64,000 nt of DNA from Cerasicoccus maritimus (GTDB lineage Bacteria; Verrucomicrobiota; Verrucomicrobiia; Opitutales; Cerasicoccaceae). The position numbers were made by a program, and so were the translations under genes. The notes beneath the pieces were generated by a model. That model did no database searches. It was not told the origin of the DNA and worked only from the letters and a program-made list of their open reading frames with translations. Below are positions 1 through 64,000 of this stretch, piece by piece (position 1 is the stretch's first letter; each line of letters begins with the position of its first letter). Location: the NCBI GenBank assembly GCA_031296935.1, contig JAVDPD010000022.1, positions 43,262 through 107,261 on the forward strand, in the 5' to 3' direction.

Positions 1-40
1 CCCTCCAGCCAAGCAAGCACCCTCCACTGGAAATTTTGCC

Positions 41-84
41 TCTCGAATACATCTCGCCGACTCGATCAGACTTTTTAGACGCCC
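41..84 (-). repeat. Interspersed repeat, copy 1
   Basis: On the minus strand, just downstream of tmk, this stretch begins GGGCGTC and continues with AAAAAGTCTGATC, AGTCGG and TGTATT. The same order of words recurs on the plus strand at 7795-7839 with only a few substitutions. Neither copy lies in a gene. It is a dispersed intergenic repeat of unknown role. Confidence 0.6.
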
Positions 85-86
85 TC

Positions 87-731
87 TTAGGCTAACTTAA
101 ATTGCTCGGTGACCTCGGCCCAAATCAGGGTGGCGACGTCTTCTACGGCCAAAGCCCCATCGACGACGAAAAAGCGCTCCGGCATTTGCTCGGCCAGGTC
201 GAGGTAGCCTTGGCGGACATGTTGGTAGAACTCGATATTTTCCTGCTCCATGCGGTCGGGGAGGTCGCTGGCGCGCTTGGCGGCACGGGCGAGCCCGATC
301 TCGGCCGGGACATCCACGACGATGGTCAGGTGCGGCATCGCATCACCCACGGCAAAGCGGTTGATCGAGCTAACCGGGTCTTCGCTCAGTTTGCGGGCGA
401 CGCCTTGGTAAACCGTGGTCGAGTCGAGAAAGCGGTCGCAGAGGATGACTTTGCCTGAGGCGATGCCAGGCTGGATGACTTCGCGGACGTGTTGCGCGCG
501 GCTGGCAGCAAAGAGTAGCAGCTCGGCCTCGGGACACATGCCAAAGCCAGCGTCCGCATGCTTGAGCAAGTGGCGGATTTCTTCACCCAGCGGGGTGCCG
601 CCTGGTTCGCGTGTGAGGACGACTTCGCGCCCGCGTGCTTCAAATTCTTTGGCGAGTCGGGCGATTTGGGTGCTTTTCCCGCTGCCTTCCGAGCCTTCAA
701 AGGAGATAAAGATTCCTCCGGTATCCGTCAT
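87..731 (-). CDS. tmk: Thymidylate kinase (dTMP kinase)
   Basis: Phosphorylates dTMP to dTDP in the cytoplasm, a required step of dTTP synthesis. From the ATG at 731 the protein has 214 residues, normal for the family. The P-loop GSEGSGKST lies at residues 13-21, followed by the TREPGG motif and the DRF motif (LCDRFLDST) that replaces the usual DRY/DRH. A longer frame runs to 809, but its extra 26 residues precede the conserved MTDTGGIFISFEG start and are unlikely to be coding. In many bacteria tmk neighbours holB; here holB is at 38.4 kb. The gene diverges from nuoA. Confidence 0.95.
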   Translation of the reverse strand: MTDTGGIFISFEGSEGSGKSTQIARLAKEFEARGREVVLTREPGGTPLGEEIRHLLKHADAGFGMCPEAELLLFAASRAQHVREVIQPGIASGKVILCDRFLDSTTVYQGVARKLSEDPVSSINRFAVGDAMPHLTIVVDVPAEIGLARAAKRASDLPDRMEQENIEFYQHVRQGYLDLAEQMPERFFVVDGALAVEDVATLIWAEVTEQFKLA

Positions 732-852
732 GCGCTGAAGAAAACAACTCCACTCATGGGCCACAATCGAAAACGTAATTCCCGACGGGGTTTTTATAAA
801 TCTCCGCAAAACCCGCTTGCCATCGGCTCAGCGGCTGCTTTGCTTGGCGGTT

Positions 853-1227
853 ATGGAATTGGTGGACTACCTGCCCGTAATGATTCAAATTCTTCTCGCT
901 GTGGTGATTGCCGCAGCGATCTTGATTGCTAGTCACATCTTTGGCCAGCGCGCCCGAGGCAACTACGTCAAGGACTCCGCCTATGAGTGCGGTATGTTGG
1001 AAGAGGGCAAGCCGCACCCGAAGTTTAGCGTGAAGTTCTACGTGGTTGCTATGTTGTTCATCCTGTTCGATATCGAAATGGTGTTCATGATCCCGTGGGT
1101 TATGGTTTACCGCGAACTGCTGGCCGTAGGCGTTTTGGACTTCTGGCCAATTCTGTTCTTCCTCTTCATCCTGACGCTTGGTCTGGTTTACGAAATGAAG
1201 AAGAAGGGCCTCGAGTGGGAACGCTAA
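853..1227 (+). CDS. nuoA: NADH-quinone oxidoreductase subunit A
   Basis: Small membrane subunit of respiratory complex I, about 124 residues, with three hydrophobic helices (roughly 8-28, 68-88, 96-116). The family signature is clear: YVKDSAYECG, then a Phe/Tyr-rich stretch leading to FDIEMVF and PWVM. The ATG at 853 is preferred because it gives a normal N-terminus; the frame is open upstream to a TTG at 817. It is unusual that no nuoB or other nuo gene follows: the next gene is convergent. The rest of complex I must be encoded elsewhere. Confidence 0.93.
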   Translation: MELVDYLPVMIQILLAVVIAAAILIASHIFGQRARGNYVKDSAYECGMLEEGKPHPKFSVKFYVVAMLFILFDIEMVFMIPWVMVYRELLAVGVLDFWPILFFLFILTLGLVYEMKKKGLEWER

Positions 1228-1231
1228 GCCG

Positions 1232-3490
1232 CTACTCCGCCAAGGTAACTTCCAGCCGGTAAAAGCAGAAATTGGCGTCGGTGATACCGGCGACTGTGAC
1301 GCTTTCCGTGCCATCGCCATTGGATGTGGGCGTGTCGATTTGCTCGATGTAGCTGTCTCCTGTGTTCCAGGTCTGCATGTCCTCGCTGCACCAGACGGTG
1401 TAAGTGACGCCCCCAATCGTGTAACCGCTGGCCGTTGATCCCGAGCCCGAGCCTTCGCGCCGGCGAAAGGTAAAGACTGGGCGTTGATCGCTGCCAGTTT
1501 CTACCTCGGGCAGATTTTGCCGCGAGTTATCGCTGAGTGAGCTGCCGGTGGCGTAATTGATAATGTCGGAGACGCCATCGTCGTTCGCGTCCTGCGTCTC
1601 CAGGTCGGCGAGGGATTGGATCTCGCCCAGGTTTTCAGTGACCCACAGGTCGAGCTCACTACCGATGCTGAGGGCCCAGGTTTGCTCTGTGTCGCCGGCG
1701 TCATTGCTGGCGGTCAGCGTCACGGAGTATTCGCCAGCAGTGGTCGGATAGCCGGAGATCTCGCCAGTTTCCGTGTCAATACTGAGCCCGCTGGGAAGTC
1801 CTTCGGCGGCAAAGCTGGTCGGTTCGTTGTCTGCGGTTAAGGCAAAATAGAACGCCTCGCCAACGTAGCCCTGGGCGCTAGTGCTGCTGGTGAATTCTGG
1901 GGGCTGAGCGCCAGCGCCAAGCAGGTTCGCTACATTCAAGCGGCCGCCGGACATGGTTTTTCCCTCCAGGTAGCTGATTTGCGTGACTGACGCCAAGAGC
2001 TGCGCTTTGACCTCGGCAGTACTCAGTCCGGGGGAATGCTGAAGGAGCAGAGCAACGGCGCCGGCAACGACTGGTGTGGCCATGGAGGTGCCGCTGAGGT
2101 TGCCGTATCTGTTGCCGGGCAGCGTGCTGTAAATGCTTTGGCCGGGAGCGGAGAGGTCGACTGTAGTCGCGCCATAGTTACTGAAGCTCGCCAAGGCGTC
2201 CGAACTGCGGTGGGCAGCAACGGAAATGATGTTGGGCTCATCGTCAGAAGCCGGCATGTGGGGATTGGTGTCGGTGTCTTCGCCGTCATTGCCAGCGGCG
2301 GCGATGAACGGGATGCCCGCTTGGCGAATCACGTCACTCAGCAGCGAGGGCGTGTCACCGCTGGCACCCCAGGAGTTGCTGCTCACATCCGCCCCCATAA
2401 ACCACGAGTAGTAGATGCAGTTGAGCGCATCGGAGAGGCTGCCCGAGCCCGATGAGGAAAGAAACTTGAGGCCCATTAACTGTGACTCCCAGGCCACCCC
2501 GCTGATGCCGACACCGTTGTTGCCTGCGGCCGCGATGATGCCGGCGCAGTGTGTGCCGTGCTTGTTGTCGTCGTAGGGATCGCCGTCGTCGTTGTAGAAA
2601 TCGTAGCCGTAGTAGTCGTCGATCAGACCGTTTTGGTCGTCGTCGATACCGTTGCCGTCGACTTCGCCGGAGTTGATCCACATATTGGCGGTGAGATCGA
2701 CATGAGTGTGGTCGATGCCGGAGTCAATCACCGCTACGACGACATCTTCCGCCGTCGCCTGAACGCCCCAGGCATCGGGCGAATTGATGTCCGGCCCGTT
2801 GTCATTGCCGAGCGTGTCGTGCATCCACTGGTTGCCGTATTTGGGGTCGTTGGGAGTAATGGCGTTGACCGCAAAAACAATGGTGTCGGCTTGGGCCGTA
2901 TCGATCTCGGTTGCCAGGCTTTGCTGGATGCGGTTTTGAATGATTTCAAGGGCCTCCAAACTTGCCTCCGGGCCACTGACCAGCAAATGCCCCGGTGCCC
3001 ACAGCTTGCGGCGAATCGTCAAATCGGCCTGCTCCAATTGACCGACAGTCGCGTCAAGTGTATCAATGGGCGCACGGACGATCAAGTGGTCGGCCACCAC
3101 GACTTCATCGCGGACGAACGCGCCGCTGGAGCTAAAGGTGGTTTCCACGCGCCAATGCGGATATTTCTCTGGCGTGTGGTAGAGGCGCTTTTCGACGCGG
3201 GAACCGTCACTGTTAGCATTGGTTTGGGTGTCGAGCAGCGTCGAGCGAGAGAGGATGGCAGCGAGCGTGGGATCGCGGCGGGAGAAATCTGAAATGGCTT
3301 CTCGTAAGCCTTCAGTCTTCGCCAATGTATCTGAGTAACTTTGCGTTTCTGAAGCTTCATTTTCCGAATGCGTTTCTATCCGCGCCTGCTGCCCAAGGCC
3401 AAACTCGCCGACGGTCGTTGGACCGCTCCAGCGCCACAGCGCTAACAGCGCCAGACAAATGGCGCAAAGGATGAGTAGAAACCGCCTCAT
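1232..3490 (-). CDS. Membrane-anchored or secreted S8 subtilisin-like serine peptidase
   Basis: A 752-residue peptidase. Residues 4-20 form a hydrophobic signal or anchor, followed by a propeptide-like region to about 210. The catalytic triad is visible: Asp256 (VVAVIDSGID), His311 (KHGTHCAG), Ser469 (GTSMATP), with the oxyanion Asn401 (AAAGND). Between Asp and His is an Asp/Asn-rich insertion (about 276-308) likely to bind calcium. After about residue 530 comes a putative Ig domain (He_PIG type, around GEISGYPTTAGEYS) and a C-terminal domain of the type seen on secreted Opitutae proteins. Arrangement resembles fervidolysin-like subtilases. Substrate unknown. Convergent with nuoA, 4 bases apart. 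Confidence 0.9.
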   Translation of the reverse strand: MRRFLLILCAICLALLALWRWSGPTTVGEFGLGQQARIETHSENEASETQSYSDTLAKTEGLREAISDFSRRDPTLAAILSRSTLLDTQTNANSDGSRVEKRLYHTPEKYPHWRVETTFSSSGAFVRDEVVVADHLIVRAPIDTLDATVGQLEQADLTIRRKLWAPGHLLVSGPEASLEALEIIQNRIQQSLATEIDTAQADTIVFAVNAITPNDPKYGNQWMHDTLGNDNGPDINSPDAWGVQATAEDVVVAVIDSGIDHTHVDLTANMWINSGEVDGNGIDDDQNGLIDDYYGYDFYNDDGDPYDDNKHGTHCAGIIAAAGNNGVGISGVAWESQLMGLKFLSSSGSGSLSDALNCIYYSWFMGADVSSNSWGASGDTPSLLSDVIRQAGIPFIAAAGNDGEDTDTNPHMPASDDEPNIISVAAHRSSDALASFSNYGATTVDLSAPGQSIYSTLPGNRYGNLSGTSMATPVVAGAVALLLQHSPGLSTAEVKAQLLASVTQISYLEGKTMSGGRLNVANLLGAGAQPPEFTSSTSAQGYVGEAFYFALTADNEPTSFAAEGLPSGLSIDTETGEISGYPTTAGEYSVTLTASNDAGDTEQTWALSIGSELDLWVTENLGEIQSLADLETQDANDDGVSDIINYATGSSLSDNSRQNLPEVETGSDQRPVFTFRRREGSGSGSTASGYTIGGVTYTVWCSEDMQTWNTGDSYIEQIDTPTSNGDGTESVTVAGITDANFCFYRLEVTLAE

Positions 3491-3583
3491 TGGAAATTAG
3501 ACAGCATTATAGCACAGATCTCTTAATTGCGCATTAAGATACCTACCTCATGAACAGGAATTCAGAAACTCTGGCTAACAAAA

Positions 3584-3612
3584 CGCCGCAATCCGGTGAA
3601 CGGATTGCGGCG
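3584..3612 (-). terminator. Intrinsic terminator of ispG
   Basis: A perfect 12-bp stem (CGCCGCAATCCG) around a 5-base loop lies 25 bases past the ispG stop. Read on the minus strand it is followed by TTTTGTT, as expected for a rho-independent terminator. It separates ispG from the peptidase gene. Confidence 0.8.
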
Positions 3613-3636
3613 CTGAAAGTGTTTTGCTAAAGAATA

Positions 3637-5688
3637 TTATACCTCAGCGGTTTCTGCGGCGGCCTCTGGTTCAACCCACTTGCCGTGCTCGGAAATGAGG
3701 TCCACGAGGCGGTCGAGTGCTTCCGCTTCAGGAATGTTCACCTTTACGCATTCCTTGCCGACATAGAGGTTGATCTTGCTTGGTGCACCGCCCACGTAAC
3801 CGAAGTCGGCGTCTGCCATTTCGCCGGGGCCGTTCACAATGCAGCCCATGACGGCGATCGTGACGCCCTTCAGGTGGCCGGTGCGGCCCTTGATGCGTTG
3901 GGTGACTTCCTGAAGATCGAACAGCGTGCGACCGCAACTTGGGCAAGCGACATACTCTGTTTTCGTGGCGCGCATGCGGGCGGCCTGAAGCATGTTGTAG
4001 GCGAGGGCCGTGCGTTGCGCAAAGGTGTCGACATTTTCGACGGAAATCAGGTCGCCCATGCCGTCGACAAACAAATTACCTGCTACCATGGAGGCTTCGA
4101 GCAGTTGGTTGCCAAAGCCGGGTTCCTGCAGGACTTGCATTTCTGGCGTCACGCGGATCCAAAGCGGGGCCTTGCTGCCGATTTCTTTCAGCGCATCACC
4201 CAGCGCGCGGTAAGCTCCGGTTGCGTGGGTGTCGCCTGGAACGCCGGTGCGGGTGAAAACGATATGTCCGTCACCGAGCTGTTTGATGGTGTCCTGCCAT
4301 TCGAGGACCTGGTGCGCGCTGGTATCGAGGGCGATGAGGAAATTATTGGCCACGGCCCATTGGTGCGCGTGCTCTAGGCAGTTCTCTTTGAATTTGCAAA
4401 CGAACATCCAGCGAACGTCATCGCTGAACTCCACGCCCTCCATGGAAATGTCTTCGCTCAGGCATTTGACGACGATGGTTTCGACGGAGGAACCGAGCAC
4501 CTTCGCGAGCTGTGTGAGGAGGGGCAGCTCGTCGTTGGAAGCGACTTCCACCAACAAGCCTTCGACCTTGGCGTCCTTGAACTTGCGGTTCACGGCGAGC
4601 ACGTCTTTCACTATTTCGGCGTGCTCGGAGAGCGGACGGCCAGCGGCGGTGATCACCCGAGGCGGCTCTAGTGGCCCGAGAGGCGCGTTTTGGCCAAAGG
4701 ACAAATCGACGATTTCGCGGCGTTGGTATTCGTAGAAGTTCTGGTGCTTTTCGGCGCGATCTGTTTCCGGCAGGGCGGCGGACTGCTCCCAGTGGGCGTG
4801 CGCGCGCTTGACCAGCTCCTGGCAGACGGGCACTTCGTGCCAGGGATCTTCCGTCAGCGAAACGCGAATGGTGTCGCCCAAGCCGTCGTAGAGCAGGGCA
4901 CCGATGCCGACTGCGCTCTTGATGCGGGCGTCTTCGCCTTCGCCAGCCTCGGTCACGCCGAGGTGTAACGGATACTGCATGCCTTCGAGGTTCATCTTCT
5001 CGACGACGAGGCGGTAGGCCTGAATCATGACCTTCGGGTTGCTGGCCTTCATCGACAAAATGATGTCGTGGAAATTGTGGCTCTCGGCGATGCGGATAAA
5101 TTCCAATGCGGACTCGACCATGCCCAGCGGTGTGTCACCGTAGCGGTTCATGATGCGGTCGGACAGCGAACCGTGGTTGGTGCCGATGCGCAGGGCGCGG
5201 CCGAGTTCCTTGGCGCGCAGAACGAGTGGCGTGAAGGAATTGTGCAGGCGCTCGAGCTCTTGCTCGTAGATGTCGTCTGTGTATTCCTTGACGGCGAATT
5301 TCTTCTTGTCGGCGTAATTGCCCGGGTTGACGCGGACCTTTTCCACGTGCTCGATGGCAACCATAGCGGCGCTTGGCAGGAAGTGGATATCGGCTACCAG
5401 CGGCACGTTTGCAAAACCTGCCGCACTGAACTGCTTGCGGATTGGCCCCAGTGCTTCGGCGGCCGTCTTGTTGGGAGCGGTCACGCGGACGGCTTCGCAA
5501 CCGGCCTCTGCCAGGCGGATGCATTGTTTGACTGTGGCCTCGACATCTTGTGTCAGGCTCGTGGTCATGGATTGCACGCGGATTGGGTTGTTGCCGCCGA
5601 CGCCGACGGAACCAACCATTACTTCGCGCGTTTGGCGGCGAATGGCTTTAAAGCGTGAGTGGCAATAGGGCTGCTGTTGCAAAGACAT
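3637..5688 (-). CDS. ispG: 4-hydroxy-3-methylbut-2-en-1-yl diphosphate synthase, long form
   Basis: IspG/GcpE converts methylerythritol cyclodiphosphate to HMBPP in the MEP isoprenoid pathway. At 683 residues it is the long three-domain form (TIM barrel, inserted domain, Fe-S domain) known from plants, Chlamydiae and related bacteria, against about 370 residues in E. coli. The barrel shows PIRVQSMTTS near residue 35 and HLGVTEAGEGEDARIKSA. The insert covers roughly 300-560. The 4Fe-4S ligands are visible as Cys582 and Cys585 (CPSCG), Cys616 and Glu623 (GCIVNGPGE). A second pathway gene, ispE, lies at 35.5 kb. The ATG at 5688 fits. Confidence 0.95.
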   Translation of the reverse strand: MSLQQQPYCHSRFKAIRRQTREVMVGSVGVGGNNPIRVQSMTTSLTQDVEATVKQCIRLAEAGCEAVRVTAPNKTAAEALGPIRKQFSAAGFANVPLVADIHFLPSAAMVAIEHVEKVRVNPGNYADKKKFAVKEYTDDIYEQELERLHNSFTPLVLRAKELGRALRIGTNHGSLSDRIMNRYGDTPLGMVESALEFIRIAESHNFHDIILSMKASNPKVMIQAYRLVVEKMNLEGMQYPLHLGVTEAGEGEDARIKSAVGIGALLYDGLGDTIRVSLTEDPWHEVPVCQELVKRAHAHWEQSAALPETDRAEKHQNFYEYQRREIVDLSFGQNAPLGPLEPPRVITAAGRPLSEHAEIVKDVLAVNRKFKDAKVEGLLVEVASNDELPLLTQLAKVLGSSVETIVVKCLSEDISMEGVEFSDDVRWMFVCKFKENCLEHAHQWAVANNFLIALDTSAHQVLEWQDTIKQLGDGHIVFTRTGVPGDTHATGAYRALGDALKEIGSKAPLWIRVTPEMQVLQEPGFGNQLLEASMVAGNLFVDGMGDLISVENVDTFAQRTALAYNMLQAARMRATKTEYVACPSCGRTLFDLQEVTQRIKGRTGHLKGVTIAVMGCIVNGPGEMADADFGYVGGAPSKINLYVGKECVKVNIPEAEALDRLVDLISEHGKWVEPEAAAETAEV

Positions 5689-5754
5689 ACTAAGTGAGCA
5701 ATTAGAACAACCGCCTCAAGGGAATTCAATCGCGGAGTTCGCTTAGTTTTTTGG

Positions 5755-6786
5755 CTAGTTAGCCCGGCGCAAGAGGCGATTCAAGTAGCGTCGCAGACGA
5801 TTTTTAAGTTTGCGCTGGCGGTAGGCTTTCCAAGTGCGGCAGTAGGGGAGATTTTCCAACAAATAAACTTCATCTTCAGAGCATTCACTCAATAGACTCG
5901 CGGCGTGGCCGAACGACGAGCAGAGCGAATACAGAATCGTCTGACATGATGCCAGCAGGTAAATGTCCGTCATCGCTTCCAGGAGATTTTCGGTCTTATC
6001 AGGTCGCTTGTCCGAGAGGTGCATGGGTTCCCAAGCAGCCGGATACCACTTTTGCGTGGTGGTGACGGAAAAATTCTGCTGCAGGCGCTCCACAATTTCG
6101 ATGTTGTCACTTGCCAGGAAAATCGAGGCGTAGGCGCGCCGTTGGCTGAGGGCTTCAAGAAAGTGTTCAAAGATGGCAACGTCAACGTAGCGGGACATAC
6201 CCTCCTGCGTTGCGCGGACATGGAGACCAATTGCTGGAGTCTGGATTTCATGAATCGCTCGATCTATTCGATTCTGAAGGGGGGGCGTTGGTCGTAGATG
6301 TTCGCGGAGGAGTTGGTTGCGAAGTTCATATATCGTGGCGCATGGACGTCTCAGGTGCTTTCGTAATGCAGGAACCATTTTATCGAATTGCTCATAGTCC
6401 CAGATGACGACGATGTCTTCCTGGTAGTCTAAATTGCCTTGATCAATTGAGTAGAGCGTATGCGCAGCGTTTCGGTCCCAGGGGTGCTGAGGTTCGTAGT
6501 GAGAAACCAGTTCTGAAAAGGTGAAATCGAGTTTATCCCGCCATAGTGGTGGGGCAATCGTGATGCCTTTGGGGATTTCTACAGAGTGCTTAACGTTGAC
6601 TAAGCGCAATGCGGAGCTGAAGGCGTCTTGCCCAACCTGGCCATATAGCCCATCACGCCAGTCAATCACCAGCGTGCGACCAGTTAGCTTAGCGTAAGCC
6701 AGTGCGCTACAGAGTGCCAGTAGCCTGTCTCCCAAGCCAGCGGCGTTGGAGCCCTTGAGCACAACATATCTTTCCCTTGAGGTCAT
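5755..6786 (-). CDS. NodZ-like (GT23-type) fucosyltransferase family protein
   Basis: 343 residues. The N-terminus (about 6-46) contains GLGDRLLALCSALAYAK then TGRTLVIDWRDG, the start typical of NodZ-type alpha-1,6-fucosyltransferases. Later motifs also fit: IGLHVRAT near 190 (basic donor-binding motif), FLASDN near 220 and ILYSLCSSFGHAASLL near 285-300. The family transfers fucose from GDP-fucose to glycan chains. The acceptor here is unknown; no Nod-factor genes are present. It overlaps the upstream sulfotransferase-like gene by four bases (ATGA), so the two are probably co-translated. Base composition looks lower in GC than flanking housekeeping genes, consistent with variable surface-glycan genes. 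Confidence 0.72.
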   Translation of the reverse strand: MTSRERYVVLKGSNAAGLGDRLLALCSALAYAKLTGRTLVIDWRDGLYGQVGQDAFSSALRLVNVKHSVEIPKGITIAPPLWRDKLDFTFSELVSHYEPQHPWDRNAAHTLYSIDQGNLDYQEDIVVIWDYEQFDKMVPALRKHLRRPCATIYELRNQLLREHLRPTPPLQNRIDRAIHEIQTPAIGLHVRATQEGMSRYVDVAIFEHFLEALSQRRAYASIFLASDNIEIVERLQQNFSVTTTQKWYPAAWEPMHLSDKRPDKTENLLEAMTDIYLLASCQTILYSLCSSFGHAASLLSECSEDEVYLLENLPYCRTWKAYRQRKLKNRLRRYLNRLLRRAN

Positions 6787-7505
6787 CGGCGATTTTTGAG
6801 ATTGCGAAACAGAGATTTTGGTATGGAGCGCAAGTGTGAGTGTGATTGCGGGAAGAAGCGCAAATCCGTGAAGTAGCGTAGTCGTTTACCGGGGAGTATT
6901 TGGAAATCGGGTTGGGATGCTAGATAAGCTTGATCAGATCCATAGAGGTTATAAAGGGCAGTTTGAGTCTTGGCAGGTAAGTCATCTATAGCTGAGCCAC
7001 GAGCTTGCTGTGGCGGGAAATCAGCAAATGTGCTTGCCGGAATGGAGAGGAAATTTGCGATTTCATCCAATCTGTCCCAGAGAACTTCATAACGAAGAAT
7101 GAGTCTAGGATACCAGCAATCGGAGTTTCTCCAGAGGTCAAAATGACGACGAAAATTGAAACGATCATCGCCTTGCTGAAGGTATGCATCGAGAGTTTGG
7201 GCCTCATGAATGAAGGAGGTTTGCCCAAAATTTGCCTGCATAATTTGCGAATGGTGCTGGTGGAAATTCCTATTGAACAAGGAGATCGTAGCCAGTGTTG
7301 GGTCACCGAAAATGTAAATCGCGCGAAAATAGGGATTATTGGAAACGGGAGGTTGGGCAGTGTGCTTGTAAAGGTCGCTGTTGCCAGGGCAATTGGTAAC
7401 GATCTTCTGTCGCAGGAAGTCAATAAATGTCGTAGTAGCGACACCGCCAAATGAAGTTACGACAGCATCCAGATTAAATTCAGCTATTTGTCGGCTTTCG
7501 CGCAC
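6783..7505 (-). CDS. Sulfotransferase-like protein
   Basis: 240 residues, first gene of a two-gene unit with the NodZ-like gene (4-base overlap). Residues 15-30 read VVTSFGGVATTTFIDFL, which resembles the 5'-phosphosulfate-binding loop of sulfotransferases; RAIYIFGDPTLATISLFNR near 62-80 fits the position of the 3'-phosphate-binding motif, and LILRYEVLWDRLDEI near 148 resembles the later conserved segment. Assignment to the sulfotransferase superfamily is by motif layout only. If right, it would use PAPS to sulfate a glycan, plausibly the product of its partner. No signal peptide or membrane helix is seen. Confidence 0.5.
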   Translation of the reverse strand: MRESRQIAEFNLDAVVTSFGGVATTTFIDFLRQKIVTNCPGNSDLYKHTAQPPVSNNPYFRAIYIFGDPTLATISLFNRNFHQHHSQIMQANFGQTSFIHEAQTLDAYLQQGDDRFNFRRHFDLWRNSDCWYPRLILRYEVLWDRLDEIANFLSIPASTFADFPPQQARGSAIDDLPAKTQTALYNLYGSDQAYLASQPDFQILPGKRLRYFTDLRFFPQSHSHLRSIPKSLFRNLKNRR

Positions 7506-7560
7506 GATTCATTTTTGGGTTGATGGAAACCGTCTCATGTTCTGAACAGGATTTTTCTGC

Positions 7561-7734
7561 TAAAGGGCATTTCCATTACCTTCCATGAGACGAGAAAGTG
7601 CAACCATTGAAAGGTAGGCAAGGCGCTTAGTTTGGTGGCTGGGCAAAAAGCCCTGTCTCGAACTGAGCAACGCCGACTCAGAATCAAAATCGCTAACGTT
7701 TCGCTCATGGCAGGTTTAATCGAAGTGCCCTAAA
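7561..7734. repeat. Inverted-repeat-bounded intergenic element
   Basis: The ends TAAAGGGCATTTC (7561-7573) and the complement of GAAGTGCCCTAAA (7722-7734) match at 10 of 13 positions. Inside are GCAAGGCGCTTAG and AAAAAGCC, words that also occur in similar order in the larger element at 18691-18910. It may be a small non-autonomous repeat of the same family. Confidence 0.4.
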
Positions 7735-7794
7735 CTGGTCGTAACTCTGAAGATTCACAAACAAAGTTTTATCGAGCTCGAAAATTGCGTTAGC

Positions 7795-7839
7795 GGGCGT
7801 CGAAAAAGTCTGATCAAGTCGGTGAGAGTGTATTGCAGA
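7795..7839 (+). repeat. Interspersed repeat, copy 2
   Basis: Matches the element on the minus strand at 41-84: GGGCGTC, AAAAAGTCTGATC, AGTCGG and TGTATT in the same order, with a few substitutions and a one-base insertion. It lies outside genes. Confidence 0.6.
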
Positions 7840-8118
7840 TCGATGTCACTGTCGTCCGCGTTGCCAATAGACCCTACAGCGTGCTAGTAAACAACACTCA
7901 TTTTGAGTCAATGTGTGTATTTTTGCAAAGTCATTAACTAATGGTTAAGTTTAGATCTGCTAAAACTGGTCGCGTTGGCCTTACCAATTGCAAAAAAAAT
8001 GTACAAACAGGAGTTTTTCCCTAAACGCCTCAGCAAGGGATTGATTTATGCTTTCATCAGGGCAGAGTAATTGGTCAACTTAGGCTAGGGCAGATTAGAC
8101 CGATATTTTAGATTCATT

Positions 8119-8634
8119 GTGAAACACATTTATCAAACAGAACTGAAGCATCACCGTGTTCATGGCGGTTTCTCCTTGGTGGAAATTATGATCGGAATGA
8201 CGATCCTGGGGCTCGTTATGGGCGCTAGCCTGTTGGCGATTCCGGAGATAAGGGAGCTGAATTACCAGTCTGACAGTATGCGCAGTGGCTTTACGGTTCT
8301 TAATTCCGAGTTGGAAAGTCTCCGAACCCAGACCTTTGATCAGCTATCTGAATCAATTTCGGGTTCCTCAGAAGAGGATGACAACAGCCTACTGGCAAAG
8401 TTGATCGGCATCAGTGACAACTCGAACTCAGTGACGACGAAATCGAAGTCTACCCTAAACAATGTGGATTACTCAGTCGTGCGTGAGCTCTCCTTTGTCG
8501 ACTCTGCTCAGGAAGTCATCGAATCCACAGTTACTATTGAATGGTCGCTCGGCGGGCGGACTAAGAGCGTAGTAGGACGCGCAATTTTCACAAAAGATGG
8601 ACTATCCGACAAAAAATTCAGCACCGCAAACTAA
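8119..8634 (+). CDS. Prepilin-like protein (PilV/GspI type)
   Basis: 171 residues from a GTG start. A short basic leader ends in GG, and GFSLVEIMIGMTILGLVM at residues 18-35 is the type IV prepilin signal: cleavage after Gly, Phe+1, Glu+5, then a hydrophobic helix. The remainder is a polar Ser/Thr-rich domain. It is the first of three overlapping genes of the PilV-PilW-PilX type, minor pseudopilins that sit at the tip of type IV pili or type II secretion pseudopili. No pilus motor, secretin or peptidase gene is nearby, so the core machinery must be elsewhere. Confidence 0.8.
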   Translation: MKHIYQTELKHHRVHGGFSLVEIMIGMTILGLVMGASLLAIPEIRELNYQSDSMRSGFTVLNSELESLRTQTFDQLSESISGSSEEDDNSLLAKLIGISDNSNSVTTKSKSTLNNVDYSVVRELSFVDSAQEVIESTVTIEWSLGGRTKSVVGRAIFTKDGLSDKKFSTAN

Positions 8635-9148
8635 GGTCGCACGCGGCGCATTTTCGCTGCCAGAGCTGATGATTGCATTGGTGATATTCGGCTTGTTGGC
8701 AGGCGGTGTCACGACGACTTTCTTGGCATTTAGTAAGGGCTTGAAAGTCTCAATGGAGCATGCTGAGCACTCGGCAAACACCCAGTATGCATTCGAGCGC
8801 ATCAACAAGAAGATGCATTCCATCAGTGAGCCGCATGCGACTTCAGCCACCAGTTTTGAATTCACGACCAAGGACCTCGGAGGGAGCGCTGAGCGGTTGA
8901 CGATTTACTTCGACGCCGAAAACGAGCAGCTCATCGAGGCCGATCGAAGCGGCAGCAAGCGTGTGCTGCTGGATAAGGTAGAGTCCGCTGAATTTACCTA
9001 CTACGACCGTTTTGGGGATGAGACCTCGACGCTTATCGACATCAACGCCGCAAAGCTGGAGATCCAAACGGAAATTTCGACCACCAATGGCACCAAAGAC
9101 ATTAAAACGGAAACATCCATCATCACCTTCCGCAATCGAATCCTATGA
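8597..9148 (+). CDS. Prepilin-like protein (PilW/GspJ type)
   Basis: 183 residues. The leader ends at GAFSLPELMIALVIFGLLAG (about residues 17-36), with cleavage after Gly and Glu at +5, followed by the hydrophobic helix. It overlaps the end of the upstream prepilin gene by 38 bases, so the two are probably translationally coupled. The beta-rich body resembles PilW/GspJ minor pilins (AFERINKKMH and TYYDRFGDE segments). It overlaps the next gene by four bases (ATGA). Confidence 0.8.
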   Translation: MDYPTKNSAPQTKVARGAFSLPELMIALVIFGLLAGGVTTTFLAFSKGLKVSMEHAEHSANTQYAFERINKKMHSISEPHATSATSFEFTTKDLGGSAERLTIYFDAENEQLIEADRSGSKRVLLDKVESAEFTYYDRFGDETSTLIDINAAKLEIQTEISTTNGTKDIKTETSIITFRNRIL

Positions 9149-10554
9149 AAACTGTTTACCACTCACGTCGTGGCTCAGTCATCCTGCTAGCCATGATTTT
9201 CAGCGCTATTGCGATTCTTTCTATCGTATACATGAGTCGCGGTTTAATAACCCAGCACCGGACGACCGTTCGTTATGGCCTCGGGTACACGGCATTTCAC
9301 TTGGCGGAGTCGGGCATCGAGCTTGGTATGCATGCCATTACAGAAGAGTCGCTTGGCAGCAGCGACTGGTCCAAAACAAGTGACTTGACCTGGGTCTATT
9401 CGGATGATTCTCCCGTCGGGCAATACGACTCAAACACTACTGTTAGAGTCGTGGAGCAAGGCGGTGGCGAATACCTGATCACCTCGTTGGCGACGATCGA
9501 CATGGCAGGCGATTCCGTCCAGCGCGCCGTTGAGACATTGGTTAGGCAGGGCCTGAGTGAAGAGCAGGAAGAGGAAAATACAGGCTCTGGCGTTTTTGCT
9601 TACGGTATGATCGCTCGCGACAAAATTAAGCTCAACCACAATAATCCTGGGATGATCGTAGCTAGCTACGACAGCACCGTGGATAACGGTGTGCCTGAGT
9701 TTGGAGTGAACACAGGCCGTTATGTCACCGTCGCTACTCCTGCCTCCGGCGACAGCGCGATTAAAATCAATAATTCCACCGTTCATGGCTCCATTCGTAC
9801 TGGCGGCGGTTCGGTTAAATACAGTTCTGGATACAATAATCCGAATCAGGAGGACCAAAACGCCATCGTTATCGGGCCTGACTCTTCGCAAACCAGTGGG
9901 GTGGACGCCAATTATATTTCTACCGATTTCGACGGCGAAATCACAGATCCGGATATTCCCACTTCAGATGGCTATACGGTGGTTTCTTACGACCAGAACT
10001 ACTGGCAGAACACTAGGACTATTTCGTTGGGAAATACCTTGACCCCAACTTGGGTCGACACAGAGCGTATTTCGACCAACCAGAACGCCACTATGACGAT
10101 TTATGGCACGGTGGTGATTGACGCAAAGCGCAATTTGAACCTTGGTGGCAACATCGAAATCCAGCCCGATGCAAGCCTCATCATCATGGCGGGTGAAAAC
10201 ATCCACGTGAATGCTGATTACATCGATCAGCAATATCCATCGCAGTTTCAGATAATTGCAAAGAACAGCCAAGACGTTGTTTTGAATAACTTCGATGTCT
10301 TCACTGGGGTGATTAACGCGCCTAATTCGAATGTCCGTTTAGCGGGTGTTGGCGGCTCGCCCAAGAGCCAGTTTCGCGGTGCTGTCGTTGCAAGCTATAT
10401 TGAGGTGACCAATGGTACTGAGTTTTACTACGACGTGAACCTCGGCGACGGCGCGTCGGATGATAGCGGTGACTACAGCGATGGCGAAGCCGAAGTCGGT
10501 GAACTAGAGCTCGTCAGCTGGGCCGAAGTTTCGCCCTCAAAGGCATTCAATTAA
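9145..10554 (+). CDS. PilX-like pilus protein with large C-terminal beta domain
   Basis: 469 residues. RRGSVILLAMIFSAIAILS at about 8-26 is a PilX-type N-terminus: a short basic leader ending in Gly and a hydrophobic helix, without the Glu at +5. AFHLAESGIELGMHAI near 50-65 is the typical segment after it. The C-terminal half (about 250-450) is beta-rich and repetitive in style (GVINAPNSNVRLAG, SQFRGAVVASYIEV), like the DUF7305-type domain found on PilX-like proteins of Verrucomicrobiota and other phyla. Likely role: minor pilin or adhesin presented on a type IV filament. Third gene of the unit. Confidence 0.68.
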   Translation: MKTVYHSRRGSVILLAMIFSAIAILSIVYMSRGLITQHRTTVRYGLGYTAFHLAESGIELGMHAITEESLGSSDWSKTSDLTWVYSDDSPVGQYDSNTTVRVVEQGGGEYLITSLATIDMAGDSVQRAVETLVRQGLSEEQEEENTGSGVFAYGMIARDKIKLNHNNPGMIVASYDSTVDNGVPEFGVNTGRYVTVATPASGDSAIKINNSTVHGSIRTGGGSVKYSSGYNNPNQEDQNAIVIGPDSSQTSGVDANYISTDFDGEITDPDIPTSDGYTVVSYDQNYWQNTRTISLGNTLTPTWVDTERISTNQNATMTIYGTVVIDAKRNLNLGGNIEIQPDASLIIMAGENIHVNADYIDQQYPSQFQIIAKNSQDVVLNNFDVFTGVINAPNSNVRLAGVGGSPKSQFRGAVVASYIEVTNGTEFYYDVNLGDGASDDSGDYSDGEAEVGELELVSWAEVSPSKAFN

Positions 10555-10567
10555 TTCGTCCGCACAG

Positions 10568-12469
10568 TTATTCTACGCGCTGTAGTTTGTAGAACACTGG
10601 CACCTCAGCATCGGCATCTATAGTGAAGCTGCCTGAGGTATCTCCGTCTATTACCTGGAAAAACTGGACGGGGGTAAAGGTCTGAAGGTCAGTGGAAGTC
10701 ATGAGTTCGACCATATCATACTCCGGTTGATCCCAGGTTCCCACACCGTCCTCAAAGGAGGTCAGGCGGAAGAAGTCACTGGCGTTAGTGGGATCAGTGT
10801 CACCCAGAAATTCCTGTTCGTTAGTTTGTCCGTCATTGTCGAAATCATCGTCTGGGCCCATGTTGGCTCCAGGCGATGTTTGCCCAAAGTATGTGGTCAT
10901 CCAGGAGTCTGGTAGACCATCCGGAGCCCCGCTGGGGCGGGTGTCCAAGAGGATTGCTTTGAGGCTTATGATAAAAGCGCCGGATTGGTATTGGCCGTCG
11001 CTGGCGCGTAATATTAAACGGCGCCCGGTGAAGAATGCAGGTGGAGTGGCAACGCTGTCGCCAAAAGTAGAGGAGGGGGTGAACTCCACGTAGGTGTCAT
11101 TGTCCACGATTTCACTCGTCATTTTAGTCGAGTCGACATCTTCCAGGACTTCCAGCGTGACACTGTCGCCATCGATGTCGCCATAGGCCAGACGGTAGCG
11201 ATTGATGGAATCGTTTTGAATGGGAGCAAAGCCGTTCACCAGCTTCACGTAGCGGCTAAAGCCATAGGGCGGGGTGTTGTCGGTGGGGTAGGCCTTGGCG
11301 ATAATACCCTCGTCATAGCTCGTAATGGCGGCGCCGCGCCCATCATTATGGACTTGGAAATACATCGTTGCGCCTGACAAAAACGGGTCTGCTTCAAACT
11401 GGTTTTCACTGCTATGGGCTAAGCCCAGCGCATGACCTAGTTCGTGAGTGAGCACTTCTTTGAACTTAGGTAAATTTTGCAGCGAACTCTTATCGTGGTC
11501 CAGGATGACGAATCCGCGATTCGCTTGCTCAAACTCTAAGCCATTGATGACGCCACCGGGCGGATAGGTGCTCGAAGCGGAGAAGGATTGCCCACCCAAG
11601 CCCAGAGTAGAGGTCCCATTATCAATGGTGTTAAAAGTGTCGTGGAATTGGATGAAGATATAGCCGTCTGGCTTGTAGTCTGGATTTTGGGAGCTGCTGA
11701 TTAAAATATTGGCAGCCAGGGCAAACGTTTCGCTTCCCACGATTTCCAAATCTACCGAACTGGCCGCTTCCCACGCTGCGATGGCTTCTTCAAGCGCCTC
11801 TAGGCAATCAGCGGCGCTGATGCCGGGCGGAGTCGTTGAAACGTCGTATAATACAGGGATGTAGCTTCCTCGGTCTGGGGCGAGGTAGCGCCTGGGCGTA
11901 TCGCCTCCTGAGAGGCCGGTGCTTGTTACGCTTGCCTGTGAAACACTGGTTTCGGCGAGGGCGCGATAATTGGCCCCCGTCTGCGGTTCTTCGGTCAGGA
12001 TGTCTCGAATGTCCTCTAGCCAGTCTTCTGCGCTTTCTTCGGCCAGAGTGTAGCTTGGGCTGACCCAATCCGCGTGGAGCGGGGTGATGCCGTAGGGTGC
12101 TTCCAGAAATTGCGGGCCGTAGGCGCTGGTCTCAAGAATGACGAGGGCGCGCACATGGGGATTCAGGAAGGGATAGGAGCTAATGTAGTTTGCTTCTTCG
12201 CCCACGACGCCACCGGGTTGGCTGGCCCAAAAATACTGCGGCAAGGAGCCTTTAAGCGGTTCTATCACCCGAAGCAGCGCTTTGGTGCGAATGGCGCCGG
12301 TAACTGTCCGGTAGCCGGTTACATTTGTGATCTCAACAACTGCAATTGCGTCAGCGCGGTTGATAAGCGCTTGGTTTGAGGTGTATTCTACAGACGCGCC
12401 GGAGCTGGATGCAGTGGCTGCCAGCAAAAAGAGACCGATGAGTACTAGCTGATATATGGTTCGAATCAT
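10568..12469 (-). CDS. Secreted matrixin-like zinc metallopeptidase
   Basis: From the ATG at 12469 the protein has 633 residues with a clear signal peptide (MIRTIYQLVLIGLFLLAATA). The frame is open to 12529, but the extra 20 residues hide the signal peptide. Zinc site: HELGHALGLAH, with His342, Glu343, His346 and His352 in this numbering, the extended motif of metzincins (M10/M12-type). A C-terminal DDDFDNDGQTNEQEF segment is a calcium-binding (thrombospondin type-3-like) repeat followed by GDTDPTNASDFF, common on secreted Opitutae proteins. Substrate unknown. Convergent with the pilus genes, 13 bases apart. Confidence 0.85.
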   Translation of the reverse strand: MIRTIYQLVLIGLFLLAATASSSGASVEYTSNQALINRADAIAVVEITNVTGYRTVTGAIRTKALLRVIEPLKGSLPQYFWASQPGGVVGEEANYISSYPFLNPHVRALVILETSAYGPQFLEAPYGITPLHADWVSPSYTLAEESAEDWLEDIRDILTEEPQTGANYRALAETSVSQASVTSTGLSGGDTPRRYLAPDRGSYIPVLYDVSTTPPGISAADCLEALEEAIAAWEAASSVDLEIVGSETFALAANILISSSQNPDYKPDGYIFIQFHDTFNTIDNGTSTLGLGGQSFSASSTYPPGGVINGLEFEQANRGFVILDHDKSSLQNLPKFKEVLTHELGHALGLAHSSENQFEADPFLSGATMYFQVHNDGRGAAITSYDEGIIAKAYPTDNTPPYGFSRYVKLVNGFAPIQNDSINRYRLAYGDIDGDSVTLEVLEDVDSTKMTSEIVDNDTYVEFTPSSTFGDSVATPPAFFTGRRLILRASDGQYQSGAFIISLKAILLDTRPSGAPDGLPDSWMTTYFGQTSPGANMGPDDDFDNDGQTNEQEFLGDTDPTNASDFFRLTSFEDGVGTWDQPEYDMVELMTSTDLQTFTPVQFFQVIDGDTSGSFTIDADAEVPVFYKLQRVE

Positions 12470-12668
12470 CACGGGAGCACGGGATCTTAATTTGCAGGGA
12501 CTAATAAACAGCAATGTCGATTTTGGCAATCAAGGAACGTAATACCCGATATCTTAGCAGGCTAATAGCTCATTTTGTGGTTTAGCTAAATGTTCCCATC
12601 AATAAATCTAGATGTATTGATTTAAAGTCTTGATTTTCTGCTCAGGCTGCGCACTTTGCTAGAGCCTT

Positions 12669-13841
12669 ATGAGTAAATCTTACCACTTTTCCTCGGAATC
12701 CGTGGGTGAAGGTCACCCCGATAAAGTTGCTGACTACATCTCGGACAGCATTCTCGACGCCTGCCTCGCGCAGGACCCCAAGAGCCGTGTGGCTTGCGAA
12801 ACGCTCGTGAAGAGCAACGTCGTGACGGTGGCTGGTGAAATCACCACTTCCGCCAATTTTGACTACAACCACGTTATCCGCGAAGCTATTCGTGACATCG
12901 GCTACATCAACAGCGACGATGTTTTCCACGCTGACGAAGTTTTCATCAACAACATCCTGACCAAGCAGTCAGGTGACATCGCACAGGGGGTGGACGCCGC
13001 TGGCGCCGAAGGCAAGGACACGGAAGAGCAGGGCGCAGGCGACCAAGGCATCATGTTCGGCATCGCTTGCAACGAGACCCCCGAGCTCATGCCCGCGCCG
13101 GTCATGTATGCGCACCGTTTGCTCCGCAAAATGGCGGAAATCCGCAAGGCCGAAAACAGCCCCGCGCCGTGGTTGCGCCCCGACTGTAAGAGCCAGGTAG
13201 CCGTTGCTTACGAAGACGGCAAGCCGGTTAAGATCAACAACGTCGTCATCTCCACCCAGCACGCCGAAGCTGTTACGCTGGCCGAGATCAAGGAATTCCT
13301 GATCGAAAACGTCATCAAGCCTGAGCTGCCTGCCGACATGATCGACGAAGACACCCAGTTCCTGATCAACCCAACTGGCCGTTTCGTCATTGGCGGGCCT
13401 CAAGGCGACGCTGGCCTCACCGGCCGCAAGATCATCGTCGACACTTACGGCGGCTACGGTCGTCACGGTGGGGGCGCTTTCTCCGGCAAGGACCCGTCGA
13501 AGGTCGACCGCTCGGCTGCATACATGTGCCGTTGGGTTGCCAAGAACATCGTGGCCGCAGGCCTCGCCGATAAGGTTGAGCTACAGGTCGCTTACGCAAT
13601 CGGCTACCCGCACCCGACTTCGATTCACATCGACGCCTTCGGCACCGAAAAAGCTCCTCTCGAAGCCATCGTCAAGGCGGTCAAGGAAGTCTTCAGCTTC
13701 AAGCCAGCCGACATCGTCAAGCAGCTCGACCTGCTGCGTCCGATCTATCGCGACACCACTCACTATGGCCACTTCGCCAAGGAAGGTCTGCCGTGGGAAT
13801 GCACGGCCAAGGCCGAAGAACTGAAATCTGCGATTTCTTAA
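12669..13841 (+). CDS. metK: S-adenosylmethionine synthetase
   Basis: Makes S-adenosylmethionine from methionine and ATP; cytoplasmic homotetramer. 390 residues, full length. Motifs: [20 protein letters not shown] at residues 7-26 (ATP and metal site), [10 protein letters not shown] near 124, and [18 protein letters not shown] near 268-285. It is followed 95 bases later by ahcY, so the two make the activated methyl cycle unit. The 139-base upstream region contains short inverted repeats (ATCAATA at 12599 with TATTGAT at 12616), but no recognised SAM riboswitch class could be assigned. Confidence 0.97.
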
Positions 13842-13936
13842 AATTATGAATTATGAATTATGAATGCTGAAAACTATCAGCACGTTCGCAGTCGATTTCA
13901 TAATTCATAATTCTGAATTCATAATTCAGCAATTAC
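13842..13936. repeat. AT-rich inverted repeat spacer between metK and ahcY
   Basis: Copies of ATTATGA at 13842-13865 are mirrored by TTCATAATTCATAATT at 13897-13912 and again at 13914-13927; in between is a hairpin TGCTGA/TCAGCA. The spacer can fold into a long stem. Its style (short reiterated words as an inverted repeat) resembles the ends of the four-helix-bundle cassette at 53.1-53.5 kb, without a gene inside. Confidence 0.65.
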
Positions 13937-15376
13937 ATGAGCACCGTAACAGAAACAACCACTGACTATAAAGTTCGCGACATCACGTTGGCCGATTTCG
14001 GCCGCAAGGAAGTCGAGATCGCTCAATTCGAAATGCCGGGCCTCATGGCCACGCGCGAAAAGTATGCCGGCGAGCAGCCCCTGAAGGGCGTCCGTATCAT
14101 GGGCTCGCTGCACATGACGATTCAGACCGCTGTTCTGATCGAAACCCTGAAGGCACTCGGTGCTGACGTGCGCTGGTGCTCCTGCAACATTTACTCCACC
14201 CAGGACCACGCGGCGGCTTATGTCGCGAAGAACCTCGGTGTGCCGGTCTTTGCCTGGAAGGGCGAAACCCTCGAGGAATACTGGTGGTGCACTGAGCAGG
14301 CCCTCACTTGGCCGGACGGCACAGGCCCGCAGCTCATCGTTGACGACGGTGGCGACGCGACGCTCCTCATCCACAAGGGCTTCGAGCTCGAGAATGGCGA
14401 CAAGTGGGTCGACAGCGATTCCAGCAGCCTCGAAGAGCAAGTCATCAAGAAGCTGCTCAAGAAGATCAACGCTGATAAGCCGAACCACTGGCACAGCGTG
14501 ATGGAAGACTGGAAGGGCGTTTCCGAAGAAACGACTACCGGCGTTCACCGCCTCTACGAAATGCACAAGAAGGGCAAGCTCCTCGTGCCGGCGATCAACG
14601 TCAACGACTCTGTCACCAAGAGCAAGTTTGACAACCTTTACGGCTGCCGCGAGTCCCTCGTGGACGGCATCAAGCGCGCCACCGACGTCATGATTTCGGG
14701 CAAGGTTGCCGTGATCTGTGGTTACGGCGACGTGGGCAAGGGCTGCGCCCAAGCCATGCGCGCTCAAGGCGCTCAAGTGGTGGTCACCGAAGTTGATCCG
14801 ATTTGCGCACTGCAAGCCGCCATGGAAGGTTTCCGTGTGCTGACCGTTGAAGACACTCTTGGCTGGGGCGACATCTATGTCACCACCACGGGCAACTTCG
14901 GCATCATCAGCGCTGACCAGATGTCCAAGATGAAGGATCAGGCCATCGTCTGCAACATCGGCCACTTCGACAACGAAATCGAAGTCGATAAGCTGAACGA
15001 CATGCCCGGCGTCGACCACGAGGAAATCAAGCCCGACAACCAGGGCGCGGTGGACAAATACACTTTCCCGACCGGCAACTGCATTTACCTGCTGGCCAAG
15101 GGCCGCCTCGTCAACCTAGGTTGCGCAACGGGTCACCCGTCCTTCGTGATGTCGAACAGCTTCACCAACCAGGTGCTCGCTCAAGTTGAGCTCTGGAAGA
15201 ACGTCGAAACCTACAAGCCAGGTGTTTACATCCTGCCGAAGCACCTCGACGAAGAAGTCGCTCGCCTGCACCTGCAGAAGATCGGCTGCAAGCTGACCAA
15301 ACTCTCGCCCGAGCAGGCAGAATACATCGGCGTAACGGTTGAGGGCCCCTACAAGCCTGAGCACTATCGCTACTAG
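13937..15376 (+). CDS. ahcY: Adenosylhomocysteinase
   Basis: Hydrolyses S-adenosylhomocysteine to adenosine and homocysteine using bound NAD, removing the inhibitory product of SAM-dependent methylation. 479 residues, full length. Motifs: [16 protein letters not shown], the [15 protein letters not shown] segment, the Rossmann motif [19 protein letters not shown] near 256-274, and the C-terminal PYKPEHYRY ending required for NAD and tetramer contacts. Second gene after metK; a terminator follows. Confidence 0.97.
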
Positions 15377-15396
15377 AATTCGAGGAATGACTTTTT

Positions 15397-15426
15397 CAAA
15401 CCGCTCCAATTTGGGGCGGTTTTTTT
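15397..15426 (+). terminator. Intrinsic terminator after ahcY
   Basis: Stem AAACCGCTCC / GGGGCGGTTT with loop AATTT, followed by a run of seven T, 20 bases past the ahcY stop. Confidence 0.9.
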
Positions 15427-15452
15427 GTCAATAATTTTAGAGGAGGCGACAA

Positions 15453-16682
15453 ATGTCCGCTCGCCAAATCTCCAAAAATCACTTGGATGAATTAGTGCCG
15501 CCTGCTGAAGGTATTAGTTTCGTTCAACAGCTTCCCCTTATTAAATCTTTGCGGGAGGCCGTCGATCCCGGTGTCTATCGACGTTTGCCGAAGGACTGGC
15601 TGATCGCGTTGACTGATGTTCAGGGTTCCACGGAAAATCTGCGTCTTGGGCGCTACAAGGAAGTCAATGGGGTGGGCGTTGCGGCCATTGCGGGCGTGCG
15701 CAACCAACACAAACCAGAGGAAATTCCGTTCGTATTTGGTGGTGACGGCGCAACGTTCTGTTTGCCGCCAGAGCGTCGGGCGGATGTCGAAGCGGTGCTG
15801 CGGGCCAGCAGTCGTATGGCGCGCGAGGACTTCGGGCTCAAGCTGCGCATTGGCATTGTCCCGCACGCGGACATCATTGCGCAGGGGAGGGAAGTGCGGG
15901 TAGCGCGGCTTCAACTGACCGAGTGGGTTACGCAGACCATGTTCATGGGAGGCGGCTTGGAAAAGGCAGACGAGCTGGTCAAGGATCCGCGGGCGGATAA
16001 CCCGTACCGGCTCACGGAAGAAGGCCCGCAAAACGCTGATTTCTCTGGCTTGGAATGCCGCTGGGATAATGTCCCAAGCCGACATGGAGAAACGGTGGCT
16101 TACATTTTTCGGGCGATGGGCACGGAGCATCAGCGCGCGTCGATCTTCCGTCAGTTAATTGCGATGGTGGAGGACGCATATGGCGACTCGGAGCAGTCCA
16201 ATCCTCTCCATTTGGGTGGGCTCAAGCTCACCAACAAGCCGGCTTTGCTGCGGCTTGAGCAACGGGTGAGGACGTTTGCCCAGAACGCTGTGCGTCGCTG
16301 GAGCTATGGCAAATACTTGCGCCTCCAAATCATCGTTGGACGGATTATCATGAAGTATGGGCTGAAGTTTGCGGGGGTAGACTGGAGCCATTATCAACGG
16401 GACCTGATTGCTAACGCTGATTTTCGTAAGATAGACGACTGTTTACGTTTTGTCTTGTCGGGCACAACAGGGCAACGCGAAGAGCTGATTGCCCGCGTCA
16501 AAGAAGCATTCAAGCCAGAGCAGCTTGTTTTCGGGAGTCACGTGGCTGACTCAGCGATCATGACGTGTGTTATTGACGACTATCAGCACGAGCACCTTCA
16601 TTTTGTGGACGGTGCTGATGGCGGCTACGCCTTGGCCGCCAAGCAAATGAAAGCCAAAATAAAGGCGCTTGAAACAGCCTGA
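15453..16682 (+). CDS. DUF3095 family protein, nucleotide-cyclase-like
   Basis: 409 residues, with a strong ribosome site (AGGAGG, seven bases before the ATG). DWLIALTDVQGSTENLR near 47-63 and FVFGGDGATFCLPPE near 88-102 are the conserved blocks of DUF3095 and resemble the two metal-binding segments of class III nucleotide cyclases (first Asp in a TD.QGST context, then GGDG). Some relatives are named adenylate cyclase, but activity is not established. No transmembrane or sensor domain. It lies alone between the ahcY terminator and a HAD gene. Confidence 0.7.
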   Translation: MSARQISKNHLDELVPPAEGISFVQQLPLIKSLREAVDPGVYRRLPKDWLIALTDVQGSTENLRLGRYKEVNGVGVAAIAGVRNQHKPEEIPFVFGGDGATFCLPPERRADVEAVLRASSRMAREDFGLKLRIGIVPHADIIAQGREVRVARLQLTEWVTQTMFMGGGLEKADELVKDPRADNPYRLTEEGPQNADFSGLECRWDNVPSRHGETVAYIFRAMGTEHQRASIFRQLIAMVEDAYGDSEQSNPLHLGGLKLTNKPALLRLEQRVRTFAQNAVRRWSYGKYLRLQIIVGRIIMKYGLKFAGVDWSHYQRDLIANADFRKIDDCLRFVLSGTTGQREELIARVKEAFKPEQLVFGSHVADSAIMTCVIDDYQHEHLHFVDGADGGYALAAKQMKAKIKALETA

Positions 16683-16762
16683 TTGAGGCCGCTTATCAGG
16701 GGCATCAAAATTTGGAGCGTTTTCAAATTGCCGCCCGTGCTTGAGGCCGCAATATTCCGATT

Positions 16763-17665
16763 ATGGCACTTAAGCTGAAACCCGTTGATATCATCCGTAA
16801 CAATTCCCCGGAAATGGAGCCAGTCCCGACTGGCCAAAAGCCTAAGCTGAAAAAGCTCAAGGGCATCCGCGCTGTCTTGTTCGACATTTATGGCACGCTC
16901 TTTCAGAGCGGAGTGGGCGACATCTCACTCGTTGCAAACGACAAATCCAAAACCCGCGAAAAACTCATTCGTCAATCGATTGAAGAGGTCGGCTTCATTC
17001 TTCTGGATGAGAAAACGCCGATCAATGAACTCTTCCTCGACACGATTAAGGCCGAGCAGGACATCCGTCGCGATCAGGGGACGCCGTTTCCCGAGGTGGA
17101 CATCATCGGCGTGTGGGAGGACCTGCTCGGGCAACTCGAAGCCTATGAGCTGATCCGTGGTCGCAGCACGCGCAACAACCTTATGCAGCTCGCAACGCTC
17201 TTCGAGGTGCGCGTGAATCCGGTTTACCCGATGCCTGGCGTGCTCGATGTTTTTGAAAGCTGCCTCGACAAAGGCAAGAGCCTCGGACTCGTTTCCAATG
17301 CGCAGGCTTTCACGCCGCTCTTATTCGATGCCTTCTTTGAAGACAGCCCACATGATCTTGGTTTGGAAGAATTGCTCTGCATTTATTCCTATGAACACAG
17401 TGTGGCCAAGCCCGGCCCTGGTCTCTACGAAATCGCCAAGGAGCGCCTCCAAGCCCTTGACGGCATTGCACCAGAAGAAACTCTCTTCATCGGCAACGAT
17501 TTGCGCAACGATATTTGGCCTGCGCAGGAACTAGGATTTAAGACTGCGCTCTTTGCAGGTGACAACCGTTCTCTGCGCCTCAGAGAGGATGATTCCGATT
17601 GTCAGGACGTAACGCCCGACTTGGTCGTTACTGAGCTTGAGCAGATACCCGAGTGCTTTGGATAG
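16763..17665 (+). CDS. HAD-superfamily hydrolase
   Basis: 300 residues, with a basic, disordered N-terminal tail of about 35 residues. HAD motifs in order: motif I FDIYGTLF with nucleophile Asp41; motif II LVSNAQAF near 177; motif III Lys in VAKPGPGLYEIA near 215; motif IV FIGNDLRNDIWPAQELGF near 245. The second motif-I residue is Tyr (DIYGT), whereas many phosphatases have DxDGT, so phosphatase activity is less certain than the fold. Substrate unknown. Stands alone on the plus strand. Confidence 0.82.
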   Translation: MALKLKPVDIIRNNSPEMEPVPTGQKPKLKKLKGIRAVLFDIYGTLFQSGVGDISLVANDKSKTREKLIRQSIEEVGFILLDEKTPINELFLDTIKAEQDIRRDQGTPFPEVDIIGVWEDLLGQLEAYELIRGRSTRNNLMQLATLFEVRVNPVYPMPGVLDVFESCLDKGKSLGLVSNAQAFTPLLFDAFFEDSPHDLGLEELLCIYSYEHSVAKPGPGLYEIAKERLQALDGIAPEETLFIGNDLRNDIWPAQELGFKTALFAGDNRSLRLREDDSDCQDVTPDLVVTELEQIPECFG

Positions 17666-17833
17666 TCATGGTATTTTGAGAGCGCTAAAGAAGCAGGCGT
17701 TTAACACGAACTATAAACTTGGCCTGCTGGTATTCTGCCGGCAGGCCTTCGAGTAATTTGCGCAAACGATGCAACTTGAATCCACAATGCACTAACCGCT
17801 TGCGCGATAGCTCAATTTTAGCAATTTAAACGC

Positions 17834-18610
17834 GTGCCTGACAAACTCAGACTCGTCACTTTCAATATCGCTCACGGGCGCGGATTGTCTCTCTACCAGA
17901 AGTTCAGTTCTCCGGAGCGTATTCGCAAAAACCTGCGAGCAATCGGTGAGCTCATGAAAAGAGTGGATGCCGATATTGTCGCCATGCAGGAGGTTGATGA
18001 GGATTCGCATTGGAACTGGAACATCAATCTGCTCAAGGAGATCCAGGCCGCCGCTGGGTACGAGTATGCGGAGTTGGGCGTGAATAATCGCCGCGAGGGC
18101 AAGCGCCCGCTGTCTTACGGTAACGCAATCCTTTCCCGCTACCCACTAGAGCATTGGCATAACCAGGCTTTTGGGGAAGCCACGTTAGGCGAGAAAGGGT
18201 TTCTCTACGCGGAAATTCTCTATAAGGGACAGGTGCTGCCTTTGCTCAACGTTCATCTGGATTTTCGTTCGCGCAAGCGTCGCTTGGAGCAGGTCGAACA
18301 GATCGTAGACTATATCATCGAGAATGCACATCGTGGTCCGGACGAACGTCCGCTCGCGCCTATTATCTGCGGAGATTTCAACAGTCGTTCACGCCCGAAG
18401 GCAGACGCCGTCCACCACCTGTTTCAGCACATCCTCAAGCACCGCGAATATCATCTCTACCCGCGGGACAAGCGGACCTTCCCTGCGCATTTGCCCAGCA
18501 AAACGATCGACTTTGTTTTTCTGCCCGAGCCTTATCGGATGACCGCCTGTGAGGTGCTGCCTGGGTTCTTTTCTGACCACAAGCCTGTGCTGCTGGAGTT
18601 CGATGTATAG
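17834..18610 (+). CDS. Endonuclease/exonuclease/phosphatase (EEP) family protein
   Basis: 258 residues from a GTG start. Motifs of the DNase I-like fold: RLVTFNIAHGRG near 5-16, MQEVDEDSHWN near 53-63 (metal-binding Glu), LLNVHLDFRSRKR near 138, ICGDFNSRS near 180 (Asp/Asn) and FFSDHKPVLLEF at the C-terminus (catalytic His). No signal peptide, so probably cytoplasmic. Relatives cleave DNA, inositol phosphates or lipids; the substrate cannot be told from sequence. A large inverted-repeat element follows. Confidence 0.85.
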   Translation: MPDKLRLVTFNIAHGRGLSLYQKFSSPERIRKNLRAIGELMKRVDADIVAMQEVDEDSHWNWNINLLKEIQAAAGYEYAELGVNNRREGKRPLSYGNAILSRYPLEHWHNQAFGEATLGEKGFLYAEILYKGQVLPLLNVHLDFRSRKRRLEQVEQIVDYIIENAHRGPDERPLAPIICGDFNSRSRPKADAVHHLFQHILKHREYHLYPRDKRTFPAHLPSKTIDFVFLPEPYRMTACEVLPGFFSDHKPVLLEFDV

Positions 18611-18923
18611 GCTGACCGAAAGCATGCATCGTCCTTGAAACTGGCGAACGGCTGCACCTTGGTATTGGCAGTACGTTTGTGAAGATACTAGAGCGCTTTT
18701 CATCTAACTTGGCCGATCAGGCCGCAGTGATTTTTCGAGTCCAGCAAGGCGGCTTGAGCGTAGCGCACTGGAAGTGCGTGAGTGAAAAGCCAACGAAGCT
18801 GACGTGGAAAAGCGCTCGGTTAAAGGCTTAGGCCAGATTGGAAGGTCGCGGCGTTGGCATTTCAATCTCATCCCCACCTGATTCGGCCAAGTTAGATGAA
18901 AAATGCGCTACCAGAGAAGCCGC
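18611..18923. other. Convergent intergenic region filled by an inverted-repeat element
   Basis: Lies between the stops of two convergent genes. Most of it is the 220-base element at 18691-18910; no coding sequence is seen. Confidence 0.7.
18691..18910. repeat. MITE-like element with 30-base terminal inverted repeats
   Basis: The left arm (18692-18721) reads AGCGC then TTTTCATCTAACTTGG then CCGATCAGG; the right arm (18878-18909) is its near-perfect reverse complement with two one-base insertions. The interior has further hairpins (CGCACT/AGTGCG near 18757-18771) and the words GCAAGGCGGCTT and AAAAGCC. No open reading frame. It may be a non-autonomous transposable element or a structured convergent terminator. 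Confidence 0.75.
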
Positions 18924-19937
18924 TCAGCTTGTGCGGATGGGCAGGCTTTTGCCTTCGACCCATTGGGGGACCATCACGATTTCCTTGGGGTAGGTGGGAA
19001 AGCCTTTTTCGCCGTGGGCAATTTGTTCAGCGACCATGCGAGCGCCAGCAATGTAGAGCTCCGACATTTGGGAGTCGCAGCCGGCAATGCCGCAGAATGA
19101 GTTTGTGGTGATGGAGCAGTAGGTGGGAAACTGGCTATGCAGACCTACCTGCTCGTATGCTTTGCGAAGGTCGGTATAGGGCAAGATGACGACGTCGGGG
19201 CGGCATTCACGGAGCCAGTCGATGGTGGTCGCGCCCAAGTCGGGATGTGACTTTTGCTTTTGGATTACGCGCCAAAAACAGTGGATGCCCTCGTTGCGGC
19301 GGCGATGTTGAAAACTATAGATAGCGCCGAGACGGGCGTCGTCATCCCAGGGGTTGACGGACTCAGTGCAGAGCATCGCCATGCGCCGGTAGCCGCGTTT
19401 GGCGACTTCGACGAGGGTCGTCATGGTGAAGTCAAAGGGGCTGTGGCGCACGAGGTTGAAGGGGAGTGCAGTGTTGCCGCGGGAGACTTTGGCGACGGAG
19501 AAATCACTCCACGGCAGGGCGAGCGGGTCCTCGCCGTTGAAATCGATGTTGCGCCATTGGAGCAGGATGCCGGACACGCCCTGATGATAAAGTTCGCGCA
19601 GGAGGCGGCGGAAGTTCGTGTGCTTATTAATTTGCACGATTCGGAAATTCGTCTGGGTGGCCGTGCGAACTTGCTCTTCAATGCCATCCTCAAGCGGATT
19701 TTCAGAGAGGAATGCGATTTCGAGGTTTCTGGCTTCGCTGTGCGAGCGGTGGCGCTTGCTGGCGAGCATCGAGGCTACGGTGTCGATCTGGTAGCCCATG
19801 CGCTGTGCGACGGCCAGGATGTGCTCCCGTTTGGCCGCGGAAACGCCGACTTTGCCGCGAAGCGCCAGAGAGACAGCGGCAGTGGATACGCCTGCGGCTT
19901 GGGCGACGTCTTCGCGTTTTACAAGGGGCTTGTTCAT
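18924..19937 (-). CDS. LacI-family transcriptional regulator
   Basis: 337 residues. The N-terminus (VKREDVAQAAGVSTAAVSLALRGKVGVSAAKRE, about 5-37) is a LacI-type helix-turn-helix with hinge; the rest is a periplasmic-binding-protein-like effector domain (GVSGILLQWRN near 115, RGYRRMAMLCTES near 180, RPDVVILPYTDL near 247). Opitutae genomes carry many such regulators of sugar and polysaccharide use. It diverges from the PEP-CTERM gene, and a 14-base palindrome with central CG lies six bases upstream of its own start, so autorepression is likely. Confidence 0.9.
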   Translation of the reverse strand: MNKPLVKREDVAQAAGVSTAAVSLALRGKVGVSAAKREHILAVAQRMGYQIDTVASMLASKRHRSHSEARNLEIAFLSENPLEDGIEEQVRTATQTNFRIVQINKHTNFRRLLRELYHQGVSGILLQWRNIDFNGEDPLALPWSDFSVAKVSRGNTALPFNLVRHSPFDFTMTTLVEVAKRGYRRMAMLCTESVNPWDDDARLGAIYSFQHRRRNEGIHCFWRVIQKQKSHPDLGATTIDWLRECRPDVVILPYTDLRKAYEQVGLHSQFPTYCSITTNSFCGIAGCDSQMSELYIAGARMVAEQIAHGEKGFPTYPKEIVMVPQWVEGKSLPIRTS

Positions 19938-19943
19938 AGATTG

Positions 19944-19957
19944 CTTACGCGCGTAAG
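19944..19957. promoter_or_regulatory. Candidate LacI-family operator
   Basis: CTTACGCGCGTAAG is a perfect 14-base palindrome with the central CG typical of LacI-family operators. It lies between the regulator gene and the PEP-CTERM gene, near the regulator's ribosome site. Confidence 0.65.
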
Positions 19958-20105
19958 TTTTGGGGGAATTGACGATTTTTCAAGGGTCATTTTAAGTTAA
20001 GTGCTATTGCGTGCTGTCGCTTCACGGGTGTGTCAAACTCATGTCATGCAGACTGTGGCAATCACCTCTACCCAAATATTAGAAACCCCTACCCGGAGCA
20101 AAAAT

Positions 20106-20957
20106 ATGCGTTTACTTCTCATCCTCGGAATCTCCTCGATCCTTACCTCATCACTTGCCGCGCAAGCGGTGCTGGAAGTGCGTTTGCTCAGCGAGAACAT
20201 CACTGGTTTGTCGGATGGTGAGCGGATGTTCGACAGTGGCTTGAGCACGCCGATCCCCTGGCCGGACAGCAGCGGCAACGGCCGCGACGCTGCGGGGACG
20301 GACATCTTTACTTCACCTTTTTATGATGCAGCCGAAGTTGGTGTATTCGGCAATCAGCCCTTTGTGCGCGCCCAAAGTGGAGACTATCTCGTCGGCGCTA
20401 CGCCAACGCTGGCGGACTGGGGTATGTCGAGCTTTGTCGTCGCGCAGATTGATCAGGCAGGCGCTGTTTTCTCCTTGGGCAATTCCGGGAGCTCGGTAGG
20501 CTACATCTTGCTCAGCGCGACCGCTGATGGCAATTTGACGGTTGGTTGGCGCGGTACGAATTTCTCAATAAATTTCACGTCGTCAACCGGCCTGAATGTC
20601 TTCGGTGAGGAGCATTTGTTTGCCGTTGATTTCCGCGCCAAGGACGACATCGAAGTCTTCGTGGACGGCGTGTCAGTGCTCGTACACAACACCGCAACGT
20701 CGTCCAGCGTAGGCATTACGAGCATCGATCGCTACGGGATAGGCGTGAATGCGCGCAGCACTTTGTCCGACGGTAACGGCATCCAGGTTGCTGCGGCTGA
20801 GTTTTACACAGGCGCTTTGGCTGCCGGGCAGATGGATTCCATTTCGCAGTCTCTAGCCGATACCTATGGCGTCAATTTGATCCCTGAGCCATCGCACTAC
20901 GCCATGCTCTTTGGAGCAGCGATGCTTTTTGGTCTGATGATCCGCCGGAGAGTATAA
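20106..20957 (+). CDS. PEP-CTERM sorted secreted protein with lectin-like domain
   Basis: From the ATG at 20106 the protein has 283 residues with a signal peptide (MRLLLILGISSILTSSLAA). The middle (about 25-250) is beta-rich and resembles a LamG/concanavalin-like jellyroll (WPDSSGNGRDA near 45, LFAVDFRAKDDIEVFVDG near 180). The C-terminus has a PEP-CTERM signal: IPEPSHYAML, a hydrophobic helix and RRR. Such proteins are cleaved by exosortase and exported to the surface or extracellular matrix. No exosortase gene is in the window. Divergent from the LacI-type regulator, which may control it. The frame is open upstream to 20001, but that part would mask the signal peptide. Confidence 0.82.
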   Translation: MRLLLILGISSILTSSLAAQAVLEVRLLSENITGLSDGERMFDSGLSTPIPWPDSSGNGRDAAGTDIFTSPFYDAAEVGVFGNQPFVRAQSGDYLVGATPTLADWGMSSFVVAQIDQAGAVFSLGNSGSSVGYILLSATADGNLTVGWRGTNFSINFTSSTGLNVFGEEHLFAVDFRAKDDIEVFVDGVSVLVHNTATSSSVGITSIDRYGIGVNARSTLSDGNGIQVAAAEFYTGALAAGQMDSISQSLADTYGVNLIPEPSHYAMLFGAAMLFGLMIRRRV

Positions 20958-21433
20958 GCAGCACCTTTCCTGTTGGCAACTGATGTCATCAGGGCTCTTC
21001 GGATGAGTCTAGGCCACGAACACAGATGGTCGTAGCCCCCAGAAGGCTGAAGCGAAAAACGATTCACAAAGAAATCTTAGCGCCGTGTTCACGTCCGCCC
21101 CATTGTCACCTTGCCAAGCTTCCGCTGAGTTGTTTCAGGAAGTTAATTGGACGATGCTTAATACTCCGAGCCGATGTCCGGGCGGAGGTTGAAATACGAC
21201 ACAATGCGCAGGGGGGTGTAAACGCCAGTAATGTTGTCGGGTAGCCACTCAACGCGAAAAGCCACTGTATGCATCAAATCAACTTCAGCCCGGCAGTACG
21301 ACCAAATCCGACGGGCTGCTGACCATCGATTTACCAAGTCCCCGGGTTTCCAGGGGCTCTTTGCATCAGCTTTGCATTGGTTTAGTTTGATGATCGCTAA
21401 TGCCGGATTCGGCGAGTAGCGATTGGGTAGCGC
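20958..21433. other. Intergenic region of about 475 bases, no supported gene
   Basis: Between two convergent genes. Near 21011-21022 is CCACGAACACAG, possibly a decayed repeat. On the minus strand the reading frame of the neighbouring peptidase stays open for about 93 codons past its TAG (21155-21433), but no family was recognised there. Confidence 0.5.
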
Positions 21434-23161
21434 CTACTGGACGCGGGCTTCAATGAAGGTTTCCTGACCGTCGTCGTCGAGGGTGACGCCGTAGGCGGTG
21501 ACGATTACGTTGTTGGCCGTGTTGACGTCTTCGGCCTCTTCGGTATTGATCACTGTGCCGATGGCGGCAGGGCGACCGGCGGTGAAAAATTCGGCGGGGA
21601 TCGTGGCCTCGTACTCAATGACCTGGCCCGGCGCGATGGGGCCAAACTGAATCGTCGAGCGGTTGTTTTGCGCACCAATCATCAGCGTGAGGACCGGGTG
21701 GTTGATGACCGTTGTGCCACGGTTTTGAATGCCGATGCGGACGGGCAGGCCGGCGCTGCTGGCGAGGCCTGCGTCCACGTAGTGATCTGTCACCGCGAGG
21801 TCGACCACGCCTTTCTCGTTGGCGCGCATGACGCGGGTTAGATCGAGCACGCCAGTGCCAAGAAAAGGGTCGGCGCCGGGCTCGCCACGGTCGCTGGTTT
21901 GGGCGAGGACAATGGACGCCGCTTCCTGCGCGCTGACGTTCAGCTCGGACATGGTGGCGGCGATGGCGGCACTGACCACGGGTGTGGCCGCCGAGGTGCC
22001 GCTGAAGAGGATGTTGTCGCGGTCGGTGTAGGCGGCGGGCAGGCCGACGCCGGGCGCCGCGATGTCAGGCCATTTGCCTTCGAGGCCAGCGTTGGGATAC
22101 TCCGCCCAATGCAGGCCAGCGTCGACGGAGGTCACCGCGATGACTTCCGGGTAAGCGGCCGGATAGGTAATCTGGTCGAGACGGTCGTTGCCCACGGCGG
22201 CAACTATGACCACCCCTTTTTCGTGGGCGTATTGGACGGCTTGGCGGACTGCGGGCGTGTCGCCCCAGCCGCCGAGGCTGAGGTTGATGATGTTCGCGCC
22301 GTGGTCGACGGCGTCCACGATGCCCTGGGCGATGGTAAAGGTGTTGCCGCTGTCTTCGCCCAGGGCCTGATAGGCGAGGATGTCTGCTGCGGGGGCAAGG
22401 CCACTGGGCTGACCGAGGTCTCCATTGCCCACGATGAGCGAGGTAACGGCGTTGCCGTGGCCGTTGGCGACGAGCTCCTCGATCAGTGCATAGCGGTCGA
22501 TACGCGCACTGCTCAAGGCGGGGTGGCTGGTCACTCCGGCGTCGATGACGGCGATGCGGACGCCCTTGCCCCAGTCGGCTATGTCGTCGGGTGCGCCGAG
22601 GAGTTTGATCCAATTATCGCCAAAGGCTTGCAGGTGCGCGCCGTCGGCACCGGCGTCGATGGGCTCGGGCAGGGCGACGGCGATGTTGTTGTAGGTCTCG
22701 GCAATGCGATCGCCCAGAAGGCGGCGCAGCTCATCGATGCCGCCAGCTGGTAGCTCGACGCGGAGCATGCCTAGCGAGCTGATGCTGCCAGTCATGGGGA
22801 TGCCAGCATTGGTTAAGATGCGGATGGCTTCGTTGAAGGCCGCTTTATCGTCAAATTGCACGATGGCTTCGCCTTCAATGATCTCGCCAGTGCGCGCGCT
22901 GCTAGACTCACTGTGTGGCTGCTGGCTGGGGATTTGGGGTTGTCGGGCTGAGAATTCGCCGTTGGGTGCTGTGGCATACTGTGGCGCGGACGTGGTGGTG
23001 GGCAAGGTGTCTGTTGTGGATGGTGTGGACGCCGCTTCGTCTCGCTGCCGTCCCAGCCAAAACACGCCGACCACCGTGATCAACACGAGGGCGCCGAGGG
23101 CGAGTATTTTTATTGCGCGGCTCATTGCTCGAGAAATGTAATTAATCACAGGTTGCTTCAA
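21434..23161 (-). CDS. S8 subtilisin-like serine peptidase with N-terminal anchor
   Basis: 575 residues. A transmembrane segment (about 16-36, IKILALGALVLITVVGVFWL) is followed by a Ser/Thr/Pro-rich linker and an inhibitor-type propeptide (about 95-170). Catalytic triad: Asp207 (VRIAVIDAGV), His235 (GHGNAVTSLIVG), Ser390 (GTSAATPVV), oxyanion Asn325 (AAVGND). The Asp-His spacing is short. The C-terminus (about 450-560) looks like a CARDB-type adhesion module. An internal ATG at 23125 (MSRAIKI) would leave the same anchor and may be the true start. Unrelated in tail architecture to the subtilase at 1.2-3.5 kb. Confidence 0.88.
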   Translation of the reverse strand: MKQPVINYISRAMSRAIKILALGALVLITVVGVFWLGRQRDEAASTPSTTDTLPTTTSAPQYATAPNGEFSARQPQIPSQQPHSESSSARTGEIIEGEAIVQFDDKAAFNEAIRILTNAGIPMTGSISSLGMLRVELPAGGIDELRRLLGDRIAETYNNIAVALPEPIDAGADGAHLQAFGDNWIKLLGAPDDIADWGKGVRIAVIDAGVTSHPALSSARIDRYALIEELVANGHGNAVTSLIVGNGDLGQPSGLAPAADILAYQALGEDSGNTFTIAQGIVDAVDHGANIINLSLGGWGDTPAVRQAVQYAHEKGVVIVAAVGNDRLDQITYPAAYPEVIAVTSVDAGLHWAEYPNAGLEGKWPDIAAPGVGLPAAYTDRDNILFSGTSAATPVVSAAIAATMSELNVSAQEAASIVLAQTSDRGEPGADPFLGTGVLDLTRVMRANEKGVVDLAVTDHYVDAGLASSAGLPVRIGIQNRGTTVINHPVLTLMIGAQNNRSTIQFGPIAPGQVIEYEATIPAEFFTAGRPAAIGTVINTEEAEDVNTANNVIVTAYGVTLDDDGQETFIEARVQ

Positions 23162-23289
23162 TCTACAACCTCAGCTTCGCGGAAAAGTTGCAGGCATGAA
23201 GGACACAACGTCGCTCAGAATCAAAAGCACTCTCGTGTCCCCCGTGGTTAAACTCGAGTGGGCTCTCCACATTTCAGAAATCCGTACAC

Positions 23290-23317
23290 AAAAACGGGCA
23301 GGTGACGGCCCGCCCGT
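23290..23317 (-). terminator. Intrinsic terminator downstream of the 125-residue gene
   Basis: On the minus strand ACGGGC and GCCCGT pair around a GC-rich loop, followed by TTTTTGTG, 30 bases past the stop at 23348. Confidence 0.7.
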
Positions 23318-23347
23318 GATTCCGTTAACTGAACTGTGCTGAGATGA

Positions 23348-23725
23348 CTATTTCTGGCTGTTGTCTTTGCTCCAGAAGAAGCAGGTGCCTTTGGTTTCCA
23401 GCTGGAAGACGGCTGCCTTGTAAAGCGGCAGGATGATTTCATTGACGACGGCCAGGAGGTCTTCTTTGTTGTCGGCTTCGATCTCGTAGGATTCGATTTC
23501 AATGGTGGCGTTGAGCGGCTTGAAGTTATCCGCGAGCAGGGTCCAACGGGCATTGAATTCGTCGGGTTCGCTGATCACGATGTTCAGCGGCACATTGGCC
23601 TCGTCGCACTTGGTGATGGGCCATTCGCCGAGGTCGTCGATGCGGTCGATGATCGCGGCGAGTTTCTTGGTCGTCTTGGGCTTGGGAGCCTGACGGGCTT
23701 TTGGTGTCTCGATGGTTGCTGGCAT
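23348..23725 (-). CDS. Conserved-looking protein of unknown function
   Basis: 125 residues, not recognised. A basic N-terminal tail rich in Lys, Ala and Pro (about 1-22) precedes a compact alpha/beta domain with alternating strands (LNIVISEPDEFNARWTLLAD, NATIEIESYEIEADNKEDL). One Cys sits near 41 and one near 115. No signal peptide. It has its own terminator and a 12-base palindrome about 44 bases upstream of the ATG, so it is probably a separately regulated single gene. The lack of low-complexity or shadow-like composition supports that it is real. Confidence 0.7.
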   Translation of the reverse strand: MPATIETPKARQAPKPKTTKKLAAIIDRIDDLGEWPITKCDEANVPLNIVISEPDEFNARWTLLADNFKPLNATIEIESYEIEADNKEDLLAVVNEIILPLYKAAVFQLETKGTCFFWSKDNSQK

Positions 23726-24048
23726 GTTCTGTCTCGTTTAGTTAGTTAACGGCGTTTCACCGATGACGATACGATCGTATGAAACCGGCAAAACGTCAAA
23801 TTGTTTTTAGTCAATAATACGTCAAAAAAATAGTAGTTTGGCCCTAAATGTAGTGAAATGGTAAAGGCCCTAATCAATATGTTGTGTCTCCTAGCACTGA
23901 ATGTGCCATTGTCGTGTTTGTGCCCCAAATGGTGTATTTCTGCGCATTTTATTCGCTAACTGGCTAATTTTTAACGCCTTAAAGGCGTATTTTATGACTG
24001 AACGCTTGTGCTGGGAGGCGGGGCCGCTATGGTGAGGCTATTATTGCT
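23726..24048. other. AT-rich intergenic region of about 320 bases
   Basis: Divergent promoter region between the 125-residue gene and the RsbU-like gene. It contains the palindrome ATACGATCGTAT (23769-23780) and a hairpin ACGCCTT/AAGGCGT followed by ATTTTAT near 23974-23993. No gene is seen. Confidence 0.6.
23769..23780. promoter_or_regulatory. Palindrome upstream of the 125-residue gene
   Basis: ATACGATCGTAT is a perfect 12-base palindrome 44 bases upstream of the start at 23725. Position and symmetry suit a dimeric repressor site, but no cognate regulator is identified. Confidence 0.35.
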
Positions 24049-25218
24049 ATGAGTGAAGCCCTTGAAGCTGCTAAACAGGATTTCAAAATTAAGGTGCTGA
24101 TGGTCGACGACCAGGGCATGGTTTGCGAGGCCGTGCGCCGCATGTTGGCCGATGAACCCGGCATTGAATTCCACTCGATGACTGAGCCGACCAAGGCCAT
24201 TGATTCCGCGCTGCACATCCAGCCGACCGTCATCTTGCAGGACCTCGTCATGCCGGATGTCGATGGCCTGACGCTGGTGAAATTCTACCGCGCCAAACCC
24301 GAGCTGAAGGACGTGCCGATCATCGTGCTTTCGTCCAAGGAAGAGGCCGAAACCAAGAAGAAGGCCTTCGAGCTCGGCGCCAATGACTACATGGTCAAGC
24401 TGCCCGACAAGCTGGAGGTCATCGCGCGCATTCGCTACCACTCCACGGGCTACATCCGGCTGCTGGAGCGTAATGCCGCGCAAGCCGCGCTGCAAGCCGA
24501 GCTCGACGAAGCTGCGCGCTACGTGCAGTCACTCTTCCCGGGCAAGCACGAGGACGACATCGTCAAGACCGACTGGGTTTTCATTGCCTCGACTGATCTT
24601 GCCGGAGACACCTTTGGCTACCACTGGCTCGACGACGACCATTTTGCCATCTACCTGCTCGACGTGTGCGGCCACGGCGTGGGCGCGGCGCTGCACTCCG
24701 TATCGGCGATCAACGTCATGCGCGCACAATCTCTGCCGGGAGTGGATTTCCACGATCCGGGTGCCGTTCTGGGCGGGCTCAACGAAGCCTTCGACATGGA
24801 GAAGCACAACGACATGTACTTCACCATGTGGTATGGCGTCTATAATAAGCAGACCCGCGAAATGGTTTACAGCTCCGGCGGACACCCCGCATCGGTCCTC
24901 GTTCGCGAGGGTGCCGAGCTGCAACGCCTGGCGACACCGGGTATGATCGTGGGCGGCATGCCGGGCCTCACTTACATGACGGAGACCGTCAAAATCGAGC
25001 CTGGCGACAAGCTCTACGTGTTTAGCGACGGCGTTTACGAAGTCGACTACAAGGACGGCTCCGGGATGATGACGGACGACGAATTCGCGGTGGAGCTCAA
25101 CAAGCCCAACCCGTCGAGCAAAGCCAAGGTCGATTACATGGTCGACTGGGTGCGCGAGGCGCAGGGCCGCGATCCTTTCGAAGACGATTACTCCCTCGTC
25201 GAAGTCATTTTCAAGTAA
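24049..25218 (+). CDS. Response regulator with PP2C/SpoIIE phosphatase output (RsbU-like)
   Basis: 389 residues. A receiver domain (about 14-130) has acidic residues Asp20 and Asp21, phosphorylation site Asp65 (VILQDLVMPDVDG) and the conserved Lys in VLSSKEE. A short coiled helix (about 145-170) links to a PP2C-type phosphatase domain (about 180-388) with metal ligands in DLAGDTFGY and LLDVCGHGVGAA and in FSDGVYEVDY. Proteins of this design dephosphorylate anti-anti-sigma factors. The next gene encodes a RsbW-type kinase 32 bases downstream, so the pair forms most of a partner-switching module; no STAS antagonist or sigma factor is adjacent. Confidence 0.9.
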   Translation: MSEALEAAKQDFKIKVLMVDDQGMVCEAVRRMLADEPGIEFHSMTEPTKAIDSALHIQPTVILQDLVMPDVDGLTLVKFYRAKPELKDVPIIVLSSKEEAETKKKAFELGANDYMVKLPDKLEVIARIRYHSTGYIRLLERNAAQAALQAELDEAARYVQSLFPGKHEDDIVKTDWVFIASTDLAGDTFGYHWLDDDHFAIYLLDVCGHGVGAALHSVSAINVMRAQSLPGVDFHDPGAVLGGLNEAFDMEKHNDMYFTMWYGVYNKQTREMVYSSGGHPASVLVREGAELQRLATPGMIVGGMPGLTYMTETVKIEPGDKLYVFSDGVYEVDYKDGSGMMTDDEFAVELNKPNPSSKAKVDYMVDWVREAQGRDPFEDDYSLVEVIFK

Positions 25219-25250
25219 ACGCCATCTCTGCCAACCCCTGAAACCTGCTG

Positions 25251-25673
25251 ATGCATTTTACTTACCACAATGATTTGTCCGAGCTGGAAAAACTGGCCGC
25301 GGACCTCGAAGCTTTTGGTGACGAGCACATGGTCAACCCGGCCATCGTGCACGCCTTCAACCTCTGCCTCGACGAGATCTTGACCAACATTATTTCCTAC
25401 GGATTTGAGGACGGCGCGGACCACCGCGTGGACCTCGAACTGTCGATGGAAGGCGAGTTCGTCGTCGCCACGATGACTGACAACGGCAAGGAGTTCAACC
25501 CGCTCACCGACGCCAAGGACCCCGACCTGGAGTCCGCGATCGAAGAACGCGAAATCGGCGGTCTCGGCATTTTCTTTCTCAAGCAAATGATGGACGAGCT
25601 GGACTATCAGTACGTGGATGGCCGCAATCAGTTGACGATGAAGAAGCAGAACGTCAGCCTGCCTGAAGATTAA
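25251..25673 (+). CDS. RsbW-like anti-sigma-type ATP-binding protein
   Basis: 140 residues with a GHKL ATPase fold of the HATPase_c_2 type. N-box: NLCLDEILTNIISYGFEDGA (about 35-54), with Glu and Asn for Mg-ATP; the next motif is MTDNGKEFNP (about 81-90) and the GLGIFFLKQMMDEL segment near 105-118. These kinases phosphorylate STAS antagonists or hold sigma factors. It sits between the RsbU-like phosphatase and fabI, with 4 bases between its stop and the fabI start. Confidence 0.85.
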   Translation: MHFTYHNDLSELEKLAADLEAFGDEHMVNPAIVHAFNLCLDEILTNIISYGFEDGADHRVDLELSMEGEFVVATMTDNGKEFNPLTDAKDPDLESAIEEREIGGLGIFFLKQMMDELDYQYVDGRNQLTMKKQNVSLPED

Positions 25674-25677
25674 ATCC

Positions 25678-26484
25678 ATGTCTTTGCTCGATCTTTCCAA
25701 CCGACGCTACCTGGTATTCGGCGTCGCCAACCGTAAAAGCGTCGCCTGGGCCATCGGCAAGTCCCTCGAAGCCGAGGGCGCGGAAGTCGTTTACTCCGTG
25801 CGTTCCGAGGCTCGCCAGGAGTCGCTCACCAAGCTCATGGGCGACCGTCAGGTCCACATTTGCGACGTCGAGCGCGGCGAGGAAATCACGGCGCTGGCTG
25901 ATAAGCTGCAAGCCGAGGGTGGGGCGCCGTTTGACGGAATCGTCCACTCCATCGCATTTGCGAACTACAGCAAAGGCATCCGCCCGTTTCACGAAACGGA
26001 CCGCGAAGACTTCCTGCAGGCTACGGCGATTTCCAGCTTCTCGTTGGTGGAAATTTCCCGCGCGTTCAAGCCGCTGATGAAGCCCGACGCCTCGGTCGTG
26101 TCGATTGGCATCTCGAGCCAAGTGCTCGCTGAAAATTACGGCTACATGTCGCCGATCAAGGCCGCGCTCGAAAGCACCTCGCGCTTCCTGGCCAAGTCCT
26201 TCAGCGCCGACACACAAATCCGCTTCAACACGGTCAACGCCGGCCCGCTCAAGACCAGCGCCAGCGCCGGCATCCCGGGCTACCTGGAGAACTACCTTTA
26301 CGCGGAGAAGCTGACCTTGCGTGGCAAGGCAATCACGACGCAAGAAGTCGCCAACACCGCCATCTTCCTGCTCAGCCCGATGAGCAGCGGCATTAACGCG
26401 CAAGGCATCGTGGTCAATCAGGGCATGGACCTGAATTACTTCGAGAAGGACGTCGTTTTGGCGGCCACCAAGCTGAGCGATTAA
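25678..26484 (+). CDS. fabI: Enoyl-[acyl-carrier-protein] reductase, FabI-type
   Basis: Last reduction step of fatty acid elongation, NAD(P)H-dependent. 268 residues, SDR fold. FGVANRKSVAWAIGKSL at 14-30 is the FabI-type nucleotide-binding segment and HSIAFANYSKG at 90-100 the characteristic core. The catalytic pair is Tyr154 and Lys161 (YGYMSPIK, a Y-x6-K spacing). The upstream Tyr of typical FabI, ten residues before, is replaced by Gly144. It follows the RsbW-like gene by four bases and is probably in the same transcript; a terminator follows. Confidence 0.87.
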   Translation: MSLLDLSNRRYLVFGVANRKSVAWAIGKSLEAEGAEVVYSVRSEARQESLTKLMGDRQVHICDVERGEEITALADKLQAEGGAPFDGIVHSIAFANYSKGIRPFHETDREDFLQATAISSFSLVEISRAFKPLMKPDASVVSIGISSQVLAENYGYMSPIKAALESTSRFLAKSFSADTQIRFNTVNAGPLKTSASAGIPGYLENYLYAEKLTLRGKAITTQEVANTAIFLLSPMSSGINAQGIVVNQGMDLNYFEKDVVLAATKLSD

Positions 26485-26519
26485 CGGCAACGGTTTACAT
26501 CAAGCCACATGTTTTTCGA

Positions 26520-26549
26520 AAGTCTCCGGTTTCCGCCGGAGGCTTTTTG
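26520..26549 (+). terminator. Intrinsic terminator after fabI
   Basis: Stem GTCTCCGG/CCGGAGGC around a short loop, then TTTTTG, 36 bases past the fabI stop. Confidence 0.88.
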
Positions 26550-26776
26550 TGTCCCGCTGGTCCAGTCGCACGAGCGAAACGCGTATATCACGTTCCTAAG
26601 TCGTTGAGCTCCAGTGCGAGTTAATAGTGAGAGCTACTCACTATTGAAATGCTCACGCGTTCACTTTTTGTTTGGCGAACAGGGGTAGATGATGTAGTGT
26701 TTTATTGATCACTTAAACTGCCTCTCCGAAGTAGCATAGGCGTCCCGCCTGTGCCCTAATCCATCTAACTGCTACG

Positions 26777-26860
26777 GGAACGCGAAGCTTCAGCGAGTGT
26801 TAGCGCTGCCTCTTAGCCTAACGCCACTCCTACGCATCACTCGCTAAAGCTTCGCGCTCC
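26777..26860. repeat. Long imperfect inverted repeat
   Basis: GGAACGCGAAGCTTCAGCG(AGTG) at 26777-26799 pairs with CACTCGCTAAAGCTTCGCG(CTCC) at 26838-26860 over 23 bases with two mismatches, loop 38 bases. Not followed by a T-run. Probably a dispersed palindromic element. Confidence 0.7.
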
Positions 26861-27353
26861 TGCCACTCCAACTCACAACTTACCAACCCGACAAACACGA
26901 TGAACCTCCCCCAACATCATCCTCCTTAGCCAGCATGACGAAGGTATCCCAGTCGACGCCATGCGGGGGCATTCGCTCCGCGGGCGTTGCTGCGTCGTGC
27001 AAACGGGCCCATTCGCTGACTGACTTGGTGACAGCAAGCAGCCAACCGACGCCCTGTGTTTGCGCGATTTGCACTTCGCCCGACGGACTATGCCAGCCTG
27101 CCCAGCGCAGCGTCGACGTGTGAGCCGTTGTCCGGTATTGCCTCCCTTGCGCATTTGCGCGCGGAGCGGCTTTGCCCGGCACGCTCCGGTCGGCAGCCCC
27201 TGAGCCGCCTGCATCCCACCTGCGCCATTTCTCGGCGAGCGGGCGGGAATCTTGTTCTCTGACAGTTTAAAAAAGTGCGTTTTTACCCCCCCCTGGGCCC
27301 CCAGAATGGGATAAAACAGTGGGGCACCGCAGCTTTTGGGCGTCGAATAGGCC

Positions 27354-27395
27354 ATTTGCGCAATGCGCAAATCTGCGGGTGCAGCGGCACGCTGC
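27354..27395. repeat. Two adjacent perfect hairpins at the 3' end of aroA
   Basis: ATTTGCGC/GCGCAAAT (loop AAT, 27354-27372) and GCAGCG/CGCTGC (loop GCA, 27381-27395), the second ending directly at the aroA stop codon. No T-run, so a processing or REP-like role is as likely as termination. Confidence 0.6.
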
Positions 27396-28742
27396 CTATG
27401 GATGCAACCGCAGGTTACTCAGGACTTCGAAGAAGTTGGGGAAGGTCTTGGCGCAGCAGCCGGGATCGTTGATCGTGATCCAGGCGCGTCCGTCACCATG
27501 CAGGTCGTGGCTACCGAGGATGCCAAAGCTCATCGCGACGCGGTGGTCTTCGTAAGTATCGATGGCCAGCGGGGCATCGGCCGTCTTCGCGATCATCGCG
27601 GCCTTGTCTGGATAGACGGTCATGCTGTCATCGGTTTCCTCGACGCGTTGACCCAGCTTGCGGAGCTCGGTTGCCATCGCGTTGATGCGGTCCGTTTCCT
27701 GATGACGCGTGTGCGCAATGCCGGAAATCGTCGTTGGCCCGTCGAGCAGCGGTGTAATGGCTGCGAGCGTGAGGAAGGTGTCCGAAATCGGGTTGAAATT
27801 GATGTCCACGCCGGGCGTCTTGCGTTCGCGGAATTCGGCCACGAGGTCGTTTTCATCGACATTGAAAAACGCGCCAAGCGGTTGGATGGCTTCCACGAAC
27901 TTGATGTCGCCCTGCAGACCAATGCCGTAGCAGCGCTCCAGGTTGAGCGAGCCGCCGACCACCCAGGGTAGGATGGCGTAGTAGCTGGCCGCCGTGGCGT
28001 CGGGCTCGACGACGTAGGCCGGGCGCGGGTAGTAGTAAGCGCCGCCGCCGTTGAAGGTGAACGGGCCGGTATCGGACTCGCCCTGTGGCTCCACGCCGAA
28101 TTGCTCGATCATGGCGAGCGTCATCCCAATGAAGGGATGGGAAACGGTTTCGCCAGCGAGGGTAATGGTCAGCGGGCCATCGGCAAAAGGCGCGATCATG
28201 AGGAGCGCGGAAAGGATTTGGCTGCTGGCCGAGGCGTCGACACTCAGCTCACCGCCGGGCATGCCCTTGGTTTTGAGCGTGAAGGGGAAGTAGCCTTCCT
28301 CGCCGTGATACTCGACCTCGGCTGCCCCGTGGGCCACGAGGGCGTCGAGCAGGCCGCGCATCGGGCGCTTGCGCATCGGGGCCGAGCCATCGAGCTTGAA
28401 AACGCCGTCTTTGCGCAGGCAGAGCATCGCCGTGAGAAAGCGCGCGGCAGTGCCGGCATTGCCCACGTAGATCTCGGCTTCCGCATTAGGGATCTGGCCG
28501 CCGCAGCCGTTGACGAAGATTTCCTTGCCCGCCTCGTCTTCGCTGACGGTGATGCCGAGCGCGCGCAGGGCGTTGGCCATGATGCGGGTGTCGTCGCTGA
28601 ACAGCGCAGCCTCGAGCGTGAGGGATTCCTTGGAGAGCGCGGCCAGAATGAGGGCGCGGTTCGTAATGCTCTTGGAGCCGGGCAGTGTGACGCGACCACG
28701 CACGGGGCGCGTAAATGGCTGGATGGTCAGAGGGTCTGTCAT
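27396..28742 (-). CDS. aroA: 3-phosphoshikimate 1-carboxyvinyltransferase (EPSP synthase)
   Basis: Joins phosphoenolpyruvate to shikimate-3-phosphate, step six of aromatic amino acid synthesis. From the ATG at 28742 the protein has 448 residues, normal length. Motifs: LPGSKSITNRALILAAL near 20-36 (shikimate-phosphate site), YVGNAGTAARFLTAM near 88-102 and GSAPMRKRPM near 115-124 (PEP-binding loop, here with Ala-Pro-Met-Arg-Lys-Arg-Pro). DTYEDHRVAMSF near 402 is the C-terminal catalytic block. The frame extends seven codons upstream to 28763. No other aro gene is adjacent. Confidence 0.95.
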   Translation of the reverse strand: MTDPLTIQPFTRPVRGRVTLPGSKSITNRALILAALSKESLTLEAALFSDDTRIMANALRALGITVSEDEAGKEIFVNGCGGQIPNAEAEIYVGNAGTAARFLTAMLCLRKDGVFKLDGSAPMRKRPMRGLLDALVAHGAAEVEYHGEEGYFPFTLKTKGMPGGELSVDASASSQILSALLMIAPFADGPLTITLAGETVSHPFIGMTLAMIEQFGVEPQGESDTGPFTFNGGGAYYYPRPAYVVEPDATAASYYAILPWVVGGSLNLERCYGIGLQGDIKFVEAIQPLGAFFNVDENDLVAEFRERKTPGVDINFNPISDTFLTLAAITPLLDGPTTISGIAHTRHQETDRINAMATELRKLGQRVEETDDSMTVYPDKAAMIAKTADAPLAIDTYEDHRVAMSFGILGSHDLHGDGRAWITINDPGCCAKTFPNFFEVLSNLRLHP

Positions 28743-29073
28743 GATGCGAAACCCAGCAGTCAAGCGATCCAGCGGCGGGCTTCAAGCACGAATGAGCAGG
28801 TCACATGATCGAATAAATGATTGCACTACAAGGCACGGTTGTTTCGCCGATATTTTTACGCCACCCCAATGAAGTATGCGAGAGCATGGAGATGCTGATG
28901 TAGAGGATGGCGATCCCGAGCAGCGCATGTTGGATGCCACGATTGTGCGTATCCATCAGCATGGCAGAGAACCAAGGGGAGGCCAAGAGGCTCAAGGTAA
29001 GGGTGCATCACGCTGAATACGCCGCATGACGTCACCCTTCTTCCTTTTACTACGCTCGCCTAAGCGGCGGCCC
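28743..29073. other. Intergenic region of about 330 bases
   Basis: Between the aroA start and the argS stop, both minus strand. A minus-strand frame at 28801-28995 (TTG start, 64 codons) encodes one hydrophobic helix (GIQHALLGIAILYISISML) and could be a small membrane protein or the tail of a lost one; support is weak. Nothing else is visible; the aroA promoter should lie near 28750-28850. Confidence 0.4.
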
Positions 29074-30906
29074 CTACATTTTTTCCAGCGTCTGAATGCC
29101 CAGCAGGTGCATGCCGGTTTCGAGGACGGCCAGCGTGCGGGCGCAGAGCATGATGCGGCGGGCCTTGATATCGGCTTCGTCGACCATCACGTGGTTCGCG
29201 CTGTAAAAGCTCGAGAACTCGCCTGCCAGTTCGAAGAGGTACGTGCAAATCTGGTGCGGACGCAGGTCGCTAATCGCCATTTCAAGCGCCACCGGGAAAT
29301 TGAGCAGCTTGCGGGCAAGCGATAACTCCTCCGGCGTTTCAAGCGCCGATGCACCGTCTTCGCCTTCGCCGGGCTTGAGGCCCATTTTGCGGAAAATGCC
29401 ATGAATGCGCGCGCCCTGCATTTGCAGGTAAGGCGCGGTGTTGCCTTCGAAGGCGAGAAGCTTGTCCCACGAGAACACGTAGTCCTGCGTGCGGTTCGAA
29501 GACAAGTCGGCATAGCGCACTGCGCCCACGCCAACGGCTTCCGCGATGGCGGCCTTTTCGTCGTCCGTGAGGTCCGGCGACTTCATCTTTTCCTCGGCGG
29601 TAGCGGACGCGCGCTTCACGGCTTCGTCGAGGAGAGCGTTCAGGCGGATCGGTTCGCCGCTGCGGGTCTTGATCGCCTTGCCGTCCTCGCCGAGAATCGT
29701 GCCAAACCACACGTGCTCCAACTGAGGCTTCGCGTAGCCCTTGCACGCAAACCACTTGTTCACGGTCAGGAAAAGCTGCTCGAAATGGTCCTGCTGGCGG
29801 CCGTCGGTGACGTAGATTACTTCGTCGGCCTTCAGTTCTTCCACGCGGTACAGCACCGTCGCGAGGTCGGTCGAGGCGTAGTTGCTCGCGCCGTCCTGCT
29901 TGCGAATGTTGAACGGGTAGGGACGCTCGTTGTCGCGCGCAAATTTCTTCACCTCGTCATGCCAGACGACCAGCGCGCCGTCGCTTTCTTCGGCGATGTT
30001 GCACTCGGTCAGCTCGGTGTAAATGCGGTCGACCTTGTCGCGGTAAAACGACTCGCCGAGCGTGATGTCGGGCTTCACGCCGAGGCGGTCGTAATTGCGC
30101 TCAAAGGCGCTGTTCGACACGGCCACAATCTGCTCCCAGATCGCAGTGTTTTCGGCGTCGCCGGATTGCAGCAAGACCAGCTCGTTGCGGGAAATGTCGC
30201 GGATCGCCGGGTCTTCCTTTTCGAGTGAGGTGCCCAGCTTGTAAAGGCGCTCAATCTCGGGCAACGCATCCGCGCCGAGCGTGCTCAGGTCAACGCCTTC
30301 GCGTTTAATAGCCATGATCAGCGTGCCGAAGTTCGTACCCCAGTCGCCAATGTGATTGTCGCGGGTCACGTCGGCACCGCAAAACTCGAGGATGCGCGCC
30401 ACGGCTTCGCCAATCACCATCGGACGCAGGTGGCCGATGTGCATTTGCTTGGCGGTATTCGGGCTCGGGTAGTCGATGATGATCTTGCGGCCGGCAAAAC
30501 GGCTCGCCGCGCCCGCCTTAAACGACGATTCGTCGCGGAATTCCTTCAGCCACGCTTGCAGCACGTTCGGGGCAACGCGGAAGTTGATGAAGCCCGGGCC
30601 GGCAATTTCGAGGGCGTAATCCGCGCCTTCAGGAATGGCCGGCTCTTCGCCTTTTTTCGGCTGAATCAAGGTGCCATTAAAGCCGTCCAGCGCGAGCAGG
30701 GCGTTCACGAGATCCGTGGCGAGCTGGCGCGGATTGGCCTTGGCTTTCTTGGCGTAGGGCAGGACGCCGTTGGCCTGATAGTCGCCAAATCGGGGGTCGG
30801 CGGGGCGGACTCCGGGATCGAAGTCATCGCCAAAGGCGTCGAGCCCCTGGGCAGCTTGGCGCAAAAGCGCATCGAGTTGGCGTCCTAGATCAAACAATAA
30901 TGCCAT
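29074..30906 (-). CDS. argS: Arginyl-tRNA synthetase
   Basis: Charges tRNA-Arg with arginine. 610 residues, class I. Order of domains: N-terminal Add-1 domain with tRNA D-loop contacts (1-110), catalytic Rossmann fold with the SPNTAKQMHIGHLRP signature containing HIGH near 150-165, the Add and insert region, the KMSKS-equivalent loop EDGKAIKTRSGEP near 400, and the alpha-helical anticodon-binding domain at the C-terminus (about 480-610). Single gene; the frame begins with an ATG at 30906. Confidence 0.95.
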   Translation of the reverse strand: MALLFDLGRQLDALLRQAAQGLDAFGDDFDPGVRPADPRFGDYQANGVLPYAKKAKANPRQLATDLVNALLALDGFNGTLIQPKKGEEPAIPEGADYALEIAGPGFINFRVAPNVLQAWLKEFRDESSFKAGAASRFAGRKIIIDYPSPNTAKQMHIGHLRPMVIGEAVARILEFCGADVTRDNHIGDWGTNFGTLIMAIKREGVDLSTLGADALPEIERLYKLGTSLEKEDPAIRDISRNELVLLQSGDAENTAIWEQIVAVSNSAFERNYDRLGVKPDITLGESFYRDKVDRIYTELTECNIAEESDGALVVWHDEVKKFARDNERPYPFNIRKQDGASNYASTDLATVLYRVEELKADEVIYVTDGRQQDHFEQLFLTVNKWFACKGYAKPQLEHVWFGTILGEDGKAIKTRSGEPIRLNALLDEAVKRASATAEEKMKSPDLTDDEKAAIAEAVGVGAVRYADLSSNRTQDYVFSWDKLLAFEGNTAPYLQMQGARIHGIFRKMGLKPGEGEDGASALETPEELSLARKLLNFPVALEMAISDLRPHQICTYLFELAGEFSSFYSANHVMVDEADIKARRIMLCARTLAVLETGMHLLGIQTLEKM

Positions 30907-30964
30907 CCGACCAAGACTAGCGATTGCGGCGTAAGGTCAAGCTTTTGGCGGAAACTGTTGGCCA

Positions 30965-31020
30965 CGAAAAGGCGCAAAACCCACAAAACGCGTTGAGCAC
31001 TTTGCGTTTTTTGCGCCTTA
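30965..31020 (-). terminator. Hairpin downstream of the old-yellow-enzyme gene
   Basis: AAGGCGCAAAA (30969-30979) pairs with TTTTTTGCGCCTT (31007-31019). On the minus strand the stem is followed by TTTTCGTGG. Position 16 bases past the stop at 31037 suits a terminator; the word style (GGCGCAAAA, CACAAAA) also resembles dispersed repeats. Confidence 0.6.
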
Positions 31021-31036
31021 ATACGGCTAAACTCGT

Positions 31037-32110
31037 CTAATCGGAAAACGGATAGTCCGTGTAGCCCTCGGGGCCACTGCCGTAGAAGGTGTCCGGGTGG
31101 GGCTCATTGAGTGGCAAGCCTTCGGCAAAGCGTCGCACGAGGTCCGGAGTTGCAATGAAATCCTTGCCCCAGGCAGCCGCATCAGCGTCGCCGCTATTGA
31201 TGAGCGAGTCAGCCGTAGCTTGGTCGAGCTGCTGGTTCGCCACGAGCACTCCACCAAATTTCTCCTTGAGCATCGGGAAGAGGCGTGGCTCTTCTTGCGA
31301 TTCGCGGGTGAAAATAAACGCGATGCCGCGCTCCTTCATGGCTTCGGCCACGTAGCCAAAGGTCGCCGCGAGGTCGCTGTCGCCCATATCATGAGTGTCG
31401 GCCTTCGGCGCCAGGTGCAGGCCCACGCGATCGGGACCCCAGACGGAGATCGCGGCGTCGACGGCTTCGAGCATCAAACGGGCGCGGTTTTCAATTGGGC
31501 CGCCGTACTCGTCGGTGCGCTTGTTGGTGGAATCCTGTAGAAATTGGTCGAGCAAATAGCCGTTGGCACCATGTAACTCCACTCCGTCAAACCCGGCGCG
31601 CTTAGCGTTTTCCGCGCCCTTGCGATAGGCTTCGACGATGGCTTTGATTTCGTCGAGCTCCAGCGCGCGCGGCGTTTCAAAATCTTTCATCGGGCGGACG
31701 AGACTCACGTGGCCCGCGGGCTTAACCGCGCTCGGAGCGACGGGCAGCTTGCCGTCCAGATAAATCGGGTCCGAAATGCGGCCCACATGCCAAAGCTGCA
31801 GCACGATGCGCCCGCCCTTGGCGTGTACGGCGTCCGTCACTAGCTTCCATCCTTCGACTTGCTCATCGCTCCAGATACCGGGCGTATCCGGGTAGCCGAC
31901 GCCCATCGGATCAACCGAAGTGGCTTCCGTAATAATTAGCCCGGCGCTCGCGCGCTGCGCATAATATTCGGCCATCATGGCGTTGGGCACGCGGCCTTCA
32001 CTGGCGCGGCAGCGGGTGAGGGGAGCCATGATCATGCGATTGGGAAGCTCCCAAGCGCCGACCTTGAGTGGTGAGTGTAAAACGGATTTTTCAGTGATTG
32101 AGTTGCTCAT
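31037..32110 (-). CDS. NADH:flavin oxidoreductase, old yellow enzyme family (NemA-like)
   Basis: FMN enzyme that reduces activated C=C bonds or nitro groups of electrophiles using NAD(P)H. From the ATG at 32110 it has 357 residues. Motifs: NRMIMAPLTRCRA near 24-36 (FMN contact), VLQLWHVGRIS near 100, GFDGVELHGANGYLLDQFL near 180-198 with the substrate-binding His-Ala-Asn, and RTDEYGGPIENRARL near 205. The frame is open to 32200 but the extra residues overlap the regulatory region. Divergent from an ArsR-type gene, with two matching inverted repeats between them, suggesting induction by a reactive small molecule, as for nemRA-type pairs. Confidence 0.92.
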   Translation of the reverse strand: MSNSITEKSVLHSPLKVGAWELPNRMIMAPLTRCRASEGRVPNAMMAEYYAQRASAGLIITEATSVDPMGVGYPDTPGIWSDEQVEGWKLVTDAVHAKGGRIVLQLWHVGRISDPIYLDGKLPVAPSAVKPAGHVSLVRPMKDFETPRALELDEIKAIVEAYRKGAENAKRAGFDGVELHGANGYLLDQFLQDSTNKRTDEYGGPIENRARLMLEAVDAAISVWGPDRVGLHLAPKADTHDMGDSDLAATFGYVAEAMKERGIAFIFTRESQEEPRLFPMLKEKFGGVLVANQQLDQATADSLINSGDADAAAWGKDFIATPDLVRRFAEGLPLNEPHPDTFYGSGPEGYTDYPFSD

Positions 32111-32120
32111 TGCGGTGTGT

Positions 32121-32140
32121 TGTTCTATATTTCTCGAACA
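32121..32140. promoter_or_regulatory. Candidate ArsR-type operator 1
   Basis: TGTTCTATATTTCTCGAACA: TGTTC and GAACA arms. It shares TGTTC-N8-TCGAAC with a second site 51 bases away and lies 10 bases upstream of the oxidoreductase start. Confidence 0.6.
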
Positions 32141-32171
32141 ATAACCGACGTCATTGCATTCGTCAAATGAC

Positions 32172-32191
32172 TGTTCGCAATTTTTCGAACT
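32172..32191. promoter_or_regulatory. Candidate ArsR-type operator 2
   Basis: TGTTCGCAATTTTTCGAACT: arms GTTCG and CGAAC. It lies 19 bases upstream of the ArsR-type gene and matches operator 1 in the pattern TGTTC-N8-TCGAAC. Confidence 0.6.
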
Positions 32192-32210
32192 AATTTCCAA
32201 CTGACTGATT

Positions 32211-32507
32211 ATGAAAACCTACGCCCACCCGGAACTGAAAGAGGTCCAGCTGGCATCCGTCATGCACGCCTTGTCGGATCCGTGCCGCATCGCAATCGTC
32301 AGCGCATTGCTGGAGAAACCGAATCTAGCTTGTAACGAACTGCCAACGGAGGTCTCGAAGGCAACCTTGTCGCATCACATGGAAGTCCTACGCGGCGCTG
32401 GCCTGATTGAAACCCGCGTTGAAGGTGCCAAGTGCCTGAGCTCCGTCCGCGAAGACGAAATGGAGGCGCATTTCCCCGGCGTTCTAGCGCTAGTAGCGCG
32501 AGATTAG
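32211..32507 (+). CDS. ArsR-family winged-helix regulator
   Basis: 98 residues, a single winged HTH domain. ALSDPCRIAIVSALLE (about 20-35) starts the domain; LPTEVSKATLSHHMEVLRGAGLI (about 44-66) is the recognition region of ArsR-type repressors. One Cys near 25 and one near 41 could sense electrophiles or metals, but the classical ArsR metal motif is absent. It diverges from the old-yellow-enzyme gene and probably represses both through the two nearby inverted repeats. Confidence 0.85.
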   Translation: MKTYAHPELKEVQLASVMHALSDPCRIAIVSALLEKPNLACNELPTEVSKATLSHHMEVLRGAGLIETRVEGAKCLSSVREDEMEAHFPGVLALVARD

Positions 32508-32822
32508 CTGTTTACTGTTTTGAGTCATGCTGCACCTCACTTAATTTGAGAGCTTACATAATACTTGCTAGTGGATTTTCAGATCCTGATGCGCCAGACC
32601 GGCCGTGAGCAATGAACTCTTTTGATGAGCGGCCATGCTGCCGGTCGGCTTTTGTTTCATCTCTCGTTTTTTAGCCACATGCAATAAGTAACTTTGGCTA
32701 GAAAGTCTCAACTCTTTGGTGAGTTGGTATAGCTTCTTTGCCTGTGGTGATTTCGATTATCAGTGTTGCTACATTTCTCACAACTGACTGATCCCAGTCT
32801 TGCCTAGTGAGTAATATGTTCC
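32508..32822. other. Intergenic region of about 315 bases with a two-level hairpin
   Basis: Contains the hairpin at 32597-32655 and otherwise AT-rich sequence before the PEBP-like gene. No open frame of note. Confidence 0.6.
32597..32655 (+). terminator. Probable terminator after the ArsR-type gene
   Basis: Outer stem GACCGG/CCGGTC and inner stem GGCCG/CGGCC enclose an AT-rich loop; the sequence then runs GGCTTTTG. It lies about 90 bases past the stop at 32507. Confidence 0.5.
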
Positions 32823-33350
32823 ATGATGTGCATTATGGGGAATTGGGGTAAACGTGCCTTTGTGTACGGGGCTTGGCTGCTGCTTTGGGGGAAAGTCATG
32901 GCTCTGGATGTGCTATCACCGGCTTTCGTGGATGGCGGGAGTTTGCCTGAGCTCTATTATGCACAAGATTCAGAATTCTCTCCCCCATTGGAGTGGTCAT
33001 GCGATTCGAGCAAAGTTGCTTCTTATGTTTTAGTAGTCGATGAACCGAATGAGCATGGAATGCCCATTGTGCATTGGGTCGTTTACAATATCCCTCGAAA
33101 TTGGAGACAGATTCCGGAAAACTACTTATCGACTCTTTGCGATGCCCGGGGGCAACCTGAAATAGGGCTCAATGATTGGGCGCGAGTTGAATGGGTTGGT
33201 CAAACAGAGGGTAGGGCGATGCTGCGATTCCGCCTTTATGCAATTAGTCGTAAGCTGAGCTTTTCCTCCATGCCAAATGCGTATGATGTGCTTTCAGCGG
33301 CCCAGCGTTATATCTTGGATGACGCAAAAATTTCCGCTTATACGCACTAG
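32823..33350 (+). CDS. YbhB/YbcL-type phosphatidylethanolamine-binding-like protein
   Basis: 175 residues, with a hydrophobic N-terminus (about 8-26, RAFVYGAWLLLWGKVMA) that looks like a signal peptide, so the mature protein is probably periplasmic. PEBP-family blocks: FSPPLEWS near 56, YVLVVDEPNEHGMPIVHWVVYNIP at 71-94 (ligand-pocket Asp and His), and RFRLYAIS near 140. The small-molecule ligand is unknown in bacteria. An ATG four codons downstream (32835) may be the real start. The composition is more AT-rich than neighbouring housekeeping genes. Confidence 0.82.
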   Translation: MMCIMGNWGKRAFVYGAWLLLWGKVMALDVLSPAFVDGGSLPELYYAQDSEFSPPLEWSCDSSKVASYVLVVDEPNEHGMPIVHWVVYNIPRNWRQIPENYLSTLCDARGQPEIGLNDWARVEWVGQTEGRAMLRFRLYAISRKLSFSSMPNAYDVLSAAQRYILDDAKISAYTH

Positions 33351-33494
33351 TTGCTCAAGGGTAACGGCGTTCGTTTTCGCTTTCATCGGGTGGAGTCTAC
33401 TGTCTGAAGCTACCTTCAGGGAGCTGTTGTCGAAATCAATAGCTGAACTCTGAGCCTTCGAGGCTTGATCCAGTGCAGGGAACCCACACTTTAG

Positions 33495-34328
33495 TTGGAA
33501 GTGAAATCCTGTGGGAAATTTCTGCTCAATACGGTGTCGCGCTGGATGAATGCGGATGGCTTTGGTTTGTCCGCATCGATGTCTTTTTATATGCTGTTTT
33601 CTTCAGCGCCACTGATTGTATTTGCGCTCATGATCGCAGGTAAGATTCTCGGTGAGTCCGGAGCTCGGGATGCAGCGGTGGATTGGTTGCAAAATTTCAT
33701 GTCCCAGACAGAGGCGGCATCATTAATAAAGCTGTTGCAGCCGGACGCCTTTGAGAAGCAAGGCTGGCTCCTTGCTGTGGTGTCGGCGGTTACGCTATTT
33801 TGGGCAGCGACCTTGATATTTGTCCGTTTGAGGATTAGTGTTAACCGGCTACTGCAAATCACAAGCATCGACATGCGACAAGCCGTGAAGCGTAGTTTGC
33901 TTGGCAGACTTAATGCCTTTGTCTTCACCCTTGCCGCTGGGCTGGTTTTGGTTGCAGGTATACTCACCACCGCGATGGCGCCGAAGGTGATTTCTCTGTT
34001 TTTACCACATAATGCGAATTGGGCAAGCTACGTCATTAGCGGCATCAATGCATTGTTGGTCTTTCTTGCGATTGGGGCAATTATGCGATTGTTGCCAGTG
34101 CATGCGCCAAGATGGAAGGCTATACTGATCGGTAGTGTGTTTGTGCTGGTAGCATTCGAAATCGGACGCTTATTGGTTAATGTTTATCTGGAGCAAAGTG
34201 AGATTGCCTCTGCATATGGCGCGGCGAATACGCTGGTGATTTTCCTGCTCTGGATTTATTACTCTACGCAAATGTTGCTCTTCGGTGTCAGTATAGCGGG
34301 CGAGGTTGATGCTCAGTTATCCAAGTAG
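33495..34328 (+). CDS. YihY/BrkB-family inner membrane protein
   Basis: 277 residues with about six membrane helices (roughly 30-50, 90-112, 135-157, 175-198, 210-230, 240-262). The family pattern is clear: SASMSFYMLFSSAPLIVF near 27-44, then long amphipathic helices, ending AYGAANTLVIFLLWIYYSTQMLLFGVS. Function of the family is not established, despite old names (virulence factor BrkB, ribonuclease BN). Start is uncertain: TTG at 33495 or GTG at 33501. Confidence 0.87.
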   Translation: MEVKSCGKFLLNTVSRWMNADGFGLSASMSFYMLFSSAPLIVFALMIAGKILGESGARDAAVDWLQNFMSQTEAASLIKLLQPDAFEKQGWLLAVVSAVTLFWAATLIFVRLRISVNRLLQITSIDMRQAVKRSLLGRLNAFVFTLAAGLVLVAGILTTAMAPKVISLFLPHNANWASYVISGINALLVFLAIGAIMRLLPVHAPRWKAILIGSVFVLVAFEIGRLLVNVYLEQSEIASAYGAANTLVIFLLWIYYSTQMLLFGVSIAGEVDAQLSK

Positions 34329-34399
34329 TTTGATGGAATATCTTGCTAATTGCTGAGCAATGCGCTTGTTTGTCGCGTTTTGCCGGATTCACGGCTCAG

Positions 34400-35503
34400 A
34401 TGATTATGGAAGGTATTCCCGACATTGAACCATTTCGCAAGCGCCGCGCCGAACTCGATGAGTTAATGGCGGAGCCTGACTTTTTTACAGACCAACGGCG
34501 GGCGACAGAAATAACCCGCGAGCACACTCATATTGGCAACTTGATTCATCTGTATGATCGCCTGGATAAGCTTGAGCGTGAGTTGGAGGAAAATCAGGCG
34601 ATGATGAATGATGCATCGCTAGATGAAGAACTTCGTGAAATGGCTCGTGAGGAAGTAGCTGAAGCCGAGAAGAACCACGAAATCTACCGTAACGAGTTGC
34701 TCTTGGCGATGATTCCGCCGGACCCGACGGATTCCCGAAATACCATTGTTGAAATACGCGGGGGGGCCGGTGGCAATGAGGCCAATATCTTTGCTGGGGA
34801 TTTATTCCGGATGTATCAGCGTTTTGCCGACCGACAGGGCTGGCGCATCGAAGCAATGGGTATGAATGAGTCTGATGCCGGAGGGTTCCGCGAAGTGGCA
34901 TTCTTGATTACTGGCGAAGACGTCTACAAGAAATTGAAATACGAAAGTGGCGTTCACCGCGTACAGCGTGTGCCGGAAACTGAGTCGCAGGGCCGTATTC
35001 ACACCTCGACCGCCACAGTGGCAGTGCTCCCTGAGGCGGAAGAGGTCGACGTGGAAATTCGTCCCGAAGATCTAGACATCACTACGTGTCGCGCCAGTGG
35101 AGCTGGTGGTCAACACGTCAACAAGACCGAGTCTGCTGTTCAACTGACCCACTTGCCGACAGGGATTATGGTCTATTGCGCGGACGAACGTTCGCAGATT
35201 AAGAACCGCGCCAAGGCCATGAAGGTGTTGCGTTCACGGCTCCTTGAGCAGAAGCAAAAGGAGGAAGCGCAGAAATACGCCGAGCACCGCCGCAGCCAGG
35301 TGGGCACGGGTGACCGCTCCGAGCGTATTCGCACCTACAACTTCCCTCAGAGCCGCCTGACCGATCACCGCATTGGCTTGACGCTGCATAGCCTCACCGC
35401 GGTTATGGATGGGGATTTAGACGAGATCATTGAAGCGCTAACCCGTGCTGATATGGCAGCACGCCTCGAAGCCCTGCTTTCCGAGCGCGAACAAACGGTT
35501 TAA
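34400..35503 (+). CDS. prfA: Peptide chain release factor 1
   Basis: Recognises UAA and UAG stop codons and triggers peptide release. About 367 residues from the ATG at 34400; a second ATG lies two codons on and the frame is open to 34343. The codon-recognition motif P-x-T is present as Pro-Glu-Thr ([14 protein letters not shown]), a variant also found in other bacteria. The catalytic GGQ is in [20 protein letters not shown]. ispE follows after three bases; the methyltransferase gene prmC often found here is absent. Confidence 0.96.
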
Positions 35504-35506
35504 GCG

Positions 35507-36391
35507 ATGATCAGCATTACACTGCCTTCGCCGGCCAAAGTGAATCTGGTGCTTGCGATTACCGGGGTACGCGAGGACGGTTTCCACGACTTGGTCAGCC
35601 TGGTGTCGCCGGTTGATTTTGGTGACGAAGTAACGGTGTCGATCGAACCGTCGGAAGGGGGGGATTCACTTGCTTGCGATTATCCTGGTGTGCCAACCGA
35701 TGAGTCTAATCTTGGCCTGAAAGCAGTGGCCGCTTTTCGACAAAAATACAAGATCGCTGGCGCTGTAAAAGTTCACTTGGAAAAGCGCATACCTGCTGGC
35801 GCTGGATTGGGCGGTGGTAGCAGCAATGCATCGACTGTCTTGCTTGCCCTGAACGAGTTATGTGGTCAACCGCTCAGTGATAATGAATTATTAAAACTTT
35901 CGTCCCAGCTTGGGTCTGACTGCCCGCTCTTCCTCGCGAAAAAGCCCGTAATAATGAGGGGACGTGGTGAGCATTTGGAGTCCCTCAGCCAAGTTGCGGA
36001 ATCGACTCTGGTTGGCCAGCGCCTCCTCCTCTTCAAGCCCACTTTCGGTGTGAATACTGGGTGGGCCTATGGGCGCATGAAGGCGACCGGTGCGTGGTAT
36101 TGCCCTACGGCTCAGGCGGAGGGTATGTTGGCTGATTGGCAGGCTGGTCCAGAAACACGTAAAGTGCCACTATTCAACAATATGCAAAATGCTGCATTTG
36201 AGAAATACGTTGCTTTGCCCACTGTTCTTGGGTTGATTCGAGAGCGCCATAACTTACGTTGTTTGATGAGTGGCAGCGGCAGTTCTTGTTTTGTCTGGCT
36301 GGACGAAAATGCGGATGTGAGCGCCATCACCAAGACGGTGAGAGACTGTTTGGGAGATGACGTTTTTTGCGTCGAAACGACGCTGGCCTAG
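35507..36391 (+). CDS. ispE: 4-diphosphocytidyl-2-C-methyl-D-erythritol kinase
   Basis: GHMP kinase of the MEP isoprenoid pathway; phosphorylates the 2-OH of CDP-methylerythritol. 294 residues. Motifs: LPSPAKVNLVLAITGVREDG near 6-25 (substrate site with Lys-Val-Asn), the ATP loop IPAGAGLGGGSSNAST near 94-109, and the C-terminal LMSGSGSSCFVW near 254. Three bases separate it from prfA, so the two are co-transcribed. With ispG at 3.6 kb it shows the organism uses the MEP route. Confidence 0.94.
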   Translation: MISITLPSPAKVNLVLAITGVREDGFHDLVSLVSPVDFGDEVTVSIEPSEGGDSLACDYPGVPTDESNLGLKAVAAFRQKYKIAGAVKVHLEKRIPAGAGLGGGSSNASTVLLALNELCGQPLSDNELLKLSSQLGSDCPLFLAKKPVIMRGRGEHLESLSQVAESTLVGQRLLLFKPTFGVNTGWAYGRMKATGAWYCPTAQAEGMLADWQAGPETRKVPLFNNMQNAAFEKYVALPTVLGLIRERHNLRCLMSGSGSSCFVWLDENADVSAITKTVRDCLGDDVFCVETTLA

Positions 36392-36519
36392 GGGGCCAAT
36401 CGGGGGTAGTGGCAGGTTGGATTTTGACTGAACGGATTTATCTTGCCTGTATCGTATTGCTGCCCAATCTTTTACTCATAAGCTCGTTTTAGTGAGCGCA
36501 CCCCAAGTAACTTCTGCGA

Positions 36520-38292
36520 ATGGATTCTGAACAGCCAAAAGAAATCGTCCTGGACGGTATCGCCGCCTCACCAGGGGTCGCGCATGGCTCGGCTTTCGTT
36601 ATCTTACAGAAGGAGTTAGAGATTCCGGTCTATGAAATTCCGGTCAAGCAGCTGGAGCATGAGAAGGAACGTTTTGAGAAAGCGCTGCTCGAAGCACGGC
36701 GACAAATTGCCGAAATCCGTCACGAAATTTCCGGGCGCCTAGGAGAGAATGAAGCGCGTATTTTCGATGCCCATATCATGGTGCTCGAAGACCGTGCACT
36801 TATCGAAGAAACCCTTCGGGAAATGGAGGATACAGCCTATAATGTTGAGTACTGTTTCCGCGAGGTTAGTAACCGTTTTATCGAGGCCTTTGAGGCTCTC
36901 CAGGATGATTATTTAAAGGAGAGGGTGAAGGATATTGAAGACGTTTCACGTCGCGTCTTGCAGATACTCCTTGGGCAAACTCAGCGCAATTTGATGGAGC
37001 TTGTTTCTGAGCGTATCATTGTTTCTGAAGACATTACACCATCTGAGGCAGCGAGCTTTGATAAGCGTAAAATCCTGGGAGTCGTGACTGACTCTGGCAG
37101 TCGGACCAGCCATGCTGTCATCATGTCTCGTTCTCTGGGGGTTCCGGCGGTGGTTGGCTTGCATAATGCTTCTGAGCAGCTAGACAATGACGACTACATT
37201 TTGATCGATGGTTATGATGGCGTGGTCATTATCAATCCATCGGAAGAGACGCTTTTCCGCTACGGTGAGCTCAAAAGCGAGCGCCAGAATATCCAGCGTG
37301 TTTTCGAGACTTCAGCCTTGCTGCCAGCCACGACGGCTGATGGACATCGGCTGGAGATTGGTGCCAATATTGGTGGCCCTGAAGACTGCGATGCCGCCCT
37401 GGAACACGGTGCCGAAGGTGTTGGGCTTTACCGCACTGAAGCGCTGTTCATGCAGCAGGATACTTTCCCTGACGAGGACGAACAATACAAGGCTTACAGC
37501 AAGGTTGCTGAAATGCTGGCCCCGCATCCAGTCATTTTGCGCACCCTTGACCTCGGCGGAGATAAGCATCTGTCGGATTTTTTCGTCCAGAACGAGAACA
37601 ACCCGTTTATGGGTTTTCGGGCGATTCGTTTCTGCCTTGAGCACCGGGATCTATTCAAGGATCAACTACGAGCGATTCTGCGCGCTAGCGCTAGTGGGAA
37701 CGTAAAGGTAATGTATCCTATGATTAGCAACGCAGAAGAGCTGATCGCGGCAAATCTGCTTTTGGAGGAAGCCAAGGCCGAGTGTCGGGCCAAGGGCCAA
37801 AAGTTCGATGAGAACATTCAGGTTGGCACGATGATCGAAATTCCTGGTGCCGCCTACATTTGCGACCTTTTAGCCGAGCATTGCCAATTTTTCAGCATTG
37901 GAACGAATGACTTGATTCAGTATCTGTTGGCGGTGGATCGAGTCAATGACCGCATTGCCCACCTCTACGAGCCGAATCATCCCGCGGTAATCCGCACACT
38001 CAAGATGATTATTGAAAGCGCAAATCGGCATGGTATTCATGTTGGCATCTGTGGAGAAATGGCTGGCGACCCAATTTACGTACCGTTGCTCTTTGGCTTA
38101 GGCGCGAACGAAATCAGCGCAACTGGCACGGTTTTGCCAGAAATTAAGTATCTAATTCGCAAAATGAAGCTGGCTGACGCTCAAATGCTCGCTCAGGAAG
38201 TAGCGAAGCTGACAGACCCGCACGCAATCCACAGCGCGCTCACTAAATTCTATGAGGCCCAGATGCGCGGTGTCTTGGAGCAAGTCGACTAA
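36520..38292 (+). CDS. ptsI: Phosphoenolpyruvate-protein phosphotransferase (PTS enzyme I)
   Basis: Takes phosphate from PEP and passes it to HPr, the first step of the phosphotransferase system. 590 residues. Active-site His198 lies in DSGSRTSHAVIMSRSLGVPA; the HPr-binding helical domain precedes it (about 35-150). The PEP-binding barrel shows GVGLYRTEALFM near 305, IGTNDLIQYLLAVDR near 462 and the catalytic Cys511 in GICGEMAGDP. No HPr or sugar-specific EII gene is adjacent, so the role may be sugar uptake or regulatory (nitrogen-type PTS). Confidence 0.94.
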   Translation: MDSEQPKEIVLDGIAASPGVAHGSAFVILQKELEIPVYEIPVKQLEHEKERFEKALLEARRQIAEIRHEISGRLGENEARIFDAHIMVLEDRALIEETLREMEDTAYNVEYCFREVSNRFIEAFEALQDDYLKERVKDIEDVSRRVLQILLGQTQRNLMELVSERIIVSEDITPSEAASFDKRKILGVVTDSGSRTSHAVIMSRSLGVPAVVGLHNASEQLDNDDYILIDGYDGVVIINPSEETLFRYGELKSERQNIQRVFETSALLPATTADGHRLEIGANIGGPEDCDAALEHGAEGVGLYRTEALFMQQDTFPDEDEQYKAYSKVAEMLAPHPVILRTLDLGGDKHLSDFFVQNENNPFMGFRAIRFCLEHRDLFKDQLRAILRASASGNVKVMYPMISNAEELIAANLLLEEAKAECRAKGQKFDENIQVGTMIEIPGAAYICDLLAEHCQFFSIGTNDLIQYLLAVDRVNDRIAHLYEPNHPAVIRTLKMIIESANRHGIHVGICGEMAGDPIYVPLLFGLGANEISATGTVLPEIKYLIRKMKLADAQMLAQEVAKLTDPHAIHSALTKFYEAQMRGVLEQVD

Positions 38293-38399
38293 GGCAGCGT
38301 CCCGCTGCGCGTGCAGATTTTCGCAGTGCGAAAAAGCCTAGGTGGAAACCATATTACGAAGCAACGTGTTCATCGACTTCGAGAAAGGCTAGAAGTGCA

Positions 38400-39347
38400 T
38401 TAGGCGCGGGCCCAAACACGGAGGCTGCTGAGCAGAAAATATTCTAGGGCAGCGGCTTCCTGGAAATTGACTTCAAGTAAACCCGCTGATTTCTCCAGAA
38501 GCTGGACCGCGCGGTCAAGCCGGCGTCCTGCGGTTGCCAGATCCTCTGTGTCAAGGGCGGCGTTGCGGGTTTGTTCTTCGATTTCAGAGAGCATACGTCC
38601 GCGTAAGCTCTTCATGTAGCCAGTCTCCATGGCAACGACCTGCTCATCGGTCATGCTTTCGGGGAGGGTTTGCTTAAATTCTTTCCATGCGGCACCTGAT
38701 AGGTCGTTTTTAATACCCACAAAACGCGTCATTAGCCCATATGCGCCGAGAATGAGCTCGGGGGCAGTGCTGCGGTTGGCTCCACGTCCTGCTAAGTCGA
38801 GCAAGGCTGAGTAGTCCGAGAGCCATTGCTTCCACTCGACAGATGCGATACGATCCTGATCAGCGGGAAAGTTGACCAGTAGGCAGCGGCTTCGGATGGT
38901 CGGCAGCAGGTCGTAGGGGCGAGTGGTTAGCAGAAAAATTGTGGTTTCCGCTGGTGGTTCCTCAAGCGTCTTAAGGAATGCATTGGCGGCCTGCGGCTGG
39001 AGCCGGTCGGCCTCAAATACAACGGCAACTTTCGCTCCGCCCCGGTTAGATGTTTGCTGAATATTGCGGTTTAGTTCACGAATCTCATCTGTACTGATGC
39101 GTCGCATCTTGTTGGCTGGGCGGACACTGAAGTAATCCGGATGGCAGATAGCGTCTGCCGCTCCCAGTAGTCGTCCCGCCAAGCTGCGGCAACCTTCGTC
39201 CAGTGTTTCCAAGCTGGCACCTTGAAACAATAATGCGTGTGCAAGACGCCCTTGTGTGAATGCGTCTTCGAGTATGGACAGCGGATTGTTATCAACGGCA
39301 GTTTCGCTCACGGAAAAGAGGGAAGTAAATCCCGCAAGTTCCGCCAA
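38400..39347 (-). CDS. holB: DNA polymerase III delta' subunit-like protein
   Basis: Clamp-loader subunit of the replicative polymerase. 315 residues from a TTG start. The AAA+ core lacks a working P-loop (LLFQGASLETLDEG instead of GxxGxGKS), normal for delta'. Family blocks: RRISTDEIRELNRNIQQTSN near 82-101, KVAVVFEADRLQPQAANAFL near 106-125, KTLEEPPAETTIFLLTT near 126-142 and LLPTIRSRC near 147-155 (arginine-finger SRC motif). The zinc-binding cysteines of delta' are not evident. Just upstream of a small lipoprotein gene on the same strand. Confidence 0.85.
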   Translation of the reverse strand: MAELAGFTSLFSVSETAVDNNPLSILEDAFTQGRLAHALLFQGASLETLDEGCRSLAGRLLGAADAICHPDYFSVRPANKMRRISTDEIRELNRNIQQTSNRGGAKVAVVFEADRLQPQAANAFLKTLEEPPAETTIFLLTTRPYDLLPTIRSRCLLVNFPADQDRIASVEWKQWLSDYSALLDLAGRGANRSTAPELILGAYGLMTRFVGIKNDLSGAAWKEFKQTLPESMTDEQVVAMETGYMKSLRGRMLSEIEEQTRNAALDTEDLATAGRRLDRAVQLLEKSAGLLEVNFQEAAALEYFLLSSLRVWARA

Positions 39348-39367
39348 CGAAAAACTGCGTTAATTTT

Positions 39368-39628
39368 TTAATACATGTCGAGTATCGCCTGGCGCTGCAT
39401 GTCATAGTCGCCTGGAGTCAGCGCGCCGTTGGCATATTGTCTGTCCAGTGCCTGCATCTTCATGACTGTGATTTCTGACGGAGTCATGGCTTGCTGGGCA
39501 GTGGTTGCGGTCGTCGTGCCCGTAGGAGCAGCTGTTTCAGTCGAAGCTGTAGAAGAATCTGTCGATTCACAGCCAAGGCAGAACAGCAAACTAGTGAGGG
39601 CGGTGATTGTCAGTAGCGATTTATTCAT
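39368..39628 (-). CDS. Small lipoprotein with SHOCT-like C-terminus
   Basis: 86 residues. A signal peptide ends in LLFCLGC, giving a lipidated Cys20. The middle (about 22-48) is a Ser/Thr/Ala linker. The C-terminus MKMQALDRQYANGALTPGDY (about 57-76) then a short helix is a SHOCT-type short domain (leu/asp plus GxLT then Y/F). Function unknown. It lies 20 bases upstream of holB on the same strand and may share its transcript. Confidence 0.75.
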   Translation of the reverse strand: MNKSLLTITALTSLLFCLGCESTDSSTASTETAAPTGTTTATTAQQAMTPSEITVMKMQALDRQYANGALTPGDYDMQRQAILDMY

Positions 39629-39716
39629 AAGTCAGTGTGGTTATAGGTGTGCCATTTTGTTCCAATGATGACAAAACAGCAAGCGTAATAATACAGCACA
39701 CCGGGTGCCAGAGGTC

Positions 39717-39744
39717 TTGACAAGAGGGGCGCACTTTTCATTAT
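39717..39744 (+). promoter_or_regulatory. Sigma-70-type promoter for the nusA operon
   Basis: A perfect -35 box TTGACA (39717-39722) and a -10-like CATTAT (39739-39744) are separated by 16 bases. Transcription would start near 39751, about 70 bases upstream of nusA, with a terminator-like hairpin in the leader. Confidence 0.6.
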
Positions 39745-39777
39745 TGGTGCTCAAAACAACTATCTTACGAACGATAG

Positions 39778-39801
39778 GTGGGTCTCGGCCCACTTTTTTT
39801 T
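39778..39801 (+). terminator. Terminator-like hairpin in the nusA leader
   Basis: GTGGG (39778-39782) pairs with CCCAC (39789-39793) around TCTCGG, then a run of eight T; the nusA ATG is 19 bases further on. No plus-strand gene ends upstream, so it is more likely an attenuator of the nusA operon than an ordinary terminator. Confidence 0.7.
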
Positions 39802-39820
39802 ATTTTAAAATCCCACAAGA

Positions 39821-41065
39821 ATGAGCAACGAAATCCTGTCAGTCCTCGAATACATGGAAAAGGAAAAGGGAATCAGTCGTGAAGACATGATTCTGACTAT
39901 TTCCTCGGCGATTCGCAACGCCGCACAACGAGGTGTGAACGCCGGCCAGGAATTGAAGGTGGAAATTAATCCCCGCAATGGCGCACTCAAGGCGTGGGCG
40001 GAACTGACCGTGGTCGACTCCGTGAGCGATCCGGCATGCGAAATTCATATTGAAAAAGCAGGCGTCTATAAGAAGGACGCTATGATCGGCGACACGGTTT
40101 ACCGGGAAGTCGACCCCGCATTTCTTGGCCGTATTGCTGCGCAAACCGCTCGCCAGGCGATCATGCAGCGCATCCGCCAGTTCGAAAAGGAGCGCATTTT
40201 TGATGATTATAAGGATCAAGTGGGAGACGTTGTTTCTGGCGTCGTTCGCCGCCGTGAACGTGGCGATCTGATCGTCGACCTAGGCAAGGCAGAAGCCGTG
40301 TTGCCCCCACGCGAGCGCGTCCCCGGTGAAGATTACGCTCCCGGTGAGCGCATTCGCTGCTTGCTCTTGAAGATCGACACCACCCCCCGTGGCCCGGAGC
40401 TAATCCTTAGCCGCGCATCCCTACACTTTGTTCGCCGTCTGTTCGAACTGGAAGTGACGGAAATCGCCGATGGCACTGTGACAATCGAAGGCATGGCGCG
40501 CGAGCCGGGCTATCGTTCCAAGCTGGCCGTTCACAGTGCAGACCCGAAGGTTGACCCGGTTGGCGCCTGTGTTGGCGCACGTGGCGCTCGTGTGAAGAGC
40601 ATCGTCCGTGAGCTTGGTGGTGAGAAGATCGACATCATTAAATACGATCCGGATCCGATCGCGCTGCTCCACGAAGCAATCAAGCCAGCCGTACCACGTA
40701 ACATCCGTATGGATGATGAGCACCGCCGCATTTACTTTGAAGTCAACGAGGAAGACCTGTCTATCGCCATTGGCCGTCGTGGTCAGAATGCCAAGCTTAC
40801 GTCTAAGCTGTTGGGCTGGCGTCTCGATATCGGCAAGTTGAAGGTGCAGGAACAGGGCTTCGATGAGAAGCGGCAGGAAGCGATTCTAACGCTCGCCGAG
40901 CGAACTGGTCTTCAGGTGCCGAGAGCTGCGATTCTCGTGGACAACGGTCTGAACAACATCGAAGCCTTTGTGGGGGTTGAAGCCGATGATCTTATGGACA
41001 TGGGCCTGAACGAAGAAGAGGCCAATCTGGTCATTGCCAAAGTCGCCGAGTCTATTTCCGGCTAA
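39821..41065 (+). CDS. nusA: Transcription elongation and antitermination factor NusA
   Basis: RNA polymerase-associated factor controlling pausing, termination and antitermination. 414 residues. Domains: N-terminal polymerase-binding domain (1-125, [20 protein letters not shown]), S1 domain (about 130-198, [20 protein letters not shown]), KH1 and KH2 (about 225-345, [20 protein letters not shown] and [13 protein letters not shown]). A C-terminal helix-hairpin segment ends the protein ([17 protein letters not shown]). First gene of nusA-infB-rbfA-nrnA-truB-ribF. rimP, which usually precedes nusA, is missing. The T-run hairpin just upstream suggests self-regulation. Confidence 0.96.
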
Positions 41066-41135
41066 TTGCACAAACACGTTTGAGACTGCACTGAGCACAA
41101 TAATTAACTGTAAGAAGAGACATAACTGATATTTT

Positions 41136-43628
41136 ATGAGCCGCAGAATATATGAGATCTCCAAAGAACTCGATATGGAGAACAAGGAGGTCATGGAAAT
41201 CCTACGCGACCGGGGCTTTGAGGTGAAGAGCGCGTCGAGCACGATCGACAACATCTCCGCCGACGCCTTTATCGAGGAATTCCGCAACCAGGCAGACGCC
41301 GAGCCCGAGAGCTCGGAGGCAGCAGCTCCTGCGCCTGCAATTCCAACTATTAAGGAACCCGTCAAGCCTAACATCCCAGCAGGCGCGATCGTTAAGTCCA
41401 AGGCAGACATTGAGCGCGAGCGTCTAGAGAAGGAAGCCGCAGAGCAACGTGCACGTGAGGCAGAAATCACCCGCCGACGCGAAGAGCGTGAGGCCGCATC
41501 TCGACCACAGGCGTCCGCAGAGCAGGGCGCTAAGTCGCCTAAGATGCCGACCATGCCAACGTTGCCCACCGCCAAGTCGCCATCGATGCCATCCATGCCG
41601 AAACCCGCAGGCAAGTCTCCCGGCATGCCAAGCATGCCGACTCCCCCCCCGGTTCCGAAAATGTCCATGCCGGCACCAGTAACTCCCAAGGAAGACGCCG
41701 GACCCCAAGTTACTTTACCGCCGAAGACTCCTCCCCCCGCGCCTAATATTCCGAGTCGCGAGGAGACGAAAAAGGTCGTTATTGGTGCCTCCCAGCCAAG
41801 CAAACCTGCCTCGGTTGAAGAAGGCAAAGTCGTCGAGCAGGACGGTCAGAAGATCATCCAGGTCAAGCCGCCCATCGTCGTTCGCGACTTTGCCGGTTTG
41901 ATTGGGATGAAGCCGTTCAAGCTCATTTCTGAGCTCATGGACGCTGGCATCTTCGCTGGCATGAATCAGACCATCGAAGAAGATGTTGCTTCCCGCCTGG
42001 CGGAAAAGCACGGCTTCAAGCTGGAGGTTCGCCACCGCGGTGAAGAGCAGGCGCAAGCCAAAGCCAAGAAGGCCAAAGCCAAAATTTCAGACGACGATCC
42101 GAGCCAGTTGGCTCCTCGACCGCCGGTTGTCTGTGTCCTCGGTCACGTTGACCACGGTAAGACCACGCTGCTTGACTCGATCCGCAAGGCAAACGTCGTA
42201 TCCGGCGAGGCGGGCGGCATTACGCAGCATGTCGGCGCGTACCAAGTCGAGCAGAGCGGCCACAAAATCACCTTTATCGATACTCCCGGCCACGCGGCAT
42301 TCTCCAAAATGCGTGAGCGCGGCGCGAACGTTACCGACGTCGCCATTCTTGTTGTGGCAGCTGATGACGGCTTCATGCCGCAAACCGACGAAGCGTTGAA
42401 ATTCGCCCAAAAGGCCAATGTGCCGATTGTGGTAGCCATCAACAAGATGGACGCCAAGGGCGCGAACATCGACCGCGTGAAACAGCAGATGCAGGAGCGC
42501 AACATTGCCTCGGAAGACTGGGGCGGCGAAACACTTTGCACGCCAGTGTCGGCGATTAACAATGAGGGCATCGAAGATTTGCTGGAGCTGGTGCTCTTGC
42601 AGGCTGAAGTGCTCGAATTGCAGGCAAATCCGAAGTGCCCGGCCCAGGGCGTTATTGTCGAATCTCAGGTCGAGCAAGGCCGTGGCTCAACCGCAACGGT
42701 CATCGTGCAGAAGGGCACGCTCAAGCCAGGCGACGCCTTGGTATGCGGTCCGGAACATTGTAAGGTCCGCGCAATGCTGGATGAGAATGGCAAGCAGGTT
42801 AAGGCCGCTCCGCCATCTACTCCAGTCCGCATCATGGGTTGGTCCGATGCGCCTGAATCCGGTAGCGAGTTTACTGCCGTCAAGAACGACAAGGTTGCAC
42901 GCGCGCAGGCCGAAGAAACCGCTCAGCAACTCAAGAAGGAAATCCTCGACTTACAGGCCAAGGCCAACGCACCGATGGATCTGGAAGAGTTCTTGGGCAT
43001 GATCGATGAGAAGCGCGCGAAAGTGCTCCGTGTCATCGTAAAGGCCGACGTGCATGGCTCGATGGAAGCGGTCATTGGCATGCTGGAAGGCATCAAGAGT
43101 GATAAGGTAAACCTTGACGTAATTCAGAGCAGCGTAGGCCTGGTGACCAAGAAGGATATTGTCCTTGCGACTTCCTCCAATGCAACGATCGTGGCGTTCA
43201 ACACCAAGCTTGAAAATGGTGTGCAGGCACAGGCCAAGCGCGGTGAAGTGCACATCATCCAGCACAACATCATTTACGAGCTGATCGACCAGGTTAAGGA
43301 AGCTATGGCCGAGCTGCTCGAACCGGAATTCCGCGAAAACAAGCTTGGTGCAGCCGAAGTTCGCGCAATTTTCCCGGTGGGCAAGGGCTGGGTTGCAGGT
43401 TGCATGGTTACCGAGGGTATCCTCCGCCGCGATGCTCATGCTCGCTTGCTGCGTAAGGATGAGGTCGTTCATGAAGGTCGGATCGGCACACTTCGTCGTT
43501 TCAAGGATGACGCTCAGGAAGTACGTGCTGGTTACGAGTGTGGTGCCAACATCACCGGTTGCAACGACTACCAGGAGAAGGACGTCATCGAAGCCTACGA
43601 AATCGTCGAATTCCGCCCGAGCTTGTAA
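41136..43628 (+). CDS. infB: Translation initiation factor IF-2
   Basis: GTPase that brings initiator tRNA to the ribosome. 830 residues. The N-terminal region (1-~250) starts with an IF2-N domain ([21 protein letters not shown]) and continues with a disordered part in which Ser-Met-Pro and Thr-Met-Pro words repeat between about 130 and 185. The GTP-binding domain begins near 328 with [25 protein letters not shown] and NKMDAKG follow. Domains II-IV complete the protein ([17 protein letters not shown] at the C-terminus). 70 bases after nusA. Confidence 0.97.
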
Positions 43629-43737
43629 GGAAGTTGAAAGGAAAAGGATTAAAGTAAAGTTAGTGAATCGAACAGAATCGGTCTACACACTATTTTTACT
43701 CATTTCTTTTTCATTAAACTCTTATTAATCTTACGAA

Positions 43738-44100
43738 ATGTCCTCCCGTAGTGTCAGAGTCAATGAGCTCGTGAAGCGCGAGATCAGCACCGTGTTGCAC
43801 ACGAATTATCGTGAGCGCGCGGTGGGCATTACTATTACCGAGGTGGATGTATCACCTGACCTCCGCAATGCACGGATTTATTATTCGGTGATCGGTGATC
43901 AGACGGCGGTTCAGGCGGCGGAGTCGCTTTTTAACAAGGAGCATAAGAACATTCGGCAATTTCTTTCCAAGACGGTGGTCTTAAAATACCTGCCCAAGTT
44001 GCAATTCAAATTCGATGATTCCATCGCCCGCGGCGTGCGGGTGTTGGACTTACTAGAAGAAATCGATGATGAATCCGACGAGGGCGAAATGCAGCGCTGA
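43738..44100 (+). CDS. rbfA: Ribosome-binding factor A
   Basis: Binds the 30S subunit during 16S rRNA 5'-end maturation. 120 residues with the KH-like fold: VNELVKREISTVLHTNY (about 8-24), VGITITEVDVSPDLRNARIYYS (about 30-51, the strongest family block) and LKYLPKLQFKFDDSIARG (about 82-99). It follows infB by 109 bases, as in most bacteria; its stop overlaps the next start as TGATG. Confidence 0.95.
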   Translation: MSSRSVRVNELVKREISTVLHTNYRERAVGITITEVDVSPDLRNARIYYSVIGDQTAVQAAESLFNKEHKNIRQFLSKTVVLKYLPKLQFKFDDSIARGVRVLDLLEEIDDESDEGEMQR

Positions 44101-45098
44101 TGTATTATCCTGAGCAGAAAGAAGCCTTCGCTGAGCTACTTGCTACGGTGAAGGATCGGCGCGTTGCCGTGCTTGGACATATGCGACCAGATGGCGATTG
44201 CATTGGTTCACAGGTGGCTTTGACCCGCGTATTGTGCGCTATAGGCGTTGATGCTGTGTCCGTGAATCGGCATAGCGTGCCACGCGATATTCAGCCTATT
44301 GTGCAGGATACTCCATTCCAGCTATGGGACGAGTTCACGAATAACGACCATATTGCGATCAACGTGGATTGTGCTGACCCGATACGTGTCTCGCAGAAGC
44401 TGATCGATATTTTTCCGCAGTCCTACGCGAACATCGACCATCACATCTCGAACCCGGCGTATGCGCAGCTCAACATTATTGAGCCGCAAAGCGCAGCAAC
44501 CGCAGAGGTTTTGGCCGGTTTGTTTTTCGACTTCGATTTGCCGGTGGATGTGGTCACCGCTCAGGCGCTTTATGTCGGCATTGCCACTGACACGGGGCAG
44601 TTCCGTTTTCCGTCGACCACGGAAAAGGTATTTAAAATCTGCTCACAGCTCATGGACTGCGGCGCATCGCCTAACGAAGCGGCGCGTCATCTATTTGAAA
44701 ACGAGCGTTTTAACAAACTGGCGTTGCTCCAGCGTTTCCTCGCCTCCCTGCGCTTGGAGATTGGCGGCAGGATCTGCATCGGACGCTTACCACTGAAGGC
44801 CTATCAAGACACCGGTGCCTGGCGCGAGGAAGCCGAAGGCTTTGTCGACTATGCACGCGACATTGCTGGCGTGGAGATAGGCCTCTTGCTTGAAGAATAC
44901 GAAGACGGCATGCTCAAGGGCAGCCTTCGCGCGAAGGATGCAAACTATCGTGTGGATCAAGTTGCTAAGTGTTTTGGTGGAGGTGGTCATGCCACAGCAG
45001 CTGGTTTTAATGTCGATTCCACTATAGAGAAATTTTACCTGGAAATCGTGGCCAAGCTGGAAGAGCACCTGGCTGAAGTTGCGCCGGTGAAAGCATAA
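44100..45098 (+). CDS. nrnA: DHH/DHHA1 phosphoesterase, NrnA-like oligoribonuclease
   Basis: 332 residues. DHH-domain metal ligands: GHMRPDGDCIGSQVAL near 25-40 (His and DxD), INVDCADP near 89, and the DHH motif in ANIDHHISNPAY near 110-121. The DHHA1 domain ends with GGGGHATAAGF near 297-307 (substrate binding). NrnA degrades short RNA and pAp to recycle nucleotides. Position between rbfA and truB is the usual one. Overlaps rbfA by one base. Confidence 0.93.
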   Translation: MYYPEQKEAFAELLATVKDRRVAVLGHMRPDGDCIGSQVALTRVLCAIGVDAVSVNRHSVPRDIQPIVQDTPFQLWDEFTNNDHIAINVDCADPIRVSQKLIDIFPQSYANIDHHISNPAYAQLNIIEPQSAATAEVLAGLFFDFDLPVDVVTAQALYVGIATDTGQFRFPSTTEKVFKICSQLMDCGASPNEAARHLFENERFNKLALLQRFLASLRLEIGGRICIGRLPLKAYQDTGAWREEAEGFVDYARDIAGVEIGLLLEEYEDGMLKGSLRAKDANYRVDQVAKCFGGGGHATAAGFNVDSTIEKFYLEIVAKLEEHLAEVAPVKA

Positions 45099-45157
45099 CG
45101 CTTTCACTGGACATTCCTGCCATAGTCGCCTGAATAACCCATTCCTCAGAAAACCCA

Positions 45158-45883
45158 ATGTCTCAAAGCACAACAGATTTCGAAGGCGTATTGCTGATCG
45201 ATAAGCCCGTGGGCTGCACCTCGCATGACGTGGTGGATCGCGTTCGTCGTAAGCTAAAAATGAAGAAGGTCGGCCACGCTGGCACACTCGACCCGAACGC
45301 CACCGGCCTCCTGATTATTCTCGTCGGCAAAGCCACGAAGGTGTCGCAATACCTCATGTCGCTCGACAAGGAATACACCGGAGTCATGAAACTGGGTGAG
45401 ATTACCAATACTTACGACTGCGAAGGCGAAGTCATGGAAACACGTGATGTGCCAGACCTGACTGAAGACGCGGTGAAGGATGTGTTGGCGGAGTTCGTCG
45501 GCGATCAATACCAAACGCCGCCTATGTTTTCGGCAAAGAAAATCGATGGCGTGCCTCTTTACAAGCTCGCTCGCAAGGGTAAGGAAGTGGAGCGAGAGCC
45601 GCGCTTTATCCGTATTTCTCGTCTGGAGCTAAGCAACTTTGCGCTGCCGGAAGTCAGCTTTGAAGTCGCTTGCAGCAAGGGGACTTACATCCGCACTTTG
45701 GCGCATGACATTGGCCAGAAAATTGGCTGCGGGGCACATTTGAAAGAGCTCCGCCGCACGTTGAGCGGCAGCTTTAAGATCGCCCAATGCACACCGCTGG
45801 AGAAGTTCGAAGAGCTGACCACAATTGAAATTCGCCGCCGTCTAATTCCGGTTTACCAAGCGGTGCCGAGTCACGTGCTGTAA
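45158..45883 (+). CDS. truB: tRNA pseudouridine-55 synthase
   Basis: Makes pseudouridine 55 in the T-loop of tRNAs. 241 residues. Motif [17 protein letters not shown] with catalytic Asp45; other blocks are [20 protein letters not shown] near 70-89, [19 protein letters not shown] near 124-142 and [16 protein letters not shown] near 177-192. Shorter than E. coli TruB (314); the C-terminal PUA-like domain is largely missing, as in many short bacterial forms. Between nrnA and ribF on the same strand. Confidence 0.95.
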
Positions 45884-45902
45884 ACCCGAACCCCAACGAC
45901 AG

Positions 45903-46865
45903 GTGACGCGAGTGGCAATCATTGTTGAGTCCTTGGAACAAGCAAAGGTTGCCGGCTCGCTACACTTGGCTTTGGGCATGTTCGATGGTGTCCACTTGGG
46001 CCACCAAGCAGTTATTGAGTCGGCAGTGCACTCCGCCCGTCGCACGGGTGGCTATGCCGGAGTGCTGACTTTTGATCCGCATCCAAGCACGCTGTTTCGT
46101 CCGGATAATCCCACTCGCTTGCTACAGCCGCGTTCGGTCAAAGAGCACTTGCTCAGCGAACGTGGTGTGGAATTGATGATTTTTCAGCGCTTCAGCAAGG
46201 AGTTCGCAAGTGTGGTCGCCGAGGATTTTCCGGCAATGCTACGCAGGCATTTGCCGACGCTTAGGTCGCTGCATATCGGCGAAAACTTTCGTTTCGGTAA
46301 AGGTCGATTGGGCGACATCACGTCGCTGATTGCCGCTTGCCAACCCCTGCGCATTGGAGTGTTTAGCGTCGAGCGCATCAAACATAATGGCGAGCCGATC
46401 AGTAGCACGCGCATTCGACAGGAGTTGGAGGAAGGGCGAATTGATGAAGTCAACGAGCTGCTCGGTTATACGTATTTTTCGCTGGGTAAGAGTATTCCCG
46501 GTCGGCAGTTGGGGCGCACGCTTGGCTTCCCCACACTCAATTTGCGTTGGAATCCGGAACGTAAGCCTAAGTTTGGCGTTTATGCGGTTCGTGTGCGCTC
46601 TGCGAACGACGAGACAGCTCCTTGGGAAAACGCCGTAGCGAATTATGGAGTGCGTCCCACTGTAGAAAATGCTGATGCCGAGCCGTTGTTGGAAGCGCAC
46701 ATACTCTGCGATACAAAGTTAAAAACTGGCGACCGTCTGATGGTCGAATGGGAGCACTTCATGCGGCCCGAACAAAAGTTTTTATCGCTGGATGCGTTGC
46801 GTCAGCAAATTGGTGAAGACAAAGCTGCCGCAGAGGCCTGGTTTAGGGGGCAGTCCGCTTACTAG
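45903..46865 (+). CDS. ribF: Bifunctional riboflavin kinase / FAD synthetase
   Basis: Makes FMN and FAD. 320 residues from a GTG start. The N-terminal nucleotidyltransferase has LALGMFDGVHLGHQAVI near 21-37 (HxGH-type motif), TFDPHPSTLF near 61 and ISSTRIRQELEEGRIDE near 165-181. The C-terminal riboflavin kinase shows PGRQLGRTLGFPTLNL near 199-214 and the Asn/Gly-rich NYGVRPTVE near 246. Last gene of the nusA operon; its end overlaps the convergent FUSC gene by four bases. Confidence 0.95.
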   Translation: MTRVAIIVESLEQAKVAGSLHLALGMFDGVHLGHQAVIESAVHSARRTGGYAGVLTFDPHPSTLFRPDNPTRLLQPRSVKEHLLSERGVELMIFQRFSKEFASVVAEDFPAMLRRHLPTLRSLHIGENFRFGKGRLGDITSLIAACQPLRIGVFSVERIKHNGEPISSTRIRQELEEGRIDEVNELLGYTYFSLGKSIPGRQLGRTLGFPTLNLRWNPERKPKFGVYAVRVRSANDETAPWENAVANYGVRPTVENADAEPLLEAHILCDTKLKTGDRLMVEWEHFMRPEQKFLSLDALRQQIGEDKAAAEAWFRGQSAY

Positions 46866-49135
46866 AAAAACGCGCTGCGTTTCAGTACTTCAAAGTTCAG
46901 TTTGCGGATTTCCTGCTCGCAGGCATTGATGTATTCGCCGGCTTCGCGGTAGCGTCTCACCAAGCTGAGAAATGCACCGAGTTCTTCATTGCTCAGTTTA
47001 CGCGTGGCGCGATCGACGCGCAGGAGTTTTGTCAGTTGCTTTTCCATCTCAATGCGTGCGGTTTTGAAATAATCGGAGCCTGCAATTGGGGCGTTTGTTT
47101 GAAATGACAGCTCGCAACGTTGCAATACATCGGCCAAGGCGTGATCCATCGCTTTGAGTTGAGGTCGAAGCAGATCTAGTGTTTCGCGATTCAGGTTGCG
47201 AGCATTGGCTTGAGACATCCCTCGCAGCGCGAAGGAAATCGCCTGCACATGGAGGTAAATCTGCATGAGTGTCGCGTGATCCTTTGATTCATTGTCGCGG
47301 AAACCAATCTGGCTCAGCCAATCAAATGACTTTGCGGGAATGACCTCAATCCTCGCCAAGTCCTTTTCTTGGGCGCGTCCCGTAGCATCAGATTGTTCGC
47401 TTGCTATGCGATCATCCTGCTCGAGCATGAAGCAGCGAGCACGGTTGAAAAACTGTCGAAGCTCACGAGCGAATTCCTTTTCAGGCAGTACGGGCCAAAT
47501 TATCCGGTGCACCAATGCGGCAATGAATACGCCCAGGAGTATACCCAGAAATCGATCTACGCCAGCGGCTAAGTCTATGCTTTGCTCGGCGGAGATTGAG
47601 GTCATTAGTAAAAATGCGAGTTGGGCCTGAAAGCCCGCATAGGCGTATTTTACCGGGCCGTTGTTGATCCATGAGAAAAACGCGAAAATGAAGAACAGCG
47701 GCACGCAGTAAGTGTAATATGTGGCAAAATTGGGTTCGATAAACGTGAGGGTGAAAGCGCCGAAAATTCCACCCAACAAGCAACCGCCCAACCTGAGCAT
47801 AGACTTCTGATTACTCGCCACCGCCGAAACTTGCATGACGATTGAACAAGTCAGGAACGACGTCACCCCAGACGGCCACTGTAGCCAGAGATAGGCATAG
47901 AGTGCGATAATACATGCAATACCGACCTTGATAGCGTGTCTGAGGCGTAGAGCGTCTGGCTTCCAGCCATTAGGCTTTGGGCGGATACGCGGGGGGAGTT
48001 CGCGGGCAGAGGCGTCGCGATAAAGCGCACGGTCGGCCTGCACCAGGCGGATCATCGAGTCGTGCAGGGCGGTTAAGTCTCCCAGGTAGGCGTAGAAGTT
48101 TATAGCGTCGTCGACAGCATATTGATATGAGATGCCTTCGGCGCGAAGGGCATTAACTTTGTCCCGCAAAGTTTCCCGTGCATCATGAAGTTTCGTTAAG
48201 CGTCGGGCAGGGCGGTCTTGGCGCAAGTCTTCAATAATTTGCGACAAGTCAGACTGAATAGCGCTAACATATCCGTCGAGCTCTGCTTGAAGTTCATGCT
48301 GAAGCTCTTTCGGGAAATCACTGCTCGCTGCGCGCAACACGGTTACGATTGCTACATAGATTTGACGCATTTCGCGCAAGAGCTCTTCCATCGCATGTTG
48401 GTGATGCAGAATACGACTGCTGTCGCGCAAGGCGGAGTGAAAGAGATTCATCAATGCAGAAAAATCTGCAGCAATGAGTTTAGTCTGCGCTTCAACGTTG
48501 TCCGGGAGCGGAGTGTTCGTTTGATATTTGGCGATGGCATGGCCAAGGAGCGTGTCACAGCTCTCCAAGGTAGTGGAGGCCTTATTACGAAATGCATTGG
48601 ACGCTTTCTGTGGAAAAATCAGGTTGTTGACGGTCAGTGCAACGACTACGCCCAGGCAGACCTCCAACGTGCGGAACAACACCAAATACCAAAGAGCGTC
48701 CGGATAGACAATGGTTGTGCCCAGAATGATGCACAGGGTGATGCCACCCAAGATGAAGAAATAGGGGTAAACCTTGCCCGTTCCGCCGTAGCCGAAAATC
48801 CCAAGGATAACGAATAGCGAAATGGTCATCATTAACTGATCTTGCTCAAACCAGCCGGTGAGTAGGTAGGCAATGAAGCCAGCCGTGATTGTGCCCAATA
48901 CGCGCAAGACGGATTTCTCAAACGCTGCGCCAACGTAGGGCAGAAAAGTAATGAAAACCGTGATGCCTGTCCAATAGGGACGTTCCCAGTTCAACTTCAT
49001 TGCGATGCCCAATGCAATCACAACAGCCAAGGCAGTCTTGAAGGAGGTGAGCAGTCGCAGTTGGTTGGCCGAAAGCATGGCGCGCAGAAGTGGATTAATC
49101 AGGATTGTCTTTAGCTGCGAAATCTTTGCAATCAT
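46862..49135 (-). CDS. FUSC-family inner membrane efflux protein (AaeB/YccS-like)
   Basis: 757 residues from the ATG at 49135; the frame continues to 49186 but overlaps the divergent gene. Two blocks of about five to six membrane helices each (roughly 20-170 and 400-560) flank a cytoplasmic helical region (about 190-380), and a further helical tail follows: the layout of the fusaric acid resistance/AaeB family. FKTALAVVIALGIAMKLNWERPYWTGITVFI near the N-terminus is typical. It diverges from a DUF1656 gene and an AaeA-type adaptor gene 72 bases away, which together would make an AaeXAB-like pump. Substrate unknown, probably aromatic acids or other small amphipathic compounds. Confidence 0.87.
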   Translation of the reverse strand: MIAKISQLKTILINPLLRAMLSANQLRLLTSFKTALAVVIALGIAMKLNWERPYWTGITVFITFLPYVGAAFEKSVLRVLGTITAGFIAYLLTGWFEQDQLMMTISLFVILGIFGYGGTGKVYPYFFILGGITLCIILGTTIVYPDALWYLVLFRTLEVCLGVVVALTVNNLIFPQKASNAFRNKASTTLESCDTLLGHAIAKYQTNTPLPDNVEAQTKLIAADFSALMNLFHSALRDSSRILHHQHAMEELLREMRQIYVAIVTVLRAASSDFPKELQHELQAELDGYVSAIQSDLSQIIEDLRQDRPARRLTKLHDARETLRDKVNALRAEGISYQYAVDDAINFYAYLGDLTALHDSMIRLVQADRALYRDASARELPPRIRPKPNGWKPDALRLRHAIKVGIACIIALYAYLWLQWPSGVTSFLTCSIVMQVSAVASNQKSMLRLGGCLLGGIFGAFTLTFIEPNFATYYTYCVPLFFIFAFFSWINNGPVKYAYAGFQAQLAFLLMTSISAEQSIDLAAGVDRFLGILLGVFIAALVHRIIWPVLPEKEFARELRQFFNRARCFMLEQDDRIASEQSDATGRAQEKDLARIEVIPAKSFDWLSQIGFRDNESKDHATLMQIYLHVQAISFALRGMSQANARNLNRETLDLLRPQLKAMDHALADVLQRCELSFQTNAPIAGSDYFKTARIEMEKQLTKLLRVDRATRKLSNEELGAFLSLVRRYREAGEYINACEQEIRKLNFEVLKRSAFF

Positions 49136-49207
49136 AAGGCGTTGATGATTCGGATGCTCGGCACATTTTTCGATGAAACCATCCAAGGGAGGGTGGGGGG
49201 CTCCGTC

Positions 49208-49435
49208 ATGGCGCTGCTTCCCGATATCTCGCTGAATCCAGAGCTGGATGTTCTGGGGTTCTACGTGCCGTTTTCATTTTTCATAGTAACTTTGGGGTTC
49301 ATGCTGGCATGGGCATTGGCTTGGGCAATGGATCGTCTTGGACTGACGCGCTTTGTTTGGCATCCACCTCTTTTTCTCTTTGCCATGATGGTTGGCTGTA
49401 GCGCCGGCCTTGGCTTACTCCTGTTTCCTCGCTGA
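49208..49435 (+). CDS. DUF1656 small membrane protein (AaeX-like)
   Basis: 75 residues from the ATG at 49208, preceded by a G-rich ribosome site. The frame is open upstream to 49142, but that would add a 22-residue polar tail. Two membrane helices (about 15-37 and 50-70). FYVPFSFFIVTLGFMLAWALA and the short basic end LLLFPR fit the DUF1656 family that is encoded with AaeA and AaeB. Its stop overlaps the next start (TGATGA), so it is coupled to the adaptor gene. Confidence 0.83.
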   Translation: MALLPDISLNPELDVLGFYVPFSFFIVTLGFMLAWALAWAMDRLGLTRFVWHPPLFLFAMMVGCSAGLGLLLFPR

Positions 49436-51207
49436 TGAAGGGTTTGCTTAAAGTTGTGCTGACGTTGCTTGCGGTGGTGGCCGCGGGGGCATTGGCGTGG
49501 CGCTTTTATCAGCTATACGAATCTCATCCATGGACGCGTGATGGGCAAGTGCGCGCCTACGTGGTGGGCATTGCCGCGCGAGTGGATGGTCCGATAGTCA
49601 ACGTCTACGTGAGAGACAATCAGTGGGTCGACGAGGGCACGCCCTTGTTTGAAATTGATCCCACCGACTACGAAAAGGCAGTTCGTCGAGCGGAAGCGGC
49701 ATTGGAAAAATCCAAAACCGTGGCGGCAAACTTGAAACTTGAGGTTGATCGTAGACGTGATCTGGTGTCGCAGAAATTAATTTCTCTGGAAACATTTCAG
49801 GACTTCGAGGCACGGTATTTGGAAGCCGTGGCGGATATCGCTGTCGATGAGGCACAGCTGGAGCTGGCGCGCTTAAATTTGAGCTACACTAGGGTCAATG
49901 CGCCGGTTAGTGGCTACATCACTAACCTCGAAGTAACCACGGGCTCATATGTGACCACTGGGCAACCGCTCATGGCGTTGGTCGACGCGAGCTCATTTTG
50001 GATCTCCGCCTATTTCCGGGAAACCGATTTACAGACAATCAAGCCCGGGGATCGCGTTCGTATTGTGATGATGGGAGATTTCTTCGAACCCTTTCATGGC
50101 GAGGTGGAGAGCATTAGCTGGGGCATTTATCGGGAGGACGGCGCTAGTAACTCCACGACGCAGCTTCCGGTGGTTCAACCGACGGTGGACTGGGTGCGCT
50201 TGGCGCAGAGGTTCCCGGTGCGCATCAAGCCGCTCAATTTGCCGGAGGACATCAAACTGCGTGTTGGGCAGACGGTATCCGTAATGATAGACCCGATTGC
50301 AGAGTCGGATTTTGAAAGCAAGAAAGGCTATCAGTCGGCCGGCACAACGAGTTACCCCAAGCAGCTAAAGGATGGTCGCGGCGCGGAAGTAGTCATCAAA
50401 AAGAAGCCTGAGCGGGTGATTAGCCTTGCGCCAAGCACTACGCAGTGGATGCGTTGCATTGGGTTGGAGTCCAAATTGATTGGAGCGACTAAGTTTTGTG
50501 AACTCAGTGACGCGCATCAAGATATTGTCCGCTACGACACCTATCCGGCACCCAACTTTGAAGTAGTCGTTGGTGCGAACGCTGATCTCATCATCACGGC
50601 CGACATTATGGATCCGCAGCATGTTGCCAAGTTGCGTGCCTTTGGGCAGACAGTCCTCGTGCTGAATAACGATGGCTTCGAGGGTATTTTGCTGGATGGC
50701 GCATTGCTTGGCGAGGCTATGGATCACGCTGCTGAAGCACAGTCGATAATTGCTGATTTGGAGGATGAACGCGCTGCTGTAGTGGGGGCTGTTGCTGGGC
50801 GTAACACTAAACCGAGTGTATTGCTGGCGCTGAGTCCGACGCTAGAATACGTAGCTGGGCCGAGAAGCTATGGCGATAATTTGATCCAACTTGCTGGCGC
50901 TAAAAATGTCGCGGAAGGCGCGCTTTCGATGTGGCCCCAGCTTTCGCGAGAGGCGATAATTCAGGCCAATCCTGATTGCATCATCGTAACCCAAGCAATG
51001 CCTGAAGGCGAAGCCAAAGCTCTAGCGGATGTAACGGCAATTTTGGAAACAGATCCGTTTTGGCAGAATTTACAGGCAGTGAAAAATGGCCATATTTATG
51101 TGGTGGATCCGCAGTTATTGAATGTGCCAGGGCCTCAGATTGGCCAAGCACTAAAAGCAGTCCATGCGGCGATTAGCGAGTCAGTTCAATCGGCAGCCGT
51201 TGAATAA
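49435..51207 (+). CDS. Fusion: AaeA/HlyD efflux adaptor plus BtuF/FhuD-type substrate-binding domain
   Basis: 590 residues in one frame. Residues 5-23 are an inner-membrane anchor. Residues 32-288 are a complete AaeA-type adaptor: TRDGQVRAYVVGIAARVDG, VYVRDNQWVDEGTPLFEIDP, a coiled hairpin (about 78-145), the YTRVNAPVSGYI half-barrel and a beta-barrel to about 288. A short linker (289-304) leads to residues 305-585, a complete helical-backbone binding protein of the BtuF/FhuD/TroA class: YPKQLKDGRGAEV, PERVISLAPSTTQWMRCIGL, ANADLIITADIMDP, YVAGPRSYGDNLIQLAGAKN and KNGHIYVVDP. The binding domain has no signal peptide of its own and would be tethered in the periplasm. No ABC permease or ATPase is nearby. 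Such a fusion is unusual; function unknown, perhaps capture of a chelate or ligand for export or sensing. Confidence 0.85.
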   Translation: MKGLLKVVLTLLAVVAAGALAWRFYQLYESHPWTRDGQVRAYVVGIAARVDGPIVNVYVRDNQWVDEGTPLFEIDPTDYEKAVRRAEAALEKSKTVAANLKLEVDRRRDLVSQKLISLETFQDFEARYLEAVADIAVDEAQLELARLNLSYTRVNAPVSGYITNLEVTTGSYVTTGQPLMALVDASSFWISAYFRETDLQTIKPGDRVRIVMMGDFFEPFHGEVESISWGIYREDGASNSTTQLPVVQPTVDWVRLAQRFPVRIKPLNLPEDIKLRVGQTVSVMIDPIAESDFESKKGYQSAGTTSYPKQLKDGRGAEVVIKKKPERVISLAPSTTQWMRCIGLESKLIGATKFCELSDAHQDIVRYDTYPAPNFEVVVGANADLIITADIMDPQHVAKLRAFGQTVLVLNNDGFEGILLDGALLGEAMDHAAEAQSIIADLEDERAAVVGAVAGRNTKPSVLLALSPTLEYVAGPRSYGDNLIQLAGAKNVAEGALSMWPQLSREAIIQANPDCIIVTQAMPEGEAKALADVTAILETDPFWQNLQAVKNGHIYVVDPQLLNVPGPQIGQALKAVHAAISESVQSAAVE

Positions 51208-51214
51208 TTTTTGC

Positions 51215-52258
51215 TCACACGCTCTTGGAATCGTCTTCAGGCGGTGGGACCGTGTCGGACATCAAGTAGGCGAGTCCACGTGTTTTCTCACTGGCTTCCA
51301 GGGCAACTTTTAGCGCCATAGTGAGTGGCACTGATAGCAACATGCCAATTGGGCCAAGCATCCATGCCCAGAGGAACAACGTGACGATGATGATCATGGG
51401 CGAAAGCCCGAGGCCCTTACCCATATAGCGCGGTTCCAGCAGATTGCTAACGCCAACATTGATCACCACGTAGCCAATGGTCACGATCATCGCTTCACCT
51501 GGGCCATGTAAAATCAGCGCTAGAATAATGCCTGGAATTGAGGCAAAGATAGAGCCTATGCTCGGGACGAAATTGAATAGGAAAGCGAGCACACCAAGCA
51601 AGATTGGGTAATCCACGCCCATAATGTAGAGCAGCGCAGTGACCAATATTCCCGTAAGTGTGCTCATTACGGCCTTCATGCCCATGTATTTACGAACACT
51701 TTCAACAATGCGCACCAAGTCATACCAACGGTTGTTGGTCATGCCTGGAAGATTGCGGATTTTTTGCGGTAGACGGGCTGCTTCCATCAGTATGAAGATG
51801 GCCATCAGGATGATGATGAAGGCATTGGACAGAATTCCACCGAGCTTGTTAAGTAAGTCGCGCGTCTGGCGAAACAGTGCACTGGTGTCGAAGATCTGGT
51901 TGACAATGTCATCTTCCACTTTGACGCCCTTGGCTTCCAGCCAATCCACGCTATCGTTAATTTGAAAGGACAGCTCCCGCTGATACTTCGGCAGGTTAGT
52001 GATCATCTCATTAATGGCGTTCGTGAAGAAATTTGCGCCAAATAAACCAAGTCCAACCAAGCCAAAAATTAAAGTGAGTAGTGCCAACCAAGACGGGGCA
52101 CCTTTTTTCTGTAGCCAGAAGTAGAGCGGGGCGATCAGGATTACCAGGAAGATCGCCAATAAAAAGGGAACTACAATCACTGCGGCCTGACGAATGCCGT
52201 AGACTATAATGACCATCGCAGCGGTGGCCATGATGGCGTAAAAAGCAGTAGGACGCAT
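51215..52258 (-). CDS. AI-2E family transporter (PerM/TqsA-like)
   Basis: 347 residues with about eight membrane helices: two at the N-terminus (12-55), one near 65-90, a loop domain with amphipathic helices (about 95-150), then helices near 155-175, 205-260, 268-290 and 300-325. Family blocks: FNFVPSIGSIFASIPGI near 228-244 and LLEPRYMGKGLGLSPMIIIV near 275-294. Some relatives export autoinducer-2 or act as Na+/H+ antiporters; the substrate here is unknown. Convergent with the fusion gene. Confidence 0.87.
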   Translation of the reverse strand: MRPTAFYAIMATAAMVIIVYGIRQAAVIVVPFLLAIFLVILIAPLYFWLQKKGAPSWLALLTLIFGLVGLGLFGANFFTNAINEMITNLPKYQRELSFQINDSVDWLEAKGVKVEDDIVNQIFDTSALFRQTRDLLNKLGGILSNAFIIILMAIFILMEAARLPQKIRNLPGMTNNRWYDLVRIVESVRKYMGMKAVMSTLTGILVTALLYIMGVDYPILLGVLAFLFNFVPSIGSIFASIPGIILALILHGPGEAMIVTIGYVVINVGVSNLLEPRYMGKGLGLSPMIIIVTLFLWAWMLGPIGMLLSVPLTMALKVALEASEKTRGLAYLMSDTVPPPEDDSKSV

Positions 52259-52342
52259 ATTCAGCTAAATCGTTCGAAGTAGTGAAGGGCAATTCTCGCC
52301 GCGACGCAATCGGCGAACGCTAGGAATCTTACAGATTTACCG

Positions 52343-53101
52343 CTACAAGCGCACGGGCAGTTCTGCCGATTCCAATGCTTCTTTGGCCTCACGAATGGTG
52401 TATGTGCCGAAGTGGAAAATTGACGCCGCCAATACTGCGCTGGCTTTGCCTTCCTTGAGCACGTCGACCAAGTGATCGAGATTGCCAGCGCCGCCACTGG
52501 CGATGACGGGGATTGTTACTGCTTCACTGACGGCGCGCGTCAGTTCGCAATCGTAGCCATCCTTGGTGCCATCGGCGTCCATGCTAGTCAGCAGAATTTC
52601 ACCGGCACCGAGCTCAGTGACTTTTCGCGCCCACTCAATCGCGTCGAGGCCGGTGGGGGTGCGCCCACCGTGGGTGAAGACTTCCCATTTACCCGTGGCG
52701 ACACGCTTGGCGTCGATGGCGACTACGATGCACTGATTGCCGAATTTATCCGAGGCTTCCTTGATCAGCTCAGGTGTTTTAACGGCCGAAGTGTTGAGCG
52801 AGACTTTGTCCGCGCCAGCATTGAGCATCTTGCGAATATCATCAATACTACGCAATCCACCACCAACGGTAAGCGGCATGAAGCACTCGCTGGCCGTGCG
52901 CTCCACGACATCGTGCATGATATTGCGCTCGTCACTGGAGGCGGTGATATCCAGAAACACCAGCTCATCGGCACCTTGTTTTTCGTATGCTTTCGCCTGC
53001 TCAACAGGGTCGCCTGCATCGATTAGGTTGACGAAATTGACGCCTTTAACGACGCGTCCATTGTGGACGTCGAGGCAAGGGATGATTCTGACTGATAGCA
53101 T
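52343..53101 (-). CDS. hisF: Imidazole glycerol phosphate synthase cyclase subunit
   Basis: With HisH makes imidazole glycerol phosphate and AICAR in histidine synthesis. 252 residues, TIM barrel. Motifs: [19 protein letters not shown] at 5-23 with catalytic Asp11, [10 protein letters not shown] near 46-55, [10 protein letters not shown] near 76-85, [10 protein letters not shown] near 95, [17 protein letters not shown] near 122-140 (second catalytic Asp) and [10 protein letters not shown] near 170. No other his gene is adjacent. Its start codon lies 9 bases from an inverted repeat bounding the four-helix-bundle cassette, so its original promoter has probably been displaced. Confidence 0.96.
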
Positions 53102-53110
53102 TTTAGTGAG

Positions 53111-53136
53111 GATTGCGGAATGCGGAGTGCGGAATT
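53111..53136. repeat. Left inverted repeat of the four-helix-bundle cassette
   Basis: GATTGCGGAATGCGGAGTGC then GGAATT. Its reverse complement recurs at 53505-53537 with one inserted seven-base word. It lies between the hisF start and the cassette gene's stop. Confidence 0.8.
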
Positions 53137-53150
53137 AAGTGATGGTTTAG

Positions 53151-53507
53151 TTAACGTTTGCCGCCACGAGCGGTATTGATCGAGGAGACCGTTATGGCAA
53201 TCAATTCATTTGCCTCTTCCATCAGTGGTTCTAGCTTCTCGCTTTTCATAATCTCGGCATCACGGATCATTTCCAACCAGAAAAGAGTCTCGTCGGCTTC
53301 TTCTTCAACGATTCCAAGTTTGGCTATGAAATCAGCTTTAGATTTGGCGCGACATGCCGCTCGATAATTTGCCGCGACCGAGCACGCACATCTGCCTATT
53401 TGATTGGCAAATATTCTACTCGAGCGACCTTCCGATAACGCCTCAACTAATTTGAGAATGCGGAGAGCGAAGGTTTTTGTTCGGATTTGTAGATTTTCGC
53501 TACCCAT
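53151..53507 (-). CDS. Four-helix-bundle protein (23S rRNA IVS / S23 family)
   Basis: 118 residues, almost entirely helical. Family signature: RTKTFALRILKLVEAL near 9-24, RSSRIFANQIGRCACSVAANYRAACRAKS near 28-56 (interface of the bundle) and ETLFWLEMIRDAEI near 77-90. Homologues are encoded in intervening sequences of 23S rRNA genes and as accessory proteins (Avd) of diversity-generating retroelements; they form pentameric barrels that bind nucleic acid. Here the gene sits in a 427-base cassette flanked by inverted repeats, suggesting a mobile or formerly mobile unit. The start codon overlaps the right repeat. No reverse transcriptase is present. Confidence 0.88.
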   Translation of the reverse strand: MGSENLQIRTKTFALRILKLVEALSEGRSSRIFANQIGRCACSVAANYRAACRAKSKADFIAKLGIVEEEADETLFWLEMIRDAEIMKSEKLEPLMEEANELIAITVSSINTARGGKR

Positions 53508-53537
53508 TCCGCACTCCGCACTTCACATTCCGCAATC
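53505..53537. repeat. Right inverted repeat of the four-helix-bundle cassette
   Basis: CATTCCGCACTCCGCACTTC then ACATTCCGCAATC, the reverse complement of the left repeat with a short internal insertion. It ends three bases before the stop of the downstream minus-strand gene. Confidence 0.8.
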
Positions 53538-53540
53538 AGC

Positions 53541-55295
53541 TTATTCGTCGGCCATGGCCAAGTCCGGCTCGAATTCCACCGTGAGGCGGTATTGCTGGCC
53601 GGGGCGCATGATCAGCGGGTGGTCGCGCTTCAAGGACTGGAGGTAATGGAGCTTGCCCCAGTAGGTCTTGTAAGCCGGGTCCGCAGTGACGGATTCGGTG
53701 TCCCACTCCGCGTGGAAGTCATCCTTGACCACGGCGGGGCGGAGGCCTTCCGGACCGTTGGTAAAGGTCATGCCGGAGCGGTATTGGCTATGCGGCATGC
53801 CGAGGGCAATTACATAGCGCATAGAGTCCATCGAGACCTGCTGCTTGACGCTGAAGACGAATTCGCTGGTCATCTTGCCGCCTGTGAAGGTCCAGGTGAC
53901 CTTGCAGGAGCCGAGGCCGCTAACGAATTCTTCGTCCTTAGTGATCAGGTCTGGCTGCTCGTAGGAGAAAGTCAACGCGCCGCGGAGTCCCTGACGGATG
54001 GTGCAACGCTTGCCGTAGAAGGAGGGGATGATCACCTTGTCGCCGAAGGTCAGCTCGGGCAGAAGGATCGGCGCATACTTGCAGACGGGCCAATCGATCA
54101 CGCCGGGAGCGTGCGGGAAGGCGAGGGAGTCGCTGAAACGTTCGCGGCCCTGGCTGATCAGCGGGATCTGCACGTGTAGGCCGCTTTCCGGGTCGTGATA
54201 CATGAACAGGCCCTGTTCCTTCTTGTGAGACTTGTCGAAAACAACAAAACGGCTGACACGCTTGGGCGTGCTAGGCTTGGCGTCCATAGCGCCGCCAATA
54301 GAGCGCGCGAGACGGGCCCACTGACACAGGTAACGCGCCGCGTCGAAATTGGCCATGCGCGTAGTGTGGTTGTCACCAGTGGTACGCTCGTCGTCACGGA
54401 TGACAAGGAAGCCATGTTCGCGGTCGACGTAGGTCAGGAAAAAGAATTGGAAGAGGCGACGGAGCAGGTCGATGTACTTCGGCTTGTCAGTATCGGTGAT
54501 CCACCCATCACGAAGGGACTGGAGAATCAGACTAATGCAGTGCATTTGGCCGTAGGCACCGATGCCGCGGCCATAGGACCAGCCCATGCCGTCGAGGCGG
54601 ACGATGTCCGGGAGCATCTTCAAATACTTCTCAGCGTGCGTGCGCAGGCTCGGGAGCTTGCGGTCGCGCAGGTGCATGTTGGCGTGCAACTGTAGGGACT
54701 GGCGGATGAACACGAAGCTCAGAATGCCATAAAGATCGAAGCACCCACCGATTTTGGCCGGCTCGTCATCCATGAAACCAGCGGTGCTGTTTTCCTTGAT
54801 GCGCTCGATGAAGCGGTCCACCAGCTTGCCGGTTTCGTCCTTCTTGGAGAGGCCCATCGAGAAACGGGTAACGGCCTTGGCGATGTTGAACGATTGGAGG
54901 TGGTTATCGTAGTCGCTCCGCTGCAGCAGGCGCTTGTCCAGGGTTTCCTGGGTCTGCTCGAGCAGGCGTTCCCAAACGGGATTACGCTCCTTGGCCGGGC
55001 TGAAAGAAAGCAGGCCGAGAGCCGCGTAGGCGAGGCCGTTTTCCGCTTCTTCATCGGTGAAGGTCTGCGCTGTAACAGTGCGCGCGACGAGGTCGACTAG
55101 GTCGTAGTCGCCAAATTTCGTGTCGTTCGTGAGTCGGTAGTATTCACCGATGGCGAGCGCGGCGTGGCCCGGCTCGTCCGTGCGGGAATGCTCGCCGTCG
55201 ATCGGGCGAATGGTTCCATCCTCATTGATGGCTTCCAGATTGTGGCTCAGGATGGCCTGGGCCATATCCAGGCACTGGTCAGCAAAGTTCTGCAT
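53541..55295 (-). CDS. Large protein of unknown function, toroid plus beta domain
   Basis: 584 residues, no signal peptide, not assigned to a family. The N-terminal two thirds (about 1-340) is helical with repeated pairs typical of an alpha/alpha toroid (FADQCLDMAQAILSH, EPGHAALAIGEYYRLTND, GMGWSYGRGIGAYGQMHCIS, DAARYLCQWARLARSI). The C-terminal third (about 345-580) is beta-rich (GLFMYHDPESGLHVQIPLIS, QQYRLTVEFEPDL). This two-part shape resembles polysaccharide lyases and related glycan enzymes, but no catalytic motif is certain. The lack of a signal peptide would place it in the cytoplasm. Confidence 0.6.
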   Translation of the reverse strand: MQNFADQCLDMAQAILSHNLEAINEDGTIRPIDGEHSRTDEPGHAALAIGEYYRLTNDTKFGDYDLVDLVARTVTAQTFTDEEAENGLAYAALGLLSFSPAKERNPVWERLLEQTQETLDKRLLQRSDYDNHLQSFNIAKAVTRFSMGLSKKDETGKLVDRFIERIKENSTAGFMDDEPAKIGGCFDLYGILSFVFIRQSLQLHANMHLRDRKLPSLRTHAEKYLKMLPDIVRLDGMGWSYGRGIGAYGQMHCISLILQSLRDGWITDTDKPKYIDLLRRLFQFFFLTYVDREHGFLVIRDDERTTGDNHTTRMANFDAARYLCQWARLARSIGGAMDAKPSTPKRVSRFVVFDKSHKKEQGLFMYHDPESGLHVQIPLISQGRERFSDSLAFPHAPGVIDWPVCKYAPILLPELTFGDKVIIPSFYGKRCTIRQGLRGALTFSYEQPDLITKDEEFVSGLGSCKVTWTFTGGKMTSEFVFSVKQQVSMDSMRYVIALGMPHSQYRSGMTFTNGPEGLRPAVVKDDFHAEWDTESVTADPAYKTYWGKLHYLQSLKRDHPLIMRPGQQYRLTVEFEPDLAMADE

Positions 55296-55503
55296 GTAAG
55301 ATCAGTTGGGTCTCCGCGTGATACGCGTTTCGGGAAAAAGGTAAACAGTTGTGCGTTGTGCTTACTCGCTGTCAACCCCCTTTATGCCTCTAGATTTCAT
55401 AATTGCGGCATTTTCGAGTGGATCACCCGCAATAATTGCCGCTTGCGCTAATTTTGACTCAAAATATGCTGTCGAACAATCCGCATTGAGACATTTTTAG
55501 ACA

Positions 55504-56136
55504 ATGAAAAGACAATTCCTGTATTTCTTTAGCCTGGTTTTATCTGCGTGTTCGACTTTTTCCTTCGTTGGAGATATTTTTGTCAAAAATAGTAACGGCG
55601 GGAAGGTGTCTGAAACCAAGCTGGTAGCCAAAGGCAATTATCTAATGCAGGTGCTGCCCGAAGGACAGGGAGCGTTCATCCTCGATAGTCAGGAAAATAC
55701 CATGACTATACTCATGGGTAATTCGAAGAAATACATCGTTCAGGAGCTCGAACAGGGTGGTTCCGATTTTAAGTTCACGGGTAATATCAAGCTCCTGGAC
55801 GGAAAAGAAGAGCTTCTCGGCCTGCCGACGCGTAAATTTCTCCTAACTGAAGAAAGTGGGAACCACTCCATTGTCTGGGCAACAGCAGCCGTTAAGAATG
55901 ACGCCTTGGCGAGCTTGCCTGGCCTGACTACGAGCATGACAGAGCAGTTCGAGGAAGTCTTTGGCACGGACCAAGTGCTGGCCTTGCGCATCGAAAGCTT
56001 CAACCGTAGTGACGATTTGATTATGAAAATGGAGGTTGTCGAGATCGTGGAGCGGCAAGTCGAAGATGTCGAGTTTCTGCCGCCGGAAGGCTACGAAGAA
56101 ATGGTAATCCCACGTCCGCCATTGGCAGAAGATTAA
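55504..56136 (+). CDS. DUF4412-like exported protein, probable lipoprotein
   Basis: 210 residues. The N-terminus is a signal peptide ending LVLSAC, a possible lipobox (Cys16), so the protein is probably anchored in a membrane. The rest is beta-rich and resembles DUF4412-type proteins: GNYLMQVLPEGQGAFILDSQ near 43-62, MTILMGNSKKYIV near 66-78, GKEELLGLPTRKFLL near 100-114. Relatives share a lipoprotein-carrier-like fold. Function unknown. Convergent with the MacB-type permease gene, 4 bases apart. Confidence 0.7.
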   Translation: MKRQFLYFFSLVLSACSTFSFVGDIFVKNSNGGKVSETKLVAKGNYLMQVLPEGQGAFILDSQENTMTILMGNSKKYIVQELEQGGSDFKFTGNIKLLDGKEELLGLPTRKFLLTEESGNHSIVWATAAVKNDALASLPGLTTSMTEQFEEVFGTDQVLALRIESFNRSDDLIMKMEVVEIVERQVEDVEFLPPEGYEEMVIPRPPLAED

Positions 56137-56140
56137 TTCG

Positions 56141-57364
56141 CTACTCGTAGCGCAGGGCGTCAATCACCGGCAGGCGGGCGGCTTTGATCGCAGGAAATAC
56201 CCCTGACAAAAAGCCAACGACTACGCTGAACATGAAGCCCCAGCCCATTGCCTTAGCCGAAAGCGCGACATCGCCTTTGTCTTCGGGAATGAAGTCGCGG
56301 AGCAATTCAACGAGCCCTACGCTGGCAATGATACCGATTAGGCCACCGATCACGCTAATGACGAGCGCTTCGGCGACAAACTGGATGAAAATGTCGCTGC
56401 CCCGAGCGCCAACTGCCTTGCGAATGCCGATTTCGCGAATTCGCTGGGAAATTGACGCCAACATAACGTTGGCAATGCCAATACCGCCGACAAGCAGAGT
56501 AATGGCCGCTACGCCGCCTAACGAATAAACGAATGATCGCTCCAATTCTTGGAAGTCCTCCAATTCCTTTTCACGTGTTTCCACGTTGAAATCCTTAATG
56601 CCGCGATGAGTCACCAGCAGCGTGCGCTCAATCTGATCGCTCAAGTCGGGAATGTCTTCCATCCTTTTTGCCTGGACGCCGAGATCATGAATTGTGTCGT
56701 CATCAGGTTCAGCAAAGTAGTGGATTGCGGTAGAAATCGGAATGAAGGTCGATCGAGAACGGCTCCAGGAATCTGTTTCATCGGGCTCAATGACTCCAAT
56801 TATTGTGAACACGACTCCGCGAGTAACAATCGTTTCGCCGACTGCATCGGAAGAGTTACCAAAAAGGCGTTTGGCGGTTCGATCAGTTAGAATCATAACG
56901 CGGGTTTTCTGTTCCACATCCCAGTCTGAAATCGCACGTCCACCTTCTCGCATGTAGAAGCGCTCGATCTCAAAAGTCTCGGGTGTAGTGCCGCGTAGAC
57001 GAGTCCACTCACGCCGGGTGCTGCTCTGCAAAGGAGTCCAATTCAAACTTTTTTCTGCCGAAACACGTCGAGCATTCGGCACGGCTGCCTGTAGCGCGTA
57101 ATAATCCTTCAAGGTGCGACGAGGTGAGCGATGCGCGTAAGGCTGCTGCTCGATGGGTGGCTCGGCATGCTCGATTTCCATCTTCTCGATGCCGCCGGTT
57201 GCTTCAAAAGTTTTGCGAAAGCCTGACATCATACCTTCGACGACACCCACCATCGCGACCAGCGCGGCCACACCGAGGATGATGCCGATCATTGACAGCA
57301 AGCTGCGAAATTTATGAGAGCTGATCTCGCGGACCCCATGCACGACTGCGCCAGCGATCATCAT
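56141..57364 (-). CDS. MacB-type ABC transporter permease
   Basis: 407 residues: helix 1 near 22-44 (GIILGVAALVAMVGVVEGM), a large periplasmic domain of the MacB_PCD type (about 50-275), then three helices (near 285-310, 340-365, 372-395) forming the FtsX domain. ASISQRIREIGIRKAVGARGSDIFIQF near 308-334 is the coupling helix that contacts the ATPase. Overlaps the ATPase gene by four bases. MacB-type pumps act as mechanotransmitters driving export of substrates from the periplasm through TolC. Last gene of the four-gene unit. Confidence 0.92.
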   Translation of the reverse strand: MMIAGAVVHGVREISSHKFRSLLSMIGIILGVAALVAMVGVVEGMMSGFRKTFEATGGIEKMEIEHAEPPIEQQPYAHRSPRRTLKDYYALQAAVPNARRVSAEKSLNWTPLQSSTRREWTRLRGTTPETFEIERFYMREGGRAISDWDVEQKTRVMILTDRTAKRLFGNSSDAVGETIVTRGVVFTIIGVIEPDETDSWSRSRSTFIPISTAIHYFAEPDDDTIHDLGVQAKRMEDIPDLSDQIERTLLVTHRGIKDFNVETREKELEDFQELERSFVYSLGGVAAITLLVGGIGIANVMLASISQRIREIGIRKAVGARGSDIFIQFVAEALVISVIGGLIGIIASVGLVELLRDFIPEDKGDVALSAKAMGWGFMFSVVVGFLSGVFPAIKAARLPVIDALRYE

Positions 57365-58080
57365 TGCTGTTCCTTTCCAGCGTGAGGGAAACGATCCTCG
57401 GGGCCATCTTCTTCTCCACCGACCAAGTGCCCGTCGCGCACAAGAATGATGGAGCGTGCGTGTTGGGCCACTTCCAAGTCGTGGGTGACGAGGATTAGTG
57501 TTTGGCCCTCGTCAACCAGGGCATCAAAAAGCTCCATCACGCGCTCGACATTTTTGGTGTCGAGATTACCGGTGGGCTCGTCAGCCAGGATGAGCTTCGG
57601 GTTGTTGACAAGGGCGCGGGCAATGGCGACGCGTTGACGCTCTCCTCCGGATAGCTGGCCCGGACGATGGCTGATGCGGTGCGTCATATCCACCCGAGCG
57701 AGCGCTTCCTTGGCCAGATCGTCCTTTTTGCGGTCGCTACGTGCGTAGTCGAGTGGCAGGCGGACGTTTTCCAAAATGCTCAGGCGGGGGAGGAGGTTGA
57801 ATGTTTGAAAGACGAAGCCAAGACGGTTAGCCCGATACCAGGCACGTTTGGCGGCGCTGAGTCGGGAGACGTCATCGCCGTCGAACAGCATTTTACCGGA
57901 AGTCGGAAAATCCATGAATCCGAGCAAGTGCATGAGTGTGGACTTGCCCGATCCCGAGGGGCCCAGGACGGCGGAATACGAACCTATCTCGATGTTCAGC
58001 GTGATCCCGTCGAGTGCTTTGACGGTTTCGTCGCCCATCTTGTAGTGCTTGCGGATGTCCTGGAGTTCGATCAGCGCCAT
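57361..58080 (-). CDS. MacB/LolD-type ABC transporter ATPase
   Basis: 239 residues from the ATG at 58080; a TTG three codons upstream is also possible. Walker A GPSGSGKSTLMHLLG near 40-54, Q-loop FVFQTFNLLPRLS near 90, signature LSGGERQRVAIARAL near 143-157, Walker B LILADEPTGNLD near 163-174 and switch His in LVTHDLEVAQHA near 195. The sequence type is that of MacB/LolD/FtsE ATPases that pair with FtsX-type permeases. Sits between the adaptor and permease genes. Confidence 0.95.
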   Translation of the reverse strand: MALIELQDIRKHYKMGDETVKALDGITLNIEIGSYSAVLGPSGSGKSTLMHLLGFMDFPTSGKMLFDGDDVSRLSAAKRAWYRANRLGFVFQTFNLLPRLSILENVRLPLDYARSDRKKDDLAKEALARVDMTHRISHRPGQLSGGERQRVAIARALVNNPKLILADEPTGNLDTKNVERVMELFDALVDEGQTLILVTHDLEVAQHARSIILVRDGHLVGGEEDGPEDRFPHAGKEQQ

Positions 58081-58092
58081 GCGAGCCAAAGG

Positions 58093-59181
58093 TTAAGAAT
58101 CAGCATTCGGCTTATCTTCTTCAGGGCGAGTCAGGCTGACTTTGTCGCCTACGTTGAGCCCTTTGATGACCTCAACGAAGTGGACGTCGCTCAAGCCGGT
58201 CTCCACCACGACTTCTTCCCAGACGTCGCCTGCGGATTGCCGGTAGGCCACGAAGCCATCTTTCGACTTAAAGAGCGCCGTCGGAATAACTACTGGCACG
58301 TCGTCAACCTGATTGAGGGGGAGGGTCACCGTTGAGCTAATGCCGGGGCGGATGCGGTCGTCACCGGCTTCGAAAGTCACTAGAACACGAAAAATTCGCT
58401 CATTGCCCTCTGACTCTGCATAGCTGAAAATTTGGGAAACTTCGCCGACAAACTCCTCGTCCGGCAGGGCATCAAAGGCAACACGCGCTTTCATGGCCTT
58501 CTGTATCTTGTTGATGTCCAACTCGTTCACCTTAGTGCGTACGTGTAGTTTGAGCAAGTCGTTGATCGTCATCAAAGTCGTTCCCTGGTTGACGGATGTG
58601 GCACCGGTGATGACTTGCCCGGGATTGAGGTCAAAGTTGCCAACCACACCTTCATGCGGGGCGCGGATCGTTGTTTTGGCCAAGTTGTCTTTGGCTTTTT
58701 CCAAACGAGCTCGGCGCACCTCCAGCTCAATTTCCATGAGGCCTAGCTCGGTTTTTGCGTCGAGGAAATCCTTTTCATTAGTAAAGTTTTTGGCGCGGAG
58801 GTCTTCCAGGCGTGCGTAGTCACGCTGGGCTTGTTTGAGGCGGAGGGCCTGGGCTTCATACAGACGCTCGGCTTCTTCGAGTTCGGTTTCGCGTTCGGTT
58901 TTCTCCAGTTCAAGGAGGATTTGGCCAGCTTCGACAGTATCGCCATCTGCGATGTGGATCGTTTCAATGCGGCCAGTAATCTCAGAACGCACCTCGGTGG
59001 AGATTACGGGCTCCACGTAGCCGCCGGCATTGACTACATCTTCGATGGAGCCAATGGTTACCTCCGAGGTTTGCAGCGGCTTGCTTTTGGTCTTTTCCGA
59101 CTCTTTCTCGAGTCGGGTCCAGGTCCACCAGCCTCCGGCAATAAGCAGGCAAACTATGATTATGGTTGGCAGGCTTTTCAT
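58093..59181 (-). CDS. MacA-like periplasmic efflux adaptor
   Basis: 362 residues. Residues 3-20 form a membrane anchor or signal. The barrel-sandwich domain shows VNAGGYVEPVISTEVRSEITG near 51-71 and DGDTVEAGQILLELEK near 78-93; a coiled-coil hairpin (about 95-165) carries ARLEDLRAKNFTNEKDFLDA; TTIRAPHEGVVGNFDLNPGQ near 171-190 closes the sandwich, followed by beta-barrel and membrane-proximal domains to the end. It links the MacB-type pump to the TolC-like channel. Three bases after the tolC-like stop. Confidence 0.92.
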   Translation of the reverse strand: MKSLPTIIIVCLLIAGGWWTWTRLEKESEKTKSKPLQTSEVTIGSIEDVVNAGGYVEPVISTEVRSEITGRIETIHIADGDTVEAGQILLELEKTERETELEEAERLYEAQALRLKQAQRDYARLEDLRAKNFTNEKDFLDAKTELGLMEIELEVRRARLEKAKDNLAKTTIRAPHEGVVGNFDLNPGQVITGATSVNQGTTLMTINDLLKLHVRTKVNELDINKIQKAMKARVAFDALPDEEFVGEVSQIFSYAESEGNERIFRVLVTFEAGDDRIRPGISSTVTLPLNQVDDVPVVIPTALFKSKDGFVAYRQSAGDVWEEVVVETGLSDVHFVEVIKGLNVGDKVSLTRPEEDKPNADS

Positions 59182-59184
59182 GTG

Positions 59185-61056
59185 CTAGTTTTCCATTCCT
59201 TGATAAGTTTCCGTCAGCGCATCGGGCACGTTTCCGTAGCTGGCGGGTAACGTGGCTGGCTCTTGGTTGAAGCTGTTAAATTCCGGTGCGGGCCAGCGCT
59301 CTTCGCTCAATGGGGCAATTGGGGTGGGCGGGGTTTGCGTCCCATCATCGACTTCATCCCAGTTGAAACCGTGGCGCGCGAGGAGGCGTCCATCGAGGCG
59401 AGCGAGCAAGACGACGGCTTGGCGTAAGTCGTAGAGTGCGGCCAGGTGACGCAGCTTTGCGTTGTCGAAGTCGCGTTGGGCTTCCAGCACGTTGCGGAAA
59501 TTGGAAAGACCGGCGTCGTAGCGCGCGCGTTCCTGCTCAAAGCTTTCTTCGTTGAGCCGCAGGGACGCGCGGGTGGTGGCCAGGCGCTCGCGGCCCGAGG
59601 CGATGGAGCGCCATGCCAGGCGTAGACGGCGCATTAGCTCTTGTTGAATTTCGGCCAAACGTGTTTCGGCGCGGTATACTGAGCGTACTGAGCTGCGCAA
59701 ACGGGCTTCCTGTGCACGCATGCCCCACGGCATACTGAACTCCAGGCCGACGTTCCAGTCATAGCCTTTGGATTCGAAGGCGCTTTTGTATGAGTAGTCA
59801 GCGCTGGACTCTCGCCCGAGGACGCCGGCTCCCGCATAGAGATCCAAGTCAGGAAGCGTATTGTTGTTGGCGACTTTGACATCGACACCCAACTGATCGA
59901 TCAACTCTAGCTGGATCTGGCTATCCATGTCGCTGGATAAAGCCCCGGTAACGCTGTCACGAAACTCTGGCAATTCAGGATCATTCTCAGGTAGTGGCTC
60001 CACGGCCAGCGGGTTAAGGGACTCTGAATACAGCACGCCGAGCACCGAGCGCAGACCGTCTTCTGCATTGTCCGCAGTTTCCTGAGCCAGAATCACATCT
60101 TCACTGCGAGCGGCTAGGGACGCTTCGGCCTGCAAGACATCCAGTCGGGTCGCCAGGCCAACGCGCTCGCGTTCGAGGTTTTCCTCGAGCAGAGATTTTG
60201 CGAGGCGGAGATTGGAAATATAGAGCGCCTGACGCTGACGAGCAGCGGCAAGATTCCAATAAGCCATCTCGACATCGGCGATTAAATCGAGCACTTCACG
60301 GCGAACCTCTAAGCGACTGGAGCGAAGGCCAATACGTGCTTTGGTAACGTCCGCCAAGTTGACTGTCTGGCCAAAACCAGACAAGAGTGGCTGGCGGAAG
60401 CTCAAACCCAGTCTTGTGGAATAATCTGGGTTGAGCAGGGCGTTGCTGGAGTTGGTGGTGGCGCGATTGAGTCGTGTCCCTAGAGAGACTTCGGTGCCGT
60501 AAGTAAAGCGCTTATCGACGCTGAGGTTAAACTGCTGGTCGGCATTCACTGCGCGGCCTGATGATACGCCAGAAAGAGAGGAGGAGGGGGGGGAGCCACT
60601 TTCATCTGCAGTTAATGAGGCATTGATCGTAGGATCAAATGCGGCCTCGGCGACCGTCAATGTATCGAGCGAGATGCCTGGAGAATAACGAGTAATGCTG
60701 AGCCCCAGGTTTTTTTCCAACGCCAAATCAATAGCCTCGCGCAAAGTTAGCTGCATTGGCGCGATGTCTGTATCGAGATCCATTACCAGTGGGCTTTGGC
60801 GAACTATTTGTAGAATATCGATGTCGGCTTCGAGGCCGCTTTGATAATCTGAATAGCCAGTTTGCGTAGTGTTCCAGATGTTCAACGCATCGAGTGCGCG
60901 GGCTGATGCGTGCTCATTGGCCGGCGTTTCTGACTCCATTGGTGATTCGGCCATCGTATCTGGCTTGAGAGGGTTTTCCGCATGTACTGCAACCAATCCC
61001 AGGCCGAAAGTCAGGGGGAGAATTACTTTATCAAGATGGCTTTTACGGGAAAACAT
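59185..61056 (-). CDS. TolC-family outer membrane efflux channel
   Basis: 623 residues from the ATG at 61056, with a signal peptide (DKVILPLTFGLGLVAVHA near 9-26). It is longer than usual TolC (about 450-500) because of a polar N-terminal extension of about 75 residues and a C-terminal tail. Two OEP repeats are visible: MQLTLREAIDLALEKNLGLSI (near 99) to FSLRKP-like strands, and the second around EARLRSSVRSVYRAETRLAEIQQEL; YDAGLSNFRNVLEAQRDF near 525 is the typical end of repeat two. First gene of the tolC-macA-macB(ATPase)-macB(permease) operon. Confidence 0.92.
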   Translation of the reverse strand: MFSRKSHLDKVILPLTFGLGLVAVHAENPLKPDTMAESPMESETPANEHASARALDALNIWNTTQTGYSDYQSGLEADIDILQIVRQSPLVMDLDTDIAPMQLTLREAIDLALEKNLGLSITRYSPGISLDTLTVAEAAFDPTINASLTADESGSPPSSSLSGVSSGRAVNADQQFNLSVDKRFTYGTEVSLGTRLNRATTNSSNALLNPDYSTRLGLSFRQPLLSGFGQTVNLADVTKARIGLRSSRLEVRREVLDLIADVEMAYWNLAAARQRQALYISNLRLAKSLLEENLERERVGLATRLDVLQAEASLAARSEDVILAQETADNAEDGLRSVLGVLYSESLNPLAVEPLPENDPELPEFRDSVTGALSSDMDSQIQLELIDQLGVDVKVANNNTLPDLDLYAGAGVLGRESSADYSYKSAFESKGYDWNVGLEFSMPWGMRAQEARLRSSVRSVYRAETRLAEIQQELMRRLRLAWRSIASGRERLATTRASLRLNEESFEQERARYDAGLSNFRNVLEAQRDFDNAKLRHLAALYDLRQAVVLLARLDGRLLARHGFNWDEVDDGTQTPPTPIAPLSEERWPAPEFNSFNQEPATLPASYGNVPDALTETYQGMEN

Positions 61057-61103
61057 GAGTCCAAGCGAGACAGGCAAAGGAAATCAGTTATCACCAGATG
61101 GCC

Positions 61104-61126
61104 AGTGAATTCACTGATTCGAATCA
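61104..61126. promoter_or_regulatory. Twin palindromes upstream of the efflux operon
   Basis: AGTGAATTCACT (61104-61115) and TGATTCGAATCA (61115-61126) are two perfect 12-base palindromes sharing one base, 48 bases upstream of the tolC-like start. They could be a repressor site for the operon; no linked regulator gene is present. Confidence 0.45.
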
Positions 61127-61269
61127 ATAAATCGATATGCAGGAATGTGGCGTATAACAACTTGCTGCATACGATTAACTGAACTGCAAACACCGAAGAA
61201 TGTGTATGCAACCTGCGGAACGACAGCATATGCCATTCAAACAGGAGGAAATGAGAATTAGGAAGCGGA

Positions 61270-63033
61270 TTAGTTGGGAGTCGCTTCTTTTTCTGGTTTG
61301 TCAGCAGAATCTGATTCCGGTTCCGCTTTTTGCTGAGCTTCTTCTGTTTTTGCGATTTCAGGTGTGTCGGCCGTAGCTGTTTCAGTTGATGGCTTTTCCT
61401 GAGTGGACTCAACCGGCTTCGAGGATGCCTCTTCCTTCGTGCTGTGTTCTTCCATGGGGGCTGGCGCAAAGAGACGACCGTCGCCATATTCGGTAACATA
61501 ACCTTCGGTGACCAACCAGCGCAGATCGAACATCATCTGGCGCAGTGTGGGGTCTTCCAGGTGCTCTACAGTTGGCTTTGCGGGTTCAACTGGCGTTTCG
61601 GGGGCAGGAGGTTCTTCAGTTTTCTTCTCTTCAGTGTCAGCTGCTTCCGCTTGTTTGGCAGCGCGCTTTTGCTCGTGTGCTTCGACTATTTTTGCGGCCT
61701 CTTCTTCGGGGACGGATTCAATATCCGGTGCCTTTTCCTGAGGCGGCTCAATAGTCTTGGCGGACACATCGATGCCAAGATACTTTTCCGGGAGGTGAGT
61801 CACCTCGATGTTCGGATGCTTTTCTATGAAATCAATCAACTCCTGTAGCGATTCAGCAAGGCGTGTCTGCGAGTTGCGGAACTTGCGCTTAACCGAGCAG
61901 ACATACGAGGCACCCTTGGAGCCACGCTTGTAAATGGTGAAGTGCATGCGACGCAGGCGACCGCGCAGGTTGTTGGCGGTTTCCAGCGGGAAGCGCTGCT
62001 GCTGCTCGCGCCAGCCAAAGATGGAGTCGCGCAGCGGACCACGAGGCAGCGTTTCGGCCTGTTGGCCGGAGAATCGTGCTTGGTGCGTGGTGCGGACGAT
62101 TTCTGCCTTGCGCTTATTGAGCAAGTAAAACTTGAGCGATTCCAGATTGTCGAAGCCTTCGACCAGCTCGTCGGCTGTCTTAAGCTTGTAATGTGTTTCC
62201 TTGCGCATTTGGTCGACCCACTGCTGGACGACTTCTTCGTCGCGAACGGATTCAATGCGCGAAACAAACTTTTCGAACGGCATGTTGGTGACGTTCACAG
62301 CATGGTGCTCCGCGATCATTGCCTGATAGCGGTGGTAATTTGGTGGGCCGAGGAGCGCACCAGTCAAACCACAGCGGTTAACCACCGGGAAGTTGCCCGA
62401 GGGCGGTTCCACTTCGACTTCTTCTACATCCACAAATTTGTCGAGGTGATGCTTCATTACGTGGGCAAAAACTTGGTCTTCGCTGGTGAAGGGCAGGCCG
62501 TCCGGCACACTGATGAAAAATTCCTGCGGGCCTTCATCCTTCTTCGGATGCAGCACGACGACAAAACGGTCGGCTTTTTCCAGAATGAGGCGAGCGATTT
62601 CGAATAGTTCGTAAGTCCGGCAGTTCGAGCGCATGGCATGGCATAGCGCTTTAAAGGGGGCATCTTCCGGATAGAACGCAACGTCGACAGTCGGCTTAAA
62701 TGGCGTGCGTTGTTCTTGTTGGCCACCACCATGACGTCCACCGCGACGTTCTCCGCGCGGGCCTCCGCCGCCACGGCGTTCTCCACGTGGACCGCCTCGC
62801 TGTTCGCTGCGCGGTCCCGAATCCTGACTAAATTCTCGACGACGAGGCGGTCGCTCGGGGCGACGATCTCGCGACGGTCCTTTGCCGGATTTGGATGGCG
62901 CTGGCTTGCTCTTGCGGGATTCCGCCGAGCGCGCAGCATCGCTCCAGTCAGGACCGAAGGACAGATCCTGGAGTTGACTTAGATCGAGAGACAGGGATTT
63001 CTCGGGTTTGGACTTATCTGATGAGTCGGACAT
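61270..63033 (-). CDS. Large RGG-rich protein of unknown function, possible RNA-binding
   Basis: 587 residues in three parts. The N-terminal 110 residues are disordered and Arg/Gly-rich, with repeated GGPRGERRGG words (about 78-105) resembling eukaryotic-type RGG boxes that bind RNA. A folded core (about 112-425) contains PFKALCHAMRSNCRTYELFEIARLILEKADRF, a GLTGALLGPPNYHRYQ motif and basic helices (RGRLRRMHFTIYKRGSKGASYVCSV). The C-terminus (about 440-587) is Glu/Ala/Pro/Lys-rich and disordered except for a helix DPTLRQMMFDLRWLVTEGYV. No signal peptide. I know of no assigned function; a conserved core plus RGG tail suggests RNA or ribosome association. Confidence 0.72.
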   Translation of the reverse strand: MSDSSDKSKPEKSLSLDLSQLQDLSFGPDWSDAARSAESRKSKPAPSKSGKGPSRDRRPERPPRRREFSQDSGPRSEQRGGPRGERRGGGGPRGERRGGRHGGGQQEQRTPFKPTVDVAFYPEDAPFKALCHAMRSNCRTYELFEIARLILEKADRFVVVLHPKKDEGPQEFFISVPDGLPFTSEDQVFAHVMKHHLDKFVDVEEVEVEPPSGNFPVVNRCGLTGALLGPPNYHRYQAMIAEHHAVNVTNMPFEKFVSRIESVRDEEVVQQWVDQMRKETHYKLKTADELVEGFDNLESLKFYLLNKRKAEIVRTTHQARFSGQQAETLPRGPLRDSIFGWREQQQRFPLETANNLRGRLRRMHFTIYKRGSKGASYVCSVKRKFRNSQTRLAESLQELIDFIEKHPNIEVTHLPEKYLGIDVSAKTIEPPQEKAPDIESVPEEEAAKIVEAHEQKRAAKQAEAADTEEKKTEEPPAPETPVEPAKPTVEHLEDPTLRQMMFDLRWLVTEGYVTEYGDGRLFAPAPMEEHSTKEEASSKPVESTQEKPSTETATADTPEIAKTEEAQQKAEPESDSADKPEKEATPN

Positions 63034-63241
63034 GCGTAGCCGGCAGCCGGAATTAATTTAGATGATCACGCATAGGTTAGTAGGGGTAATCATCGTTTGG
63101 CCAATAAAAAAGCGGGATTCGTGCCTGATTCATGTGTTTTAACGATTCAGGGGCGAGCACAGATTTCATTATTTTTCAAAAAAGTGAAATTTTTAGTTGA
63201 ACCTTTTGGCTGGAATCATTTGCTAGCTCTCTTTCCCAAGT

Positions 63242-63327
63242 GCTCAGGTGGTGGAATTGGTAGACACGCTATCTTGAGGGGGTAGTGTCCTATGGACGTG
63301 CGGGTTCGAGTCCCGCCCTGAGCACCA
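63242..63327 (+). tRNA. tRNA-Leu (anticodon GAG)
   Basis: 86 bases including an encoded CCA. Acceptor arms GCTCAGG and CCTGAGC pair perfectly; the D-arm has GTGGAATTGGTAGACAC; the anticodon stem-loop CTATC-TTGAGGG-GGTAG gives anticodon GAG; a long variable arm (GTGTCCTATGGACG) marks a class II tRNA; the T-arm contains GGTTCGAGTCC. It reads CUC/CUU leucine codons. Confidence 0.97.
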
Positions 63328-64000
63328 TCATTTATCGACTTTCCCAAGATATCTTTTGGGGGCTACACCAAAGATTGGGGAGTGGGCCATTTTTTAATTT
63401 ATTCTAGTCGTTGGATGGTTATTCGCATTGGGCGCTAACACGCAGTCGGTAGTTGTTAAAGTTTCTGAATCCGTAGGCGATTCGTTGTATGAGTTTCATT
63501 TTTCGATGGAACCTTCGGAGATTGAGTTGTTTCTTGAGAATCGTGGTAAATACGCTCCACGGTGGAGGCGCTCACCTCACTACACTCAGCGATGGTTTTG
63601 CCGCAGGCTCCATCGTGATGACGCTGATAAACGGCTGTCCGCGCAAGCCCCGCGCATCAAATTGAGCATCGACAAGCCGATGTAGTCCCCAGGCACCAGC
63701 TTCCGCCTTGATTTTGTCCAAGGCCATGCTCTTCAACTACCTCCTCCAATGCACGACGGAAATGAACCAGCAACTTGTAATGCCGCAAATTGCGCTCATC
63801 AAACGCCTAACACTGGTGGTTGCTGCTAATGAACGCTACCAATAAATTGTACCAAAATGAGTATAATGTATTTATCAACTCATTTAGCCTAACAGCCCGT
63901 CGGATTTGATGGTTTCCTTTAAGAGCATTGTCTGTCGAGGAGTTGGTCGCTGCGTGGTCTATTGGTGATTTCTGATATGAGCCGGTGGTTTTTCGGGGGT
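63328..64000. other. Region downstream of tRNA-Leu with a transposase relic
   Basis: Apart from the decayed ISL3-like transposase on the minus strand (63419-63730), no gene is supported. A plus-strand frame at 63428-63685 is antisense to that relic. The last 270 bases become AT-rich and carry no recognised feature. Confidence 0.55.
63419..63730 (-). pseudogene. Decayed ISL3-type transposase
   Basis: Two recognisable pieces lie in different minus-strand frames. Near 63540-63640 is a helix-turn-helix segment ACGKTIAECSEVSASTVERI; near 63419-63500 is the C-terminal end MKLIQRIAYGFRNFNNYRLR followed by a TAA stop, the typical finish of ISL3-family DDE transposases. The catalytic middle is missing and the pieces are out of frame, so the element is inactive. 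Its position about 90 bases from tRNA-Leu may mark an old insertion. Confidence 0.6.

Follow-up and report, generated by a model that had tools for sequence, protein, structure and literature searches.

A BtuF-like binding domain fused to the AaeA/HlyD-type adaptor of a FUSC pump and conserved across a bacterial family

Why would a binding protein of the importer type be carried on the adaptor of an exporter? The question is raised by one gene in the 64,000-nucleotide stretch of DNA analysed here (the window), where 590 codons run without interruption at 49435-51207 on the plus strand. An earlier note had read this single frame as a complete adaptor followed by a complete binding domain, and the ORF listing, Pfam and NCBIfam confirm that reading. 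The gene, its parts and two of its neighbours are as follows.

46862..49078, minus strand: FUSC-family pump gene (PF04632, E 3e-60), divergent in 9/10 genomes
49145..49435, plus strand: gene for a small DUF1656 (AaeX-like) membrane protein (PF07869, E 4.6e-14), present in 10/10 genomes
49435..51207, plus strand: fusion gene, AaeA/HlyD-type adaptor and BtuF-like PF01497 domain, 590 aa (ORF, Pfam, NCBIfam)
49435..50298, plus strand: adaptor part, residues ~1-288, with an N-terminal hydrophobic segment and lipoyl/hairpin/barrel parts (Pfam, AaeA alignment, AlphaFold hairpin)
50299..50349, plus strand: linker, residues ~289-305, varying in sequence and length among genera (alignment of fusions)
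50350..51204, plus strand: BtuF-like binding domain, residues ~306-590 (PF01497, E. coli BtuF alignment, invariant residues)

HlyD_D23 (residues 44-227, E 3.6e-18), HlyD_3 (E 1e-17) and Biotin_lipoyl_2 all score above their Pfam cut-offs within residues 1-245, and the N-terminal segment reaches a hydropathy maximum of 2.27 across 19 residues. Positions 3-288 of the 303 in the NCBIfam AaeA model align with residues 6-295, and the PF01497 (Peripla_BP_2) match at residues 328-560 runs from profile position 1 to 234, with 235 in all (95.5 bits against a cut-off of 27.5; E 4.2e-27). Given this near-complete coverage of the two models, neither half appears truncated. The score against the AaeA equivalog model is 192.1 bits, below the 400-bit cut-off, and the adaptor is thus AaeA-like rather than AaeA; the BtuF equivalog model gives 59.6 bits, below its cut-off of 234. 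AlphaFold2 with five sequences gave a mean pLDDT of 55.2 and a pTM of 0.34. The lipoyl and hairpin part of the adaptor was modelled with confidence (block means 78-94, residues 51-180) and the PBP part with low confidence (block means 25-69, mostly below 60); its strands and helices round a helix at 435-453 would resemble the expected fold, a likeness to which we give little weight.

The ATG of the fusion shares one base with the end of the upstream DUF1656 gene, whose ORF is listed as 49142-49435 with the ATG at 49145 as the likelier start. The FUSC ORF is listed as 46862-49186 and probably starts at 49078, judged by the starts in relatives. The earlier note asked whether orthologues keep the fusion together with these neighbours, and in this family nearly all do: the fusion is found in 10/10 genomes, DUF1656 adjoins it in all ten (G001 being read via the Cerasicoccus frondis record), and FUSC is divergent from it in nine. 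The exception is G006 (L032, G006:C37:1222000-1240000), with the fusion and DUF1656 present and no FUSC gene in the 18-kb stretch. By its domains, hydrophobic segment and gene neighbours, the N-terminal half is a HlyD/AaeA-type adaptor of a FUSC pump. The absence of importer genes near the fusion, also remarked upon in that note, is borne out at the locus, where a BtuCD-type permease and ATPase have no representative. An AI-2E-family permease gene lies 3' of the fusion on the opposite strand (Pfam), and no OEP gene stands beside the fusion among the annotated neighbours.

Elsewhere in the window, a second, separate export cluster at 56141-61077 (minus strand) encodes a MacA-like adaptor, a MacB-like permease, an ATPase and an OEP; the OEP gene at 59185-61077 belongs with this MacAB-like set. 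A gene for a 23S_rRNA_IVP (PF05635) four-helix protein at 53151-53507 (minus strand) lies between hisF and the gene for a 584-aa protein. A similar ORF is found in G002 (L038), and none was seen there in G003 (L039). The 584-aa protein (53541-55295, minus strand) has a counterpart of 91% identity in G003 and no Pfam match at E<=0.01.

A search of 54 genomes, the own genome included, gave matches at E<=1e-40 in eleven: the ten genomes of family f1 and G013, where the match is a standalone PBP and not a fusion. In all ten, which span four genera, the fusion is a single frame; the two matches reported in G007 are one frame of 629 codons. The nine other fusions are 43-73% identical to the window protein and the ten align end to end, with 16-61 residues separating the last adaptor proline (P287) from the first conserved PBP residue (D313). 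Joining of two genes by an assembly or sequencing artefact, which the earlier note had named alongside two-gene orthologues as what would overturn its reading, can be dismissed in practice, as 9/9 other genomes are fused in frame and each of the ten has one open frame. In the G006 match, the TAA scored as internal is the terminal stop codon of the frame. G001 is C. frondis NBRC 105381 (its stretch L009 is contained letter for letter in that record) and was counted once; with this species among its members, f1 most likely corresponds to Cerasicoccaceae (PMC10288369).

A branch with 99/99 support separates the ten fused domains from all other rows of a 42-row PBP tree. When 384 genomes of the class were queried with the PBP part (best six candidates per genome), 43 had a match at E<=1e-12. 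Fused frames (591-705 codons) occurred in seven of these genomes, all from f1; all other listed PBP matches lay in frames of 261-468 codons, and no fusion was found outside f1. A whole-protein query of 387 phylum genomes, considering the best three candidates per genome and therefore a weak negative, likewise found no fusion outside f1; at the same depth, nine genomes outside the family matched at E<=1e-35 through the adaptor part only. Among plasmids, 1863 of 72,556 records matched and none covered 80% of the query. The scan of genome contigs returned C. frondis and three Acidobacteriota adaptors, and that of viral contigs nothing that was confirmed. As for a two-gene ancestor, tblastn detected no PBP gene beside the standalone adaptors at nine loci (L129-L136 and L141). 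Because the fused domains form one clade and the other samples hold no fused frame, the fusion seems to go back to a single event and to have been retained since.

Mean identity between genera is 61.7% for the adaptor and 37.7% for the PBP (33 pairs). The dN/dS values of 0.035-0.051 (adaptor) and 0.085-0.113 (PBP) are rough, with dS saturated and 3/6 pairs computable per half; both halves are under purifying selection. In three of the four g3 genomes (L014, L015 and L016), a long Pro/Ala-rich tail follows the PBP domain.

What, then, might the fused domain bind? Its solved relatives by sequence are led by the iron-binding 4m7o and include heme-binding proteins and E. coli BtuF (E 1e-15 to 1e-9); taken by themselves, these similarities do not decide the type of ligand. 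The alignment to E. coli BtuF is more specific. Six residues line the BtuF cavity, namely Y50, W66, W85, F162, F168 and W196 (PMC5269720). Every one of the ten fusions has an aromatic residue or His at the positions of Y50, W66, F168 and W196: five F/Y and five His at Y50, nine Y/F and one His at W66, Y/F at F168, and W at W196, with which residue W500 of the window protein aligns. W85 is lost in all ten, with A or S in its place, and at F162 the fusions vary between L, T and Y. In the own genome's heme-type PBP, the Y50, W66, F168 and W196 positions read S, I, R and F. Of the fused domain's 18 Glu, just two are invariant, E376 and E506. Their counterparts in the alignment are BtuF E72 and E202, which we take to be the permease-docking pair that forms salt bridges with arginines of BtuC; two Glu drawn at random from the 18 would be E376 and E506 with a chance of 1 in 153. 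All 27 standalone rows, two of them repeats, likewise have both docking-aligned Glu, which may therefore be kept for the fold. Taken with the apparent B12 auxotrophy described below, the pair would favour import or leave it open.

Binding of heme by the fused domain is unlikely: the VGYIR stretch, whose Tyr is presumably the heme ligand, occurs in each of the family's ten heme-type standalone PBPs and is absent from the fused domain, which also lies apart from these proteins in the tree. The "BtuF/FhuD-type" label of the earlier note stands as regards the PF01497 domain and can be sharpened. On the basis of the gene neighbours of its relatives and the pocket positions, the fused domain appears BtuF-like and closer to the corrinoid (BtuF) type than to FhuD.

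The need for a corrinoid receptor can be judged from the gene content of the family. Genes for MetH and the two subunits of methylmalonyl-CoA mutase (MCM) are present in the own genome, and B12-binding domains are found in 10/10 family genomes. CbiC was found in 0/10, against 7/14 control genomes, and the family members are presumed to be B12 auxotrophs. Cobalamin riboswitches above the cut-off were found in 0/10 family genomes, with weaker matches in three. PF01497 proteins number exactly two in every family genome, one being the fusion and the other of heme type, and a single FecCD is strong (E<1e-80). Further FecCD matches are weaker (E 4e-14 or worse, some above the cut-off) and probably represent other metal permeases. 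The strong FecCD is grouped with an ATPase, a PBP and HemS in all five f1 genomes inspected, which represent all four genera. For the own genome, Pfam confirmed HemS, the ATPase of this operon scores above the heme cut-off (291.9 vs 261 bits), and the best solved relatives of the heme-operon PBP are heme-binding proteins. The permease of this operon best fits BtuC models, below their cut-offs, which would count against a purely heme reading of the operon. In a FecCD tree with weak deep branches, the family FecCDs and six others share one side of a 98/93 branch, apart from the FecCDs that adjoin BtuF-like PBPs. The BtuC arginines R56, R59 and R295 are kept in the family FecCD (10/10), as in nearly all other FecCDs. 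With B12 enzymes encoded, CbiC absent and FecCD located in a heme-type operon, the fused domain would be the only non-heme-type PF01497 protein of these presumed auxotrophs.

The standalone relatives point in the same direction as the pocket. TonB receptors lie near the PBP in 5/12 loci of the order. G011 has a TonB receptor, the PBP and MetH together; at this locus (L165, G011:C16, 5706-12340) the three genes stand side by side and the receptor fits TonB-B12 best. G180 has MetH, a TonB receptor, FecCD and the PBP. A TonB receptor is found near the PBP in G013 and G047, and DUF4465 together with a TonB receptor in G029 and G203. TonB-B12 is the best NCBIfam model for three of six receptors (G011, G013 and G180; 231-254 bits, not reaching the cut-off of 599.7), and a siderophore model fits best for the other three (G029, G047 and G203). 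DUF4465 is a B12-binding family (PMC13398666), with a tested member from Coraliomargarita akajimensis. At L169 (5167-9141) and L073 (4919-9000), DUF4465 and a TonB receptor are divergent from an anchored BtuF-like PBP.

FUR-family genes adjoin the PBP or lie within 2 kb of it in four order genomes (G013, G019, G189 and G029); such genes near BtuF-like PBPs were observed at L037 (10926-11309), L076 (7722-8126), L170 (9069-9404) and L073 (10596-11162). Given these genes and the three of six receptors that fit siderophore models best, an iron chelate is possible as the ligand.

The BtuF-like PBP is unlinked from a strong FecCD in 11/12 genomes of the order, the exception being G361; this count leaves out G030, whose match proved to be a heme-type PBP, and it includes divergent, maybe non-orthologous PBPs (G025, G044, G028 and G388) and several pairs on separate contigs. 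Outside the order, the two were linked in 7/7 genomes tested (of 24). In G011, no FecCD was found at E<=1e-30, leaving a B12-type locus with no inner-membrane permease. In four order members (L037, L073, L078 and L169), an N-terminal hydrophobic segment, recognised by eye, precedes the PBP.

We tentatively favour, at a probability of about 40%, a tethered corrinoid receptor that acts on a permease in trans. An old single fusion would have put a BtuF-type, probably corrinoid-binding, receptor onto the adaptor of an AaeXAB-like FUSC pump and placed it at the inner-membrane end of that adaptor, which would serve as membrane anchor and oligomeric scaffold. The domain would capture a corrinoid in the periplasm and pass it to a permease in trans, most likely the FecCD of the heme operon. 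As some relatives in the order are anchored and most lie away from FecCD, the ancestral BtuF may have been anchored and trans-acting, its anchor later replaced by the adaptor. This reading draws on the pocket positions kept in 10/10 fusions, the invariant docking-aligned Glu and the FecCD Arg kept in 10/10, on the relatives beside TonB-B12-like receptors, MetH and DUF4465, on a family that needs B12 (MetH, MCM, B12-binding domains) and has no CbiC, and on the unlinked BtuF-like PBPs of the order. However, it leaves unexplained why the receptor was joined to a complete adaptor beside its pump, and the single FecCD is already served by its own PBP. The Glu pair is as invariant in the standalone rows, two of the six cavity positions are lost, and His stands at the Y50 position in five of the ten fusions. 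The FUR-family neighbours, the siderophore-model receptors, the lack of a cobalamin riboswitch and PDB matches led by iron and heme binders also speak against it.

The fusion and the gene order themselves, with DUF1656 in all ten genomes and FUSC in nine, bind the domain to the pump, and the domain might instead catch a periplasmic ligand and deliver it to the FUSC pump or switch the pump on. AaeAB and MdtNOP are efflux systems (PMC8277102), and a precedent exists in SilB of Cupriavidus, an adaptor with a C-terminal CusF-like metallochaperone domain (PMC4446572). In a metal RND pump, that domain of SilB may play such a part. Yet export of corrinoids would be unexpected in a B12 auxotroph, the docking Glu pair is kept, and neither an outer-membrane partner nor a substrate is known; we place capture or gating for export second, somewhat below the tethered receptor in probability. 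A pure sensor, in which ligand binding alters the assembly state of the adaptor and the ligand is not handed on, would accord with a PBP that diverges faster than the adaptor while keeping its pocket positions. For a sensor the permease-docking Glu would be superfluous, and we hold this reading to be improbable. More improbable still is that the FUSC-DUF1656-adaptor complex with its BtuF-like domains forms a non-ABC inner-membrane corrinoid transporter in place of BtuCD. FUSC proteins of known function are exporters and G006 has no FUSC beside the fusion, even though the family has no corrinoid-type FecCD and its sole BtuF-like domain sits on this complex. G011, from another family of the order, combines a TonB-B12-like receptor, the PBP and MetH and has no FecCD at E<=1e-30, which suggests that the order has a further route across the inner membrane.

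The fusion can be set beside several known systems. AaeXAB, for p-hydroxybenzoic acid efflux in E. coli, and MdtNOP also encode an AaeX-type small protein, a HlyD-type adaptor and a FUSC pump together. AaeA and MdtN have no binding domain, whereas the fusion described here has 590 aa, scores below both the AaeA and MdtN equivalog cut-offs (NCBIfam) and has its FUSC gene divergent. With BtuF, of the vitamin B12 importer BtuCDF, it has in common PF01497, four of the six cavity positions as aromatic or His and both docking-aligned Glu; unlike BtuF, it is tethered to an adaptor, its locus has no BtuCD, and its score is below the BtuF equivalog cut-off. SilB, too, is an adaptor with a ligand-binding domain on its C-terminus (PMC4446572), but there the domain has the CusF fold, the ligands are metal ions and the pump is of RND type, as against PF01497 and FUSC in the fusion. 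Anchored, unfused BtuF-like proteins from this order (L037, L073, L078 and L169) belong to the same PBP subfamily, have an N-terminal hydrophobic segment and no FecCD in their loci; they are separate genes beside TonB receptors, with a short anchor and no adaptor. The open-access literature, which was the scope of our search, holds no description of a HlyD adaptor-PF01497 fusion that we could find, in agreement with the earlier note, which knew of none.

An importer-type part and an exporter-type part are thus joined in one chain that is conserved across a family. This leaves two alternatives: the cell keeps its corrinoid receptor on the adaptor ring of an efflux pump, or the pump has acquired a periplasmic domain that gives it high-affinity specificity. 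The fusion also exposes a gap in the order at large: in its B12-dependent members the BtuF-like protein is seldom linked to FecCD, and G011 yielded no FecCD at E<=1e-30.
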